Source: Nitrospirota bacterium
Lineage (GTDB): Bacteria; Nitrospirota; JACRHL01
Length of the DNA: 64,000 bases
Assembly: GCA_016212085.1 (NCBI GenBank)
Contig: JACRHL010000006.1
Span: 62,001-126,000 of the forward strand
Reading direction: 5' to 3'
In this document: in pieces, positions 1 to 64,000 of the stretch
Numbering within the stretch: the first letter of the stretch is position 1
How the letters are laid out: each line of letters opens with the position of its first letter
Program-made: the position numbers and the translations under genes
The notes under the pieces: generated by a model
Database searches by the model: none
What the model saw: only the letters and a program-made list of their open reading frames with translations
Told to the model about the DNA's origin: nothing

Positions 1-614
1 GCGACCTGTCCGAGTCGCAGCGCCACCACTACCTTGAGGTGATCCTGCGCGAGGCGAAGCGCATGGACCGCTTCCTGGACGGGGTGATGGAGCTGGTGCG
101 GGCGGGCGAGGTCAACCCGGAGCAGCGCGACGTGGACGCCTTCGTGGCCGAATCCGTCGAGCGCTTCCGCCCCACCGCCAACGGCAAGGGGGTGGGCATG
201 CGCCTGGAGCTGAACGCGGGCTCCGTCGCCTGGCTCGACTCGGACAAGCTCCGGAGGGCCCTCTGCCACGTGCTGGACAACGCCCTGAAGGCGCTGCCCG
301 CCGGCGGCGAGATCCGCGTGCGCACCGAGCGCTGCGCCTACCCCGTGGAGGGCAGCGCCGTGGACGGCGTGTGCATCCAGGTGCGCGACACGGGCGACGG
401 CATCCCCGAGGCCATGCTGGACAGCCTGTTCAAGCCGTTCATCTCCGGCCGCGACGGCGGCCGCGGCCTGGGCCTGTCCACCGCCTACCGCACCCTGCGC
501 GGCCACGGCGGCACGCTGCTGGCCCACAACCCGCCGGACGGCGGGGCGGAGTTCACCCTGTTCCTGCCGGAATCTCCCGGGCGATCCGGCGCGCCTCGGT
601 CACCCAGCCGCTGA
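1..614 (+). CDS. Sensor histidine kinase, C-terminal part (5' end outside window)
   Basis: The frame is open to the window edge, so only about 204 C-terminal residues are present. They cover the end of the dimerisation/phosphoacceptor helix region and a complete HATPase domain. Visible landmarks are an N-box-like segment (HVLDNALKALP), a G1 box (DTGDGIP), an F box (LFKPFISG) and a G2 box (GRGLGLSTAY). The spacing resembles NtrB/AtoS-type kinases, which often pair with sigma-54 activators; that link is inference. The phosphoacceptor histidine, sensor domain and any partner regulator lie upstream of the window. The last 62 bases overlap the 3' end of the convergent pepF gene. Confidence 0.85.
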   Translation, partial: DLSESQRHHYLEVILREAKRMDRFLDGVMELVRAGEVNPEQRDVDAFVAESVERFRPTANGKGVGMRLELNAGSVAWLDSDKLRRALCHVLDNALKALPAGGEIRVRTERCAYPVEGSAVDGVCIQVRDTGDGIPEAMLDSLFKPFISGRDGGRGLGLSTAYRTLRGHGGTLLAHNPPDGGAEFTLFLPESPGRSGAPRSPSR

Positions 615-2358
615 TCACGCCCAGGCCCCCCTGCCAGAAGCCGGGGGCGGTGATGTCGACGCCCACCTTGGCCAGCAGCGCCTCCGGCCGCTCGCAGCCG
701 CCGGCGGCGAGCAGCTCCAGGTAGCGCGGCGCGAAGGCCTCGCCCTCCTCCAGGTAGCGGGCATACAGGGCCAGCACCAGCAGCTCGCCAAAGGCGTAGG
801 CGTAGCAGTAGAACGGCGTGTGCACGAAGTGGGGGATGTAGCGCCACCACCCCGCATAGCCGTCGCGCAGGGTCAGGGAGTTGCCGAACATGGGGCGGTT
901 GGCGGCCATCCACAGCGCGCTCATGCGCGCGTCGGACAGCTCGCCCTCGGTGCGCCGGGCGTGGTGCAGGGCCTGCTCGAAGCGGGTCATGACCGTCTGC
1001 CGGAACACGGTGGCGCAGGTGTCCTCGAGCTTGCCGCACAGCAGGGCCAGGGCGCCCTCCGGGTCCGCCTGGCGCTCCCGGAGGGCGGAGAACACCAGCA
1101 TCTCCCCGAACACGCTGGCGGTCTCGGCGGTGGTAAGCGGCGTGTTGCCGCCAAAGTAGCCGCGCTCCCGGGCCAGGAACTGGTGCACGCCGTGGCCCAG
1201 CTCGTGGGCCAGGGTCATCACGTCGCGCGGGCGGCCCAGGTAGTTCATGAACACATAGGGGTGGGCGGACGGCACCACCGAGTGCGAGAACGCCCCGCCG
1301 CGCTTGCCCGGCCTGGGCTCGGCGTCGATCCAGCGCCGGTCGAAGAACATTTGCGCGATGTCGGCCATGCGCGGCGAAAAGGCCCGGAAGCTGTCGAGCA
1401 CGATGGCCTGGGCGTCGGCGAAGGGGATGGTCTCCGCCGCCACCCGCATGGGGGCGTAGCGGTCGTAGTCGTACAGGGTGTCCAGGCCCAGCAGGGAGCG
1501 CTTCAGGCCGTAGTAGTCGTGCACGGTGGGCATGGCGCCGTCCACGGCGTCGAGGAGGGCATCGACGCTGGCGCCGGAGATCTCGTTGGCCAGGTTGCGG
1601 GCCGCCATGGGGGCCGGATAATCGCGGATCTTGTCGTCGGAGGCGTGGTCCGCCACCAGCGTGTTGAAGATGTACGAGAGCAGTGGCGCCTCCCGCTCCA
1701 GCCCGTCCGTCAGGGCGTCGGCGGCGGCCTTTCGGGTGTCGCGGTCCGGGTGGTAGAGGCGCGACAGGGTCTCCTCCTCCGACAGTTGCTCGGTCTCGCC
1801 GTCCAGGGTGGAGTGGAAGCGCATGCGCGCCAGGGTCTGGTCGAACAGGCGGCCGAAGGCGCTGGCGCCGGTGTTGGCCTTCAGGTCGAGGATCACCTCC
1901 TCGCCCTCCGTGCGGCGGTGCGGGCGGTAGTCGCGCTCCCGCTCCAGGTAGTGGCGGTAGCGCGCCAGCGGCGGCGCGTCCAGCAGCGGCCCGGCCTGCG
2001 CGTCCGACAGGGCCACCCATTCCAGCTCGAAGAAGATCAGGTGGGAGCGGATGTCGGTGGCGGTCTCGCGGGCGCGGGTGACCAGGGCGCCGTGGGCGGG
2101 GGCCTGGGTGTCGGCGGCAAAGGCCAGGTCCGCATGGCTGACCGCCAGGCCCACCCCCTCATAAATGGCCTCCAGCTCGATGACCGCCTCCAGCAGCGCC
2201 GCCGCGTCCAGCAGGCCGCCGCCCAGTTTGCCCCGGTAGCGGGCCTCGAAGGCCTTGGCGCGGCCCATGAGGGCCGACAGGTCGCGGTCGATGGCGGGGT
2301 CGTCCACCCCCGCGTACAGGTCGGTCAGGTCCCAGGTGATTCCGGCGGCGTGGGGCAT
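553..2358 (-). CDS. pepF: Oligoendopeptidase F (M3 family zinc metallopeptidase)
   Basis: A 601-residue cytoplasmic zinc oligopeptidase of the M3B family, the usual length for PepF. The zinc site HELGH is at residues 385-389. The C-terminal half holds the conserved substrate-pocket segments around YCYAYAFGELL. The family cleaves short peptides of roughly 7-17 residues and is thought to serve peptide turnover. The ATG at 2358 (MPHAAGITWDL) is chosen because GGAG lies 7 nt upstream and family homology begins there; the open frame runs further upstream without conserved residues. Its 3' end overlaps the convergent sensor kinase. The divergent neighbour is moaB, with about 160 bp between the starts. 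Confidence 0.93.
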   Translation of the reverse strand: MPHAAGITWDLTDLYAGVDDPAIDRDLSALMGRAKAFEARYRGKLGGGLLDAAALLEAVIELEAIYEGVGLAVSHADLAFAADTQAPAHGALVTRARETATDIRSHLIFFELEWVALSDAQAGPLLDAPPLARYRHYLERERDYRPHRRTEGEEVILDLKANTGASAFGRLFDQTLARMRFHSTLDGETEQLSEEETLSRLYHPDRDTRKAAADALTDGLEREAPLLSYIFNTLVADHASDDKIRDYPAPMAARNLANEISGASVDALLDAVDGAMPTVHDYYGLKRSLLGLDTLYDYDRYAPMRVAAETIPFADAQAIVLDSFRAFSPRMADIAQMFFDRRWIDAEPRPGKRGGAFSHSVVPSAHPYVFMNYLGRPRDVMTLAHELGHGVHQFLARERGYFGGNTPLTTAETASVFGEMLVFSALRERQADPEGALALLCGKLEDTCATVFRQTVMTRFEQALHHARRTEGELSDARMSALWMAANRPMFGNSLTLRDGYAGWWRYIPHFVHTPFYCYAYAFGELLVLALYARYLEEGEAFAPRYLELLAAGGCERPEALLAKVGVDITAPGFWQGGLGVISGWVTEARRIAREIPAGTG

Positions 2359-2516
2359 CGTGTCTCCATGCAAAGGGGTGGGGGCGGGCGCGCCCGCCCC
2401 ATTGTGCCACAGGGCGGGGCGGGGCGGCCTTGCCCGGCTTTCGGGGCTGCCCATATAATTCCAAAAGGACGCGGCCGTTCCGGTCCCGCGCCTGCTTTCC
2501 GTTCCGGGGGGAACCC

Positions 2517-3017
2517 ATGGCCCACACGCAACACAAAGCCCATGCCAAGCAGCCGGTGCGGGCGCGGGTGCTCACCTGCTCCGACAGCCGCACCCCGGAG
2601 ACCGACCACAGCGGCCGGCTGATCCGCGAGCGCCTGGAGAAGGACGGCCACACGGTGCTGGGCCACGCCATCGTGCCCGACGAGCCGGAGCAGATCCGCG
2701 AGCGGCTGGCCACCTGGATGGCCGACGGCGAGACCCAGGTGATCATCATCAACGGCGGCACCGGCATCAGCCCCAGGGACAGCACCTACGAGGTGGTCGA
2801 CCGGCTGCTCGGCAAGCGCATCGACGGCTTTGGCGAGCTGTTCCGCCACCTGAGCTTCCAGGAGATCGGCAGCGCCGCCATGATGAGCCGGGCGGTGGCC
2901 GGGCTGTGCGGCCAGTGCATCCTCATCTCGGTGCCCGGCTCCGAGAACGCGGTGCGCCTGGCCATGGAACAACTGATCCTGCCCGAACTGCGCCACATGG
3001 CGTGGCTGGCGGGCTGA
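2517..3017 (+). CDS. moaB: Molybdenum cofactor biosynthesis protein B
   Basis: A 166-residue MoaB/MogA-fold protein (family about 170 aa). MoaB-type proteins adenylylate molybdopterin or act in the molybdenum insertion branch of cofactor synthesis. Visible motifs are the N-terminal LTCSDSRT, the MPT-binding GGTGISPRD loop and the late SVPGSENAV segment. The start is ATG 2517, preceded by a run of G plus AA (GGGGGGAA). No other moa gene is nearby, so the rest of the pathway must be elsewhere. A rhodanese-like gene follows 59 bp downstream on the same strand. Confidence 0.92.
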   Translation: MAHTQHKAHAKQPVRARVLTCSDSRTPETDHSGRLIRERLEKDGHTVLGHAIVPDEPEQIRERLATWMADGETQVIIINGGTGISPRDSTYEVVDRLLGKRIDGFGELFRHLSFQEIGSAAMMSRAVAGLCGQCILISVPGSENAVRLAMEQLILPELRHMAWLAG

Positions 3018-3076
3018 CCGGGCGCCCCCGGCGCCCCCGGCGCCATCCACCAACCCTGGCAAACCCCATAGACACC

Positions 3077-3400
3077 ATGAAAATCAACCGCTCCTGCGAG
3101 GAGATCAAGGCCCGCCTGGACAGTGGCGACGAACTGTTCCTGCTGGACGTGCGCGAGCCGTCGGAGCGCGCCTTCTGCGCCATCGGCGGCAGCGCCCACA
3201 TCCCCATGGGCGAGATCCCCGCGCGCCTGGCCGAGCTGGACCGGGACCGGGAGATCGTCGTGTACTGCCACCACGGCGTGCGCAGCTTCCAGGTGGCCGC
3301 CTTCCTGGTGGGGCGCGGCTTCGGCAGGGTGGTGAACCTGGCCGGCGGCATCGACGCCTGGTCGCTCTCCATCGACCCCAGCGTTCCGCGCTACGGCTGA
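3077..3400 (+). CDS. Rhodanese-like domain sulfurtransferase
   Basis: A single-domain rhodanese of 107 residues. The active-site loop is YCHHGVRS with the catalytic cysteine at residue 64, matching the CxxGxR pattern of active sulfurtransferases. The conserved N-terminal LLDVREPSE and C-terminal LAGGIDAW segments are present. Such proteins carry persulfide sulfur for cofactor or tRNA thiolation, or for detoxification; the acceptor cannot be read here. Its TGA stop overlaps the ATG of the following glycosyltransferase by one base (TGATG), so the two are translationally coupled. Confidence 0.9.
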   Translation: MKINRSCEEIKARLDSGDELFLLDVREPSERAFCAIGGSAHIPMGEIPARLAELDRDREIVVYCHHGVRSFQVAAFLVGRGFGRVVNLAGGIDAWSLSIDPSVPRYG

Positions 3401-4587
3401 TGCCGGCGCCGGCGGCCCAGCGGGACCAGGGCGGCCGGCCGCCGCGCATCTGCTATTTCGGCACCTATTCCGACCAGCAGGGCTACCCCATGAACCGGGT
3501 ACTGCTGGCGGGGCTCGCGGCCGCCGGCGCCCAGGTGATCCCGTGCCACGAGCGGGTGTTCGCCGACGCCGCCGACAAGATGGCCGGGGTGGGGCGGGGG
3601 GGGCTGGGCCGTGCCCTGCGCCTGGCCGCCGCCTGGCTGCGGCTGGCCCGCAAGTTTGCGGCCCTGCCGGATTATGACGTGCTGGTGGTGGGCTACCTGG
3701 GCCACCTGGACATCTTCCTGGCGCGCTTCCTGGGGCTGTTCCGGCCCCGCCCGGTGGTGCTGAACGCCCTCATCTCCCTGCACGACACGGTGGTGACCGA
3801 CCGGGGCCTGGTGCGGCCGGGCACGCTTGCCGCCCGCACCCTGGCCTGGATCGACCGCACGGCGTTCCGGCTGGCGGACCGGGTGCTGATCGACACCCAC
3901 GCCCACGGCCGCTTTCTGGCGGCGCGCCACGGCATCCCCGCGCACAAGTGGCTGCGGGTGCCCGTGGGGGCCGACCCGGAGGGGCTGCCGGACGATCCGC
4001 CCCCGGCGCCGGGGGGCGATCCGCTCACGGTGCTCTACTTCGGCACCTACATCGCCCTGCACGGCGTGCCCACCATCCTCGACGCCGCCCGGCGCCTGGC
4101 GGACCGGCGCGACATCCGCTTCGTGCTGGTGGGGCGCGGCCAGGAGCTGGACGCCATGCGCGCCCTGGCGGACGGGCAGCCCAACATCACATTCGATCCG
4201 CGCTGGGTGGCGCGCGCGGAGCTGCTGGGCATCATCGCCGGGGCCGACCTGGTGCTGGGTGTGTTCGGAAGCGGCGGCAAGGCGGGCCGGGTGGTGCCGT
4301 GCAAGGTGTTCGACGGCCTGGCCATGGCGCGCCCGGTGATCACGGCGGACACGGAAGCGGCGCGGGAGTTCCTGACGGACGCGAACGCGGTCCTGGTGCC
4401 CCCCGGCGACGGCGCCGCCCTGGCGCGGGCCATCGCCGCCCTGGCGGACGACCCGGTGCGGCGGGCGGCGCTGGCGGCGGCGGGGCACGCACTGTTCCGC
4501 TCCACCTTCGACGCCCGGCGCATCGGCGCCGACCTGCTGGCGGCGCTGGCGGACGGCGAACTGGCCCGGACGCGGCGCCGCGCCTGA
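3400..4587 (+). CDS. Glycosyltransferase family 4-like protein
   Basis: A 395-residue cytosolic GT-B glycosyltransferase. The N-terminal domain begins RICYFGTYSDQQGYPMNR. A mid-protein VPVGAD turn is followed by a second domain starting LTVLYFGTY. The family nucleotide-sugar site is represented by VVPCKVFDGLAMARPVI, with the acceptor or donor contact regions around it. Donor and acceptor sugars cannot be inferred. It shares a 1-base stop/start overlap with the rhodanese gene. The cell-surface gene group at 19-23.5 kb may use its product, but that is inference. Confidence 0.88.
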   Translation: MPAPAAQRDQGGRPPRICYFGTYSDQQGYPMNRVLLAGLAAAGAQVIPCHERVFADAADKMAGVGRGGLGRALRLAAAWLRLARKFAALPDYDVLVVGYLGHLDIFLARFLGLFRPRPVVLNALISLHDTVVTDRGLVRPGTLAARTLAWIDRTAFRLADRVLIDTHAHGRFLAARHGIPAHKWLRVPVGADPEGLPDDPPPAPGGDPLTVLYFGTYIALHGVPTILDAARRLADRRDIRFVLVGRGQELDAMRALADGQPNITFDPRWVARAELLGIIAGADLVLGVFGSGGKAGRVVPCKVFDGLAMARPVITADTEAAREFLTDANAVLVPPGDGAALARAIAALADDPVRRAALAAAGHALFRSTFDARRIGADLLAALADGELARTRRRA

Positions 4588-4649
4588 AAACAGCACAAAA
4601 TACGCAGCCGTGCCGGGAAATCGTCGCCGACGGCGTTCGGCCGGTGGCG

Positions 4650-4669
4650 TGTGGGTAGAAATTTGCCCA
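4650..4669. promoter_or_regulatory. 20-bp inverted-repeat operator candidate, copy 1
   Basis: The plus-strand sequence is TGTGGGTAGAAATTTGCCCA. Read on the minus strand it matches the copy upstream of the second TSP3 module at all positions except the 5-nt centre (TGGGCAA-N5-TACCCACA). The core TGGGYA-N6/7-TRCCCA is near-palindromic, as expected for a dimeric regulator site. It lies about 130 bp upstream of the sigma-54 -24 element, a usual position for an enhancer-binding activator. The cognate protein is unknown. Confidence 0.55.
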
Positions 4670-4729
4670 TATCGGGACGCCACGGCCGTGACCCATCGGC
4701 GGGTTTCGAGCGGCGGGCCGGATTTTTTT

Positions 4730-4763
4730 CCGGCAAAACGCGGACTATCCCGGCAAAAGGCGG
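4730..4763 (+). promoter_or_regulatory. Tandem 14-bp direct repeats, possible activator sites
   Basis: CCGGCAAAACGCGG (4730-4743) and CCGGCAAAAGGCGG (4750-4763) differ at one base and are spaced 20 bp start to start, close to two helical turns. They sit just upstream of the sigma-54 promoter. No equivalent pair was recognised upstream of module 2, so their role is tentative. Confidence 0.35.
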
Positions 4764-4795
4764 CCAGGGCCGTGTTTTGCATGAAAACGTGCAAA

Positions 4796-4812
4796 CTGGT
4801 CCGGTGCTTGCA
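4796..4812 (+). promoter_or_regulatory. Sigma-54 (-24/-12) promoter candidate, module 1
   Basis: CTGGTCCGGTGCTTGCA has GG at 4798-4799 and GC at 4810-4811 with exactly 10 bases between, the invariant sigma-54 spacing, and a TTGCA -12 element. The predicted transcription start is near 4822, leaving a leader of about 70 nt to the lipoprotein start. The module 2 copy (11131-11147) has the same CTGGT and CTTGCA blocks. Confidence 0.55.
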
Positions 4813-4893
4813 TAAGTTTTTATCTCTCACCAGGCAGGGAACGGCATGGTGTCCATGGCGTAACGGCTTGCGGTACATCGGAGGGTGGATTTG

Positions 4894-5154
4894 GTGATCA
4901 ATACAAGGCGCCGGACGGCGCACTCCATCGATCGGCCGGGCGTGCGCGCCGCGGCGGCTGCGGGATTGGCCCTGGCGCTGCTGCTGGGGGCCTGCGGCGG
5001 CGGTGGCGGCGGCACGGGCGACACCGTTCCGGCGCCCGCCGGCGGCCCCAGCACCCTGAACCCGAGCGACACGGTCAGTGGCGGCCCGGCGGGGCCCGGC
5101 GGCACATCCAGCGCCGGCCACGATGCGGTGGTGACGGACGGGACGCTCTACTGA
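4894..5154 (+). CDS. Small lipoprotein of TSP3 module 1
   Basis: About 86 residues. A basic N-terminus and a hydrophobic stretch end in the lipobox LLGAC, then a poly-Gly linker and a short Pro/Gly/Ser-rich tail ending in LY. It has no known family. The paralogue at 11218-11499 shares the pattern GGPSxLxPxDTVSGG...GHDxxVV...LY, so the tail is under selection. The GTG at 4894 is preferred because GGAGG lies 8-9 nt upstream; TTG 4891 and GTG 4885 are alternatives. The giant TSP3 gene starts 14-35 bp downstream and is very likely co-transcribed, suggesting this lipoprotein helps anchor or export it (inference). Confidence 0.75.
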
Positions 5155-5168
5155 CCGCCACGGCGGTC

Positions 5169-8100
5169 TTGGACGGGATTGGGACCGATGCGGTGAAGGC
5201 GGGATCGCACAGCCTGTGTTCGCCGGGGTGGAATCTCCGCCGTGCGCCGCGTGGCGTCCTGGGCGCGCTCGCCATCCTGTTCGCCATCGTCGTGCTCGGC
5301 GCCGCCCCGGCCGCCCACGCCGCCCAGCCGGTGGTGGACGACCCCACCTTCATCCTCCAGCGCGGCACCTTCGCGGCCCCGGCGGGCGACATGGACCTGC
5401 TGCTGCTGCGCGAGACCGCCTTCACCGCCATCAGCCTGGCTGGCTGGGTCAACGAGGACCCCAACCAGAATGTGGTCAAGAACAGCCAGACCAGCGCCGG
5501 CCAGTACACCTGCCTGCAGTCGCTGCTGGTGCGCTTTTACGATGCCAACCAGGTCACCCTGTTCCGCACCAGCGCGGGCCGCATCACCCTCAACGGGCCG
5601 GCCTCGGTCACCTTCGCGGGGGCCATCGCCGACGTGCAGATCGGCGACGACAGCCGGCTGTCCGGCGGCCGCAAGCCGGACAACGTGCTGGCGTGGAGCG
5701 ACGCGCTGTTCCAGTCCACCCAGGTGGCGGCGGTGCTGCGCAACGCCCCGCTCCGGCGCCTGGAGCTGGCGGGCCAGTCCACCGACCTGGTGCAGTTCTC
5801 CGCCGACCTCCGCAGCGTGGACTTCCGGCTGGGCACCGCCACCGGCGCGGACGACTTCCGCCTGCTGATCGACTACGGCCCCAACTGCACCGGCGCCGCC
5901 GGCTTTCCGGAGGGGGTGAGTTTCGACATCGCCCTCACGGACAACATCGCCACCACCAAGGGCATCGTGGTGGGCGCCACCGAGTATGGCGAGGCGGTGC
6001 AGCTGCGCGGCGTGCCCCTCACCAGCGTGGGGCTGAACCCGCTAGTGCAGGCGCCGGTGCGCATCCCGGACGTGCAGTTCTACGCCCATACCCGCGCCCG
6101 CGACACCAACCCCCTGTACGGCGGCGATGACGACAACTTCGGTGAGTATTTCGTGGTGGTGGACCCGGCCGTCGCCGATGGCAACCCTGCCACGCCCGAC
6201 TTTTTCATCTGGATCAACGACGCCGACCACGACGCGGCGTCGAACGCGGCCTCCGGAACCGACGATTACACCTTTACGGGCGCCTCGCCCGCCACCCTGT
6301 TCGAGTACCTCCTGTTCGGCGGCACCGGCGCGCGCCTGAGCGACGACATGGTGGTGCCGGCCCCCGGCGGCAACGCCGACCCGCCGGACAACCTGGGCGA
6401 CAGGAACCCCGTCAACGACTTCCTCGGCACCCCGGTCGACATCAATCCCGGCGCCGCCACCACCCTGCGCACCGATCTGGACAGCACCCTGCTGAAGGAC
6501 CAGGACTGGATCATGATCCCGGTGGACATGGATGCCAACCCCGGCGACCCCCTGCCGCCGGGCACCGACCTGGCCAACGCCTTCGGCGCCGGCAAGATGG
6601 CCTACAAGCTGGTGGTGGACGGCCGCGACGTGCGCGGCGTGGCGCCGGCGGGCAAGGCCATGGGCTTCAACCGCTACCAGATCGACGTGTCGCGCTCCAC
6701 CGCCGACATGAACTGGGGCGACTGCCAGGGCAACTACGTGGTGAACTGCGTGCTCGCCGGCGCCTACGAGTTCACCTTCGCCGGCCGCCCGGACTCCCAG
6801 CTGCCGACCCTCACCAACACCCTCATCACTGTGCCGCCGCTCGCCAACCCGGCGGTGGCCATCCAGACCCTCGACCTGGACGAGCGCGCCGGCAACGGCA
6901 GCAGCGTCCCCGCCGTGTCCGCCGCCCTGACGCTGCCGGACGGCACCGCGATCGGCGAGGGCGGTACCTTCGAGAGCGGCAACCAGATGGACGCGCGGGG
7001 AGACTGGCTGTGGAGCAGCATGGCCCAGCCGGAACGCGCCTCGTCCCTGTTCCCCTCCGATGCCGATTATGCCCACTGCGGGCCGGGCGCCACCAAGGTG
7101 GCCGCCAACCCGGCGGTATGCTTCGATTCCACCGGCCGCCTGGGCGTGTGGCAGCTCGCCGTCGACCCGGTGGCGTCCAACAACCCCTATGGCCTGCGCG
7201 TGTTCGGCGACAACCGGCCGCTGCTCATGGTGCCCGCGCCGGACACCCCGGACATCGACCAGGACGGCATTGTCGACGTGCTCGACAACTGCCCCGTCAC
7301 CCCCAACCCGAACCAGCTCGACACGGACGGCGACGGCATCGGCGACCTGTGCGACAACTGCCCCGCCGTGGCCAACCCAGGTCAGGTGGATGCCAACGCC
7401 GACGGCGTGGGCGATGCCTGCCAGGCCACCGGCGCCGACACGGACAACGACGGCATCCTGGACGACGGCGACGGCAGCGGCTCGCCCCTGGACAACCTCT
7501 GCAAGGGCGGCAACGCCCTGGTGTGCGACGACAACTGCGTGACCGTGCCCAACACCGGCCAGGCCGACACGGACTGGGACGGCATCGGCGACGCGTGCGA
7601 CCCGGACATCGACGGCGACGGCATCCCCAACGGCCTGGACAACTGCCCGACCATCGTCAATCCCGGCCAGGCGGACCAGGACGGCGACGGCATCGGCGAC
7701 GTGTGCGACCCGGATCAGGACGGCGACGGCGTGGCCAACGGCATCGACAACTGCCCCATCGATGGCAACCCCGGCCAGGAGAACAACGACGCCGCCGACA
7801 ACGCCACCTGGTGCGCCACCTGCCCCTATCCGGCCGACACCCTGGGCGACGTGTGCGACACGGACGACGACAACGACGGCGTGGCGGACACCGTGGACAA
7901 TTGCCCGCTGGTGCCCAACCTCAACCAACTCGACACCAACAACGACGGCATCGGCGACGCCTGCGCCACCGACAAGGACGGCGACGGCGTCCTGGACGGC
8001 GTGGACAACTGCCCGGCCACCCCCAACGCGGACCAGCGCGACACGGACGGCGATGGCACGGGCGACGCCTGCGACCCGGACGACGACAACGACGGCGTGG

Positions 8101-10682
8101 TGGACGCCGTGGACAACTGCCCGCTCACCGTCAACCCGAACCAGGCCGACAACGACCAGGACGGCCTGGGCGACGCCTGCGACCCGGACGACGACAACGA
8201 CGGCATCCCCGACACCACCGACAACTGCCCCATGCACGCCAACCCCGACCAGGCGGACCGGGATGGCGACACCATCGGCGACGCCTGCGACCCGGACCTG
8301 GACGGCGACGGCGTGCTGAACGGCACCGACAACTGCCCGCTCATCCCCAACGTGGACCAGCGCGACACGGACGGCGACGGCCAGGGCGACGCCTGCGACC
8401 CGGACGACGACAACGACACGATCCCCGACGCCTCCGACAACTGCCCCGTGAACGCCAACCCGGCCCAGGCGGACCTGGAGGGCGACGCCATCGGCGACGC
8501 CTGCGACCCGGACCTGGACGGCGACGGCGTGGGCAACGCCACCGACAACTGCCCGGTGAACGCCAACCCCGATCAGGCCGACCTGGATGCGGACGGCATC
8601 GGCGACGCGTGTGACCCGGACGTGGATGGCGACGGCATCCCCAACACCACCGACAACTGCCCGCGGGTGCCCAACCCGGACCAGTCGGACGTGGATGCGG
8701 ACGGCATCGGCGACGCCTGCGACACCACTAGCCAGGACACGGATGGTGACGGCATCCTGGACAGCGTGGACAACTGCCCGTTCATCCCCAACCTTGACCA
8801 GGCGGACACGGACGGCGACGGCAGCGGCGACGTGTGCGACCCGGACGACGACAACGACACGATTCCCGACGCCGCCGACAACTGCCCGCTCACGCCCAAC
8901 CCGCACCAGAACGACAACGACGCGGACGGCATCGGCGATCTGTGCGACCCGGACGACGACAACGACGGCATCGCCGACATGGCCGACAACTGCCCGCTCA
9001 CCTTTAACCCGGACCAGGCCGACGGCGACAGTGACGGCATCGGCGACGCCTGCGACGGGGACAGCGACAACGACGGCGTTCCCGACACCACCGACAACTG
9101 CCCGGTCACCCCCAATCCGGATCAGGCGGACTGCGACAACGACGGCATCGGCGACGCCTGCGACGGGGACAGCGACAACGACGGCATCCCCGACGCCACC
9201 GACAACTGCCCGCGTATCGCCAACCCGGACCAGCAGGACCGCGACCGGGACGGCAGCGGCGACGTATGCGACCCGGACGACGACAACGACACGGTGCCCG
9301 ACACCACCGACAACTGCCCGCACACCCCCAATGTGACCCAGGCGGACCAGGACGGCGACGGCATCGGCGATGCCTGCGACGGGGATGGCGACAGCGACGG
9401 CATCGGCGATGCGGCGGACAACTGCCCGCTGGCGTTCAACCCGAACCAGAAGGACGGCGACCACGACGGCCTGGGCGACCTGTGTGATCCGTGCCCGTTC
9501 GACCCGCAGAACGACCTGGACGGCGACGGGGTGTGCGAGCAATACGACAACTGCCCCACGCTCCACAACCCGGACCAGGCGGACACGGACGGGCCGCGCG
9601 GCGACGGGGTGGGTGACGCCTGCGACGTCTGCCCCTCCAACTACAACCCGCCGGCGGACCTGGACGACGATGGCCTGGTGGACAACCAGGACGAGGCGGT
9701 GTGCCGCTACACGGACACGGACCGCGACCGGGTGCCGGACGAGATCGACAACTGCGTGCGCGCCGCCAACGGCGACCAGGCGGACGCGGACCACGACGGC
9801 GTGGGCGACGCCTGCGACACCTGCGCCGCCGTCGCCAACCCGGCCCAGCACGACAGCGACCACGACGGCGTGGGCGACGCCTGCGACACCTGCATCGGCG
9901 ATTCCGGCTGCGACGTGGACCACGACGGCATCGGCGACGACCGGGACAACTGCCCGCAGCGCTTCAATCCGGATCAGGCCGACGGCGACCGCGACGGCGT
10001 GGGCGACCCGTGCGACAACGCCGACAACCATAACCCCGATCAGGGCGACCGGGACGGCGACGGCGTGGGCGACGTATCCGACTCCTGCCCGGACGACGCG
10101 GACGGCAGCCAGTCCGACATGGACGGCGACGGCGCGGGCGACGTGTGCGACAACTGCGAGACGGTGCCCAACCCGAGCCAGGCCGACGCCGACGGCGACG
10201 GCGTGGGCGACGCCTGCGGCCACCTGGACGACGACGGCGACGGCATCGCCAACGACGCGGACAACTGCCCCGAATGGCCCAACCCGCGCCAGGACGATCG
10301 GGACGGCGACCATATCGGCGACTCCTGCGACCTGTGCCCGTCCACGCCCAACCCCACGGGTACCCACTTCCAGAGCGGCCAGGACGACCACGACCACGAC
10401 GGCCTCCCCGACGTGTGCGACGCCGACCTGGACAACGACGGCATCGTGGACCGGGAAGACCTGGACGGCGACGGCTACGCCGACCGCATCGACCTGGACG
10501 TGGACAACGACGGCGTTCCCAACTGGGCCGACACGGACGACCGCGACGACGACCAGGACGGGCACTCGCATCGCAAGGGCGACCGTGGCGACGAGGACAA
10601 GGGCAGCCATAACTGGAAACTCGATCACGCCGATAAGAAGGACAATGACTTCGACGGCGACCGGGATGAGGACACCCAGTAG
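5169..10682 (+). CDS. Giant secreted thrombospondin type 3 repeat protein 1
   Basis: About 1837 residues. A signal peptide runs to about residue 53 (hydrophobic core, then AAHA cleavage region). An N-terminal region of about 640 residues shows no family I recognise. From about residue 694 to near the end runs an array of acidic TSP3 repeats of the form DxDxDGxxDxxDNCPxxxNPxQ, roughly thirty units judging by length. TSP3 repeats bind Ca2+ through the Asp residues and are cross-braced by the paired Cys. The C-terminus is a charged tail ([11 protein letters not shown], then [11 protein letters not shown]) shared with the paralogue. There is no PEP-CTERM, LPXTG or autotransporter domain. The start is uncertain: TTG 5169 or GTG 5190, neither with a good ribosome site. 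Likely an extracellular or surface structural protein. Confidence 0.88.
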
Positions 10683-10833
10683 GGGCATTGACCGTCGCGA
10701 GCGCCTCCCCAAGTGCCCCGCGCGGAGCGGCGCCGATGCGCCGCCGGAACCCGAGACATATCCGGGAGATAGGCGAGGGTTCGAACCCCGCCGGGCGCGG
10801 CCATCGAACCGCGCGCCAGGTATTGAGGGGACC
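10683..10833. repeat. MITE-like repeat family 1, degenerate copy A
   Basis: It begins right after the TSP3 stop codon. It aligns with the element at 24786-24928 through GGGCA at the left, ACCGTCGCGA, the internal block AACCCGAGACATAT...GATAGGCGAGGGTTCGA, and a decayed right end around 10821-10833. A T-arm-like GGTTCGAACCCC is part of this family, not a tRNA. Confidence 0.6.
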
Positions 10834-10957
10834 ACGGAGGCGCCCGACCGCCCCAGGGTGAACGCTCGATGCCAACCGGTCCGGCGCGACGGCGGCGGCA
10901 GGAAAAGTCGGTTGATCCGGACGAAAAAGGGGAAAAAAAGTACCTACATGGGAAAGG

Positions 10958-10977
10958 TGGGCAATAAAATACCCACA
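10958..10977. promoter_or_regulatory. 20-bp inverted-repeat operator candidate, copy 2
   Basis: TGGGCAATAAAATACCCACA matches the reverse complement of 4650-4669 in both arms, with only the 5-nt centre different. It lies about 155 bp upstream of the -24 element of the module 2 promoter. Confidence 0.55.
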
Positions 10978-11130
10978 AGGCTGGAATCGGGGGGTGTTCG
11001 CCCGAAATCGGTCGCTCCCCAAGCCCATTTTTTTACGTAAAATCCCGAAGCGTGGTTTTGTTTTAAATCAGATGGATGTAAAAAATGCGTGCCCCGGCGG
11101 CCCGGTCGGGAGCCGATCTTGACCGACCGT

Positions 11131-11147
11131 CTGGTTTTTTTCTTGCA
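11131..11147 (+). promoter_or_regulatory. Sigma-54 (-24/-12) promoter candidate, module 2
   Basis: CTGGTTTTTTTCTTGCA has GG at 11133-11134 and GC at 11145-11146, again 10 bases apart. The T-rich spacer is typical of strong sigma-54 promoters. The predicted start is near 11158, about 60 nt upstream of the lipoprotein ATG. Confidence 0.6.
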
Positions 11148-11217
11148 AACCAGGATGGCACCGCGTCATGTACGCATTGTTGCACCCCTGAACGAACGTT
11201 GGAGGGAGCGGTCTGCA

Positions 11218-11499
11218 ATGGTGGAATCGCCGTCAAGTATGTTGTGTGCGCGCTCTTCCGCGCAGCGCCTCGCCGCTGCCGGGGCGCGTGCCGCGCTGGC
11301 AGCGCTGCTTGTGTGCAGCCTGTCCGCCTGCGGCGGCGGCGGGGGCGGGGGTATCGGGTCCACCGGCTCCGGCGGCGGTCCCAGTCAGTTGGATCCGAAC
11401 GACACCGTGTCCGGCGGATCGGGGAGCCCGCCGGGCGGAACCGGCACGGTCGGTCACGACGGCTCGGTGGTGGCCGCCGAGGATCCCAGCCTCTACTAA
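11218..11499 (+). CDS. Small lipoprotein of TSP3 module 2
   Basis: 93 residues. The N-terminus is MVESPSSML, followed by a basic and then hydrophobic segment ending in the lipobox LSAC at about residue 38. A glycine run and a Gly/Pro/Ser tail (SQLDPNDTVSGG...GHDGSVV...LY) match the module 1 lipoprotein. ATG 11218 is chosen because GGAGGG lies about 12 nt upstream; an internal ATG seven codons on is possible. The TSP3 gene starts 15 bp downstream. Function unknown. The fixed pairing with a giant TSP3 protein in both modules argues for a joint role at the cell surface. Confidence 0.8.
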   Translation: MVESPSSMLCARSSAQRLAAAGARAALAALLVCSLSACGGGGGGGIGSTGSGGGPSQLDPNDTVSGGSGSPPGGTGTVGHDGSVVAAEDPSLY

Positions 11500-11514
11500 A
11501 GTCAGGAAATCGTC

Positions 11515-18894
<7,380 letters not shown>

Positions 18895-18906
18895 CTCGCT
18901 TGCCCG

Positions 18907-18941
18907 CCCCGGCCGGGTTCCCGCCATCCCCCCGGCCGGGG
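18907..18941 (+). terminator. Hairpin after TSP3 module 2
   Basis: An 11-bp perfect stem, CCCCGGCCGGG (18907-18917) with CCCGGCCGGGG (18931-18941), lies 13 bp after the stop codon. It has no T-run, so intrinsic termination is uncertain; it may act as a 3' stabilising hairpin. Confidence 0.45.
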
Positions 18942-18998
18942 CACGCTCCTTGTCGGCGGGGCGGGATGCCTTTTTGGCGAACCTTCGATAAGATAGGG

Positions 18999-19020
18999 CC
19001 TCCCGCCTCCGGGCGGGAGG
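18999..19020 (+). other. Hairpin in leader of sulfotransferase gene
   Basis: A 9-bp stem CCTCCCGCC/GGCGGGAGG with a 4-nt loop lies 72 bp upstream of the sulfotransferase ATG. It could be a second terminator-like structure or a leader element. No clear function. Confidence 0.3.
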
Positions 19021-19091
19021 TTCCGTCACCCCCCATCCGATCCATTGCCATTGCCCCGTTCCCGCATCATCCGACCCGCCCGGCGGCATCC

Positions 19092-20168
19092 ATGAAGCAT
19101 GTGTTCATCCTGGGCTGCGAGCGTTCCGGCTCCACCTGGCTGTCGAACATCTTCGCAGCCCATCCGGACGTGGCGTTCTACATGGAGCCGTTCTCGGTGC
19201 TAACCGGCCTGTTTCCGGAGCTGCCCGGCCGCAACACCTGCTGCGACGTGCCGGACCCCCGCCAGGCCAAGGTGCTGCGGCGCGGCGTGGCGGCGCTTCC
19301 GCAGGCCAAGTTCCCGCTCCTGTACCGGCCCGGCCGGCCGCCGTTCCTGCTGGGGCTGGACCGGGCATTCAGCGGCCTGTGCATGCGCCTGTCGCGGCTG
19401 GCGGGGACCACCGTGTCGCGCCGCGCCAGCCGCTTTTCGGTGCTCAACTACAACGCCAGCACCCTGCCGGCGGCCCACGCCGCCCGCGACGGCGGCTCGG
19501 CGCCCGTGCGGGTGATCAAGGAGCTGCGCCTCAACTTCAAGGGCCGGCTGCTGGCCGGCGCCTTCCCGGAGGCCCATTTCGTGGTGGTGATCCGCCACCC
19601 GGGAGCGCTTTGCGCCTCGGTGGCGCGCCATTTCGAGCGTGGCGCCCTGGGGGAGCTGCGCGCCGACCTGCGCCACCTTGCCGACGCGGTGCGGCACCAG
19701 CCCCGGCTGGCCGCCTACCGGCCGTTGCTGCCGGAGCCCGCGGCCGCCCGGGGCGACAGCGCGCTGCTGCCCGTGTGGTGGCTGGTCAACTACGACGTGC
19801 TGCTGGCGGACCTGGCGGCCGCCGGCGCGCGGGTGGCGGTGGTCAGCCACGAGGCGTTGAGCCGCGAGCCGCTCAAGGAGACGGTGCGGCTGTTCGCCAC
19901 CTGCGGGCTGCCGCTGGACCCGGCGGTCACCCGCTACGTGCACGCCAGCAGCACCCGGCAGGGTGATCCGGGGGTGAGCATGGACACCAACCGCCAGTCG
20001 GACCGCTATTTCCGGTCGGCCATCGACGACACGCCGGCGGACATGGCGGAACGCATCGGCCAGGTGCTGGGCGCCTGGGCGTCGGCGCCGGGATCGGACC
20101 TCGGCGCGGGCGTCGGGCCGTATGTGATGGACTATTTCGACCCGGCCACGGGGCGGATGCGCCGGTAG
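19092..20168 (+). CDS. Sulfotransferase family protein
   Basis: 358 residues. The N-terminal PAPS 5'-phosphosulfate-binding loop is GCERSGSTW (residues 8-16). The 3'-phosphate-binding segment VVVIRHPGALCASV is typical of P-loop sulfotransferases. These enzymes move sulfate from PAPS to a hydroxyl or amine, commonly on a polysaccharide. The ATG at 19092 is the first in frame with the conserved MKHVFILGCERSGS opening. It heads a same-strand group with a radical SAM enzyme and a methyltransferase, convergent with a flippase, suggesting modification of an exported glycan (inference). Confidence 0.85.
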   Translation: MKHVFILGCERSGSTWLSNIFAAHPDVAFYMEPFSVLTGLFPELPGRNTCCDVPDPRQAKVLRRGVAALPQAKFPLLYRPGRPPFLLGLDRAFSGLCMRLSRLAGTTVSRRASRFSVLNYNASTLPAAHAARDGGSAPVRVIKELRLNFKGRLLAGAFPEAHFVVVIRHPGALCASVARHFERGALGELRADLRHLADAVRHQPRLAAYRPLLPEPAAARGDSALLPVWWLVNYDVLLADLAAAGARVAVVSHEALSREPLKETVRLFATCGLPLDPAVTRYVHASSTRQGDPGVSMDTNRQSDRYFRSAIDDTPADMAERIGQVLGAWASAPGSDLGAGVGPYVMDYFDPATGRMRR

Positions 20169-20250
20169 CGGGTAAAATGAATCCTTGGGCACCCCCTTGG
20201 CGTCCCCCGGCCGCCCGTGACCCGCGCGGCGCGGCGGGCCCCATCATTCC

Positions 20251-21303
20251 GTGAGGCGCATGCCAGCCACCGTCCGGCCAGCCGGGATCTACATCGAGGG
20301 CAACGCCAGCTGCCAGTTGCGCTGCCCCACCTGTCCCACCACCAGCGGCGGCTATCCGCCCGAGGTGGGGCACGGCTATCTGCGGTTCGCCGACTTCAAG
20401 CAGCTGGTGGACGACAACCGCCAGGTGACCGCCGTCGAGTTCGAGAACCGGGGCGAGCTGTTCCTGAACCCGGACTTCCTGAAGATCATCGAATACGGCC
20501 ACCGGAAGGGGTTGCAGATGACCGCCAACGGCGGCGTGAACCTCAACGACGTGCGCCCCGGCGTGCTGGAGGGGTTGGTGAAATACGGGTTCCGCAGCCT
20601 GCTGTGCTCCCTTGACGGCGCCACGGCGGAAACCTACCGCATGTACCGCATCGGCGGCGATTTCGACACGGTGATCCGCCATATCGAGGAGATCAACCGC
20701 CACAAGGCCGCCCACGGCTCCCCGTATCCGGAGCTGACCTGGCAGTTCGTGGTGTTCGGCCACAACGAGCACGAGATCGGCGCGGCGCGGGCGCACGCGG
20801 CGCGCCTGGGCATGAAGTTCGTCGCCAAGATGTCGTGGGACTCCGGGTTCTCGCCGGTGCGCGACGTGGCACGGGTCAAGCGCGAGACCGGCTGGACGGC
20901 GGTCACCCGCGAGGAACTGGAACACACCACCGGGCGCAACTACATGCGCCACGTCTGCTACACCCTGTGGAACAACCCGCGCATCAACTGGGACGGCAAG
21001 ATATTGGGGTGCTGCTGGAACAGCTGGGGCGATTTTGGCGGCAACGCCTTCCGCGACGGCTACGTGGCCGCCAGCAACCACGAAAAGATCGTCCACGCCC
21101 GCGCCATGCTGACCGGCGCCGCCCCCCCGCGCGACGACATCCCGTGCTCGGGGTGCGGCCTGTACCGGGCGCTGCGGGACGGCGGCGACTACCTGACCGA
21201 GCGCGAGGTCTACTGGCGCAAGGGCCGCCTGTACCGTTTCATGCGCTTCGTGTATCACCGGGTGCCGCTGGTCAAGCCGCTGCGGCGGCTGGTAGGGGGC
21301 TGA
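20251..21303 (+). CDS. Radical SAM protein with SPASM-like C-terminus
   Basis: 350 residues. The radical-SAM iron-sulfur motif CxxxCxxC is at C21, C25 and C28 (CQLRCPTC), followed by a TIM-barrel-like core with ENRGELFLNP and SLDGATAETY. The C-terminal region has further cysteines (GKILGCCWNSWG and CSGCGLY), as in SPASM/twitch domains that bind auxiliary clusters. The family modifies peptides or sugars; the substrate here is not evident. GTG 20251 or ATG 20260 could be the start. It sits between the sulfotransferase and a methyltransferase on the same strand. Confidence 0.85.
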   Translation: MRRMPATVRPAGIYIEGNASCQLRCPTCPTTSGGYPPEVGHGYLRFADFKQLVDDNRQVTAVEFENRGELFLNPDFLKIIEYGHRKGLQMTANGGVNLNDVRPGVLEGLVKYGFRSLLCSLDGATAETYRMYRIGGDFDTVIRHIEEINRHKAAHGSPYPELTWQFVVFGHNEHEIGAARAHAARLGMKFVAKMSWDSGFSPVRDVARVKRETGWTAVTREELEHTTGRNYMRHVCYTLWNNPRINWDGKILGCCWNSWGDFGGNAFRDGYVAASNHEKIVHARAMLTGAAPPRDDIPCSGCGLYRALRDGGDYLTEREVYWRKGRLYRFMRFVYHRVPLVKPLRRLVGG

Positions 21304-21325
21304 TGACGGCGCGGGGGGTGGCCGG

Positions 21326-22105
21326 GTGAGGAACGCCGCGTCGTGGCGGCCCAGCAAGTACCGGCTGGCGGCCGGCCGGCTGCGCGCCGCGCTGGACCCC
21401 AGCGAGGTGCAGGACGGCTCGCTGCTGGTCACCGAGCTGATCGCCATGCGCTATGACCGGGCGCTGGCGCGCCACTGCCGCGGCCACCTGCTCGACCTGG
21501 GCTGCGGCAAGGCACCCCTGTACGGCTTCTACCGCGACCGGGTGGTGTCGGCCACCACCGCCGACTGGCCCCACTCCACCCACGGCGCCGACCACGTGGA
21601 CCAGCAAGTGGACCTGAACGGGCCGATCCCGCTGGAATCGGAGCGCTTCGACGTGATCATCCTGTCGGACGTGCTGGAGCACCTGCTGCGCCCCCAGGTG
21701 CTGTGGGGGGAGATGGCGCGTCTGCTCCGGCCCGGCGGGGTGCTGCTGCTCAACGTGCCGTTCATGTACTGGCTGCACGAGGAGCCCCACGACTATCACC
21801 GCTACACGGAGCACGCCCTGCGCGCCGAGGCGGGGGCGGTGGGGCTCCATGTGCTGGAGCTGGAGCCGGTGGGCGGCATCCGCGAGGTGCTGGCGGACAT
21901 GCTGGGCAAGGCCCTGGGCACGGTGCCGCTGGCGGGCGGCCAGCTGGCGCGCCTGATCCAGCGCGCCGCCTACTGGCGCTACGTGGCGCGTGGCTGCCCG
22001 CGCGGCGACCAGTGGCCGCTGCTCTACTTTCTGGTGGCGCAAAAGCCGGAGGCGGACCGCCGCCGGAACCCCGAATCCTCCGCGCCCCCTAAGCCCGCCC
22101 CCTGA
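21326..22105 (+). CDS. Class I SAM-dependent methyltransferase
   Basis: 259 residues. Motif I (HLLDLGCGKAPLYG) is at about residues 54-67, followed by FDVIILSDVLEHL and RLLRPGGVLLLNVP, the usual order in Methyltransf_11/23 proteins. The start is GTG 21326, 22 bp after the radical SAM stop. The C-terminal 17 bases overlap the convergent flippase gene. The substrate is unknown; the neighbourhood suggests a glycan or lipid-linked sugar. Confidence 0.85.
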   Translation: MRNAASWRPSKYRLAAGRLRAALDPSEVQDGSLLVTELIAMRYDRALARHCRGHLLDLGCGKAPLYGFYRDRVVSATTADWPHSTHGADHVDQQVDLNGPIPLESERFDVIILSDVLEHLLRPQVLWGEMARLLRPGGVLLLNVPFMYWLHEEPHDYHRYTEHALRAEAGAVGLHVLELEPVGGIREVLADMLGKALGTVPLAGGQLARLIQRAAYWRYVARGCPRGDQWPLLYFLVAQKPEADRRRNPESSAPPKPAP

Positions 22106-23543
22106 GCAGCGTTCGCGCCTCGCGCAGGGTGTCCGGCGCGAACGCGGCGCACAGGGCGGCATACAGGGCCACGCCCGCCGCCAGCTGGGCCGCCAGCAGG
22201 GGGGCGGGGCCCGGCACGGGCAGCAGCGGCAGCAGCGCCACCCCCGCCGCCATGGCGGCGGCGCACAGGGTGGGGGCCGCCACGGCGCGGCCGACGGCGG
22301 GCAGCACCGGGCCCAGCAGGCGGGCGGTGAGCACCGCCTGGTGGGCCACCACCAGGACCGCCTGGAACAGGGTGAGCCCCACCGCCACCCCCAGCACGCT
22401 GCCGGACAGGGCGGCCAGCCCGATCACCACCGGGCTTGCGACCATCACCCCCAGGTTCCAGCGGAACACCCAGTCGGCCCGGCCCTTGGCCATGAGCAGG
22501 CTGCCACCCACCCCCGCCAGGGCGCGCAGCAAGGCATTCATGGCGAGCACCATGAACAGGGGCGTCATGGGGGCCCAGTCGGCGCCGAATATGAGCGGCA
22601 GCGCCACCGGCGCCACCGCCAGGGCCCCCAGCATCACCGGCGCGTTCACCGCCGCCGTCAGGCGCGCCAGCTTCAGGAACCCGTGGCGCAACCGGTCCGG
22701 CTCGTCCCGCACGCGGGACAGCACCGGAAACGCCACCCCGGCCAGCACCGTGTTGACCTGCTGGGAGGGTTGCAGCACCAGGTTGCTGGCCATGCTGTAG
22801 AAGCCCAGCCACTGGGGGCCGAACAGGATGCCCACCAGGAGCTGATCGACCCGCGCGCGCAGGTAGTTGAGCACGGTGGCGCCCACCCGGTAGGCGCCAA
22901 AGCGCGCGAAGCCCGCCACCTCGGCCGGCTGGAAGGCCAGGCCGGGAAACGCCCCGGCGCCCCGCGCCGCGCCCACCAGAAAGGCGGTGCGCACGGCGGC
23001 GGCGGCCAGGAAACCCCAGGCCAGCGCCCACACGTCGGCGCGCACCAGCATGGCGAACGCCACCGACACCGCCAGGTTCACCACCGTGCCGGCCATGTCG
23101 GCCACGGCGATGGGGCGGAATGCCAGGCGCACCTGCAACACCGCGCGCGACACGGCGGACAGGGCGCCGATCACGAACACCACCGCCACCGCCCGGGCCG
23201 GCGCCACCAGTTCCGGCGCGTCGAAACCGCGGGCGATCCACGGCGCCGCCCCCCACACCAGGACGGCGAGCAGCGCGCCGCCCCCCAGGTTCACCCACGC
23301 CAGGGTGGCCAGGGCGGGCGGGTCCAGCCGTTGCCGGTACACCACGTATTCCGGCACCCCCGCGTCGCGCAAAATGGTCACGAAACCGGTGACGATCAGC
23401 AGCATGGCCATCAGGCCGAACGGTTCCGGCCCCAGCAGCCTGCCCAGCACGGCCATCTGCACCAGTTGCAGGGCGGCGGTGACCGCGCCGGCGGCGGCTC
23501 CCCAGCGCACGCCGGAGGCGGTGGCGGCGCCCAGGGCGCTCAC
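22089..23543 (-). CDS. Polysaccharide/lipid-linked oligosaccharide flippase (Wzx/WzxC-like)
   Basis: 484 residues, almost entirely hydrophobic, with about 12-14 predicted membrane spans. It opens with the MOP-superfamily signature VQMAVLGRLLGPEPFGLMAM and repeats the fold in the C-terminal half. Such proteins flip undecaprenyl-linked oligosaccharides to the periplasmic face. The start is GTG 23543. It is the only transporter in this surface-glycan-like group and is convergent with the methyltransferase (17-bp overlap). No polymerase or chain-length regulator is seen nearby. Confidence 0.87.
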   Translation of the reverse strand: MSALGAATASGVRWGAAAGAVTAALQLVQMAVLGRLLGPEPFGLMAMLLIVTGFVTILRDAGVPEYVVYRQRLDPPALATLAWVNLGGGALLAVLVWGAAPWIARGFDAPELVAPARAVAVVFVIGALSAVSRAVLQVRLAFRPIAVADMAGTVVNLAVSVAFAMLVRADVWALAWGFLAAAAVRTAFLVGAARGAGAFPGLAFQPAEVAGFARFGAYRVGATVLNYLRARVDQLLVGILFGPQWLGFYSMASNLVLQPSQQVNTVLAGVAFPVLSRVRDEPDRLRHGFLKLARLTAAVNAPVMLGALAVAPVALPLIFGADWAPMTPLFMVLAMNALLRALAGVGGSLLMAKGRADWVFRWNLGVMVASPVVIGLAALSGSVLGVAVGLTLFQAVLVVAHQAVLTARLLGPVLPAVGRAVAAPTLCAAAMAAGVALLPLLPVPGPAPLLAAQLAAGVALYAALCAAFAPDTLREARTLLRGRA

Positions 23544-23673
23544 GCGGGGATGTGCGCGCGGGCGCGGGTGAAGGATGTTGCGGCTGGGGCGGGGCGGTGG
23601 GGCATGGTCGCGTCGTGTTGGGGGCGGCGGGGATCAAGGCATTGTAGCCGGTCCGCCGCGATGCTGACAAAAA

Positions 23674-23836
23674 GGTACCTCCGATAACCCGCCGCGCGCC
23701 TCGATTGCCGCGGCCCAGCGGTGCTCGAACCTTCTCCTGTCACCCGGATAGGTCTCGGGTTCTGCGCGGCGTGGCGGTGCCGCTCCGCTCGGGGCGCCTT
23801 GCACTCGAACCGCGTAGCAGATTTTTAGAGGTGCCC
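23674..23836. repeat. MITE-like repeat family 1, copy B
   Basis: It runs from a decayed GGTACCTCC end through GGTGCTCGAACC, the CTCGGGTTCTGCGCGGCG block and CGCTCCGCTCGGGGCGCC to TTTTTAGAGGTGCCC. It has the same orientation as copies D and F, with a diverged left terminal repeat. Confidence 0.7.
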
Positions 23837-23837
23837 G

Positions 23838-23950
23838 GATGTACCGGCGGATTTCACGCGCGTAAGCGCTTGCAATCCGGAGAAACCGGGAAACCGCGTT
23901 TTTCCGGTTTCGAGTTGAACGAGTCCATGGAAGGACTTTTTCAACATCCT
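23838..23950 (-). repeat. Multi-hairpin repeat family 2, copy 3
   Basis: Reverse complement of the tandem units at 30745-31064. On the minus strand it runs from ATGTTGAAAAAG through an inverted repeat to GTGAAATCCGCCGGTACATC. The short reading frame starting MLKK remains open, as in the other copies. It abuts MITE copy B directly. Confidence 0.6.
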
Positions 23951-24276
23951 GTCAGGGGGGGGCAGGCGATTGGGCGGCGAAGGGGGGCCGAAAGACGGCC
24001 ACGCCCATCCACAAAGGCTCTGGAAAACCTGTGGAAAACCCCTGTTTGCGGCGGTCAAAACCCTGTAAAGAAGGGGCCGGAGAGCGATATGCACATTAAA
24101 TGGTCATTTATAAAAGACATTTTAAAACAATAAGTTACGTTTATCGTCCCGAAGAATCAGCGGGTTGCGGGCGCGGATTTTTCTTGACACGGCAGTAATC
24201 CACAGGCGCGGCGGGAGAAAGGCCGTCGGAGGGGGTGGGAGGCGCGGGCGTCGGGACGGGAATCCGCCGGGGTGGA
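23951..24276. other. Gene-free stretch with an A/T-rich core
   Basis: No supported gene. A/T-rich sequence spans about 24085-24145. Three TCCACA-containing 9-mers resemble DnaA boxes: CCATCCACA (24005-24013), TTTTCCACA on the minus strand (24030-24038) and TAATCCACA (24196-24204). Confidence 0.4.
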
Positions 24277-24714
24277 TCAGTCCGGGAGGTGGTATACGGC
24301 CTTCACCCGGTCGCCGGCGGCGGGCAGTTCGCGGGCGAACAGGAAGCCGATCGCCCCCTGGGTGTTGGCCACGGAATTGATGAGTTCCTCGCCGCTGCCG
24401 ATGCGCGCCGGGGGCACGCCCCCCTCGCGGAAGATGCGCTTGATCCAGTAGCGCTTGTAGGTGTTGGGGTCGGTGTGCACCACGCGGCGCAGGAACTCGT
24501 CCTGGATCGCCTTGTTGGCGCCGTAGCTGATCGGGTTGATGCGCTGGTTGCCCCAGTAGGCGCGCTCGCCCAGGTAGATGTCCTTGATCTCCTGGGCGGA
24601 GAGCCGGCTCACCGGCGCGTCCCGGTGGACCACCACGACGATCTCCTCCCCGCGGGCCGGCGCCGTTCCCAATAGTGCCAGACCCAGAACCCAGCCCAGC
24701 AACGGTTTGTTCAT
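24277..24714 (-). CDS. Periplasmic PstS-like phosphate-binding family protein
   Basis: 145 residues with a signal peptide (LLGWVLGLALLGTAPARGEE). The mature part matches small PBP-like/PstS-family proteins: SAQEIKDIYLGERAYWGNQ, the RRVVHTDPNTYKRYW block, and GAIGFLF near the end. It is about half the length of a transport PstS, so a sensory or accessory role is likely rather than full ABC uptake, and no pst transporter genes are adjacent. ATG 24714 is supported by GGAG 8 nt upstream. Confidence 0.78.
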   Translation of the reverse strand: MNKPLLGWVLGLALLGTAPARGEEIVVVVHRDAPVSRLSAQEIKDIYLGERAYWGNQRINPISYGANKAIQDEFLRRVVHTDPNTYKRYWIKRIFREGGVPPARIGSGEELINSVANTQGAIGFLFARELPAAGDRVKAVYHLPD

Positions 24715-24785
24715 AACCCATCTCCAATGCGGACATTGCATCATACACCATTGGCGATGGCGGAAATAACGGATTGGATACCCAT

Positions 24786-24928
24786 GGGCACCTCTAATAA
24801 CCGTCGCGAACGGTGCGAGTGCAAGGCGGACGGAGCGCAGAACCCGAGACATATCATGGTGATAGGCGAGGGTTCGAGCACCGCCCAACGCAGCAATCGC
24901 GGCGCGCAGCAGGTTTTTAGAGGTGCCC
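24786..24928. repeat. MITE-like repeat family 1, copy C (intact ends)
   Basis: 143 bp with terminal inverted repeats GGGCACCTCTAATAACC and GGTTTTTAGAGGTGCCC. It is flanked by CAT on both sides, possibly a short target duplication. It has no coding capacity and lies between the PstS-like gene and the PerR-type gene. Confidence 0.8.
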
Positions 24929-25078
24929 CATGCAGGCTGTCGGACGACGCCTTGCCTTGGCGGAACCGCGTCCAAGTCCACACCGGGGCACCCCTGACGA
25001 CCGGGCGTTCGGGAGCCGGGGCGACCGGAAAGCCGGCCGGCTGCGGGTTGGAAAAGGCCAGGGACGGGCCCTGATGAC

Positions 25079-25498
25079 TCAGCGGGCGGCGCAGTCCGGG
25101 CAGGTGCCGGCGAGGATGCGGCTTTGCGCGTCGATGGTCCAGCCCGCCACCCGGGGCGGCGGCAGGTCGGCGCCTTGCGCCACCCAGTCGGTGACGCGGC
25201 GGCAATGGCGGCAATAGAGGTGGTCGTGGCGGGTGGTGTTGCTGTCGAACACCACCTGGCCGCCCACGTGCAGACGCCGCACCAGCCCCGCCGTTTCCAG
25301 CTGGGACAGGGTGAGATAGACCGTGTTGGGCGACAGGGACGGGAACGCCCCGGTCAGCTCCTCGAACAGCTGTTGCGGCGTGGCGTGGCGGTGGCGCGTC
25401 AGCAGCCGGCCGCAGATGGCCAGCCGCTGCGGCGTGACGCGCAGGCCGTGGGCGCGCAGCAGGGTTGCCGCGCCGGTGTTATGTTCAGAGGTGTTCAC
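25079..25498 (-). CDS. Fur-family transcriptional regulator, PerR-type
   Basis: 139 residues. The winged-helix DNA-binding domain is at about residues 10-85 and a C-terminal dimerisation domain follows. The structural zinc site is CRHC (C96, C99) plus CPDC (C133, C136). Residues H38, D85, H91, H93 and D104 match the regulatory metal ligands of PerR; D85 is the residue that separates peroxide-sensing PerR from Fur. It probably represses peroxide-defence genes and is inactivated by metal-catalysed oxidation. It is divergent from a di-heme peroxidase gene, with a 17-bp palindrome in the shared region. Confidence 0.87.
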   Translation of the reverse strand: MNTSEHNTGAATLLRAHGLRVTPQRLAICGRLLTRHRHATPQQLFEELTGAFPSLSPNTVYLTLSQLETAGLVRRLHVGGQVVFDSNTTRHDHLYCRHCRRVTDWVAQGADLPPPRVAGWTIDAQSRILAGTCPDCAAR

Positions 25499-25527
25499 GA
25501 TTCAAGTGTCGCCGATGACCCCGCTTC

Positions 25528-25555
25528 TTGACAAGCATCGTGGAAGGGAAATACT
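25528..25555 (+). promoter_or_regulatory. Promoter of the di-heme peroxidase gene
   Basis: A perfect -35 TTGACA (25528-25533) is followed after 16 bp by AATACT (25550-25555). The expected start is near 25562, inside the palindromic operator. Confidence 0.65.
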
Positions 25556-25560
25556 CTTAT

Positions 25561-25577
25561 TTAGTAATTGTTACTAA
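25561..25577. promoter_or_regulatory. PerR/Fur-type operator palindrome
   Basis: TTAGTAATTGTTACTAA is a perfect 7-bp inverted repeat with a 3-nt centre, A/T-rich like PerR and Fur boxes. It overlaps the predicted transcription start of the peroxidase gene and lies 63 bp upstream of the divergent regulator's start, so one bound dimer could control both. Confidence 0.7.
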
Positions 25578-25660
25578 CAAGTGACGAAGGCGCGGCCGCC
25601 GGCCGCGCCTTCGCCCACAGCGGGGGGACGGCCCCGGCAATCCAATTGGAGGAGCACGCG

Positions 25661-26626
25661 ATGAAACGGACATTGCAGGCGGGGGCATGGGTGCTCGTGG
25701 CGGCGCTTTCCGGGCCGGCGTGGGCGGGGGGGTTCGACCTGCCGCAGGTGGCCTATCCGGCGGATAACGCCTACACCCCGGACAAGGCGGAGCTGGGCAA
25801 ACTCCTGTTCTTCGACCCGCGCCTGTCGGGCAGCAACGTCATCAGTTGCGCCACCTGCCACAACCCGGCCCTGGGCTGGGCGGACGGCATGGCCAAGGGG
25901 CTGGGCCACATGGGCGCCCAACTGGGCCGCAACACGCCCACGGTGATCAACACGGCGTTCTACGCGGAGCAGTTCTGGGACGGCCGCGCCCCGAGCCTGG
26001 AGGCGCAGGCCAAGGGCCCCATCCAGTCCGAGGCGGAGATGCACCAAGGCGCGGCGGCGCTGGTGGCCGAGCTGAAGGCCATTCCCGGCTATGCGCGGCG
26101 CTTCGAGCAGGTGTTTCCCGGCGAGGGGGTGACCTTTGACAACGTGGCCAGGGCCATCGCCGTCTACGAGCGCGAGATCGTCAGCGGCAACTCCCGCTTC
26201 GACCGCTTCCAGCACGGCGAGACCGCCGCCCTGGACGAGGCGTCCCGGCGCGGCTGGGAGCTGTTCAAGGGCAAGGCGCGCTGCGCCAGTTGCCACAACG
26301 GCCCCAACTTCTCGGACAACCGCTTCCACAACCTGGGCGTGGACGACGGCGACAAGGGGCGCGGCGCGGTGACCGGCAAGGCGCGCGAGGACGGGGCCTT
26401 CAAGACCCCCACCCTGCGCGACGTGACGCGCACCGCCCCCTACCTGCACAACGGCCAGGAGGCGACGCTCATGGGCGTGATGCGCTACTACAACCAGGGC
26501 GGCGCCAGGCAGCCCAACGAGTTGCAGCCGCTGGGCCTCACCGATGCGGACATGGCCGACCTGGTGGCCCTCATGTACGCCCTGGAGAGCCCGTTCCGCG
26601 TGGTGACGCTGCCGGAGCTGCCGTAG
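25661..26626 (+). CDS. Di-heme cytochrome c peroxidase (CcpA/MauG family)
   Basis: 321 residues with a signal peptide (to about residue 22, PAWAGG). Two haem c motifs are present: CATCH (C63-H67) in the N-terminal domain and CASCH (C208-H212) in the C-terminal domain, as in bacterial cytochrome c peroxidases. The segment KTPTLRDVTRTAPYLHNG near the C-terminus is characteristic. The periplasmic enzyme reduces H2O2 with electrons from a small cytochrome c. ATG 25661 has a strong GGAGGAG. Control by the divergent PerR-type protein is inferred from the operator. A hairpin follows the stop. Confidence 0.93.
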   Translation: MKRTLQAGAWVLVAALSGPAWAGGFDLPQVAYPADNAYTPDKAELGKLLFFDPRLSGSNVISCATCHNPALGWADGMAKGLGHMGAQLGRNTPTVINTAFYAEQFWDGRAPSLEAQAKGPIQSEAEMHQGAAALVAELKAIPGYARRFEQVFPGEGVTFDNVARAIAVYEREIVSGNSRFDRFQHGETAALDEASRRGWELFKGKARCASCHNGPNFSDNRFHNLGVDDGDKGRGAVTGKAREDGAFKTPTLRDVTRTAPYLHNGQEATLMGVMRYYNQGGARQPNELQPLGLTDADMADLVALMYALESPFRVVTLPELP

Positions 26627-26638
26627 CCGGAGTGCGCG

Positions 26639-26679
26639 ACCATCCCGGACGGGGCCTACCTAGCCTCGTCCGGGATGGT
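26639..26679 (+). terminator. Hairpin terminator after peroxidase gene
   Basis: A perfect 13-bp stem, ACCATCCCGGACG (26639-26651) with CGTCCGGGATGGT (26667-26679), starts 12 bp after the stop. There is no long T-run. Most of it is repeated at 27370-27402. Confidence 0.55.
26644..26675. repeat. About 31-bp direct repeat, left copy
   Basis: Identical to the right copy at 27370-27402 apart from one substitution and one extra G. The two copies bracket a lower-GC segment with one gene. The right copy includes the last codons and stop of htrA, so this left copy looks like a duplicate of that 3' end. Confidence 0.6.
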
Positions 26680-26752
26680 ACCTCGTCGGGGCGAAACGTT
26701 CACGACGCAAGAGACATTCAACATACTTTAGTTATAATTTATATATAATTTC

Positions 26753-26780
26753 TTGACGAACTATGAATAGTTTGTACAAT
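26753..26780 (+). promoter_or_regulatory. Promoter of the islet gene
   Basis: TTGACG (26753-26758), a 16-bp spacer and TACAAT (26775-26780) lie within an A/T-rich stretch, 35 bp upstream of the ATG. This is close to the sigma-70 consensus. Confidence 0.6.
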
Positions 26781-26815
26781 GACGTCATCCACCATCCAAC
26801 ACATTGGAGACCGTC

Positions 26816-27340
26816 ATGAGTCAAGAAGAAGCCATCGTCGTATTCACCGCCCGCAGCCCTGAACGCATCGTGGAGGAAGGCGGGTCGCAAGCCTGGGTGC
26901 TGGACGCCGCGCACGCGCGGCGATGTTCTTGGCTGGTCTGCACACAGAACCGCCACAACGCCAACGATGATTTCTCTGACGCGACTGAAGCGCATGGGTC
27001 GGCTTTCCTGGTTGGAAAGGTCGCGCGTGTGGTCAAGGCGGCGGAGACGGAACGTGGCGGACGTCCACGCTGGTTGATCACCATCAGCGAGTTCGTTCGC
27101 GTCGATGTGCCCGACTTCTGGGGGCACGAACGGAACCCTGTTCGTTACCTCTCCCGCCCCGAATTGGAAAAGAAAGGCATCAAGCTCGACGAATTGGTCT
27201 TTGAGCCAATGCCTGACACGCCTGCGCGTCCGGCCGCACCAAGTGCGGTCGTGGGATTGACGATTGCCGAGGCTCGCAAGGGACTGGCTGCCACATTCGG
27301 TGTAGAGCCGGAGGCCGTCGAAATCACGATACGTGGCTGA
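26816..27340 (+). CDS. Hypothetical protein of the low-GC islet
   Basis: 174 residues, not a family I recognise. It is soluble, with no signal peptide or membrane span. Landmarks are WVLDAAHARRC, LVCTQNRHNAND near the N-terminus, KVARVVKAAETERGGRPRWLI in the middle, and a C-terminal helix-rich segment GLTIAEARKGLAATFGVEPEAVEITIRG after a Pro/Ala linker. ATG 26816 has GGAGA 7 nt upstream and its own sigma-70-like promoter. Codon use and GC are lower than in neighbouring genes. Direct repeats bracket the segment, suggesting acquisition as a small cassette. Confidence 0.75.
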   Translation: MSQEEAIVVFTARSPERIVEEGGSQAWVLDAAHARRCSWLVCTQNRHNANDDFSDATEAHGSAFLVGKVARVVKAAETERGGRPRWLITISEFVRVDVPDFWGHERNPVRYLSRPELEKKGIKLDELVFEPMPDTPARPAAPSAVVGLTIAEARKGLAATFGVEPEAVEITIRG

Positions 27341-27369
27341 CGGGCCGGTACCCTACTTAGTGATTTAAC

Positions 27370-27402
27370 CCCGGACGGGGCCTACCTGGCCTCGTCCGGG
27401 GA
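27370..27402. repeat. About 31-bp direct repeat, right copy
   Basis: Right copy of the repeat at 26644-26675. It is also a hairpin (CCCCGGACG/CGTCCGGGG) that spans the htrA stop codon (27382-27384), so it could serve as the htrA terminator. Confidence 0.6.
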
Positions 27403-28842
27403 AAGCACCACGTAGCGGCCGGAGCCCTGGCGGGTGAGGCGCAGCAGCACCTTGGCGCCGGGCTTGCGGTTGGTGAGGGCGGCGTTCAGCTCGTCCAGGT
27501 TGCCCACCGGTGTCCGGTTCACCTCGCGGATCACGTCGCCCTCCTGCACGCCGCGGCCGAAGGACGGGCCGTCCGGCGCCACCCGCGCCACCAGCAGCCC
27601 CGCGCCGTCCATCCCGAGCTGTTCCGCCAGCTCCGGGGTGAGCGCTTGCAGGTCCAGGCCCAGCAGGGCGCCCAGATCCCGCTCCGGGGCGGACGCGGCG
27701 GCGAACTGCGGCACCTGGTCGCGGTGGCCGAGCACCGTGCTCACCGTGTGCTCGGCGCCGTCGCGCAGGTAGGTGATGCGCGCCTCGCTGTCCGGGTCCA
27801 GGGCGGCGATGAGCCGCGCCAGGGTGTTGGGCGAGGTCACCGGCACGTCGTTCAGCGACAGGATGATGTCGCCCGGCTGGATGCCGCTCCGGGCGGCGGG
27901 CTGGTCGGCGAACACCTCGTTCACCAGCACCCCGGAGTCCTCCTTGACGCCGAAGGTCTCGGCCAGGTCGCGGCCGATGTTCTGGATGCCCACCCCCAGC
28001 CAGCCGCGCTGCACGGTGCCGTGGGTGATGATCTGGCCGGTCACCTGCTTCATCATGTTCACGGGAATGGCGAAGCCGATGCCCTGGGCGAAGCTCATGA
28101 TGGCGGTGTTGATGCCGATCACCTCGCCGCGCACGTTGAACAGCGGGCCGCCGGAGTTGCCGGGGTTGATGGGGGCGTCGGTCTGGATGAAGTTCTCGTA
28201 GCGGGTCAGGTTCACCCCCTCGCGGCCCACGCCGGACACGATGCCCACGGTCACCGTGCGCTCCAGGCCGAACGGGTTGCCCACGGCGATGGCCCATTGG
28301 CCGGGGCGCACCTTGTCCGAGTCGCCCAGGGGCAGCACCGGCAGAGCGCTGTCGCCGTCGGGGCGCGTCAGCACCAGCACCGCCAGGTCCGTGTCCTGGT
28401 CGCGGCCCACCACGCGGGCGGCGTAGCGGCGGCCGTCGCTGAGCTGCACCTCCATCTCCTGGGCGTCGCCCACCACGTGGGCGTTGGTGGCCACGTGGCC
28501 GTCCTGGTCGAGAATCACGCCGGTGCCGCTGCCGGGGCTGTTGTCCGGCTGCGGCGGGGCGTCGGGCGGCGGCGTTTCGCCATGGGGGTTCTGCGGGGGG
28601 TGGCCGGGAATGCCCGGGGGAAACCCGTGCGGCGCGCGCATGGCCGCCTGCATGTCGGCCTCGGTGGGGGCGATGCTGACCACGCCGGTCCGCACCATGT
28701 CGGCCACCTCGACGAACACGTTCTCGATGGACTCCAGCAGCTCGACGCCCTCGGCCGCCTTGGCCTGGGCGGTTGCCGGGAACAGCAGGGCGGCGGCCAG
28801 CAGGGCATGGATGGCCAGGGGCCGGAAACGCATGAACGGCAT
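27382..28842 (-). CDS. Periplasmic serine protease, DegP/HtrA family
   Basis: 486 residues. The signal peptide is at 1 to about 27 ([15 protein letters not shown]). A Pro/Gly-rich linker (about 70-105) precedes a trypsin-like domain with the triad H122 (TNAHVVGD), D152 (DTDLAVL) and S230 (GNSGGPL). Two PDZ domains follow, at about 290-385 and 395-485. The family degrades or refolds damaged envelope proteins. ATG 28842 is used because AGGA lies 7 nt upstream; the next ATG is three codons in. It starts 2 nt after the nfi stop, so the two form an operon. Confidence 0.93.
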
Positions 28843-28844
28843 AA

Positions 28845-29537
28845 TCAATCCTTGCAAGGCGTGAACGATCGGCGCACGGCGTTGGCCAGCCGGTGCGCCT
28901 CGCGCAGGGGGGCCGGCAGACGGTGGCCGTATGTGGTTTCGAGGGTGACGGCGCGGGCCGCCGCCAGGTCGGCGCGGTGGCCCGGACTGGCGTAGACCGG
29001 GTTGCAACGGCGCCGCGTGCGCAATGCCACCCCCACCGGGTCATTATCCAGTATAACCGGTGCGCCGTCACCCACCGCCTGCCCCACCGCCTCGTGGCGG
29101 CCGCACAGGCGCTGCTGGGCCACGCCCACCGCCGGCAGGTCGAACACCACCCCCATGTGGCAGGCCAGGCCGCAGCGCGCCGGGTGGGCGGTGCCGTGGC
29201 CGTTGAACATGAGCAGGTCGGGCATGACCGCCAGGGCGGCGAAGGCGGGCATCAGCGCCGGCGCCTCGCGCATGGCCAAGAGCCCCGGCACGTAGGGGAA
29301 CGGCGTGTCCACCACGGCGCTGGCCTGGGCCACCACGCGCCGCTCCGCCGTGTCCCACACCACCACGGCGCCGGCCACGCGGTTGCTGCCCCGGTTGTAG
29401 GAGGTATCGGCCCCGGCGATGAGCCGGGGCGGCGCCGCCAGGGCCTCCAGGCGCACGGCGGCGGCCAGTTGGCGCTGCCAGAGGCGCGCCTCGCCGGGGG
29501 TCAGGTTCCAGCGGCACTCGATCACGGGCAGGAGCAT
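28845..29537 (-). CDS. nfi: Endonuclease V (deoxyinosine 3' endonuclease) with altered active site
   Basis: 230 residues, full family length. Endonuclease V nicks DNA or RNA 3' to inosine and related lesions. The N-terminal Asp ligand is conserved (AGADTSY, D44) and so is the Glu (LLAMREAP, E91). The third acidic ligand, normally in a DGHG motif, is Asn here ([10 protein letters not shown]112; codon AAC). The rest of the pocket ([24 protein letters not shown]) is intact. The substitution could lower metal binding or activity. ATG 29537 begins [10 protein letters not shown]. It is the first gene of an operon with htrA and divergent from the PP-loop gene. Confidence 0.88.
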
Positions 29538-29669
29538 GGCGCCACTGTAACAGGCGGGGATGCGGCGGTCGAGGGGACAATGGCGTTGCGCCACGGCCAC
29601 AACCGCTTGTAAACTTGAAAATTCACGCCCGATTTCCCGGCAAACCCCACAAGGAACGCGCACCCGCCC

Positions 29670-30743
29670 ATGACCACGGACAACAAGCGCCCGCCCAAGG
29701 CCATCGCCCTGGTCTCCGGCGGGCTCGACAGCGCCCTGTCGGTGCGCCTCATGCAGGAGCAAGGGGTGGAGGTGACGGGGGTGCACTTCTACACCGGCTT
29801 CTGCATCACCGAGCAGCAGCGCCGCGCCGGCAACCCCAAGGCGCAAAACCGCCCCAACGACGGCCTGCGCGCCGGCGCGGACCTGGACATCGAGGTGGAG
29901 ATCGTCGACATCTCCCAGGAATACCTGAGCATCGTCACCCACCCCAAGCACGGCTACGGCGCCAACGTGAACCCGTGCATCGACTGCCGCGCCATGATGA
30001 TCCGCAAGGCCGGCGAGATCATGCGGGAGAAGGGGGCCGACTTCGTCATCACCGGCGAGGTGCTGGGCCAGCGCCCCATGAGCCAGAACCGCAAGGCCAT
30101 GGACATCATCGAGGACGAGGCGGCGCTGCACGGCCGCCTGGTGCGCCCCCTGTCCGCCAAGAACCTGCCCAAGACCATCCCGGAGCGGGAGAACCTGATC
30201 GACCGCGACAGGATGAAGGGGTTCACCGGCCGCAGCCGCAAGCCGCAGATGGCCCTTGCCACCCAGCTGGGGGTGGACGACTACCTCCAGCCCGCGGGCG
30301 GCTGCTGCTTTCTGACCGACGAGAATTTTGCCCGCAAGTTCCGCGACTTCTTTGCCCACAACCCGGAGGGGCGGCTCGATCACGACCAGATCATGCTGCT
30401 CACCGTCGGCCGCCACCTGCGCCTGCCCGGCGGCGCCAAGGTGGTGGTGGGCCGCAACGAGGGCGAGAACAACATGATCCAGGGGCTGGTGACGCGGGGC
30501 GCGGTGCCCGGCGCCCGGCTCATGGTGGCCGAGGGGGTGAAGGGCCCGCTCACCCTCATCACCGGCGACGCCCAGGCCGACCTGGAACTGGCCGCCGCCA
30601 TCACCGCCCGCTACGCGGACGGCGCGCCGGAGGCCACCTTGATGGTGCGGCTGTGGGCGCCGCCGGAACAGGAGCAGGGCGCCGGACGCCTGTTCCCCGC
30701 GCGTGCCGCGGCGCCGGAGCGGATCGATCCCTGCCGGGTCTAA
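29670..30743 (+). CDS. PP-loop ATPase, tRNA-thiouridylase-like (MnmA/ThiI-related)
   Basis: 357 residues. The PP-loop ATP-pyrophosphatase motif SGGLDS is at residues 16-21. VNPCIDCRAMM and PAGGCCFLTD carry cysteines placed like the catalytic or ligand cysteines of tRNA thiolation enzymes. The C-terminal part after about residue 230 (LLTVGRHLRLPGG, VVGRNEGEN) resembles the extra domain of MnmA-like proteins of anaerobes and deep-branching bacteria. The likely reaction is adenylation of a tRNA uridine followed by sulfur insertion; the target position is not certain. It is separated from the divergent nfi start by 132 bp. Confidence 0.75.
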   Translation: MTTDNKRPPKAIALVSGGLDSALSVRLMQEQGVEVTGVHFYTGFCITEQQRRAGNPKAQNRPNDGLRAGADLDIEVEIVDISQEYLSIVTHPKHGYGANVNPCIDCRAMMIRKAGEIMREKGADFVITGEVLGQRPMSQNRKAMDIIEDEAALHGRLVRPLSAKNLPKTIPERENLIDRDRMKGFTGRSRKPQMALATQLGVDDYLQPAGGCCFLTDENFARKFRDFFAHNPEGRLDHDQIMLLTVGRHLRLPGGAKVVVGRNEGENNMIQGLVTRGAVPGARLMVAEGVKGPLTLITGDAQADLELAAAITARYADGAPEATLMVRLWAPPEQEQGAGRLFPARAAAPERIDPCRV

Positions 30744-30744
30744 T

Positions 30745-30911
30745 TGGAATGTTGAAAAAGCCCCTCCATGGCCTTTTTCAACTCGAGCCCGGAACAGCGT
30801 GGTGTTCCGGGCTCTCCGGATTCCAGGCGCTCACGCGCATGAAATCCGCCGGTACATCCCTGTACCGGACGCAGGCTTGCCGAGAAACGGCGTTTCTCGA
30901 CCGCCTGCTGA
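30745..30911 (+). repeat. Multi-hairpin repeat family 2, tandem unit 1
   Basis: A 167-bp unit with three inverted repeats: GTTGAAAAAG.../...CTTTTTCAAC, CCCGGAACA/TGTTCCGGG and GGTACA/TGTACC. It begins 2 bases after the upstream stop codon. The frame MLKKPLHGLFQLEPG... is open through the unit. Confidence 0.75.
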
Positions 30912-31064
30912 TGGAATGTTGAAAAAGCTCCTCCGTGGCCTTTTTCAACTCGAACCCGGAACAGCGTGGTGTTCCGGGCTCTCCGGATTCCAGGCGCTCA
31001 CGCGCATGAAATCCGCCGGTACATCCCTGTACCGGACGCAGGCTTGCCGGACGACGGCGTTCAT
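30912..31064 (+). repeat. Multi-hairpin repeat family 2, tandem unit 2
   Basis: A near-identical head-to-tail copy of 30745-30911 (TGGAATGTTGAAAAAG repeated). It diverges after the AGGCTTGCCG block. The hairpins and the MLKKLLRGLFQLEPG frame are kept. Confidence 0.75.
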
Positions 31065-31114
31065 CACCCGCCCGCCAGGGTCGGTGGGCGGGCCCTGAAC
31101 CGGGCGGGGGCGGC

Positions 31115-31143
31115 TTGATTCGTGCCCGGCATTCACATACCCT
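31115..31143 (+). promoter_or_regulatory. Possible promoter of sensor kinase/addBA operon
   Basis: TTGATT (31115-31120), a 17-bp spacer and TACCCT (31138-31143). The -10 match is weak. It lies 81 bp upstream of the kinase start. Confidence 0.3.
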
Positions 31144-31224
31144 GAAAAATCGTAAACCGTACCGAACCGGCGCGCCGTGCTGTTGCGTGTCCGCGGCGGC
31201 GCGTCGCAAGCGCGGAGCGAAGGC

Positions 31225-33054
31225 GTGACCATCTCCCGCCATCTCAAGCTCACCCTGTTCTGGCTGATCGGCATCGCCTGCCTGGTGGCGGTGGCGGCGG
31301 TGTGGGTGCGCGACCGCATCCACGAGGCCGCCTACGCCACCCTGCAACGGCAGATGGCCCTTGCCACCCAGCTGGGCGTGGTGGAGACCACCGTGCTCCA
31401 GGCGCTGGATGCGGAAAGCCGCTTCCTGCTGCGCTACCCCGTCGAGGGGGTGGACGAAAGCATGCCCTACGTGGGCGAGGCCCACGCCGCCGCCCAAAGC
31501 ACCCGCACCGCCCTCAAGGCCATCGTGGCCATCAACGCCGCGTCGGGCCTGCCCCCCTCGAACCCGTCCCGCGAGGCCCTGGAGGGCCAGCTCTCCCTGT
31601 TCGAGGTGGAGCTGGGGCGCGTGGTGCGCCTCATCACCCACAAGGGCGACGCCAACTCCGGCCTGGTGGGGGAGATGAAGCGCATGGCGGACGGCCTCAA
31701 CCAATACCTGGAATCCCTGTATGCGGCGGAAAACCGCCCCGGCGGCAACCGGCGCCGCCGGGCGGCGACCGAGGATCTTCTCAACCACCTGCTGTTCATC
31801 CGCAGCTGGGAGAAGGACTACCTGCTGTGGAACGACCGCGACATCCTGGTGCCCGCCACGCGCCGCGTGGCGCAGGTGATCGATGAGCTGACGCGCGGGC
31901 CGCTCACCGGGCCGGAGCGGCGTCGCATCATCACCTATCTGCACACCTACATGATCTACTTCGAGCGGGTGGCGCTGAACAGCGTGCAGCTGTTCACCGA
32001 GCTGGACCGCACCGCCGCCATCTCGGACGAGCTTCAGGGAATCCTGGGGCGCTACGCGGAGGCGGAGATCGCCCACGTGGCCAAGGCGGAGGAGCGGACG
32101 CGCCAGTACGCCCACAACATGAACATGGCCCTGTTCGGCCTGATCGCCGTGCTGCTGCTGATCGCCACCCTGCTCGCCGTGCGCCTGACCCGGCGCATCA
32201 CCGGCCGCCTCGAAACCCTGGTGCAGGCCACCGAGCAGCTGGGTGAACACGGCGACGTGGCCCCCATCGTCATGCACACGCAGGACGAGTTCGCGCGGCT
32301 GGCGGACGCCTTCAACGGCATGGTGGCCAAGCTCAGCGAGGCCCAGGTGCGGCTGGTGCAAAGCGAGAAGCTGGCGGCCACCGGCACCCTGTCCGCCTCC
32401 ATCGCCCACGAGATCAACAACCCCCTGTTCGGCATCCAGGGTTGCCTGGAGCGCATCCTCAAGCGCCTGCCCCAGGACGACCCGGACTGGCGCCTGGTGT
32501 CGCTGGCCATGCGCGAGGGGCAGCGCATCGCCCGGCTGGTGGAGGGCCTGCGCGACTTCCACCGCCCCTCGGACCAGACCATGACCACCGTCGACCTGGT
32601 GGGGGTGCTGGACGATGTGTTCCTCATCAACGACAAGTACCTGCAAGGCGCCAAGGTGAACCTGGTGCGCAAGCTGCCCAAGGTGCTGCCCAAGGTGAAG
32701 GGCACCCGCGACCAGCTCCAGATGGTGTTCGTGAACCTGCTCAGCAACGCGGTGGAGGCCATGCCCGGCGGCGGCACCATCACCGTGGAGGCGCGCCTGG
32801 AGCCGGGCCACGTGCTGCTGCGCTTCACGGACACGGGCAAGGGCATCTCCCGCGAGGACCTGCCGCACCTGTTCGAGCCGTTCTTCTCCACCAAGCCCGA
32901 GGTGAAGGGGGTGGGGCTGGGGCTGTCCATCAGCTACGGCATCATCAAGCGCCACGGCGGTGAGATCCGCGTCAGCTCCGAGCCGGGACGGACCGACTTC
33001 GTGGTGGTGCTGCCGCTCATGTCCGAGGCACCCGGCCCCGTGGCCGGCACCTGA
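31225..33054 (+). CDS. Membrane sensor histidine kinase (NtrB-like output)
   Basis: 609 residues. TM1 is at about 9-28, a periplasmic helical domain at about 30-300, TM2 at about 305-325 and then a HAMP linker. A HisKA domain carries the phosphoacceptor at H395 (SIAHEINNPL), and an HATPase domain has N (NLLSNAVEAMP), G1 (DTGKGIS), F (FEPFFSTK) and G2 (GVGLGLSISYG) boxes. HEINNPL kinases often drive sigma-54 activators. GTG 31225 is chosen because GGAG lies about 8 nt upstream. No response regulator is adjacent; instead the repair nuclease genes follow 3 bp later, an odd arrangement. Confidence 0.9.
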   Translation: MTISRHLKLTLFWLIGIACLVAVAAVWVRDRIHEAAYATLQRQMALATQLGVVETTVLQALDAESRFLLRYPVEGVDESMPYVGEAHAAAQSTRTALKAIVAINAASGLPPSNPSREALEGQLSLFEVELGRVVRLITHKGDANSGLVGEMKRMADGLNQYLESLYAAENRPGGNRRRRAATEDLLNHLLFIRSWEKDYLLWNDRDILVPATRRVAQVIDELTRGPLTGPERRRIITYLHTYMIYFERVALNSVQLFTELDRTAAISDELQGILGRYAEAEIAHVAKAEERTRQYAHNMNMALFGLIAVLLLIATLLAVRLTRRITGRLETLVQATEQLGEHGDVAPIVMHTQDEFARLADAFNGMVAKLSEAQVRLVQSEKLAATGTLSASIAHEINNPLFGIQGCLERILKRLPQDDPDWRLVSLAMREGQRIARLVEGLRDFHRPSDQTMTTVDLVGVLDDVFLINDKYLQGAKVNLVRKLPKVLPKVKGTRDQLQMVFVNLLSNAVEAMPGGGTITVEARLEPGHVLLRFTDTGKGISREDLPHLFEPFFSTKPEVKGVGLGLSISYGIIKRHGGEIRVSSEPGRTDFVVVLPLMSEAPGPVAGT

Positions 33055-33057
33055 CCC

Positions 33058-35715
33058 GTGGGCGGTACCGCGTCGGACGCGCCGGACGCCACCATCGGCG
33101 CACTGCCGCCGGGGGCGCTGGTGGTCACCGCCAACCGGCGCCTGGCCGCGCACCTGACGGCGCGGCACGACGCCGCCCGGCTGGCGGCGGGGGAGCGGGC
33201 CTGGCCCGCGCCGGATATCCTCTCGCTGAACGCCTGGGTGGCCCGCTCCGCCGAGGCGGCCTGGCCGGAGCGGGGCGGCCTTTCCGAGGCCCACGCGCTG
33301 CTGCTGTGGGAAAGGGTGGTGGCGAACTCGGAAGCGGGGGGTGAGCTGCTCCGGCCCGCCGCCGCGGCGCGCCAGGCGTGGGCGGCGTGGCAACTGGCGC
33401 GCGCCTGGCGCGTGCCGCTGAACCCGGACAACGCCAGCCGCGAGACCCGCGTGTTCCAGAAATGGGCCGGCGCCTATCAGGCCGCCTGCCGGGCGGGGGG
33501 CTGGGACGACCCGGCGGACCGCCTCGACACCCTGGCCGGCTGGCTGCGCGCCGGCACCATCGCCGCGCCGCCGGTGGCGTGGTTCGCGGGCTTCGACCGC
33601 ATCGCCCCGGACCTGCGCGGGGTGATGGCGGCCCTTGGGGAAACGGGGTGCGACGTGCGCGACTGGCCCACCCCGGACGCCGCCGGAACGGCGCGGCGCA
33701 TGGCGGCGGACGACCCCGCCCACGAGGCCCACCTGGCGGCACGCTGGGCGCGGGCGCGGGTGGAACGGGGTCTGATGGTGGGCATCGTGGTGCCGGAGCT
33801 GGCCGCCTACCGGCCCTATCTGGAGCGGGCGCTCACGGAGCAGCTCACCCCCGGCCGCGTGCCGGGCGCCGGGGCGCCGGGGGCGGTCAATTTCTCCCTG
33901 GGGCTTTCCCTGTCCGCCGAGCCGGTGGTGGCGGGCGCCCTGGCGCTCCTGGCGGTGGACCGCCGCCCCCTGCCGGCGGGCACCCTGGGCATGGTGCTGC
34001 GCGGCCCCTGGCTGGGCGCCGCCGAGGGGTCGGCGCGGGCGCTGGCGGCGGCGCGCCTCCTCAGCCGGCGTCGCGCCGACACCCCCCTGGCCGGTCTGCT
34101 CCCGGCGCTGGCGGATGACCCCCTCCCGGAAACCGCCCGCCGCCTGCGCCGCTGGCTGGCCGCCCTGGCGGAGCAGGGGGGGAAGCGTTCCCCCAGCGCC
34201 TGGGCGCGGACCTTCTGGGAGCTGCTGGCCGCCATCGGCTGGCCCGGCGACGTGGCGCCGGACAGCCGCGCCTTCCAGGCGGTGGCGCGTTTCGGCGAGC
34301 TGCTGCGGGAGCTGGCGGCACTGGACCCGGTGGCGGAGTCCATGGACCGGGCGGAGGCGGTGGCGCGCCTGGCGGCCCTGGCGAGCGCCGCCATCTTCCA
34401 GCCCCAGGGTGGGGCGGCCACCGTGCAGGTGCTGGGGGTGCTGGAGGCGGCGGGCATCCCCTTCGACGCCCTTTGGCTGATGGGCTTCCGCGACGACCAG
34501 TGGCCGCTCGCCGCCGCCCCGAACCCGTTCCTGCCGGTGGCGGCGCAGCGCGCCCTGGAGATGCCCCGCTCCGGCCCCGCCGCCGAGCTGGCCTTCGCCA
34601 AGGCCGCCAGCCTGCGCCTGCTGGGGGCGGCGCCGGAGGTGGTGGTCAGCCACCCGCGCCAGTCCGAAGCGGGGGAGGGCGGCCCAAGCCCCCTGTTCGC
34701 CCACCTGGAGGCAGTGGGGGCGGACGCCCTCCATCCGGCACCGGACCTGCGCCACGGGCGGCGCATGGCGGCGTCGGTCGCGCTGGCGGAGGTGGCCGAC
34801 CCCGCGGGGCCGCCCCTGGCCCCCGGCGAGCTGGGGGCGGGCGGCACGGCCCTGTTCGCCGACCAGGCCGCCTGCCCGTTCAAGGCCTTCGCCACCCACC
34901 GGCTGGGGGGGCGGCTGGAGGAGGAGGCGGAACCGGGGCTCGACGCCCTGGAGCGCGGCAACCTGGTCCACGCGGCCCTGGAGCGGCTGTGGCGGCGCCT
35001 GGGCAGCCACGCCGCCCTGACCGCCGCCACCGAGACCGGCGAACTGCCGGCCCTGCTGGACGAGGCGACGGCCCAGGCGGTGGACGCCATCCACGCCAGA
35101 ACCGGCCTGACGGACGCCTTCGCCCGCCTGGAGCGGCGCCGGGTGGCGGCCCTGCTCGGCGAATGGCTGGACGTGGAACGGGGCCGCGCGCCGTTCACGG
35201 TGATCGCCACGGAGCTCAAGGCCGAGGCCACGGCGGGCGGCGTGACCGTGCAGGCCCGCATCGACCGCATCGACCGCCTGGCGGACGGGGGCGAGGTGCT
35301 CATCGACTACAAGACCGGGACGGCCAAACCCGGCGACTGGTTCGGCGCGCGGCCGGACGCGCCGCAACTGCCCCTCTACGCCATCACCCGCGACGGGCCG
35401 GTGGCCGGGGTGGCGTTTGGCACCGTCAAGCGCGGCGCGTGCCGCTTCATCGGGCTGACCGAGGCGGACGGGGTGCTGCCCAAGGTCAAGCCGCTTGCGG
35501 ACAAGCCGCCGGACGGGGCGCCGCCGGAGTGGGCCCAACTGGTCCCCGCCTGGCGCGGGACGCTGGACCGGCTGGGCGCCGCCTTCGCCGCCGGCGACGC
35601 GGCGGTGGACCCGAAAGACTACCCCGCCACCTGCCGCCATTGCGCCCTGGACCCCCTCTGCCGCGTGTGGGAAACCCACGACCCGGGGGCCGACGGGGAG
35701 GGCGGCGATGACTGA
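33058..35715 (+). CDS. AddB-like PD-(D/E)XK nuclease, DNA repair subunit
   Basis: 885 residues, matching the TIGR03623-type 'probable DNA repair protein' that pairs with a RecB/AddA-like helicase. The N-terminal half is an inactivated helicase-like fold (ALVVTANRRLAAHL). The C-terminal nuclease has LIDYKTG with D750 and K752. Cysteines at ACPFKAF and at CRHCALDPLC are spaced like the iron-sulfur cluster ligands of AddB nucleases. The pair would resect double-strand ends for RecA loading. The GTG start lies 3 bp after the kinase stop, and the stop overlaps the next gene's ATG region by 8 bp. Confidence 0.88.
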   Translation: MGGTASDAPDATIGALPPGALVVTANRRLAAHLTARHDAARLAAGERAWPAPDILSLNAWVARSAEAAWPERGGLSEAHALLLWERVVANSEAGGELLRPAAAARQAWAAWQLARAWRVPLNPDNASRETRVFQKWAGAYQAACRAGGWDDPADRLDTLAGWLRAGTIAAPPVAWFAGFDRIAPDLRGVMAALGETGCDVRDWPTPDAAGTARRMAADDPAHEAHLAARWARARVERGLMVGIVVPELAAYRPYLERALTEQLTPGRVPGAGAPGAVNFSLGLSLSAEPVVAGALALLAVDRRPLPAGTLGMVLRGPWLGAAEGSARALAAARLLSRRRADTPLAGLLPALADDPLPETARRLRRWLAALAEQGGKRSPSAWARTFWELLAAIGWPGDVAPDSRAFQAVARFGELLRELAALDPVAESMDRAEAVARLAALASAAIFQPQGGAATVQVLGVLEAAGIPFDALWLMGFRDDQWPLAAAPNPFLPVAAQRALEMPRSGPAAELAFAKAASLRLLGAAPEVVVSHPRQSEAGEGGPSPLFAHLEAVGADALHPAPDLRHGRRMAASVALAEVADPAGPPLAPGELGAGGTALFADQAACPFKAFATHRLGGRLEEEAEPGLDALERGNLVHAALERLWRRLGSHAALTAATETGELPALLDEATAQAVDAIHARTGLTDAFARLERRRVAALLGEWLDVERGRAPFTVIATELKAEATAGGVTVQARIDRIDRLADGGEVLIDYKTGTAKPGDWFGARPDAPQLPLYAITRDGPVAGVAFGTVKRGACRFIGLTEADGVLPKVKPLADKPPDGAPPEWAQLVPAWRGTLDRLGAAFAAGDAAVDPKDYPATCRHCALDPLCRVWETHDPGADGEGGDD

Positions 35716-38700
35716 AACCGCCGACGCCGCCGCCCGCGCCCGCGCCCTGGACCCGGCCGTCTCGTTCATCGTGCAGGCCCCCGCCGGGTCGGGCAAGACC
35801 AGCCTGCTGGTGCAGCGCATCCTGGTGCTGCTGGCCGTCGCCCGGCAGCCGGAGGAGGTGGTGGCCATCACCTTCACCAGAAAGGCGGCGGGGGAGATGC
35901 GCGAGCGCGTCGTCCGCGCCCTGGCGGCGGCGCATGAGGCGGCCCCGGCGGCGCCCCACGAGCGGGTGACCTGGGAGCTGGCGCGCGCCGCCCTGGAGCG
36001 GGACCGGGAGCGCGGCTGGCACCTGGCGGAATCCCCCGGCCGCCTGCGCATCCTCACCTTCGACGCCCTGTGGGCCCTCATCGCCCGGCAGATGCCCTAC
36101 CTGTCGCGCCTGGGGGGCGACCCGAGTCCGGCGGACGTGCCGGCGGAGCTGTACCACGAGGCCGCCCGCCGCACGGTGGCGCGCCTGGACGACGGCGGCC
36201 CGCACGGGGCGGCGCTGGAGTCCCTGCTGGCCCACCTGGACGGCAACGTGCCCCGCGCCCGGGACATGATCGCCAGCATGCTCGGCACCCGCGACCAGTG
36301 GCTGTCCCACGTCCTTGGCGCCGGGGACGCCGAGGCCGAGGTGGACCGCCTGGAGGCCGCCCTGGAGCGGCTGGTGGCCGACGCCCTGGCGGAGGCGGCG
36401 CGGGCGCTGGGGGGGGTGATGGCGGAGGGCGTGGCGGAAATGGCCGCCCATGCCGCCCGCAACCTGCCGCCGGACCGGGCCGATGCGGCGGCCGCCCTGG
36501 CCGCCTGGCGGGCGGATGCCACCGGGGCGGCAACCCTGCCTGCCTGGCGTGCCGTGGCCAACCTGCTGCTGACCGGCAAGGGCGAGGTACGCAAGAAGGT
36601 GGAAGCGAGCCTCGGCTTTCCCGCCGGGGCCGCTGGCGCGGAGCCCAAGCGCCGCATGCTGGAGCTGCTCGACGCCCTGCGCGAGCGGCCCAAAACGGTC
36701 CAGATCCTGGGCCACGTGGCCTCCCTGCCCGACCCCTGCTACCCGGAATCCCAGCGCCGGATGCTGCTGGCCCTGTTCACGGTGCTCCCCCAGGCGGTGG
36801 CGGAGCTTACCCTGGTGTTCGCGGCCCACGGCCGGGTGGACTTTCCGCAGGTGGCCGCCGCCGCCCGCTACGCCCTGGGCGGCGAAGACGATCCCACCGA
36901 CCTAGCGCTGGCCCTCGATAACGCCATCCGCCACCTGCTGGTGGACGAGTTCCAGGACACCTCGCGCGGGCAGTACGAGATGCTCACGCGCCTCACCGCC
37001 GGCTGGGCGCCGGGGGATGGCCACACCCTGTTTCTGGTGGGCGACCCCATGCAGTCCGTCTACAGCTTCCGCGAGGCGGAGGTGGGGCTGTACCTCAAGG
37101 CGCGGCGGGAGGGGATCGGCCAGGTGAAGCTGGAATACCTGTGCCTGTCCACCAACTTCCGCTCCGTGCCGGCGGTGGTGGGGTGGGTGAACGGCACCTT
37201 CGCCCGCGTGTTTCCGGCGGAGGAGGACATGGGCACGGGCGCGGTGACCTATGCCCCCTGCTCGGCGGCATCGGACGCGCCGGGCGAGGTGGCCTTCTGG
37301 CCCATCGCCGGCAAGGACGTCGGCGCCGAGGCGGCGTGCGTGACGGCCCTGGCCAGGGAGGCCCTGAAACGCCACGCCGCCGCCGACCGGCCCGAGCGGC
37401 CCCGGACGGCCATCCTGGTGCGCGCCCGGCCGCACCTGGCCGCCATCCTGCCCGCCCTGCGGGCGGCGCAAATCCCCTACCGGGCGGTGGAGATCGACCC
37501 GCTGCAACAACGCCCGGCGGTGGCGGACCTGATCGCCCTCACCCGCGCCCTGCGCGACCCGGCGGACCGCATCGCCTGGCTGGCGGTGCTGCGCGCGCCG
37601 TGGTGCGGCCTCACCCTGGCCGACCTGCACGCCCTGGCCGGTGGCGACAGGCGCACCGTGGCCGACATGCTGGCGGACCCCGCCACCCTGAACGCCCTGA
37701 GCCCCGACGGCCGGGCGCGGGCCCTGCGCGCCGGGGCGGTGCTGAACCGCGCCCTGACCCGGCGCGGGCGCCTGCGCGCGGCGCCGTGGGTGGAGGAAAC
37801 CTGGTACGCCCTGTGGGGCCCCGCCACCCTCCGTCCGGACGACCTGGACGACGCCACCCGCTACCTGACCCTGCTCGACGGCCTGGACGAACCGCGCCTG
37901 GGGGGCGACCTGCCGTCCCCGGCGCGCCTCGCGGAGCGGCTGAAGGATCTGTTCGCGGCGGACGGCGGCCAAGCCCCGGTGGAGGTGATGACCATCCACC
38001 GCGCCAAGGGGCTGGAGTTCGACACGGTGATCCTGTGCGGCCTGGGGCGGGCGCCCCACAACGACGATCCGCGCCTGCTGCTGTGGCTGGAGCGCCCCAT
38101 TCCGGGGGGCGATACGGACGTGCTGCTGGCCCCGGTCAAGGAGACCGGCGGCGACGACGACGCGCTGTTCGCCCTTCTCAAGTCCGTGGCCCGGCGCAAG
38201 GGGGAGCTGGAGGCGCAGCGCCTGCTGTACGTGGCCGCCACCCGCGCCCGGACGCGCCTGCATCTGGTGGCCCACGCGCAGCACGGTAACGACGGCTGGA
38301 GCGCCCGCGGCGGCTCGCTGCTCCGGCACCTGTGGGGCGGGGTGGGCCATCACTTCGACGGCCTGCCTCCGGTGGACGGGAAAACGGCGGAAAAACCCGC
38401 GCCCCAGCCCCTGCGGCGTCTGCCGCTGGATTATGCCCCCCCGAACCCGGCGGAGGCGGTGGCGGCGGACGGCCCGGCCCCGGCGGAGGGCATCGAGATC
38501 ACCTACGACTGGGCGGGGGAGCTGGCGCGCCACGTGGGCACGGTGGTGCACCGGGCGTTGCAGTGGATGGCCGGTCGCGCCGAGGGGGGGCGGCCCGCCG
38601 CTCATGGCGCCGGGGAGTGGGACGATGCGCGCATCGACGCCCTGCGCCCGCGCCTGGGCGCCGCCCTCACCGGCCTGGGGCTGCCCCCCGCGCGCCACCC

Positions 38701-39067
38701 GGAGGCGGTGGCGCGCATCCGCCAGGCCCTATCGAACACCCTGGCCGACCCGCGCGGGCGGTGGCTGCTGGGCGCGCGCGGCGAGGCGGTGAGCGAGTGG
38801 GCGGTAAGCGGCGTGCTGGGCGGCGCCGTGGCGCGCCGGGTGATCGACCGCAGCTTCGTGGACGACGGCGTGCGCTGGATCGTGGACTTCAAGACCGGCG
38901 TGCACGGCGGCGACGTGGAGGCGTTCCTGAACGAGGAGCAGCGCCGCTACCGGCCGCAACTGGAGGAATACGCCCGGCTGGTGTCGGCCCTGGACGGGCG
39001 GCCCATCCGCCTGGGGCTCTACTTTCCGCTGCTGGGCGGCTGGCGCGAGTGGCCGTGGCGGGGGTAG
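35708..39067 (+). CDS. AddA/RecB-like UvrD-family helicase-nuclease
   Basis: 1119 residues. Walker A is QAPAGSGKTS (K30), followed by ITFTRKAAGEMRER (motif Ia), LLVDEFQDTS (motif II), LVGDPMQSVYSFR (motif III) and VMTIHRAKGLEFD (motif V), so a complete SF1A helicase. A C-terminal PD-(D/E)XK domain has WIVDFKTG (D1060, K1062). Together with the upstream AddB-like gene it should form a dual-nuclease end-processing complex. ATG 35708 lies inside the last codons of the upstream gene, implying translational coupling. Confidence 0.92.
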   Translation: MTETADAAARARALDPAVSFIVQAPAGSGKTSLLVQRILVLLAVARQPEEVVAITFTRKAAGEMRERVVRALAAAHEAAPAAPHERVTWELARAALERDRERGWHLAESPGRLRILTFDALWALIARQMPYLSRLGGDPSPADVPAELYHEAARRTVARLDDGGPHGAALESLLAHLDGNVPRARDMIASMLGTRDQWLSHVLGAGDAEAEVDRLEAALERLVADALAEAARALGGVMAEGVAEMAAHAARNLPPDRADAAAALAAWRADATGAATLPAWRAVANLLLTGKGEVRKKVEASLGFPAGAAGAEPKRRMLELLDALRERPKTVQILGHVASLPDPCYPESQRRMLLALFTVLPQAVAELTLVFAAHGRVDFPQVAAAARYALGGEDDPTDLALALDNAIRHLLVDEFQDTSRGQYEMLTRLTAGWAPGDGHTLFLVGDPMQSVYSFREAEVGLYLKARREGIGQVKLEYLCLSTNFRSVPAVVGWVNGTFARVFPAEEDMGTGAVTYAPCSAASDAPGEVAFWPIAGKDVGAEAACVTALAREALKRHAAADRPERPRTAILVRARPHLAAILPALRAAQIPYRAVEIDPLQQRPAVADLIALTRALRDPADRIAWLAVLRAPWCGLTLADLHALAGGDRRTVADMLADPATLNALSPDGRARALRAGAVLNRALTRRGRLRAAPWVEETWYALWGPATLRPDDLDDATRYLTLLDGLDEPRLGGDLPSPARLAERLKDLFAADGGQAPVEVMTIHRAKGLEFDTVILCGLGRAPHNDDPRLLLWLERPIPGGDTDVLLAPVKETGGDDDALFALLKSVARRKGELEAQRLLYVAATRARTRLHLVAHAQHGNDGWSARGGSLLRHLWGGVGHHFDGLPPVDGKTAEKPAPQPLRRLPLDYAPPNPAEAVAADGPAPAEGIEITYDWAGELARHVGTVVHRALQWMAGRAEGGRPAAHGAGEWDDARIDALRPRLGAALTGLGLPPARHPEAVARIRQALSNTLADPRGRWLLGARGEAVSEWAVSGVLGGAVARRVIDRSFVDDGVRWIVDFKTGVHGGDVEAFLNEEQRRYRPQLEEYARLVSALDGRPIRLGLYFPLLGGWREWPWRG

Positions 39068-39076
39068 GCCCCTTCT

Positions 39077-39415
39077 TCAGGCCAGGGAGGGAAAGTAGCG
39101 GATCAGCCGCCGCACGGCCTCGTGCAGGTTGTCGGAAGGGTTGGTGAATTCCACGCCGGTGCCGTCCGGGTCCGCCATGAGCACGGTGCCGAGGGTCTGC
39201 AACCGCACCGCCTTGTCGCCCTCGCGGGCCATGGCGCGCACCTCCACCGGCGTGCCGGGGGGAAAGGCCCCGGGCGTGTCCACCCGGATGCCGTGCTCGC
39301 ACAGCTTGGTGGCCCAGCCGTGCACGGCGCGGCCGCTTTCCACCTCGGTCAGGGCCACGCGCACCGCCATGGTGACGGCGGCGCAACGGCCTTGTGTCGG
39401 CTTCGATTCCTCCAT
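39077..39415 (-). CDS. PilZ-like domain protein with degenerate c-di-GMP motif
   Basis: 112 residues. The overall pattern (short beta-barrel, GTPVEVRAMARE, VLMADPDGTGVEFTNP) fits PilZ domains, which usually sense cyclic di-GMP. The canonical RxxxR and (D/N)xSxxG motifs are not intact (KLCEHGIRVDTPG), so ligand binding is doubtful. ATG 39415 has a near-perfect AAGGAGG 7 nt upstream. It is convergent with the helicase-nuclease gene, 9 bp apart. Other small beta-barrel proteins cannot be excluded. Confidence 0.6.
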   Translation of the reverse strand: MEESKPTQGRCAAVTMAVRVALTEVESGRAVHGWATKLCEHGIRVDTPGAFPPGTPVEVRAMAREGDKAVRLQTLGTVLMADPDGTGVEFTNPSDNLHEAVRRLIRYFPSLA

Positions 39416-39484
39416 CGTATACCTCCTTATCCCCACAAAATAAGGTGCAATACACCCCCTTATCGGAAATAAACCAGTAAAGAT

Positions 39485-39883
39485 TTAGCGGGATTGCGCG
39501 GGGGCGGGGCGGCGCCGCCGGGCGGCCCGGACGGCCGCCAGGAGCGCGGCATAGACGGCGGCGTTGATGGCGATCACGGCGATGCCCAGGCCGATCTGGA
39601 TGCCACGGGTCATGCCCGCGGGGTAGATGAGGGGAATCAGGTAGTGGGCCACGAAGCCGCCTGCATAGCCCGCCTGCCCGGCCAGGGCGCGGAAGTGATT
39701 CTCCACCGGCGTGAGCGGGCACGGCCACCCCATCAGCGACAGCACCGCCCCCCACGCCGCGCACGGCAGGTGCACATAGACCACCCGCCGCCACCGCCAC
39801 GCGAACATCCCGCCGAACACGACGAACGCCACGAAGGCTCCGTGCAGCAGGGCGGTCAGGTCGGCCAGGAGGGAATACGGCAT
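39485..39883 (-). CDS. DUF2784 family inner-membrane protein
   Basis: 132 residues with four predicted membrane spans and a basic C-terminus. The family signature CPLTPVENHFRALAGQAGY followed by HYLIPLIYPAGMTR is clear. No biochemical function is known for DUF2784. ATG 39883 is chosen for GGAGG just upstream; the open frame extends further without family residues. Confidence 0.85.
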   Translation of the reverse strand: MPYSLLADLTALLHGAFVAFVVFGGMFAWRWRRVVYVHLPCAAWGAVLSLMGWPCPLTPVENHFRALAGQAGYAGGFVAHYLIPLIYPAGMTRGIQIGLGIAVIAINAAVYAALLAAVRAARRRRPAPAQSR

Positions 39884-39984
39884 GGGGCCTCCGCATGACG
39901 GGCGCGCCCGGAAGGGGCACGCGGGTAGTTTACCGTGAAGCGGGCAAGGCTGCGGGGGTGTGGGAATTTCGTGAGAGGGGGATA

Positions 39985-40019
39985 GGTTGGCGCTGAATGC
40001 AACGAAGCCCAACGGGGGA
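39985..40019. repeat. Repeat family 3 half-unit
   Basis: TTGGCGCTGAATGCAACGAAGCCCAACG matches the left arm of the element at 40780-40921 with one change. Only half a unit is present. It lies just upstream of the toxin-antitoxin pair. Confidence 0.6.
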
Positions 40020-40063
40020 GGGGAATGCGGTGCCGGAATGCGCCGGGCACCGATGGGGACGTG

Positions 40064-40092
40064 TTGACGACGTGTATGCTACGTGGTACACA
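40064..40092 (+). promoter_or_regulatory. Promoter and palindromic operator of the toxin-antitoxin operon
   Basis: TTGACG (40064-40069), a 17-bp spacer and TACACA (40087-40092). The inverted repeat GTGTA (40072-40076)/TACAC (40087-40091) overlaps the -10, a good place for autorepression by the antitoxin. Confidence 0.55.
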
Positions 40093-40109
40093 TGTATCAT
40101 GTGCGGGGC

Positions 40110-40466
40110 ATGGTGAATCCAGGCGGCATCAAGAAGCTCCCGGCGGCGTTCTACCGCAACGCCAACGGCGTGGAGCCGGTGCGGGAGTGGCTCAAGGGCC
40201 TTCCGGTGGCGGACCGCCACGCCATCGGGCGTGACGTGGCGGTGGCCGAGTTCGGCTGGCCGGTGGGCATGCCCGTGTGCCGCTCCCTGGGCAATGGCCT
40301 GTGGGAGATCAGGAGCACCCTGCCCGGCGGCCGCATCGCGCGCATCCTGTTCTGCGTGGCCGACGGGCGCATGGTGCTGCTGCACGGCTTCCACAAGAAG
40401 ACGCAAAAGACGCCCGAGGCGGATATCAAGCTGGCGCACAAGCGCATGAAGGAGGTTGCACGGTGA
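40110..40466 (+). CDS. RelE/HigB-type toxin (phage-derived Gp49-like)
   Basis: 118 residues of the RelE/ParE superfamily, Gp49/HigB branch. The landmarks EPVREWLKGLP, LGNGLWEIRSTLPGGRIARILF and LLHGFHKKTQKTPEADIKLAHKRM are typical and include the C-terminal basic residues thought to act in ribosome-dependent mRNA cleavage. ATG 40110 is preferred; the earlier ATG at 40083 would lie inside the predicted -10 region. The stop overlaps the GTG start of the antitoxin (GTGA). The toxin-first order is typical of HigBA. Confidence 0.87.
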   Translation: MVNPGGIKKLPAAFYRNANGVEPVREWLKGLPVADRHAIGRDVAVAEFGWPVGMPVCRSLGNGLWEIRSTLPGGRIARILFCVADGRMVLLHGFHKKTQKTPEADIKLAHKRMKEVAR

Positions 40467-40762
40467 GCAAGGGCACGATCGGTTCCGGTTTTGACGATTT
40501 TCTGCGGGAGGAGGGTATTTTCGAGGAGGCGGAGGCGTCCGCCATCAAGCGGGTGCTGGCGTGGCAGCTCAAACAGGCCATGGCAAGCGGCCACGTGAGC
40601 AAGGCCGAGATGGCCCGCCGCATGCACACCAGCCGCTCCCAGCTCGACCGCCTGCTGGACCCGGACAACGCCAAGATCCAACTCGACACCGTCCTGCGCG
40701 CCGCCGAGGTGCTGGGCAAACGCCTCAAGCTGGAACTGGTGGACGCGGAGCGGGCGGCGTAG
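40463..40762 (+). CDS. HigA-like XRE-family antitoxin
   Basis: 99 residues with a helix-turn-helix (VSKAEMARRMHTSRSQLDRLLDPDN at about 45-70) after an acidic N-terminal segment. It overlaps the toxin gene by four bases and has GGAGG about 8 nt upstream. Antitoxins of this class bind the toxin and repress the operon through a palindrome such as the one at 40072-40091. The HTH part resembles the C-terminal part of the HicB-like protein at 53762-54187, a modest shared ancestry. Confidence 0.87.
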   Translation: MSKGTIGSGFDDFLREEGIFEEAEASAIKRVLAWQLKQAMASGHVSKAEMARRMHTSRSQLDRLLDPDNAKIQLDTVLRAAEVLGKRLKLELVDAERAA

Positions 40763-40779
40763 CGGCGGGCGGTTTTTCC

Positions 40780-40921
40780 GGTTGGCGCTGAATGCAATGA
40801 AGCCCAACGGGGGGCGCTGGCGCCGGGGTCTGGCGGGATGGCTCGGTGTCGGGATGGGCGCTGGAACCGTGAACGGGGGAGCGGGGATGTTGGGCTTCGC
40901 GGGGCTTGGCCCGACCTACGG
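40780..40921. repeat. Repeat family 3, left copy (inverted partner of 41766-41868)
   Basis: It starts with a 31-bp sequence (40780-40810) that occurs perfectly inverted at 41837-41867. It ends with GTTGGGCTTCGC...CGACCTAC, the mirror of the right copy's start. The two copies frame the A/T-rich gene between them. Confidence 0.75.
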
Positions 40922-40936
40922 GCTGAGTTATGGTTT

Positions 40937-41620
40937 TTATTGTTTGGTTAATCCTTTTTTAACTCGGTACATAATGTCGACGTTAGTTGCTTTAATAACT
41001 TCTATTCTCGACCCCTTGAAACCAATCAACGCCCCACCGTTACCATCCATTTCATATTTCACATCCTGTGTGAATGCTGGCCGTGCCATGTCATCTTTAT
41101 ACTCTCGGTATGACACGCTTATTCCTGTTCCAACTATACCCTGATAAAGTAGCTCGATCTTGAAACCTTTTTCAGTGCCGGACGTGCTCACGGTGCTCTC
41201 GTATCCAACGCCACTTGTCAGTGGTGTCCAACCACCCATAACAGACGATAGATTCAATGTCCTATCAAATGAACCATCATTGTCACTATCTGACAGGCAT
41301 GGATAGGTGTCGCCAAGCGAGTAGTGCGCTGGACAGTAGGATTCGATTCCATCGATGAGAACCCCATCGAAAACCGTGCCAGCTTGATAACTCTTGTTAG
41401 AAACGGTTATAGGCTCACTTATCCTAGCGGCTGGTGTTTGTGTGTAGTCATACTCGGTATAGAGTACACCCCCGACATCCACTTTACTTACAGTGTCCGT
41501 GTCAGGACTAGCTCCACGACGCCATTCTGAAAGCGCTGTTAATGACGGCATGGATACGCATGCCTCCAAAGTCATTGCGAACGACAACGCAACAATGAGT
41601 AGTAATTGTGATAAAGGCAT
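40937..41620 (-). CDS. Orphan low-GC putative lipoprotein
   Basis: 227 residues of unknown family. The N-terminus is a signal-like segment (PLSQLLLIVALSFAMTLEAC) ending in a possible lipobox LEAC. The rest is Ser/Thr/Gly-rich and beta-prone, with a DSDNDGSFD segment resembling a single Ca2+-binding loop and ending GLTKQ. GC is near 45%, far below the neighbours, and the gene is framed by inverted copies of repeat family 3, so it looks horizontally acquired. ATG 41620 is the start that gives a proper signal peptide; longer starts add unlikely residues. Confidence 0.7.
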   Translation of the reverse strand: MPLSQLLLIVALSFAMTLEACVSMPSLTALSEWRRGASPDTDTVSKVDVGGVLYTEYDYTQTPAARISEPITVSNKSYQAGTVFDGVLIDGIESYCPAHYSLGDTYPCLSDSDNDGSFDRTLNLSSVMGGWTPLTSGVGYESTVSTSGTEKGFKIELLYQGIVGTGISVSYREYKDDMARPAFTQDVKYEMDGNGGALIGFKGSRIEVIKATNVDIMYRVKKGLTKQ

Positions 41621-41765
41621 AATAGCTTGTCCTTTTACGAAAAAGACGGGTCCAGGTCCACTACTCGTAAATCCACCCCGCATACCCACTGGCCGCGTCG
41701 CGTTGCTCTGCCCAGACTACGGGTTCAACCGTCGAAATGCAAAGCTATGCCATGCGTTGTTAGCG
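41621..41765. other. Upstream region of the orphan lipoprotein gene
   Basis: No gene supported. A/T-rich near 41570-41640, then rising to genomic GC before the right copy of repeat family 3. Confidence 0.35.
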
Positions 41766-41868
41766 CGTAGGTTGGGCAGAGCAAACGCGAAGCCCAACGC
41801 CCACCCGGCCCGCCACGGGGCGCCCGCACCCGGAAGCCGTTGGGCTTCATTGCATTCAGCGCCAACCT
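41766..41868. repeat. Repeat family 3, right copy
   Basis: It runs from GCGTAGGTTGGGCAGAGC through CGAAGCCCAACGCC to a 31-bp arm (41837-41867) perfectly inverted relative to 40780-40810. A full unit of the same family is at 51962-52068. Confidence 0.75.
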
Positions 41869-41965
41869 TGTATTGTGAAGACGTGACATTGGTTCGCGGG
41901 TGATGCCCGAGGGGGGCGCGAGCGCCTTGCCGTGGGTTCCGTTTGGGCTGGTCAACCATTCCCTA

Positions 41966-42466
41966 TCACCCCATCCCCGCCAACTTGTACCTTACCGCCT
42001 CGAACGCCTGCTCAGGCGTGTCCACGGGCTGGGCCCAGTGGGGGGCCAGCTTGTTGAACAGGGCGTGGGTTTCCGGGCCGCAGGCGAGGAGCACCACGGG
42101 CTTTTCGGCCTTTAATGCCAGGGCGATCTCGCTGACCGTGCCCAGGCCGGCGCCGCAGGCCACGATCACGTTGCTGGTGAGCACGTTCACGTTGTTCCTG
42201 GCGCTGCCCAGGCCGGTGACGATGGGCACCGTCATGCCCGGCGCGGCGTCCGCCGCCGTCTTGCCCGGCAGGATGCCGATGGAGAAGCCGCCCTCCTCGG
42301 CACAGCCCTTGTGGGCGGCGGCCATCACCCCCTCGTTGCGGCCGCCGGTGAGCAGCGTCCACCCCGCGCGGGCGATGAGGCGGGCGAGGCGGTAGGCGTT
42401 GTCCAGGTCGCCCGGCCGGGCGCCGATGCCCGGTCCCATGATGCCGATCACCGGCGGTCTGGCCAT
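41966..42466 (-). CDS. LOG-like Rossmann protein (TIGR00725 family)
   Basis: 166 residues. VIGIMGPG at the start, TGGRNEGVMAAAHKG, and NNVNVLTSNVIVACGAGLGTVSEIALAL match the TIGR00725/LOG-related family, a nucleotide-binding fold related to cytokinin-activating phosphoribohydrolases. The canonical LOG motif PGGxGTxxE appears as CGAGLGTVSE, so activity may differ. It lies 5 bp downstream of the phosphohexomutase gene on the same strand and is probably co-transcribed. Confidence 0.82.
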   Translation of the reverse strand: MARPPVIGIMGPGIGARPGDLDNAYRLARLIARAGWTLLTGGRNEGVMAAAHKGCAEEGGFSIGILPGKTAADAAPGMTVPIVTGLGSARNNVNVLTSNVIVACGAGLGTVSEIALALKAEKPVVLLACGPETHALFNKLAPHWAQPVDTPEQAFEAVRYKLAGMG

Positions 42467-42471
42467 GGGGT

Positions 42472-43824
42472 TCAGCCCCCCTTCTGGATCAGGGCCTTCA
42501 GGGCCGCGAACTCGGCATCGCGCTTCTGGGCGGTGCCCGCCTCCAGGTTCAGGCGCAGCAGCGGCTCGGTGTTGCTGGCGCGCAGGTTGAACCACCAGTC
42601 GCCCAGGTCGATGGTCAGCCCGTCCAGGTGGTCCGCCGTGCCGCCACGGGCGGTATAGGTGGCCTGGATGGCGCCCAGCACCTTCTGGATGTCGCCCACG
42701 CGGAAGTTGATCTCGCCGGTGGGGAAATACTTGCGCAGGGGCGCCACCTGGGCCGACAGGGGCGCCGTGTTGTGCTGCAAGCGGTTGATGCAGGTGATGA
42801 GGGCCATCAGCCCCGAATCGGTGCTGGCGCACTGGGCAAAGTAATAATGGCCCGAAAGCTCGCCGCCGAACACGGCGCCGGTTTCGCGCATCAGGCGCTT
42901 CATGAAGGCGTGGCCCACCCGGCCGCGCACGGGGGTGCCGCCCAGGGCCCGCACCGTCTCGGGCACCACCTTGGACGAGCGCAGGTCGTAGAGGATGGTG
43001 GCGCCGGGGCGGGCCTTCAGGATGTCTTCGGCCATGAGGGCCGTGAACAGGTCCGACGGGATCGACTGCCCCTGCTCGTCGGAAAACATGCAGCGGTCGG
43101 CGTCGCCATCGAACGCCGCCCCCAGGTCGCACCCGTGGGCGGTGACCGCGTGGCACACGGGCTCCATGTTCTCGGGCTTGAGCGGGTCGGCCTCGTGGTT
43201 GGGGAAGGTGCCGTCCAGCTCCCAGAACAGGGGGACGGCCGTCAGCTCCGGGTGGCGCTCGAAGAATTTTGCGATGAAATGCCCGCCCATGCCGTTGGCG
43301 CAGTCCACGGCGATCCGGAGGGGGCGGGTGAGGGGGGCCAGGTGCTGGTCCATGGCGTCCATGTAAAGCTCCAGCGCGCCCTCCACCGTGCGCAGGGTGC
43401 CCAGGGGGCGGGGGGCGGGCATGGCGCTTGTCCAGCCGTTCACCAGGGCCTCGATCTCGCCGATGCCCGTGTCGTACCCCACCGGCTTGGCCTGTTCCAG
43501 GGAGATCTTGAAGCCGTTGTACTGCCCCGCGTTGTGGGACGCGGTGACGGAGACGGACGCGTCCACCCCGTAGTGCTGGTTGGCCCAGTAGTTCATGGGG
43601 GTGGAGCCCAGGCCGATGCACAGCACGTCGCGCCCGGCCTCGCGCAGGCCCTGGACGAGGGCGGCGGACAGGGCCGGGGAGTGGGTGCGCATGTCGTGCG
43701 AGACCAGCACCTCGCCCTGTTTCAGCCACTCGCCCAGGGCGCGGCCGATCCGGTGGGCCAGTTCGGGGTTGAGCGGGTCGGGCACGGTGCCGCGGATGTC
43801 GTACGCCTTGAAGATGCCGGCCAT
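42472..43824 (-). CDS. Phosphomannomutase/phosphoglucomutase
   Basis: 450 residues of the alpha-D-phosphohexomutase family (AlgC/ManB type), interconverting hexose 6- and 1-phosphates for nucleotide-sugar and surface glycan synthesis. The phosphoserine loop is VTASHN, with Ala in place of the usual following Pro. The metal loop is DGDADR, the sugar-specificity loop GGELSGHYYF, and the phosphate-binding segment RASNTEPLLR. ATG 43824 has AGGGAG about 7 nt upstream. It could supply precursors for the glycan genes at 19-23 kb. Confidence 0.93.
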   Translation of the reverse strand: MAGIFKAYDIRGTVPDPLNPELAHRIGRALGEWLKQGEVLVSHDMRTHSPALSAALVQGLREAGRDVLCIGLGSTPMNYWANQHYGVDASVSVTASHNAGQYNGFKISLEQAKPVGYDTGIGEIEALVNGWTSAMPAPRPLGTLRTVEGALELYMDAMDQHLAPLTRPLRIAVDCANGMGGHFIAKFFERHPELTAVPLFWELDGTFPNHEADPLKPENMEPVCHAVTAHGCDLGAAFDGDADRCMFSDEQGQSIPSDLFTALMAEDILKARPGATILYDLRSSKVVPETVRALGGTPVRGRVGHAFMKRLMRETGAVFGGELSGHYYFAQCASTDSGLMALITCINRLQHNTAPLSAQVAPLRKYFPTGEINFRVGDIQKVLGAIQATYTARGGTADHLDGLTIDLGDWWFNLRASNTEPLLRLNLEAGTAQKRDAEFAALKALIQKGG

Positions 43825-43850
43825 GGGGCTCCCTTTGGGGTGAATGGTGA

Positions 43851-44014
43851 GGGCACCTCTCAAAACCTGCTGAGCGGTCCGATTGCTGCGTTGGGCGGTG
43901 CTCGAACCCTCGCCTATCACCATGATATGTCTCGGGTTCTGCGCGGCGTAACGGTGCCGCTCCGCTCGGGGCGCCTTGCACTCGGAGCGCTCGCGACGGT
44001 TTTGAGAAGTGCCC
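43851..44014. repeat. MITE-like repeat family 1, copy D (with GTGA duplication)
   Basis: Left end GGGCACCTCTCAAAACC, right end GGTTTTGAGAAGTGCCC. GTGA flanks both sides (43847-43850 and 44015-44018), a likely target-site duplication. It lies in the upstream region of the phosphohexomutase gene. Confidence 0.8.
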
Positions 44015-44100
44015 GTGATTCTGCCAGAACGATAAGTAGATGCCGGCAGGGTGTCAACGGCGATTGTCATGCCCCAGGCGGCGGGGAATCCGGCGGAAAT

Positions 44101-44886
44101 TCAGCCGGCGCCGCGCTGGCGCAGGGCCTCGTACAGCAGCACGGCGCCGCTGGTGGCCACGTTGAGGGAATCGGCCCGGCCGCGCATGGGGATGGTGACC
44201 GACAGGCTGGCGGCGGCCTTCCACACGGGCGGCAGCCCGGCGTGCTCCGCCCCCAGGGCGATGGCCACGGCGCCCCCCAGGGGGGCGCGGGTGTACAGGG
44301 TGGCCGCGTCCGGCACGGCGGCGGCGATGGGGATGTGGCGGATCTCCAGCCAGGCGATGGCCGAGGCGGCGTCGGCCACCGCCACCGGCACCGTGAACAG
44401 GGTGCCCCGGCTGGCGCGCACCACGTTGGGGGACAAGGGGTCCGAGGCGGGCTCGGCCACGATCACCGCATCCACCCCCACCGCGTCCGCCGTGCGCAGC
44501 AGGGCGCCCAGGTTGCCGGGCTTCTCCAGCCCCGCCAGCACCAGGATGAGGGGCGCGTCGGGCACGGTCAGGCGCTCCAGGGAGCAGTCCGGCGCCTCGG
44601 CCACGGCCACGATGCCGTCCGGCGCGTTGCCGTAGGCGATCCGGTCGAAGATCGCGGCGGCCACCGGGGTCAGCCGCGCCCCGGCGGCCCTGGCGGCGCG
44701 GGCGGCGGCCTGTTCCGCCAGGGTGGCGGCCTCGCTCAGGAACACGTCCTCCACGCGCACGCCGCCCGCAAGCGCCAGGGACAGGGCGCGGGCGCCGTCG
44801 ATCAGCAACTGCCCGCCGCGCTTCTTGCGCAGCCGCGCCACGGCCTTGATGGCCGGGTTGGCGGCGCTGCTGATGGGGTCCCTCAC
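44101..44886 (-). CDS. TrmH/SpoU-family RNA 2'-O-methyltransferase
   Basis: 261 residues. An N-terminal substrate-binding domain (ANPAIKAVARLRKKRGGQLLIDG) precedes a SPOUT domain with the three motifs GNLGALLRTADAVGV, ALGAEHAGLP and SLNVATSGAVLLYEALRQ of trefoil-knot methyltransferases. It probably methylates a ribose in rRNA or tRNA; the site is unknown. GTG 44886 overlaps the stop of the upstream methyltransferase gene (GTGA) and has GGAG 6 nt upstream, so two RNA methyltransferases are translationally coupled. Confidence 0.9.
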   Translation of the reverse strand: MRDPISSAANPAIKAVARLRKKRGGQLLIDGARALSLALAGGVRVEDVFLSEAATLAEQAAARAARAAGARLTPVAAAIFDRIAYGNAPDGIVAVAEAPDCSLERLTVPDAPLILVLAGLEKPGNLGALLRTADAVGVDAVIVAEPASDPLSPNVVRASRGTLFTVPVAVADAASAIAWLEIRHIPIAAAVPDAATLYTRAPLGGAVAIALGAEHAGLPPVWKAAASLSVTIPMRGRADSLNVATSGAVLLYEALRQRGAG

Positions 44887-45740
44887 AGGCTGCTCCAGCG
44901 GGCGCACACGCCGCTGGGCAGAAAGCGCCCGGTGTCGCGCTCGGGCACCCGCATCTCGGCATACTCGGCGGCGCCGGAGAGGCCCCGCATGGCGCCCTCG
45001 GTGAGGTTCTGCATGACGATGGGGGAGAAGCCGGGGGTGTGGCAGGAGAACAGCACAAACCCGCCATCCGGGTTCAAGAGCTGCCGGCACTGGGCCAGCA
45101 GGTTCACGATCTCGGGCTCGATCTTCCACACCTCGCCCTTGCTGCCGCGCCCGAAGGTGGGCGGGTCGAGGATGATGCCCTCGAAGCGCTCGCCCCGGCT
45201 GCCGGCGCGGCGCACGTACTTGAGCACGTCCTCCACGATCCAGCGGCAGGGGGCGCCCTCCACCCCGGTCAGGGCGGCGTTGTCGCGCGCCCACTGCACC
45301 ACGCCCCGGGCGGCGTCCACATGGGTGGCGGCGGCGCCGGCGGCCAGGGCGGCCAGGGTGCTGCCGCCGGTGTAGGCGAACAGGTTCAGTACGCGCGGTT
45401 GCGTGCCGGTGTCCTTGCGGGCGCGCGCGACCTGGGCGGCGATCCACTGCCAGTTGGCGCGCTGCTCCGGAAACAGCCCCAGGTGGCCGAAGTCGGTGGC
45501 GCGGATCTGGAAACTCAGGTTGTCGATGGCGAGGGTCCAGCGCTCGGGGATGGTCCCCTGCCAGCGGTCCTTCTGCCCCTCCGCGCGCTCGTAGACCGCG
45601 TCGGCGCGCTTCCATTCGCGGTCGGGCAGGGCCGGGGCCCACACCGCCTGGAGCGACGGGCGCACCAGCAAGTGGGGGCCCACCCGCTCCAGCCTGCGGC
45701 CGCCGCCGGAGTCGATCAGTTGGTAACCGGGTTCGCTCAT
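44883..45740 (-). CDS. Class I SAM methyltransferase, RlmI-like
   Basis: 285 residues. The Rossmann domain has VLNLFAYTGGSTLAALAAGA (motif I), HVDAARGVVQWARDNAALTG (motif II) and IILDPPTFGRG (catalytic motif IV). This order matches the RlmI/RlmK-type 23S rRNA cytosine methyltransferases, but the N-terminal PUA domain is absent. ATG 45740 (MSEPGYQLID) is the likely start; an upstream ATG would add unconserved residues. Coupled to the following TrmH-like gene. Confidence 0.87.
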   Translation of the reverse strand: MSEPGYQLIDSGGGRRLERVGPHLLVRPSLQAVWAPALPDREWKRADAVYERAEGQKDRWQGTIPERWTLAIDNLSFQIRATDFGHLGLFPEQRANWQWIAAQVARARKDTGTQPRVLNLFAYTGGSTLAALAAGAAATHVDAARGVVQWARDNAALTGVEGAPCRWIVEDVLKYVRRAGSRGERFEGIILDPPTFGRGSKGEVWKIEPEIVNLLAQCRQLLNPDGGFVLFSCHTPGFSPIVMQNLTEGAMRGLSGAAEYAEMRVPERDTGRFLPSGVCARWSSL

Positions 45741-45842
45741 CCGCTGTCCAGAAAATGGGAAGAAACACCGGCGCCGCCCGGCCGCCTTCGGGCGGTCCAT
45801 GATGACGGGAATGGGCGGCCGCGTAAAGGGGCGTGCGTGGCG

Positions 45843-47540
<1,698 letters not shown>

Positions 47541-47802
47541 GGGCTCTCCAGGTTTTTTAAAAAAACGGCCCGGCGCCGGCCGGGGTGGGCGCCCAATTAT
47601 AGGCGCGCCCGCCGCCGCCCCAAAACCCCGCCCGGGCGGGCAGCCACGGGGCGCATTGACTTTTGCGGGGTGGGGCTGGTTAAATGCAACGCTTTTTATC
47701 GCGGGAAGGTCCCCTCCGTGCGCCCTCTTTTTGGGGGGGCGCAAGCCGGCGGGGCGCTGCGCCCGCCGCACGTCAACCGCAAACACGGACTGGAGTGAGA
47801 GC

Positions 47803-48876
47803 ATGGCCACGACCACCCTGGAACCCGAAACCGCCGCCGCCGATATGGGCATCTCCGAGGATCAGATCAAGGACATTACCGTCATCGGTGCCGGTCCCGC
47901 CGGGCTGTTCACGGTGTTCTCCGCCGGCATTCAGGAGGCCAGTTGCCGGATCATCGACAGCATGCCGCAGGTGGGCGGCCAGCTCACCGCCCTGTATCCG
48001 GAAAAGAACATTTTCGACGTTCCGGGCTTTCCGAAGGTGAGCGCCAAGGGCCTGGTGGACCGGCTCGAGGAGCAGGCCATGCAGTTCAAGCCCGACGTCC
48101 ACCTGAACGAGACGGTGGTGGACGTGCAGCGCCTCAAGCACCGGGTGCTGGAGGTGACCACCAACAAGGGCAACGTGTTCTACTCCCGCGCGGTGGTCAT
48201 CGCCGCCGGCATCGGCGCCTTCACCCCGCGCCTGCCGGACGATGACCTGTTCGCGCCGTTCGGCGAGGCGCAGGGCGTCTATACCTGCGTGACCGACAAG
48301 AGCCGGTTCGCCGGCCGGGACGTGGTGATCTTGGGCGGCGGCGACTCGGCCGTAGACTGGGTGCTGGGCCTGGCCGACATCGCCAAGAGCATGACCGTGG
48401 TGCACCGCCGCAACGAATTCCGCGCCCAGGGCCACAGCATCACCAAGATGCGCGAGTTGGCGCAGGAGGGCAAGGTGAAGGTGATCACCCCCTACAACTT
48501 CAAGGCCATCCACGCCGACGCCTCCGGCCACGTGACCGGCGTTGCCGCCGAGGACAAGAACGGCCAGGTGCTGGAGATCAAGTGCGACCGCCTGCTGGTG
48601 CTGCTGGGCTTCAAGAACGACCTGGGGCCCATCGTGGAGTGGGACCTGCGCTTCGAGGAGAGCGCCATCAAGGTGGACCCGGACATGCAGACCAACATTC
48701 CGGGCGTGTTCGCCGTGGGCGACATCGCGGCCTACCCGCAGAAGATCAAGCTGATCCTCACCGGCTTTGCCGATGCCTCCATCGCGGTGCAGAACTGCAT
48801 CCCCTACATCCGTCCGGGCAAGAAGGCGTCGCACGTGTTCACCAGCGTGCGCGGCCTGCCCGCCGGCGGGAAGTAG
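47803..48876 (+). CDS. Thioredoxin-reductase-like ferredoxin-NADP+ reductase
   Basis: 357 residues. FAD-binding VIGAGPAGLFTVFSAG is near the N-terminus, NADPH-binding VILGGGDSAVDW is in the middle, and GVFAVGDIAAYPQKIKLI lies near the C-terminus. It lacks the CxxC redox pair of thioredoxin reductase and has a C-terminal extension (SVRGLPAGGK), which together define the TrxR-like ferredoxin/flavodoxin-NADP+ reductases (YumC type). ATG 47803 follows a GGAG. It supplies reduced ferredoxin or regenerates NADPH. A hairpin follows. Confidence 0.92.
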   Translation: MATTTLEPETAAADMGISEDQIKDITVIGAGPAGLFTVFSAGIQEASCRIIDSMPQVGGQLTALYPEKNIFDVPGFPKVSAKGLVDRLEEQAMQFKPDVHLNETVVDVQRLKHRVLEVTTNKGNVFYSRAVVIAAGIGAFTPRLPDDDLFAPFGEAQGVYTCVTDKSRFAGRDVVILGGGDSAVDWVLGLADIAKSMTVVHRRNEFRAQGHSITKMRELAQEGKVKVITPYNFKAIHADASGHVTGVAAEDKNGQVLEIKCDRLLVLLGFKNDLGPIVEWDLRFEESAIKVDPDMQTNIPGVFAVGDIAAYPQKIKLILTGFADASIAVQNCIPYIRPGKKASHVFTSVRGLPAGGK

Positions 48877-48886
48877 CGGCCATGCG

Positions 48887-48917
48887 CCCCGCCGGCCGCC
48901 CGCCGCGGCCGGCGGGG
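48887..48917 (+). terminator. Strong GC hairpin after ferredoxin reductase gene
   Basis: A perfect 13-bp stem, CCCCGCCGGCCGC (48887-48899) and GCGGCCGGCGGGG (48905-48917), with a 5-nt loop, 10 bp after the stop. No T-run. Confidence 0.5.
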
Positions 48918-48990
48918 TCCGCTGCCGCTTGACACCCGCCGGGGTGGGCGTAAAATACCCCCCGGCAACATGGCACTCACTCCCGCCCGA

Positions 48991-49153
48991 GTGCCCGGCG
49001 CTTCCATCAACCCGCCGTGCGCCTCGATGGCCGCGTTGGGCGGTGGACCCGCTCCCGTCACCCAGACAGGCCTCGGGTTCCGCGCGGCGGTGCCGCTCCC
49101 CTCGGGGGCGCCTTGCACTGGGGGGCGCGCGTGACGGTTCATGGCAATGCCCA
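48991..49153. repeat. MITE-like repeat family 1, degenerate copy E
   Basis: GTGCCCGGCGCTTCC...GGCGGTGGACCCGCTCCCGTCACC...CTCGGGTTCCGCGCGGCGGTGCCGCTC...CTTGCACT...GCGTGACGGTT aligns with copies B and D but both ends have decayed. It occupies most of the gap upstream of hemE. Confidence 0.55.
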
Positions 49154-49287
49154 CCGTTCCTGGTGCCCTTTGGAGGGGGAGGAAATCTGCTGACCGGCGG
49201 CGGTTTTGGCCCGATAATGAGTGCGTCCGCCCGCCGCCGCCGTGCCGCGCCATTGCGCGCTGTTTCATCTTGTTCTGGTGACCCCCG

Positions 49288-50334
49288 ATGTCCGTTGCCC
49301 ACCTGTTCCTCAAGGCCTGTTTCCGCCAGCCCACCCCGCGCCGCCCCGTGTGGATGATGCGCCAGGCGGGGAGGTACCTGCCCGAGTACCTGGCCACCCG
49401 CAAGCGCGCGGGCGACTTCCTGACCCTCTGCAAAACCCCGGAGATGGCGTGCGAGGTCACCTTGCAGCCCATCGACATCCTGGGGGTGGACGCGGCCATC
49501 CTGTTCTCCGACATCCTGGTGGTGCCCGAGGCCATGGGCATGGAGCTGGCCTTCGAGACCGGCGAGGGCCCCAAGTTCGCCGCCCCCATCCGCTCCCGCG
49601 CCGACATCGACAAGCTCGCCGACCCGGACCCGGAGGTGGAGCTGCGCTACGTGATGGACGCCATCCGCCTGATCCGCAAGGAGCTGAATGGCAGGGCGCC
49701 GCTCATCGGCTTCACCGGCGCGCCGTGGACCCTGGCCACCTACATGGTCGAGGGCGGCGGCTCCAAGAACTTCGCCCTCATCAAGAAGATGGCCTATGCG
49801 GACCCGCAGGCCATGCACCGCCTGCTGGAACGGGTGACGGACGCGGTCGTCCGCTACCTTTCCGCCCAGGTGGCCGCCGGCGCCCAGGCGCTGCAAATCT
49901 TCGACACCTGGGGCGGCATCCTGTCCAAGGCCGACTTTCTGGAGTTCTCGCTGCCCTACATCGCGCGCATCGTGCAGGGCGTGCCCCGGGTCACGCCCCA
50001 GGGCGAGCGCGTGCCGGTGATCGTGTTCGTGAAGGGCGGCGGCCAGTGGCTGGAGGCCATCGCCGGCACCGGCTGCGACGTGATGGGCCTGGACTGGACG
50101 GTGGACCTGGCCGAGGCCCACGCCCTGGTGGGCGACCGGGTGGCCCTGCAAGGCAACCTGGACCCGTGCGCCCTGTACGCCCCGGTCGACGTGATCGCCC
50201 GGCGCACCCGCGCCATGAAGGCGGCCTTCGGCAGCGGGCCGGGGCACATCGTCAACCTGGGCCACGGCATCTTGCCCGACATCCCGGTGGCACACGCCAG
50301 GGCCTTCGTCCAGGCCGCCCAGGAGCAGGGGTAG
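49288..50334 (+). CDS. hemE: Uroporphyrinogen decarboxylase
   Basis: 348 residues. The N-terminal signature [15 protein letters not shown], then [33 protein letters not shown] and the C-terminal [27 protein letters not shown] blocks are all present. It converts uroporphyrinogen III to coproporphyrinogen III in the cytosol. It is followed by hemN 2 bp later; together they cover two late haem-synthesis steps, in line with the haem c proteins in this window. Confidence 0.96.
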
Positions 50335-50336
50335 CC

Positions 50337-51743
50337 ATGCCGCACGATCCGCACAGCCGCTTCCGCGCGCCGGTGGTGGTGGACCGGCGGCTCATCGCCA
50401 AGTACGACAAGGCCGGGCCGCGCTACACCAGCTACCCCACCGCCCCGCACTTTTCCGAAAGATTCGACGCCGCCGCCTACCGGGCGGAGATCGCGCGCAG
50501 CAACCGCGAGGAGTCCGGGCGGCCCCTGTCGCTCTATTTCCACCTGCCGTTCTGCGACACCCTGTGCTACTACTGCGGCTGCAACGTGGTGGTGACGCAG
50601 AAGCGCGAGAAGGTGATCCCCTACCTGGCGCAGATCAAGCACGAGATCGCCGCGGTCGCCGCCATGATCGCGCCGGGGCGCAAGGTGACGCAGCTGCACT
50701 GGGGCGGCGGCACCCCCACCTATCTGGCGCCGGACCAGATCCGCGACCTGATGGCCTTCGTGCACGCCCACTTCGATTTTGCCGACGACGTGGAGGCGGG
50801 CGTCGAGCTGGATCCGCGCGAGTGCGACCGGGAGCGCCTGGTGGCCCTGCGCGAGTCGGGCTTCAACCGCGCCTCCATGGGCATCCAGGACTTCGACAGC
50901 GAGATCCAGGTGCTCGTCAACCGCGTGCAGCCCGTCGACATGACGCGCCGGGTGTTCGACACCTGCCGCGAGCTGGGCTTCCACAGCGTGAACGTGGACC
51001 TCATCTACGGCCTGCCGCTGCAAACCGTCGCCCGCTTCACCCCCACGGTGGACGAGGTGATCGACATGGCGCCGGACCGCATCGCCACCTTCAACTACGC
51101 CCATGTGCCGTGGCTCAAGAAGCACCAGGTCCTGATCCCGGAGGACCTGCTGCCCACCCCCGCGCAAAAGCTCGACATCTTCGAGATGGTCTCGAACCGC
51201 TTCGCCGACGCGGGCTACGTGTTCATCGGCATGGACCACTTCGCCAAGCCCGATGACGAGATCGCCCGCGCCCAGCGCGAGGGCACCCTGTACCGCAACT
51301 TCCAGGGCTACACCACCCACGCCGGGTGCGACCTGTACGCCTTCGGCATCACCGCCATCGGCCAGTTGCGGCGCAGCTACACCCAGAACGTCAAGAAACT
51401 GTCCGACTACTACGCCGCCCTGGACAACGGCGAACTGCCCGTGGAGCGCGGCATCCTGCTCACGGACGAAGACCTGTTACGGCGCGAGGTCATCACCCGC
51501 CTGATGTGCGACTTCGCCCTGGACCCGGCCATGTTCGAGACCCGATACGGCATCGACTTCGACACCCACTTCGCCCATGCCCTGGCCGAGTTCGACGGCT
51601 TCGCGGCGGACGGCCTGGTCACGAAAGACGGGCGCAAGTTCACGGTGACGCCCGCGGGGCGGCTGTTGATACGCAACATGGCGATGCCCTTCGACGCGTA
51701 CCTGGGCACCAAGCCCAATCAAAGGTTCAGCCGCACGGTCTGA
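50337..51743 (+). CDS. hemN: Oxygen-independent coproporphyrinogen III dehydrogenase
   Basis: 468 residues. The radical SAM motif CxxxCxxC is at C73, C77 and C80 (CDTLCYYCGC; the extra Cys two residues on is the HemN hallmark). LHWGGGTPTYL and the SMGIQDFD segment follow. The N-terminal RYTSYPTAPHF trip-wire and full C-terminal domain mark a true HemN rather than HemW. It decarboxylates coproporphyrinogen III to protoporphyrinogen IX without O2, implying anaerobic or microaerobic growth. ATG 50337 directly follows the hemE stop. Confidence 0.95.
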   Translation: MPHDPHSRFRAPVVVDRRLIAKYDKAGPRYTSYPTAPHFSERFDAAAYRAEIARSNREESGRPLSLYFHLPFCDTLCYYCGCNVVVTQKREKVIPYLAQIKHEIAAVAAMIAPGRKVTQLHWGGGTPTYLAPDQIRDLMAFVHAHFDFADDVEAGVELDPRECDRERLVALRESGFNRASMGIQDFDSEIQVLVNRVQPVDMTRRVFDTCRELGFHSVNVDLIYGLPLQTVARFTPTVDEVIDMAPDRIATFNYAHVPWLKKHQVLIPEDLLPTPAQKLDIFEMVSNRFADAGYVFIGMDHFAKPDDEIARAQREGTLYRNFQGYTTHAGCDLYAFGITAIGQLRRSYTQNVKKLSDYYAALDNGELPVERGILLTDEDLLRREVITRLMCDFALDPAMFETRYGIDFDTHFAHALAEFDGFAADGLVTKDGRKFTVTPAGRLLIRNMAMPFDAYLGTKPNQRFSRTV

Positions 51744-51961
51744 CACCGGCCACGGCTTTTCCGCCGGGCTCTTCGTTGTCGCTTCGCAAACGATCCTCGA
51801 TGTAGCGCTGCTACACCTGCGGTCGTTTGCTCCCTCCGCCTTGATCCGACGAAAAATCCGAGGCCTCCGTGGGTGGGGAAGGGTGTTCCGCCACGCTTTC
51901 CTCACCAGCGGCCGCGTCGGCCTTGCAATATCGGCGTGTCACACGCCACACGACCCATTAT
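51744..51961. other. Gene-free stretch after hemN
   Basis: No gene or strong signal supported; GC is close to that of the flanking genes. A repeat family 3 unit begins at about 51962. Confidence 0.3.
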
Positions 51962-52068
51962 CGTAGGTTGGGCAGAATGCAATGAAGCCCAACACGCCCA
52001 CGGCCTGTGCTACGCTGCGGGCCTGGCGGATGTTGGGCTTCGCGGTGCTCTGCCCAACGGGCTGCCAT
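51962..52068. repeat. Repeat family 3, complete unit next to the reverse transcriptase locus
   Basis: GTAGGTTGGGCAGAATGC...GAAGCCCAACACGCC at the left and ATGTTGGGCTTCGCGGTGCTCTGCCCAAC at the right form an imperfect inverted repeat. It marks the boundary where GC falls sharply into the reverse transcriptase locus. Confidence 0.7.
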
Positions 52069-52096
52069 GATCGAATCGCGAACCGTATCGAGATAT

Positions 52097-52125
52097 TTTC
52101 GAAAAGCCGGCATTTTTGCTATATT
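52097..52125 (+). promoter_or_regulatory. Possible promoter of the reverse-transcriptase ncRNA
   Basis: TATATT at 52120-52125 is a good -10. The -35 at 52097-52102 (TTTCGA) is weak. The predicted start near 52132 would give a leader of about 290 nt before the RT start codon. Confidence 0.35.
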
Positions 52126-52131
52126 GGGTTT

Positions 52132-52424
52132 GCCCTATTCGATTTGGGATAGGGGTCGCTAACAACGTGTCAAGGCACATCTGCCACCAAATTGGTGCGG
52201 CATGGACCTTGGGCACACACCTGGCGAGCAAGCTTAGATAAGCGAGCGCAACTAGCGTGAAGGCGATGTACATATCATTGTACTCCATCGAAGACTGAGG
52301 CTGGCGGGCTGAAAACAGCCGAAGGCGTAGGCATTTTTCCGCGCCGGTATGCGCCGGGCAGGGGCAACAGATTGCCAGCATCTAACCTGCCCGGCATTGC
52401 CGGCTACGCGCCCCAAGGCAGTCA
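52132..52424 (+). ncRNA. Candidate structured ncRNA template of a DRT2-like system
   Basis: About 290 nt directly upstream of the reverse transcriptase with dense secondary structure. Hairpins are CACCAA/TTGGTG (52185-52197), GGCTG-AAAA-CAGCC (52307-52320), a 10-bp stem GCCGGGCAGG (52353-52362) with CCTGCCCGGC (52386-52395), and nested in its loop GGCAA-CAGA-TTGCC (52363-52376). GCGTAG (52325-52330) can also pair with CTACGC (52404-52409). No plus-strand frame is long, while one minus-strand frame is open throughout (52010-52381). DRT2 loci have an ncRNA of about 280 nt at this position that the RT copies repeatedly. Boundaries and function are inferred. Confidence 0.5.
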
Positions 52425-53744
52425 ATGACCAAACCCGACAAGACTTGGTTTAGAGTCCGGCGCTACCTCCATTTTGATGAACCGGTTCGAAGGGAAGTGG
52501 TCGAGGCACTCGTTCAGTCTCCAGAAAGAGTTCGGAAACACTCATTTCTTCCGTTTATCGCATATAACATAGAGACAAGGACATCCAAAATAAACAAGAA
52601 GACTGGCGAAAGGAAAAAAATCCGCCCAATTCGGTATGCAAGCCACATTGATTCACACGTTTATGCCTACTATTCTAAACGCCTAGCTGAAACGTATGAA
52701 TCCATAATACGCGACACACCTCTAAACAAGGTTGTGCTAGCATTTCGACCGCTCGGAAAAACAAATATTAACTTTGCACACGAAGCGTTTCTCGATATCC
52801 ATGAGCGCGGTTCATGTTGTGCAATCGCAATGGATGTTTCCGGTTTTTTCGATAATCTAGATCACGCAATTTTGAAAAATCGCTGGGCCACGATGCTGGG
52901 GAAATCTCGCCTTCCAGATGACCACTACGCAGTATTTAAGTCCCTAACGAAGTATGCATATATCGAAAAAAGCGCCATTTTAACTGAATTAGGGATTTCA
53001 CCACACAATCCGCGAAAAAACGGAAGGAAACGCCTGTGTTCTCCTGATGTTTTTCGAAGAAAGATACGAGATGCGGGGCTTATACAAGTACATCGTGTAA
53101 ATAAGGGTATTCCGCAGGGATCGCCAATAAGCGCTATTCTTTCAAATATCTACATGACCGTTTTCGATGGGTCTTGTTGCGACCTGGCAACTCGCCTAGG
53201 TGGAAGCTACCGAAGATACTGCGACGACATACTGTTCATCTGTGGTAACGAACACAAGGACGTCGCTGTAGATGATATTCAGCGATTCATCCAGGAGCAC
53301 AAGCTCGAAATAAACAAAGAAAAAACGAATGTCTCCGAGTTCACGAACTGTGGGACCGACGCCCCCCCGTTTTCAGTGGCAGGCGTTGACAAACCCCTGC
53401 AATATCTTGGGTTCATGTTTGATGGCCAAAGACGAACAATTCGGTCATCATCGCTTGCGAAATTTGCCCGCAAAATGAAAAAGGCAGTTCGCGCGGCCAA
53501 AAGAGCACAACACAAAGCTAACAATATCCGGGCAAAAAACGGACTCGCAGATACGCTACTGTTTAAGAGAAAGCTTTATCGAAGATACTCTTACATCGGG
53601 AAGCAAGGCTTCGTCCCATATGGCATTCGATCAGCCGAAACGATGGACTCAACCGCAATACGAAAACAAATAAAACCTTTGTGGAAAAGGCTACGAAATG
53701 AAATAGACGGAAATTCTGTCGACACGGATTTTGAGAACAAGTAA
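52425..53744 (+). CDS. Reverse transcriptase, probable anti-phage DRT2 (UG2) type
   Basis: 439 residues. Palm motifs are MDVSGFFDNLDH (catalytic D137), IPQGSPISAILSNIYM (229 onward) and RYCDDILF (YCDD at 265-268), followed by LQYLGFMFDG (RT motif 7 region) and a basic C-terminal region (KFARKMKKAVRAAKRAQHKAN). There is no integrase, maturase X/HNH or retrotransposon domain, so this is not a group II intron RT. The YCDD variant, solitary RT and structured upstream RNA fit DRT2 defence systems. AAGG precedes the ATG by about 7 nt. GC is near 43%, far from neighbours, indicating horizontal transfer. Other UG/DRT classes or an unusual retron remain possible. Confidence 0.82.
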   Translation: MTKPDKTWFRVRRYLHFDEPVRREVVEALVQSPERVRKHSFLPFIAYNIETRTSKINKKTGERKKIRPIRYASHIDSHVYAYYSKRLAETYESIIRDTPLNKVVLAFRPLGKTNINFAHEAFLDIHERGSCCAIAMDVSGFFDNLDHAILKNRWATMLGKSRLPDDHYAVFKSLTKYAYIEKSAILTELGISPHNPRKNGRKRLCSPDVFRRKIRDAGLIQVHRVNKGIPQGSPISAILSNIYMTVFDGSCCDLATRLGGSYRRYCDDILFICGNEHKDVAVDDIQRFIQEHKLEINKEKTNVSEFTNCGTDAPPFSVAGVDKPLQYLGFMFDGQRRTIRSSSLAKFARKMKKAVRAAKRAQHKANNIRAKNGLADTLLFKRKLYRRYSYIGKQGFVPYGIRSAETMDSTAIRKQIKPLWKRLRNEIDGNSVDTDFENK

Positions 53745-53761
53745 TCCCACTGTCCGCGATC

Positions 53762-54187
53762 TTACGCCGCCGGCTCCATGGCCAGCACCACGCGCTGGCC
53801 GAGGGCGGCGGCGGCCTGTTCCAACTGGGTGAAGCGGGAGGCGTGGTTCAGGTCCAGGAGGCGGTCCACCTGGGGCATGTGCCAGTGCAGCCGCCGCGCC
53901 AGTTCCGCCTTGGACACCCCTTGCCGGCGCATGGCGGCGTAGATGCCCAGCTTGGCGCACGGGATGGCGCCGGGAGACACCAGGGCGCGGCCCGCCCCGG
54001 CGCCGGGGCGGGGCAGGTCGCGGCGGTCGTCCACATACATGGACAGGGCCGTTTCCAGGGCGTCCCTGGCGGCCAGCAGGGCCTCCTCGTGGGTGTCGCC
54101 CTGGGTGATGGCCTCGGGCACGTCGGCGAAGGTCACCACAAAACCGCCCTCGTCGGCGGGGGTGAGGGTGGCTGGGTATTCAAACAT
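53762..54187 (-). CDS. HicB-like antitoxin with HTH domain (orphan)
   Basis: 141 residues. The N-terminal HicB-type partial RNase H fold (YPATLTPADEGGFVVTFADVPEAITQGDTHEEALLAA) is followed by a linker and a C-terminal helix-turn-helix (GVSKAELARRLHWHMPQVDRLLDLNH). HicB antitoxins neutralise the mRNA-cleaving toxin HicA and repress their operon, but no HicA-like frame is adjacent. It may be a stand-alone regulator or antitoxin remnant. ATG 54187 has GAGG 7 nt upstream. It is convergent with the RT gene (17 bp gap) and next to a MITE-like repeat. Confidence 0.85.
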   Translation of the reverse strand: MFEYPATLTPADEGGFVVTFADVPEAITQGDTHEEALLAARDALETALSMYVDDRRDLPRPGAGAGRALVSPGAIPCAKLGIYAAMRRQGVSKAELARRLHWHMPQVDRLLDLNHASRFTQLEQAAAALGQRVVLAMEPAA

Positions 54188-54217
54188 GGGGGTGCCTCAT
54201 TTCAGCCCAAGCTGCTT

Positions 54218-54359
54218 GGGCACCTCTAAAAACCTACTGCGCGGTACGATTGCGGCGTTGGGCGGTGCTCGAACCCTCGCCTATCACCAGATATGTCTCA
54301 GGTTCTGCGCTCCGTCCGCCTTGCACTCGCACCGCTCGCGACGGTTATTAGAGGTACCC
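54218..54359. repeat. MITE-like repeat family 1, copy F (intact ends)
   Basis: Left end GGGCACCTCTAAAAACC, right end GGTTATTAGAGGTACCC. The inner blocks GTGCTCGAACCCTCGCCTATCACC and CGCACCGCTCGCGACGG match copies C and D in reverse orientation to C. Confidence 0.8.
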
Positions 54360-54531
54360 ATTGGTGTGGAACGTACAACACAAGTGTTGTTTAGTCAAAC
54401 AGGCGCGTTCTGGTCCCGGCCGGTCGCGCGGCGTGGGGAGGGGGGGTGCAGCGGGAGCGCGTGGCCGCCATACGGGCCGGGGGGTGGTTGGTGCCGTGGC
54501 GTCTGGCCCAACGCGCTATACTGGCCGCACC

Positions 54532-55050
54532 ATGGATGTTCCGAAAAAAACCATCTCCGCCAGGGAATTCTGGTACCTCATGAAAACCGAGGAGTGGTGG
54601 ACGGACCGGCTCGAGTGCTTTCAGGCGGTCGAGCCCGTCTACAGCCAATACGAGATCGACGCGCGGGAGCTGCTGGCGGGCGGGGTGTTTCCGGTCTGGC
54701 GGGTCGATGGCGCGCGGCGCGCGGTGGTGGGCGACCCCAACGCGCCCAGGGCGTTCGCGATTTCGTTCCAGGAGCTGGCGGCATTGCCGGAGCTGATCGC
54801 GCAGCCGCCCATCGGCTTTGATCAATCGGTGGATTATTACAAGAAAAACAACCGCATCGCCATCGCCCACTGCGATGCGTGCGGGGTTCGCATCGTGAAG
54901 GACGGCAACCGCCGCCTGCTGCAAAGCGCCTGCCGGCAAACGAACGAACGGCTGTTCGTATACGAGGCGACGAGCGGCGACTGGTCGCCGTGCCGTGCCG
55001 ACATGAGGCACTTCTGCCGATGCGGCGGGGCGGCGCCGAGGGCCCGGTAG
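54532..55050 (+). CDS. Hypothetical protein with cysteine pairs
   Basis: 172 residues, no family recognised. It is soluble. Landmarks are the N-terminal KKTISAREFWYLMKTEEWWTD, a middle segment FAISFQELAALPELIAQPPIGFD, and two cysteine clusters (HCDACG and FCRCGG) that could bind a metal. TATACT at 54517-54522 suggests a start of transcription only a few bases before ATG 54532, so the mRNA may be nearly leaderless; no ribosome site is visible. The open frame extends to 54361 but the upstream part is low-complexity and lies beside the MITE. Confidence 0.65.
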   Translation: MDVPKKTISAREFWYLMKTEEWWTDRLECFQAVEPVYSQYEIDARELLAGGVFPVWRVDGARRAVVGDPNAPRAFAISFQELAALPELIAQPPIGFDQSVDYYKKNNRIAIAHCDACGVRIVKDGNRRLLQSACRQTNERLFVYEATSGDWSPCRADMRHFCRCGGAAPRAR

Positions 55051-55074
55051 CCGGGGCGGCGGCAAGCCGCCGTT

Positions 55075-55728
55075 CTACAGCGCCTGAATCCGCGCGATAT
55101 CCCGCGAATCCCCCAGGATCACCAGCACGTCGTCCTCGCGGATGATGCGGTCGGCGGGGGGGACCAGGACCATGTGTTCCGGGTTCGCCTCGCGCACGGC
55201 GATCACGTGGGCGCGGTAGATGGCGCGCAGGTCGGCGTCTCTCAGGCTCTTGCCGATCAGCTTCTTGGGCGGGGCGATCTGCACCAGCTCGAAGCCTTCC
55301 GCCAGGGGCACGAAGTCCAGCAGGTTGGGGGCGGAGAGGGAGCGGGCCACGCGCCGGGCCGTGTCGCGCTCCGGGTGGATGATGTCCGTCGCCCCCACCT
55401 TGCGCAAAATCTTGGCGTGATCGTCGTCCAGCGCCTTGGCCAGGATGCGCTTGACCCCCAGTTCGTGCAGGTACAGGCAGATCAGCACGCTGGTGCTGAT
55501 GGTGGTGCCGGTGGAAACCACCACCCCGTCCATGCGCTCCAGCCCCAGGGCCGCCAGGGCGTGGCGGTCGGTGGCGTCGACCATCAGCGACTCGGTGCTG
55601 TAGGCGCTGATGGCCTGCACCGTGTCGTCGTGCGAGTCCATGGCCACCACCTCGTGGCCTTGCTCGAAGAGGCTCTTCGCCACATAAAACCCGAACTTGC
55701 CCAGCCCGATCACCGCGAACCGCTTCAC
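55075..55728 (-). CDS. ktrA: Potassium channel regulatory subunit KtrA (RCK domain)
   Basis: 217 residues. An N-terminal TrkA-N Rossmann domain starts FAVIGLGKFGFYVAKSL with the acidic residue at the end of strand 2 (VVAMDSH). A TrkA-C domain follows (GFELVQIAPPKKLIGKSLRDADL...VLVPPADRIIREDDVLVILG). The cytosolic ring senses ATP/ADP or NAD(H) and gates the KtrB ion channel. GTG 55728 has GGAGG 7 nt upstream. It follows ktrB by 11 bp in the same operon. The single-repeat size distinguishes it from the double-length TrkA of many proteobacteria. Confidence 0.93.
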   Translation of the reverse strand: MKRFAVIGLGKFGFYVAKSLFEQGHEVVAMDSHDDTVQAISAYSTESLMVDATDRHALAALGLERMDGVVVSTGTTISTSVLICLYLHELGVKRILAKALDDDHAKILRKVGATDIIHPERDTARRVARSLSAPNLLDFVPLAEGFELVQIAPPKKLIGKSLRDADLRAIYRAHVIAVREANPEHMVLVPPADRIIREDDVLVILGDSRDIARIQAL

Positions 55729-55739
55729 GCGACGCCCTC

Positions 55740-57140
55740 CTAACCGATCATGATGTTTTCCTTGGCGTGGGCCGTGGTGTCCACGGTGTCGCCGCCGGCG
55801 ATGATATAGGCGAAGCTCAGCACGCCGATGCGCCCCACCAGCATGAGCAGGATCACCCACCCCTTGCCCCAGTCCGAAAGGGTGGCCGTGGTCCCCACCG
55901 AATAGCCCACCGTGGCGAACGCCGACACGGACTCGAACAGATACCCCAGAAAGTGCTGCCCAATACCCGTGCCCGTGGTGCCCGACAGGGCATGCTCCGC
56001 CAGGACCAGGAACAGCACCACCGATATCAGCCCCACCGCCATCAGGGTGAGCGACAGGCTGCGGCTTACCGTCTCCTGGGGGATGGTGCGCTTGAACATC
56101 TCCACGTGGCGGAGCCCGTGGACGCGCGCCCAGATGAACGCCACGATGAGCGCCAGGGTGGTGGTCTTCACCCCGCCCCCGCACGAGCCCGGCGAGGCGC
56201 CGAAGAACATCAGGCCGATCATCATGGCCAGGGTGGCCTCGTTGAGCATGGCGATGTCCACGCTGTTGAAGCCGGCGGTGCGCGAGTTGACCGCCTGGAA
56301 CAGGGCGATCAGGAACGATTCGCCCGGTGCCACGCCGTGGAGCGTGTGGGCGTGCTCCAGCAGCCAATAGATGACCGTGCCGCCCGCGGTGAGGATGGCG
56401 CTGGTCACCAGCACCACCTTGGTCTGCACCGTCAGCCGCGCGCGCTGGCGCCGCAGGCGCGCCCTGGCATTGTCGGCCAGATCCTGGATCACCGGAAAGC
56501 CGATGCCGCCCAGCACGATCAGGGCGCACAGGGTCAGCACCACCGAGGTGTCGGCCCGGAAGTGCATCATGTTGTCGGAATAGAGGGAGAAGCCGGCGTT
56601 GCAGAACGCCGACACGGCATGGAACACCGCCAGGAACAGCGCCCGGCCGTAGGGGTTGTCGGCCCGCCACTCGCCATAGAGCAGCGCGGCGCCCGCCGCC
56701 TCGACCACCAGGGTGAAGACCACCACCGTGCGCACCACGCCGAGGATGTCGGCCCGTGGCGTGTGGGCGAACACCTCCTGCATGGCCAGCCGCTGCTTGA
56801 ACAGGACGTTGCGGCCGATGGCCTGGAACAGCATGACCGCCACGGTCATCACCCCCATGCCGCCGATCTGGATGAGCCCCAGGATCACCCACTGGCCGAA
56901 CAGGGTGAAGCGCGTGCCCGTGTCGACAACAGTCAGGCCGGTGACGCACGCCGCCGAGGTGGCGGTGAACACGGCGTCGATGAGGGGGATGCCACCCGCA
57001 TGGGTGGCCTGGGGCAGCATCAGCAGCCCGGAGCCCAGGGTGATCAGCGTCACGAAGCCCAGCGCCACCAGGGTGGCGGGGTGCAGGCGCAGCAGCCTGC
57101 CGAATCGTCCGCGGAAATGGTTCGGGGCGAACCGTTGCAT
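55740..57140 (-). CDS. ktrB: Potassium/sodium transporter membrane subunit KtrB/TrkH family
   Basis: 466 residues with about 8-10 membrane spans in four pore repeats. Selectivity-filter-like segments include FTATSAACVTGLTVVDTG, NSRTAGFNSVDI and ESVSAFATVGYSVGTT. The loop glycines match KtrB rather than longer TrkH proteins. It works with the downstream-encoded KtrA for Na+-dependent K+ uptake, important for osmoadaptation. It begins at ATG 57140 (MQRFAPNHFRGRFGRLLRL, a basic cytosolic start). Confidence 0.93.
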   Translation of the reverse strand: MQRFAPNHFRGRFGRLLRLHPATLVALGFVTLITLGSGLLMLPQATHAGGIPLIDAVFTATSAACVTGLTVVDTGTRFTLFGQWVILGLIQIGGMGVMTVAVMLFQAIGRNVLFKQRLAMQEVFAHTPRADILGVVRTVVVFTLVVEAAGAALLYGEWRADNPYGRALFLAVFHAVSAFCNAGFSLYSDNMMHFRADTSVVLTLCALIVLGGIGFPVIQDLADNARARLRRQRARLTVQTKVVLVTSAILTAGGTVIYWLLEHAHTLHGVAPGESFLIALFQAVNSRTAGFNSVDIAMLNEATLAMMIGLMFFGASPGSCGGGVKTTTLALIVAFIWARVHGLRHVEMFKRTIPQETVSRSLSLTLMAVGLISVVLFLVLAEHALSGTTGTGIGQHFLGYLFESVSAFATVGYSVGTTATLSDWGKGWVILLMLVGRIGVLSFAYIIAGGDTVDTTAHAKENIMIG

Positions 57141-57201
57141 GGGCGCGCATTATCCGCGCCGGCCGGGGCGCCTGCAAGCCGTTTTTTTTCGGGTGGGGCC
57201 G

Positions 57202-57549
57202 CTACGCCCCGGCGTAGTGGTCCACCTCCGCCGTCAGCTTGATCTCGCGCAGGATGTTCGCCACCTTCTCGCACTCCTCCAGGTCGCCGGTGTAGCACAC
57301 GGCCTTGCCGTTGGCGTGGGCCTGCATGGTGATCTCGAAGGCGTCGTGCAGCGAGGCGCCGGTGGCCTTCTGCACCTGGAGCACCACCTGGTCGATGGTG
57401 TGGAAGTCGTCGTTGAAGAGGATGACGTAGTAGGGGAGGGCATCGGTGGTCTGCTCCTCGTCCAGGACCACGGTGCCCACGCCGGGGTTCTCCTCGGGCA
57501 TCTCCTCCAGGCGTGGGGCGGGGGCGAGCGGTGCGTTTGCGGTGGTCAT
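57202..57549 (-). CDS. clpS: ATP-dependent Clp protease adaptor ClpS
   Basis: 115 residues. An unstructured N-terminal tail of about 40 residues is followed by the ClpS fold: PYYVILFNDDFHTIDQVVLQVQKATG and the C-terminal AHANGKAVCYTGDLEECEKVANILRE. ClpS binds N-degron substrates and delivers them to ClpAP. The ligand-pocket residues (NDD and HxxGK-type segment) are largely kept. ATG 57549 (MTTANAPL) is chosen; a start three codons earlier is possible. clpA is not adjacent. It lies between ktrB and prfB on the same strand. Confidence 0.88.
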   Translation of the reverse strand: MTTANAPLAPAPRLEEMPEENPGVGTVVLDEEQTTDALPYYVILFNDDFHTIDQVVLQVQKATGASLHDAFEITMQAHANGKAVCYTGDLEECEKVANILREIKLTAEVDHYAGA

Positions 57550-57607
57550 GGCAATCACGGCAAATCGGGTGACGGGCGCCTGGGATCGGGTGGAAAACCG
57601 CCGGTGC

Positions 57608-58726
57608 TCAAGTCTTGCCGGAAGCGGCCATCTGATGCAACAGGTAGGCGCGGATGAACGGGTCCAGGGCGCCGTCCATCACCGCGTTCAGGTTGCCGGT
57701 CTCGTGGCCGGTGCGGTGGTCCTTCACCATCTGGTAGGGGTGGAAGACGTAGCTCCTGATCTGGCTGCCCCAGGCGTTGTCCATCTTCTCGCCCACCATC
57801 TCCTTGAGCTTGGCCTCGTGCTCCGCCAGGGCCCGCTCGTAGAGGCGGGCCTTCAGCACCTTCATGGCCTGGGCGCGGTTCTGGTGCTGGGAGCGCTCGT
57901 TCTGGCAGCTCACCACGATGCCCGTGGGGATGTGGGTGAGGCGCACCGCCGAGCTGGTCTTGTTGACGTGCTGGCCGCCGGCCCCGGAGGAGCGGAAGAT
58001 GTCCACCCGCAGGTCCTTCTCCTCCACCTCCACCTCCACGTCGTCCGGCACGTCCGGCGACACGAACACGGAGGCGAAGCTGGTGTGGCGGCGCTTGGCG
58101 GCGTCGAACGGGCTGATGCGCACCAGCCGGTGCACGCCGGCCTCGCACTTCAGGTAGCCATAGGCGTAGTCGCCGGTCACCTGGAAGGTGACGCTCTTGA
58201 TGCCCGCCTCCTCGCCGGGCTGATAGTCGAGCAGGGTGAACTCCCAGCCCGCCTGCTCCACGTAGCGGTTGTACATGCGGTAGAGCATGCCCGCCCAGTC
58301 GGCGCTCTCGGTGCCGCCGGCGCCGGGGTGGATGGTCACGAAGGCGTTGTAATGGTCCGCCTCGCCGGACAGCATCAATTCCACCTGGCGGCGTTCGGCC
58401 ATGTCGGCAAGCTGGTCCAGCCCGGCGGCGATGTCCGGGAGCAGGGAGTCGTCCTTCTCCCCGGCGGCGAGCTCGACCAGCAGGTCCAGATCGTCCATGG
58501 CGCGGCGCAGCAGGGCGCAGTCGTCCAGGGTCTTTTCGATCTGGGAGCGGCGGCGGCTCACCAGCTGGGCGGCGTCCGGATCGTCCCAGAAGGCGGGGGC
58601 CTCCATCTGGAGCGAGATGTCGGCCAGCTCGTCGGAGAGTTTTTCCACGCCGCGGTGGGCGATCAGGCCGCCCACGTCGTGCTTGAGTCCGGCCAACCGG
58701 CCGCGATAGGTCGAGAGGTCATCCAT
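57608..58726 (-). CDS. prfB: Peptide chain release factor 2, without programmed frameshift
   Basis: 372 residues. It has the PCRF domain, the RF2 stop-recognition tripeptide SPF (RISPFDAAKRRHTSF), the catalytic GGQ (SSGAGGQHVNKTSSAV) and the C-terminal SQIRSYVFHPYQMVKDHRTG block. ATG 58726 with GGAGGA 8 nt upstream starts a single continuous frame: there is no early in-frame TGA or CTTTGAC slippery site, so the usual +1 autoregulatory frameshift is absent. It overlaps the 3' end of lnt by 8 bases. It ends translation at UGA and UAA. Confidence 0.95.
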   Translation of the reverse strand: MDDLSTYRGRLAGLKHDVGGLIAHRGVEKLSDELADISLQMEAPAFWDDPDAAQLVSRRRSQIEKTLDDCALLRRAMDDLDLLVELAAGEKDDSLLPDIAAGLDQLADMAERRQVELMLSGEADHYNAFVTIHPGAGGTESADWAGMLYRMYNRYVEQAGWEFTLLDYQPGEEAGIKSVTFQVTGDYAYGYLKCEAGVHRLVRISPFDAAKRRHTSFASVFVSPDVPDDVEVEVEEKDLRVDIFRSSGAGGQHVNKTSSAVRLTHIPTGIVVSCQNERSQHQNRAQAMKVLKARLYERALAEHEAKLKEMVGEKMDNAWGSQIRSYVFHPYQMVKDHRTGHETGNLNAVMDGALDPFIRAYLLHQMAASGKT

Positions 58727-60311
58727 CGGTATCGTCCTCCTCCCGCTGCCGGGGCCGCTTGGCCCGGCGGAAGGCGGCAAAGGTGCTGATTAAGAACACT
58801 AATATAGCAGATGCGCGGGCGAATACGTCGCCGTGGGTGGCGTAGAAACCGGGGGCGAAGGCGCGGTCGATGGTCACGTTGACCAGCGCCTCGGTGTTGG
58901 GCTCCGCCGCCGCCTGCACGATGCCGTAGGGGTCGACCATGCCGGTGATGCCGGTGTTGGCGGCGCGCACCACGTAGGCCCGGTTCTCCACGGCGCGCAT
59001 CCGGGCCTGGGCGAAGTGCTGGGCCAGGGCCGCCGAGGCGCCGAACCAGGCGTCGTTGGTGATGGTGACGATGAACGCCGCGCCCGCCATGCGGCGCCGC
59101 ACCAGATCGGGGAAGATGATCTCGTAGCACACGGCCACGGCGGCGGCGCCGCGCGGGTGCGGCAGCACCACCGGCTCGGCACCCGGCAGCATGTTGCCGA
59201 TGCCGGCGGTGAGCGCCCGCACGAAGGGCAGGTAGCGTTCCAGCGGCACGTATTCGCCAAACGGCACCAGGTGCGTCTTCGCCACCTGGGCCACCGGCCG
59301 CCCCTGGGGGTCGAACAGGGTGACGGCGTTCCGCGCCGCCCCCCCTTCCGCCAGGGACAGGGTGCCCACCATGAGGTGGCTGCCGAGCCCCCTTGCCAGG
59401 GCCGCCACCCGCCCGGTGAGCATGGGGTCCTCCTCCAGCACCAGCGGGGCGGAGGCCTCGGGCCACACCACCAGGTCCGGCCGGTGCCCGGCGGCGGCCC
59501 GGGTAAGGTGCTCCAGGCGCTGGATGGTCTCTTCCAGGAAGGCCGGGTCCCACTTCTGCGCCTGGGGGATGTTGGGCTGCACCAGGGACACGCGGATGGG
59601 GCCTTCCGGGTTGGGGTGGCGCTGGTGATCCAGGCTCAGGGAGGCGATGCGCACCTGCCCGTAGGTGACCACGCAGATGGGCACCAGGAACAGGAGCAGG
59701 GCATGGTTGAGGAAGAACGACTGGCGCCGCCCCGGATAGCGCCCGAACAGGGGGGCCACCAGGGTGAACAGGCACACGTTGATGACCACGATGAACCCCG
59801 ACACGCCGTACACGCCGGTGATGTCGGCCAGTTGCACGATCCGGGTGGAATCGGCCAGGGCCAGCCCCAGCAGGTTCCACGGGTCGCCGGTGACCAGGTG
59901 CGTGCGGGCGTACTCCAGGGACACCCACACCAGCGGCGCGGCCAGCGCCAGGGGCACCCGGCGCGCGAACAGGAAGCGCGACACCCAGGCGAACACGCCG
60001 GTGTAGGCCCCCAGGTAAAGGGCGTTGAGCAGGGCCACCGGGTAGGCGATCCAGTAGGGCAGGGCGCCGTAGGTGTGCACCGTGTCCGCCACCCAGGCCA
60101 TGCTGGCGAAGAACGCCACGGTGCCCGCCAGCCAGCCCAGGGCGAAGGCGCGCCTACCGGTGGCCTCCACCGTCACCCACAGCAGGGGCACCAGGGCCGC
60201 GTAGGCCAGGGCCCCCGGACCGCCCATGCCGGGCAGGGCGAGGGCGGTGAGCAACCCGGAGGCGACGGCGAGCAGCGGCCCCCGGACCGCGATCCGGGCG
60301 AGGGCTGCCAT
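58719..60311 (-). CDS. lnt: Apolipoprotein N-acyltransferase
   Basis: 530 residues. N-terminal membrane spans cover about 1-215, followed by a periplasmic nitrilase-like domain with the triad Glu (VVWPEAS), Lys (KTHLVPFGEYVPLE) and Cys (VCYEIIFPDLV), and a C-terminal membrane anchor before a basic tail. It adds the third acyl chain to lipoproteins at the inner membrane, relevant to the several lipoproteins in this window. Its ATG shares one base with the stop of the upstream DUF3105 gene (TGATG), and its 3' end overlaps prfB. Confidence 0.94.
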   Translation of the reverse strand: MAALARIAVRGPLLAVASGLLTALALPGMGGPGALAYAALVPLLWVTVEATGRRAFALGWLAGTVAFFASMAWVADTVHTYGALPYWIAYPVALLNALYLGAYTGVFAWVSRFLFARRVPLALAAPLVWVSLEYARTHLVTGDPWNLLGLALADSTRIVQLADITGVYGVSGFIVVINVCLFTLVAPLFGRYPGRRQSFFLNHALLLFLVPICVVTYGQVRIASLSLDHQRHPNPEGPIRVSLVQPNIPQAQKWDPAFLEETIQRLEHLTRAAAGHRPDLVVWPEASAPLVLEEDPMLTGRVAALARGLGSHLMVGTLSLAEGGAARNAVTLFDPQGRPVAQVAKTHLVPFGEYVPLERYLPFVRALTAGIGNMLPGAEPVVLPHPRGAAAVAVCYEIIFPDLVRRRMAGAAFIVTITNDAWFGASAALAQHFAQARMRAVENRAYVVRAANTGITGMVDPYGIVQAAAEPNTEALVNVTIDRAFAPGFYATHGDVFARASAILVFLISTFAAFRRAKRPRQREEDDTDG

Positions 60312-60889
60312 CAGTGCCCCGAGTGGTCCGGCCCCTCGGCCTCCGGGGGCGGGGCGCCGTGCGGGTGGGCGCCGGGCGGGTGGTGGTCCACGCCGTGATG
60401 GGTGGCGATGAAGTCACGCGCCGCCTGCCGGTTGGCGCCGGTCAACACGTCGAAGGCGAGGGTGTGGCCCCAGGCGGCCAGCGCCACCCGGTTTTCCAGG
60501 GCGGGATCGGGGGCGATGACGATGAGGGCGTACCCGTGCGCCAGGTCCTTCAGCTGATCCACCAGGTCGTCGCAGCGGTCGCAGCGGTAGCCGATGACGA
60601 CGCCGCCGTGCTCCAGGTTGTGCAGCCACACCTCCGGCGGCACCGGCCGGGCGTGCACGCCCCACGGCGCCGTGTAGGCGGTGTGGGCGCCGGAGCTGGG
60701 CGGGTTGCTGTTGTAGGGGGCGTGGGGGAATTCGGGCAGCGGAATGTGGTCGTGCCCAAGGTCCGCGTGCCGCACCGGCTGCGCGGCGGCCGGCTCGGGC
60801 GCGGCCTGCGGCCCGCGGGCGGGGGCGCAGGCCGCCAGAAACGCCAGTATCAGCGGAAGGAATGAGGCTTTGGGGCGGCGCGGCAACAT
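60311..60889 (-). CDS. DUF3105 family putative lipoprotein
   Basis: 192 residues. The signal segment ends in the lipobox LAAC (about residue 20). The DUF3105 core is clear: YNSNPPSSGAHTAYTAPWG and WLHNLEHGGVVIGYRC. The C-terminus is His-rich (THHGVDHHPPGAHPHG), which may bind metals. DUF3105 has no established function. ATG 60889 gives the complete signal peptide. It is the first gene of an operon with lnt and prfB. Confidence 0.85.
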   Translation of the reverse strand: MLPRRPKASFLPLILAFLAACAPARGPQAAPEPAAAQPVRHADLGHDHIPLPEFPHAPYNSNPPSSGAHTAYTAPWGVHARPVPPEVWLHNLEHGGVVIGYRCDRCDDLVDQLKDLAHGYALIVIAPDPALENRVALAAWGHTLAFDVLTGANRQAARDFIATHHGVDHHPPGAHPHGAPPPEAEGPDHSGH

Positions 60890-60966
60890 GGAGCGGGGTT
60901 GTAACACGCCGTCGCGACCCTGTAAAGTGAGGGCGAAAAGTTTTCCGGCACGGGTGGTACCGGGGG

Positions 60967-60995
60967 TTGACATCGCTTTTTGGGCTCAATAAGCT
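60967..60995 (+). promoter_or_regulatory. Promoter of the cytochrome c cluster
   Basis: TTGACA (60967-60972), a 17-bp spacer and TAAGCT (60990-60995). The -35 is perfect, the -10 partial. It leaves a leader of about 145 nt before the first cytochrome gene. Confidence 0.45.
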
Positions 60996-61148
60996 TTCGG
61001 CTACCTTTTGGTTTGAAATTGGGGAGAGACCCGGTTTGCTTGGGCTTCCGCAGCGTGCGGAATGGCCCACGAGGAAGGTTTTGGCGGCGAGCTTGCGGGA
61101 GCCCGGCGCCATTGCAGTTCACCCGCAGAACTTATGAGAGGTTTGCAA

Positions 61149-61571
61149 ATGACCAAGAAGTTCGCAATGGCCGCCCTGGCGGTCGCCCTTGTGATGTCCT
61201 CCGCCGCCGCCATGGCCGCCGAGAAGGACCCGATGGTGCCGCGCGCCCCGGCCGCCGCCAAGGCCGACAAGAACCCGGTGGCCTCCAGCGCCGACTCGGT
61301 TTCCACCGGTGAGGAGCTGTTCCAGGAGATCGGCTGCAACGGTTGCCACGGCGATGCCGGTGATGGCAACGGCCCGGCCGCCGCGGGCATGGACCCGTCG
61401 CCGCGTAACTTCACCAACGCGGCCTGGCAGGGCGCCCGCGCCGACGGCGAGCTCCGTCACACCATCTTCCACGGCTCCAATGGCACCGCCATGATCGCCA
61501 ACGAAGCCATGTTCGACGATCCGGCCGATGTGTGGCACGTGATCAACTACATCCGCTCCCTGAAGAAGTAA
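61149..61571 (+). CDS. Small monoheme cytochrome c, paralogue 1
   Basis: 140 residues with a signal peptide (AALAVALVMSSAAAMAAE, cleavage about 24). One haem c site CNGCH (C63-H67) is followed by GDAGDGNGPAAAGMDPSPRNFT, and a Met-containing region supplies the likely axial ligand. It ends VWHVINYIRSLKK, the typical cytochrome C-terminal helix. It is periplasmic. The core from the haem site on is closely related to paralogue 3, 730 bp downstream. ATG 61149 is favoured by AGAGGT 6 nt upstream. Confidence 0.9.
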   Translation: MTKKFAMAALAVALVMSSAAAMAAEKDPMVPRAPAAAKADKNPVASSADSVSTGEELFQEIGCNGCHGDAGDGNGPAAAGMDPSPRNFTNAAWQGARADGELRHTIFHGSNGTAMIANEAMFDDPADVWHVINYIRSLKK

Positions 61572-61610
61572 TCGCGCTTCATCCGGGCGGATGACCCGAA
61601 AGGGGATCCG

Positions 61611-62234
61611 ATGATCTTCCTGCGGGTGATCGCACTGTTGGCCCTCCTTCCCGGCATTTCCGCCGGGGAGGAGGGCCTTCCCGTTTCTCCGGCCGGGGCG
61701 CCGGCGGTGACCGCCGCCGAGGTGACCGCCGCCGAGGTGACCGCCGCGCCGCCCGTTGCCGGGCAGCCGGACGGGGCGGAGGCCACGGAAGCCGCCGCGC
61801 CGGCGCCACCACCCAAGCCGCAGGTGGACTGGTCCCAGGTGAAGAACCCCGTGGCGGCGGACGCGGCGTCGGTGGCCCGTGGCCAGGCGCTGTACGCCGG
61901 CAAGGGCATGTGCTCCATCTGCCACGGCGAGAAGGGGGACGGCTTCGGCCCCGTGCGCGGCCAGTTCAGCCCGTTTCCCAACGCGCTCATCGATCCCGCC
62001 TGGCACCAGCGCTTCAGCGACGGCCAATTGATGGGGGTGCTCACCGAGGGCAAGCTGGGCACCGGCATGGTGCCGTTCATCCCCGACTTCCTCACCGAGG
62101 ATGAGGGGTGGGACATCGTCAACTTCATCCGCACCCTGAACGGCCACACCACCGAGGCCTACGAGAAACACCAGGTCGAGTTGCGGAAGGAGGAGGAGCG
62201 CAAGCAGGAGGCGCTCAAGAAAGAGGCGTTTTGA
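61611..62234 (+). CDS. Monoheme cytochrome c with Ala/Pro-rich linker, paralogue 2
   Basis: 207 residues. The signal peptide is at 1-18 and a long Ala/Pro/Thr-rich linker at about 25-70, including a duplicated VTAAE segment. A haem c domain has CSICH (C101-H105), and a charged helical tail (EKHQVELRKEEERKQEALKKEAF) extends beyond the usual end. The flexible linker could tether the domain near a membrane partner. It lies 39 bp after paralogue 1 in the same operon. Confidence 0.88.
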   Translation: MIFLRVIALLALLPGISAGEEGLPVSPAGAPAVTAAEVTAAEVTAAPPVAGQPDGAEATEAAAPAPPPKPQVDWSQVKNPVAADAASVARGQALYAGKGMCSICHGEKGDGFGPVRGQFSPFPNALIDPAWHQRFSDGQLMGVLTEGKLGTGMVPFIPDFLTEDEGWDIVNFIRTLNGHTTEAYEKHQVELRKEEERKQEALKKEAF

Positions 62235-62299
62235 GGCGCCCCGGCGTCCGCCGGACGGGCGGGCCGGGCACCGGTTCTTGTTGGAGGAGTGCGGGTTTG

Positions 62300-62743
62300 A
62301 TGGGCGGGCGGCTGATAGCGGGAATGATGTCGGGGTGCATGGTGCTGGCGCTGACGGCGGCGGCCTGGGCCGAGGAGCGCGACCCGTTGCGCCCCCGTGT
62401 GCCCGAGGAGCGGCTGGCCGAGGCGCGGGCGCTCGACAACCCGATCGAGGCCACCCCCGCCTCCATCAACATCGGCAAGGGGGTGTTCCGGGGCCGTGGC
62501 TCGTGCAACGTGTGCCACGGCGAGGAGGGCCGGGGCGACGGCATCGGCGCCTCCGGGCTGGACCCCTCCCCGCGCGACCTCACCAGCGCCAGGTGGCAGG
62601 ATGCCCGCAGCGACGGCGAGCTGATGTGGGTGTTCCGCCACGGCAGCCCGGGCACGGCCATGATCACCGTGGTGCCGGGGCTGGTCACCGAGGAGCAGGC
62701 GTGGCACCTCGTCAATTACATCCGCAGCATCAAGGCCAACTGA
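62300..62743 (+). CDS. Small monoheme cytochrome c, paralogue 3
   Basis: 147 residues with a signal peptide (MVLALTAAAWAEE). The haem site is CNVCH (C69-H73), then GEEGRGDGIGASGLDPSPRDLT and GTAMI, ending AWHLVNYIRSIKAN. It is much closer to paralogue 1 than to paralogue 2. ATG 62300 follows GGAGGAG by about 10 nt. The three genes read as one operon, probably a set of periplasmic electron carriers for a respiratory or lithotrophic chain whose main enzymes are not here. Confidence 0.9.
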   Translation: MGGRLIAGMMSGCMVLALTAAAWAEERDPLRPRVPEERLAEARALDNPIEATPASINIGKGVFRGRGSCNVCHGEEGRGDGIGASGLDPSPRDLTSARWQDARSDGELMWVFRHGSPGTAMITVVPGLVTEEQAWHLVNYIRSIKAN

Positions 62744-62753
62744 CGCCCGCGCC

Positions 62754-63134
62754 GTGGGGTTCGAGCGCACCTTCGACGTCTACCGCCACCCCATCAAGGG
62801 CTATCAGGCGGTCAAGCGGGGCTTTTCCTGGCCCGCGTTCTTCTATTCGTTCATCTGGTCGTTGTTCAAGGGGTTGTGGGCGATCGCCTTCATGATCTTC
62901 CTGGCCGTCGTGGCGCTTGACGTGGTCGGTCACTCCCTGGCTGGCGCCGTGCCCGTAGCGGGGCTGGTGACCTGGCTGGCGCAAATGGGCGTGGCCATCT
63001 TCGTGGGCCGCAACGGCAATGGCTGGCGCCGTGAGGACATGCTCGGGAAGGGCTTCGTGCCGGTGGGGACGGTGCAGGCCGGGTCCCCCGCCAAGGCCGT
63101 GTCGCAGGTGGCGGCCGCCCCGCCCGAGGGCTAG
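62754..63134 (+). CDS. DUF2628 family small membrane protein
   Basis: 126 residues with two or three predicted spans (FFYSFIWSLFKGLWAIAFMIFLAVVAL region and AVPVAGLVTWLAQMGVAIFVG). The N-terminal segment RHPIKGYQAVKRGFSWPAFFY is the DUF2628 hallmark. Function unknown. The GTG start lies 10 bp after the third cytochrome gene, so it is probably the last gene of that operon. Its stop codon abuts the stop of the convergent permease gene with no bases between. Confidence 0.8.
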   Translation: MGFERTFDVYRHPIKGYQAVKRGFSWPAFFYSFIWSLFKGLWAIAFMIFLAVVALDVVGHSLAGAVPVAGLVTWLAQMGVAIFVGRNGNGWRREDMLGKGFVPVGTVQAGSPAKAVSQVAAAPPEG

Positions 63135-64000
63135 CTAGCGGCCGCGCAGCCTGGGATCGAGGGCGTCGCGCAGCCCTTCGCCCAGCAGGTTGTAGGCGAG
63201 CACGGTCACGAAGATGGCCAGGCCCGGAAACACCGCCAGCCACCAGGCGAAGGTGTTGCCCCGCGCCTCGTTCAAGATGGACCCCCAGGTCACCACGTCG
63301 GCGGGCACGCCGATCCCCAGAAAGCTCAAACTCGATTCCACCAGGATCGCCCCGGCGATGCCGAACACCACGCTCACGATGATGGGGCTCATGGCGTTGG
63401 GCAGGATGTGCAAAAACATTATCCGGGACGGGTGGGCGCCCAGGGCCAGGGCGGCGGTGACGTAGTCGATGCCGCGCAGCTTGATGAACTCGTTGCGGGT
63501 GAAGCGGGCGATGCCCACCCAGCCGGTGAGGCCGATCACCGCCATGATGTAGAAGATGCTGGGCTCCGCCACGAAGGCACTGATGGTGATGATCAAGAAG
63601 AAGGTGGGGATGGCCATCATGATCTCGAACAGGCGGTTCACCGTCAGGTCGGTGATGCCGCCGAAGAAGCCGGCAACCGCCCCCAGCACCACGCCGATCA
63701 CCGTGGCCAGCCCCACCGCCAGCACGCCGATGGTGAGGCTGATGCGCGCCCCGTGCACCATGCCCGCCAGGATGTCGCGCCCCAGCTTGTCGGTGCCCAG
63801 CAGGTGGTCGGCGGAGGGGGGGGCCAGGGGGTTTTTCAGGTCCACCCGGTTGGGGCGGTAGGGGACCGGGGCGAACACCGCGTCCGGCCCCGCCTGGTCC
63901 TTGAAATCCATGTTGAGCAGTTCGCGCGGCCACTGGGCCAGCCCCAGGTCCACCGCCATGCCGCGCACGGCGGGGAAGTAGCGCTCGCCCTGGAGGGTCA
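63135..64000 (-). CDS. Oligopeptide/dipeptide ABC transporter permease (OppC/DppC), 5' end outside window
   Basis: About 288 residues are visible and the frame is open to the window edge. It is a binding-protein-dependent transport permease: LLGTDKLGRDILAGMVHGARISL, several membrane spans, and the cytoplasmic coupling EAA-like loop (ALALGAHPSRIMFLHILPNAMSPIIV). The end is the OppC-type GLRDALDPRLRGR. The N-terminal region before the spans is longer than average, as in some OppC variants. Its partner OppB-type permease and binding protein would be expected just beyond 64000. Confidence 0.9.
   Translation of the reverse strand, partial: TLQGERYFPAVRGMAVDLGLAQWPRELLNMDFKDQAGPDAVFAPVPYRPNRVDLKNPLAPPSADHLLGTDKLGRDILAGMVHGARISLTIGVLAVGLATVIGVVLGAVAGFFGGITDLTVNRLFEIMMAIPTFFLIITISAFVAEPSIFYIMAVIGLTGWVGIARFTRNEFIKLRGIDYVTAALALGAHPSRIMFLHILPNAMSPIIVSVVFGIAGAILVESSLSFLGIGVPADVVTWGSILNEARGNTFAWWLAVFPGLAIFVTVLAYNLLGEGLRDALDPRLRGR

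Follow-up and report, generated by a model that had tools for sequence, protein, structure and literature searches.

GTAG-type REPINs at the edges of low-GC foreign genes, among them a phage-type lipoprotein gene, in a Nitrospirota genome

In this work we have examined a low-GC gene that lies between two inverted repeats in a 64,000-nt stretch of DNA from a Nitrospirota bacterium (contig JACRHL010000006.1, positions 62,001 to 126,000; this stretch is called the window, and positions given without a prefix are numbered within it). The flanking repeats are REPINs, that is, inverted pairs of GTAG-type REPs, and in the sampled part of this genome their placement is not independent of foreign genes and is far from random. 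The repeats themselves are of a known kind, and what appears unusual is their concentration and their orientation at foreign islets, in a phylum otherwise apparently without this repeat. REPs have been known for decades and their role for the genome is unsettled. We tentatively prefer to read the REPINs as marking the borders at which foreign genes were taken up or exchanged, while granting this reading not quite an even chance; the possibility that REPINs landed at foreign genes already in place is a close rival, just behind it.

The outer arms of the two repeats (40780-40810 and 41837-41867) are 31 nt long, are separated by 1026 nt and are 100% reverse complementary, as originally predicted. 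A 30-mer of the arm has three matches in the window with up to 3 mismatches, against 0.00 expected from shuffled sequences. Each flank is in itself an inverted REP pair, with the inner REP opposed to the outer one. The left REPIN (40780-40922, minus strand) has an A arm outside (40780-40808, plus) and a C arm inside (40889-40919, minus), with a spacer of 80 nt, and the right REPIN (41764-41867, plus strand), which folds as one long bulged hairpin (z -2.78), has its C arm inside (41767-41798, plus) and its A arm outside (41839-41867, minus), with a spacer of 40 nt; these two spacers belong to separate spacer groups. The enclosed gene is a predicted lipoprotein ORF (40937-41620, minus strand), across which GC drops from ∼0.69 to 0.47-0.54, the whole islet being 1,120 bp of 52% GC in a window of 69% GC. 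There is no transposase among the ORFs between the repeats, a point on which the original prediction was right, and no target-site duplication could be seen by eye at their outer edges. Upstream of the left REPIN we found a solitary A-type REP (39985-40013, plus strand, or to 40014 as a 30-mer match), with one mismatch to the flanking copies, and a toxin-antitoxin pair formed by a Gp49-like (RelE/ParE-type) toxin ORF (40083-40466, plus; Pfam PF05973, 79.5 bits) and an HTH antitoxin-like ORF (40463-40762, plus; PF13560 E 2.3e-4 and HigA E 0.006, both below cut-off). The order over 39985-41867 is then REP, toxin-antitoxin pair, REPIN, lipoprotein ORF and REPIN. The window holds a further REPIN (51963-52062, minus strand), whose C arm is turned towards a low-GC DRT2 reverse transcriptase ORF (52425-53744, plus strand; PADLOC Drt2 E 4.9e-172, RVT_1 E 4.3e-22).

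The repeat has the build of a GTAG-type REP, a GTAG (or GTGG) head with an imperfect palindrome, repeated in the genome: we counted 13 A-type copies within 3 mismatches and 9 GTAG-headed copies. The outer A-type arm has the sequence GGTTGGCGCTGAATGCAATGAAGCCCAAC and the inner C-type arm is headed by GTAG, the full head being lost from the outer A arms at the lipoprotein locus. Inverted REP doublets with a short spacer form both flanks of this locus, and genome-wide the inner core is intact in 12 such doublets; single cores are present at C2, C3, C20 and C22, and a reversed control pattern likewise gave 4 matches. In an FRG locus (L356, 776-866) we saw a GTAG doublet whose sequence belongs to a further family. 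For comparison, Nunvar and colleagues give GTAGGTTGGGCTGAGCTTGCGAAGCCCAAC as the RAYT-flanking REP of Coxiella burnetii, and the REP/RAYT family has been in print since 2010 (PMC2817692). Our repeat is close in sequence to this type (GTAGGTTGGGC...GAAGCCCAAC) and shares with it the GTAG head, the imperfect palindrome, the inverted pairs, the intergenic position and the presence of several copies, and the arrangement of the pairs is that of BIMEs or REPINs. However, it differs from the C. burnetii-type REP/RAYT system in its few copies, in that no RAYT was found in the genome, and in that it is concentrated where low-GC foreign islets begin or end, one of its arms being turned to the cargo.

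Among 395 genomes of the phylum, the window's own is the only one in which the REPIN core was detected (0 of the 394 others), and the core doublet was absent from the three other genomes of the same class. In the named genome collection, at least 117 stretches contain the core doublet, and the 80 that were listed come mostly from Gamma- and Betaproteobacteria. Taxa with a GTTGGGC REP and many sequenced strains include Pseudomonas oryzihabitans, Denitromonas and Pseudoxanthomonas. No match to the 105-bp REPIN was obtained in the phage collection or in the plasmid collection, and the core was present in two viral contigs, one of which (L127) resembles a true GTAG doublet. The cognate RAYT of a RAYT-driven REP system was not found in the genome, which is 99.25% complete: the RAYT/Y1 transposase profile (PF01797) gave 0 matches, and a RAYT-like ORF from an Andreprevotia contig (L168), used as a tblastn query, had no match in 1.03 Mb of it. 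In Andreprevotia this ORF lies between two REPINs of the family described here and scores 20.8 bits with PF01797, for a cut-off of 23. According to PMC3733652, REPtrons may have been lost from some REP-bearing species, so repeats without a RAYT can still be REPs.

The enclosed gene had been described as A/T-rich and of unknown family. The first holds, with 46% GC (GC3 41%) in the longer reading from an upstream GTG (40937-41689); the ATG at 41620, which gives a protein of 227 amino acids, is the more likely start. The second does not, as the protein matches the phrog_1353 profile with an E value of 7.6e-21 (residues 33-248 of 250, profile positions 8-227 of 230), there being no match in Pfam, NCBIfam or PADLOC. 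As judged from its sequence, the gene is a divergent, horizontally acquired member of the predicted phrog_1353 phage lipoproteins. Relatives were detected by tblastn in 34 phage records (from Klebsiella, Salmonella, Acinetobacter, Moraxella and Microcystis) and 14 plasmid records, and 138 of 140 candidate viral-contig stretches, of which the best 80 were kept, encode one. The aligned relatives have in common an N-terminal signal segment, a cysteine and the C-terminal motif YRE..DMARPAF...GFKG. Cys21, which follows a predicted helix at residues 3-18, is kept in 7 of 7 sequences of one alignment (A1) and in at least 90% of the 21 of another (A2). In these three traits the protein is like other phrog_1353 proteins, such as STM2726 of phage Fels-2, but its identity to 20 relatives is 24-31% (A2), it has a Glu at lipobox position -2, which departs from the consensus, and its gene is chromosomal and outside any recognisable prophage.

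In the 31 viral loci that were scored, the GC of the homologous gene fell below that of the locus in 27, equalled it in 2 and exceeded it in 2, which fits an accessory phage gene. Furthermore, the Fels-2 homologue lies between a gpA-like gene (A) and Q, and the gpA-Q interval is described in PMC9122126 as a hotspot of anti-phage systems in P2-like phages. Unlike the genes of that hotspot, the gene studied here is alone and REPIN-edged. From this phage setting, a fair guess is that the product would be an envelope lipoprotein of the lysogen, possibly excluding other phages. The AlphaFold2 model (mean pLDDT 84.4) predicts an N-terminal helix followed by an all-beta part. None of its fold matches was confident, the lowest Foldseek E values being 0.057 (PDB) and 0.017 (viral set) and the best VIA match, a DUF1608 domain with Z 7.3, being in a range said to be common, and a sequence search of the PDB gave nothing better than E 0.6.

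The association of REPINs with foreign DNA was analysed in 1,029,006 bp, 38% of the genome, which comprised all 12 intact-core doublets and large stretches of three contigs; as it was picked to hold every such doublet the sample is not random, the search for islets within it being uniform. Islets were defined as at least 700 bp below 57% GC, and association as a REP within 250 bp. A REP was found at 8 of 16 islets, and 8 of the 12 intact-core REPINs were within 250 bp of an islet, a distance within which only 4.36% of intergenic positions fall according to a crude ORF-based mask. Against this null, P is 5.5e-9 for 8/12 REPINs and 1.9e-9 for 8/11 REP clusters. The cluster count becomes 8/12 if a single REP with 7 substitutions at C4:64565, which we left out, is included. 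The original prediction was to fall if the repeat turned out to be of a common REP type and to have been placed without regard to the gene; it is indeed REP-type, and its placement, with 8 of 11 clusters at islets, is not independent. The intact-core REPINs away from islets, three at C4:54 kb and one at C18:24-25 kb, lie in GC-rich DNA, and so does another doublet, at C16:281 kb, which has a longer spacer and is likewise distant from islets. The three at C4:54.0-54.5 kb (L023 6036-6525) are in tandem, and two of their spacers are nearly identical (Z 11.8).

REPs stand on both sides of four islets (C4:62.0-62.9 kb, C16:167.1-168.5, C15:348.1-349.5 and the lipoprotein locus) and on one side only of four others. 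In the islet at C15:348.1-349.5, a degraded single REP with 7 substitutions (348999-349029) is located between an FRG gene and a small lipoprotein gene and looks like the joint of two units. Defence-type HMM matches were obtained in five of the eight REP-edged islets: the DRT2 gene of the window, PDC-S06 with AAA_13 (E 2.7e-83), FRG/PDC-S15 in two islets (E 4.6e-67 and 1.1e-101) and AbiGi (Pfam 27.1 bits, cut-off 22.4). Two of the remaining three hold proteins without matches and the third is the lipoprotein locus. Among six proteins from 5 of the 8 REP-free islets, the PADLOC matches were a weak one of effector type (2.1e-8) and one for a HerA fragment (2.8e-4), so that with REP-free islets partly covered the data suggest an excess of defence genes at REPIN-edged islets. 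At C15:50-82 kb several REP-free islets of low GC follow one another, with a 979-aa effector-like protein, a HerA-like fragment and others; this is probably a genomic island of another kind.

To score orientation we compared each arm with the arm consensus, the islet always being set on a given side. Of the 12 islet-side REPINs, 11 have the C arm turned towards the islet (two-sided P 0.006, a value that assumes full independence of the REPINs, which holds only in part), two of the 12 calls resting on degraded inner arms (14 against 10), and the bias is present at both the 3' and the 5' side of the cargo ORF. The spacers distinguish the histories of the REPINs. At the lipoprotein locus the arms are identical over 31 nt and the spacers are unrelated (Z -0.5); the right spacer matches those at C18:24310 (Z 8.1) and C16:66400 (Z 8.0), and the left one those at C16:281260 (Z 5.9) and C15:348122 (Z 5.2). 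Arms that are shared, with unrelated spacers that each resemble REPINs elsewhere, indicate that the left and right REPINs arrived separately. In none of the four islets with REPs on both sides do the two end spacers match (Z -0.5, 0.5, -2.1 and 1.9), which shows that such ends did not arise by duplication of a single terminal repeat.

Outside this genome the association is weak in Gamma- and Betaproteobacteria. Among 95 REPINs in the 80 proteobacterial loci listed, a flank whose GC is lower than the local value by more than 0.08 occurs in 5.3%, versus 2.2% of random places, and in four genomes (42 REPINs) the corresponding numbers are 3/15, 1/4, 1/18 and 2/5, the surroundings being mostly ordinary. 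Six further genomes are represented by the loci L138, L160, L166, L168, L183, L200 and L152 of the listed set. FRG genes are present in 33 of 369 genomes of one class, and a REPIN-like element was found in 1 of 30 FRG loci with a detector that misses many (it found 3 in three test loci of our own genome that hold more). The interval has the gene order DUF2784, toxin-antitoxin pair, lipoprotein and SLOG. The SLOG gene was matched in 40 of 61 genomes, and with five window proteins as queries no shared neighbours, and thus no syntenic relative or empty site, were found near it in 29 short loci of relatives (∼1.5 kb on each side). A site in Pseudoxanthomonas could be followed further. In strain sp. 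3HH-4 (L138), a CBASS cyclase gene (E 4.9e-162) downstream of a tRNA-Leu ends ∼40 bp before a REPIN. In seven Pseudoxanthomonas relatives the conserved flank is kept and the neighbouring genes differ: in L308 a different low-GC ORF precedes the outer half of that REPIN, and L306 has a degraded REPIN, so that in L138, L308 and L306 a whole, a half and a degraded REPIN lie ∼200-360 bp from the same conserved flank with different cargo. In L307 the tRNA is kept and the junction repeat (∼1370-1470), which closes off yet other cargo, belongs to a separate GTAG family (GTAGGATGGGTTGA...), and the four others (L309-L312) have no GTTGGGC REP core at the site. This looks like cargo exchanged up to a REP border, though integration on the tRNA side could account for it.

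On the border reading, which we tentatively prefer, the REPINs of this lineage are small mobile repeats, probably spread earlier by a RAYT transposase. Incoming DNA would have been attached to REPINs already in place, or have recombined with them, next to the C arm. The REPINs would mark the limits of single-gene insertions or exchanges and would probably be involved in these events. The rival that comes closest, to which we give a somewhat lower but still serious probability, is that a RAYT inserted REPINs genome-wide and that those at the edges of foreign genes, where insertion is tolerated, survived, having come after the cargo and having had no role in its movement. The unrelated spacers at the two ends of an islet, the spacers shared between distant loci and the failure to find a RAYT in the genome are all consistent with such a landing, as are GTAG REPs lying near the 3' ends of ORFs, where they can supply stop codons (PMC3733652); stop codons supplied by REPs were read by eye at C4:62799 and C15:349453. 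However, landing gives no reason why an islet should have the same arm turned to it from either side (11/12), nor why one REP border should be kept with different cargo, as in Pseudoxanthomonas. Moreover, PMC3390384 reports that mobile genes of the P. fluorescens group lie in REP deserts, which is the opposite of what we find and speaks against landing.

A stronger version of the border reading, in which the REPINs would be docking borders for single foreign genes in an integron-like uptake without an integron integrase, we consider unlikely. In it, a RAYT-type single-strand endonuclease or hairpin recombination would link incoming DNA to the C arm at its GTAG end, which would yield scattered, REPIN-edged gene islets, mostly of defence type. 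It is also doubtful, and somewhat more so, that REPIN, passenger and REPIN form a transposable unit. Such a unit would be a REPtron in which a passenger has taken the place of the transposase gene, and a RAYT acting in trans would move it. Mobile insertion cassettes offer a comparison for such a unit. The inverted, mirror-image REPIN ends of three of the four doubly edged islets point to it, as do the RAYT-like ORF between same-family REPINs in Andreprevotia and the report that RAYT genes are always flanked by inverted REPs (PMC2817692). The lipoprotein locus resembles a REPtron, a RAYT gene between inverted REPs, in having a gene between inverted REP pairs, but that gene encodes a phage lipoprotein and not a transposase, and the REP pairs differ in spacer; furthermore, in half of the edged islets the second side lacks a REPIN, and no RAYT was found in the genome search or in the 1.03-Mb sample. 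The composite mobile cassette originally proposed therefore stands as a foreign gene bounded by repeats, while a transposon-like cassette is not supported, the two ends being different REPINs (Z -0.5). A composite transposon or mobile insertion cassette was rejected as the main reading because duplicated ends, as copies of one element, would not carry unrelated spacers. Finally, we rejected as very improbable a reading of the loci as integron-like cassettes whose attC would be the repeat. The inner cores of the form RYYYAAC...GTTRRRY (the attC-type core motif), the mostly single-gene, defence-like cargo and the long bulged hairpin of the right REPIN would lend themselves to it. It is opposed by the findings that IntI (TIGR02249) had five partial matches, none over the cut-off, with 14 of 14 control genomes also giving matches below it, that the conserved parts are the outer GTAG arms and not the core alone, that the ends are inverted and not direct in three of the four doubly edged islets, and that the loci are scattered without an array.

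We found no description of REPIN-edged foreign genes in the titles and opening parts of abstracts of the open-access literature, and in the accessible part of a recent survey (PMC12306157) the terms genomic island, horizontal, defense and prophage are not mentioned. REPINs that edge foreign and largely defence-type genes are the reverse of the REP deserts reported for mobile regions of Pseudomonas. If the REPINs are borders of acquisition or exchange, they could be used to search for defence genes and would suggest a function of RAYT-type enzymes that experiments can address. In the window, the end of the second REPIN (52062) and the start of the DRT2 gene are separated by a gap of 363 bp, with room for a non-coding RNA, such as DRT2 systems carry.

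Follow-up and report, generated by a model that had tools for sequence, protein, structure and literature searches.

The window, i.e., the whole 64-kb stretch of DNA that was analyzed, very probably contains a horizontally acquired DRT2 anti-phage system which acts by RNA-templated gene synthesis. The locus consists of a DRT2 (UG2) reverse transcriptase gene and, upstream of it, a predicted ncRNA whose template region would encode a stop-free neo gene on the opposite strand. The initial annotation, which had proposed a DRT2-type reverse transcriptase with its ncRNA, was right, and the system is already known in kind. What makes the locus valuable is that a divergent, transferred DRT2 has a complete neo layout, with an unusual arrangement of the translation start, in a GC-rich lineage that is otherwise nearly free of DRT2.

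Architecture of the predicted upstream ncRNA

The ncRNA of the Klebsiella system is composed of a 5′ handle, an ACA-flanked template, and a 3′ domain with a pseudoknot and a tower hairpin, and the toxic neo gene is antisense to it (PMC12039810, PMC11100668). The DNA upstream of the reverse transcriptase was compared among DRT2 loci, of which 80 came from genomes of bacteria and archaea and further ones from viral contigs, plasmids, and E. coli; the E. coli collection gave just two loci with short DNA similarity. The ncRNA of the window was predicted at 52132–52408 on the plus strand, with its handle and 3′ domain aligned to about 55 DRT2 loci and its ends inferred from homologues. The comparison supports a DRT2 ncRNA architecture for this predicted RNA, in which each of the diagnostic parts that were alignable to these related loci was present. 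A structured region was present where the initial annotation had placed it, and the fold of the predicted ncRNA was 4 SD more stable than those of shuffled sequences (z −3.99). The upstream region had been described as A/T-biased, which was incorrect: its GC content was 57%, merely lower than that of the surroundings.

Transcription of the ncRNA was predicted to start near 52132. The possible promoter of its own that the initial annotation had mentioned was an extended −10 element (TGC TATATT, TGCTATATT) at 52117–52125 on the plus strand. It stood as far from the 5′ handle as its counterparts in homologues do, had no clear −35 partner, and was not flagged by a simple sigma-70 scan. The 5′ handle, a CCCTAT...ATAGGG hairpin at 52133–52154, matched a hairpin located directly 5′ of the first jump triplet (ACA-1) in homologues. 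In the 3′ domain, the strand GCTGGC (52300–52305) was complementary to GCCAGC (52374–52379), which lies in the loop of the tower hairpin (52353–52395), and the tower had a perfect 10-bp stem (52353–52362 with 52386–52395). A short buttress-like hairpin, GGCTG-AAAA-CAGCC, was located between the GCTGGC strand and the tower at 52307–52320. The order and spacing of the handle, tower, and pseudoknot were in agreement with those of the homologues, all these elements being on the plus strand.

In 40 homologues, with the window excluded, the pseudoknot was paired in 94% of cells, and its covariation score was higher than that of all 500 shuffles (0/500 matched it) and of all slid versions. The homologues carried pairs such as GCGGC/GCCGC and GTGGC/GCCAC, and GCUGGC/GCCAGC of the window was a further compensated variant. 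The lack of covarying structure that the initial annotation had named as evidence against its reading was not observed. In the covariance model search that it had suggested, a homologue-only model with default filters did not find the locus in the whole window, while with the filters off the tower was the top-ranked hit of 15 kb, with 10.2 bits and E 0.15. RNAalifold retained just 9 pairs in this model, as hairpin lengths vary among homologues, and for this reason the analysis relied on filters-off scoring and the comparison of landmarks. An Rfam search at the locus gave no match.

Template region and predicted neo gene

The predicted template (52162–52293, plus strand) was 132 nt long, corresponding to one neo repeat unit of 44 codons, and was delimited by ACA-1 and the ACA-2 position. 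ACA-1 (52162–52164) was part of a minus-strand TTGACA-N3-TGT motif at 52162–52173, the sole match in the whole window. The ACA-2 position (52294–52296), here ACT, was placed by the 17-bp promoter spacing and the pseudoknot strand that follows it. The two triplets thus match at two of three bases, and a one-base mismatch was also present in the homologues L005, L016, L018, and L026. On the minus strand, the template carried a −35 element TTGACA (52168–52173, 6/6 match) near one end and a −10 element TACAAT (52277–52282, 5/6 match) near the other. When the 132-nt templates were joined head to tail, a TTGACA-17-TACAAT promoter with exact spacing was rebuilt at the junction on the antisense strand, and a stop-free frame of 44 codons ran across the junctions (SMEYNDMYIAFTLVALAYLSLLARCVPKVHAAPIWWQMCLDTLS). 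Stops occurred in every other frame of the repeat, i.e., in two antisense and three sense frames. These features, which add to the initial interpretation, support a stop-free gene for which the coding strand is not that of the ncRNA but the opposite one.

Dinucleotide shuffling of the 450 nt upstream gave the full junction in 0/20,000 sequences, and in 1/20,000 when one mismatch was allowed in the −35/TGT motif, the frame being open. The open frame alone was weak evidence, as 32% of the shuffled interiors were open; the hydropathy of Neo was mildly high and was reached by 8% of shuffles. The neo frame of the window shared the pattern xMxYN...LDxLL/S with homologues. Among the comparison loci, L006 being left out, all but L061 had an open repeat of 99–153 nt, nearly all with the same pattern. 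The comparison script required a length that was a multiple of three; a ranking in which any length was allowed gave multiples of three for nearly all comparison loci.

The translation start was different from that of the homologues. Within the repeat, GGAG at 52283–52286 (minus strand) was the sole Shine–Dalgarno-like site to have an in-frame start. It was at an offset of −4 from the −10 element, i.e., upstream of it, while in homologues with a detectable GGAG-type site this site was always located after the −10, at +12 to +27. Just an in-frame ATG, a candidate Neo start at 52271–52273 (minus strand), came after the −10 in the window, 9 nt after GGAG. Because the Shine–Dalgarno-like site precedes the −10, Neo may be translated just from the second repeat on, or by another route, if the promoter is as predicted. 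It is possible, although rather unlikely, that the start is placed precisely to work from the second repeat on, with ribosomes loading after the transcript has crossed the next junction. In that case, the promoter and the translation start would both depend on concatemerization, giving a built-in test for at least two repeats. The altered start and the imperfect jump triplets are natural variants with which the rules of template jumping and neo expression can be tested.

By analogy with the characterized DRT2 (PMC12039810, PMC11100668), we infer that the reverse transcriptase would bind the upstream ncRNA and that phage infection would trigger repeated copying of the template (52162–52293), with jumps by which it returns from ACA-1 to the ACA-2 position. 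The resulting tandem 132-bp repeats would become double-stranded via second-strand synthesis. Each junction would then supply the antisense promoter and each repeat a portion of an endless 44-codon frame, both of which can be read in the DNA of the locus, and the hydrophobic, repetitive Neo product would arrest the growth of the infected cell, resulting in abortive infection.

Two other readings of the template were considered. It is improbable that the reverse transcriptase and ncRNA still make repetitive cDNA while neo expression has decayed or been replaced, as in a decaying foreign element or one with another effector. The two-of-three match of the jump triplets, the Shine–Dalgarno-like site preceding the −10, and a reverse transcriptase outside the 58-row clade described below would fit this reading, and annotating Neo is reported to be more difficult when DRT2 clades are divergent (PMC11100668). 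However, the promoter, its 17-bp spacing, the multiple-of-three length, and the open frame are all intact, as are the length and the active site of the reverse transcriptase, and several homologues also have one triplet mismatch. Far less probable is a repeat unit of 153 nt (52162–52314), in which the perfect ACA at 52315–52317 would serve as ACA-2. This unit matches at 3/3 triplet bases, is a multiple of three, keeps the frame open, and has GGAG and ATG downstream of the −10 position with a GGAG–ATG spacing like that of homologues. It was nevertheless rejected, as CAGCCT instead of a −10 is found at 17 bp, its ACA belongs to a hairpin, being part of the 3′ arm, and ACA-2 would come after the pseudoknot strand, whereas in homologues this strand directly follows ACA-2. 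The 132-nt unit with an expressed neo gene is the preferred reading, against which stand the two-of-three triplet match, the place of the Shine–Dalgarno-like site, and the miss of the covariance model with default filters.

Other DRT2 loci showed variant neo layouts. In L061, from a Thiotrichales MAG (JAFGXP010000030.1, ncRNA upstream of the reverse transcriptase at 5001), a neo repeat of 108 nt was predicted under the same junction rule, with an in-frame TAA directly before the neo start codon (GGAGGCAACTAAATG), possibly due to an assembly error. Instead of one never-ending ORF, this locus would have a short one in each repeat, about 35 codons long and closed by a stop. In the divergent loci L078, L090, L074 (Acinetobacter), L076, L055, L060, L063, and L006, the jump triplets seemingly change together: GAT/GAT, AAT/AAT, CAA/CAA, TAT/TAT, or AGT/AGT replace TGT/TGT, with the −35/−10 spacing kept and, except in L006, an open repeat with a multiple-of-three length. 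The search for divergent triplets was relaxed, and single cases may be due to chance; the set suggests that the two triplet copies coevolve and that ACA is not fixed. L006, from plasmid pDVUL01 of Nitratidesulfovibrio vulgaris, had perfect TTGACA, TATAAT, and AGT/AGT upstream of drt2, with a repeat unit of 145 nt, which is not a multiple of three.

Identity and origin of the reverse transcriptase

The reverse transcriptase ORF (52425–53744, plus strand) encoded a solitary protein of 439 aa with YCDD at residues 265–268, as had been annotated initially. The protein was full length, and its active site was intact. The profile search that had been recommended assigned it to Drt2 by a wide difference. 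The hit to the NCBIfam model NF041746 (antiviral reverse transcriptase Drt2) spanned profile positions 1–416 of 416 and reached 546 bits (cutoff, 390), and PADLOC gave 4.9e-172 for Drt2 and 5e-26 for the next class. With Pfam, RVT_1 was the only match (79 bits), and no accessory domain was detected. The nearest solved structures were those of DRT2 itself (PDB 9lje, 9c0i, and others), at approximately 1e-128 over the full length and about 45% identity. On these profiles, the ORF is a full-length DRT2 reverse transcriptase. A different class (retron, group II intron, DGR, or Abi-type), which would have in its favor just the generic domain common to all reverse transcriptases, is scarcely credible and was rejected on the profile scores: the matching profiles scored much less than Drt2, and those from NCBIfam did not reach their cutoffs (group II intron model TIGR04416, 88 bits vs 300; best retron model, 51 bits vs 235; the other DRT models, far under their own).

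The DRT2 of Klebsiella pneumoniae (PDB 9c0i, 9lje; PMC12039810, PMC11100668) is likewise a single reverse transcriptase with YCDD and without accessory domains, preceded by an ncRNA of about 280 nt with a 5′ handle, template, pseudoknot, and tower, and its antisense neo gene also has a promoter rebuilt at the junction. Compared with it, the system of the window had a reverse transcriptase of about 45% identity, a repeat of 132 nt instead of 120, ACT as ACA-2, the GCUGGC/GCCAGC pseudoknot, and a Shine–Dalgarno-like site that precedes the −10. Among the homologues found, the DRT2 of Chromatocurvus halotolerans (L011) was the most identical, with 51% reverse transcriptase identity, which was the highest value for any row of the tree. 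It possessed the canonical neo layout of 120 nt and, unlike the window, an ACA-2 identical to ACA-1, a TATAAT −10, and a Shine–Dalgarno site after the −10. In the reverse transcriptase tree, the window was placed outside a well-supported 58-row clade containing the Enterobacteriaceae systems. Since these are the systems in which neo has been characterized, RNA-templated gene synthesis can be predicted over a wider range.

The DRT2 element was most likely acquired from elsewhere, because its host is unrelated and GC-rich. As the initial annotation had stated, the GC content was unlike that of the surroundings: the reverse transcriptase gene had 44.8% GC and 44% GC3, compared with 95% GC3 for the neighboring hemN and 69% GC for the window. 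In addition, of the 396 genomes of the phylum, this was the only one in which DRT2 was found. A relative from the same family has hemN within 0.8 kb of the clpS-like and prfB-like genes, which in the window are located past 57.2 kb; therefore, compared with that relative, most of 51.74–57.2 kb is an insertion. The locus had also been placed beside a repeat boundary. Repeats did adjoin it directly upstream (51741–51880 and 51965–52058), but they were members of two dispersed families with 46 matches in the genome, the second being an inverted repeat, GTTGGGC...GCCCAAC. The orphan antitoxin was a HicB-like ORF at 53762–54187 on the minus strand (Pfam 1.7e-7), with a weak C-terminal helix-turn-helix match and no HicA partner recognized in the roughly 500 nt that precede its start. 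TrkA/TrkH-like potassium uptake genes were located at 55075–57140 on the minus strand, within the stretch that the relative G001 lacks. The TrkH of relatives was just about 39% identical and encoded elsewhere in the genome, and these genes may be foreign too, although their GC content (67%) matches that of the host.
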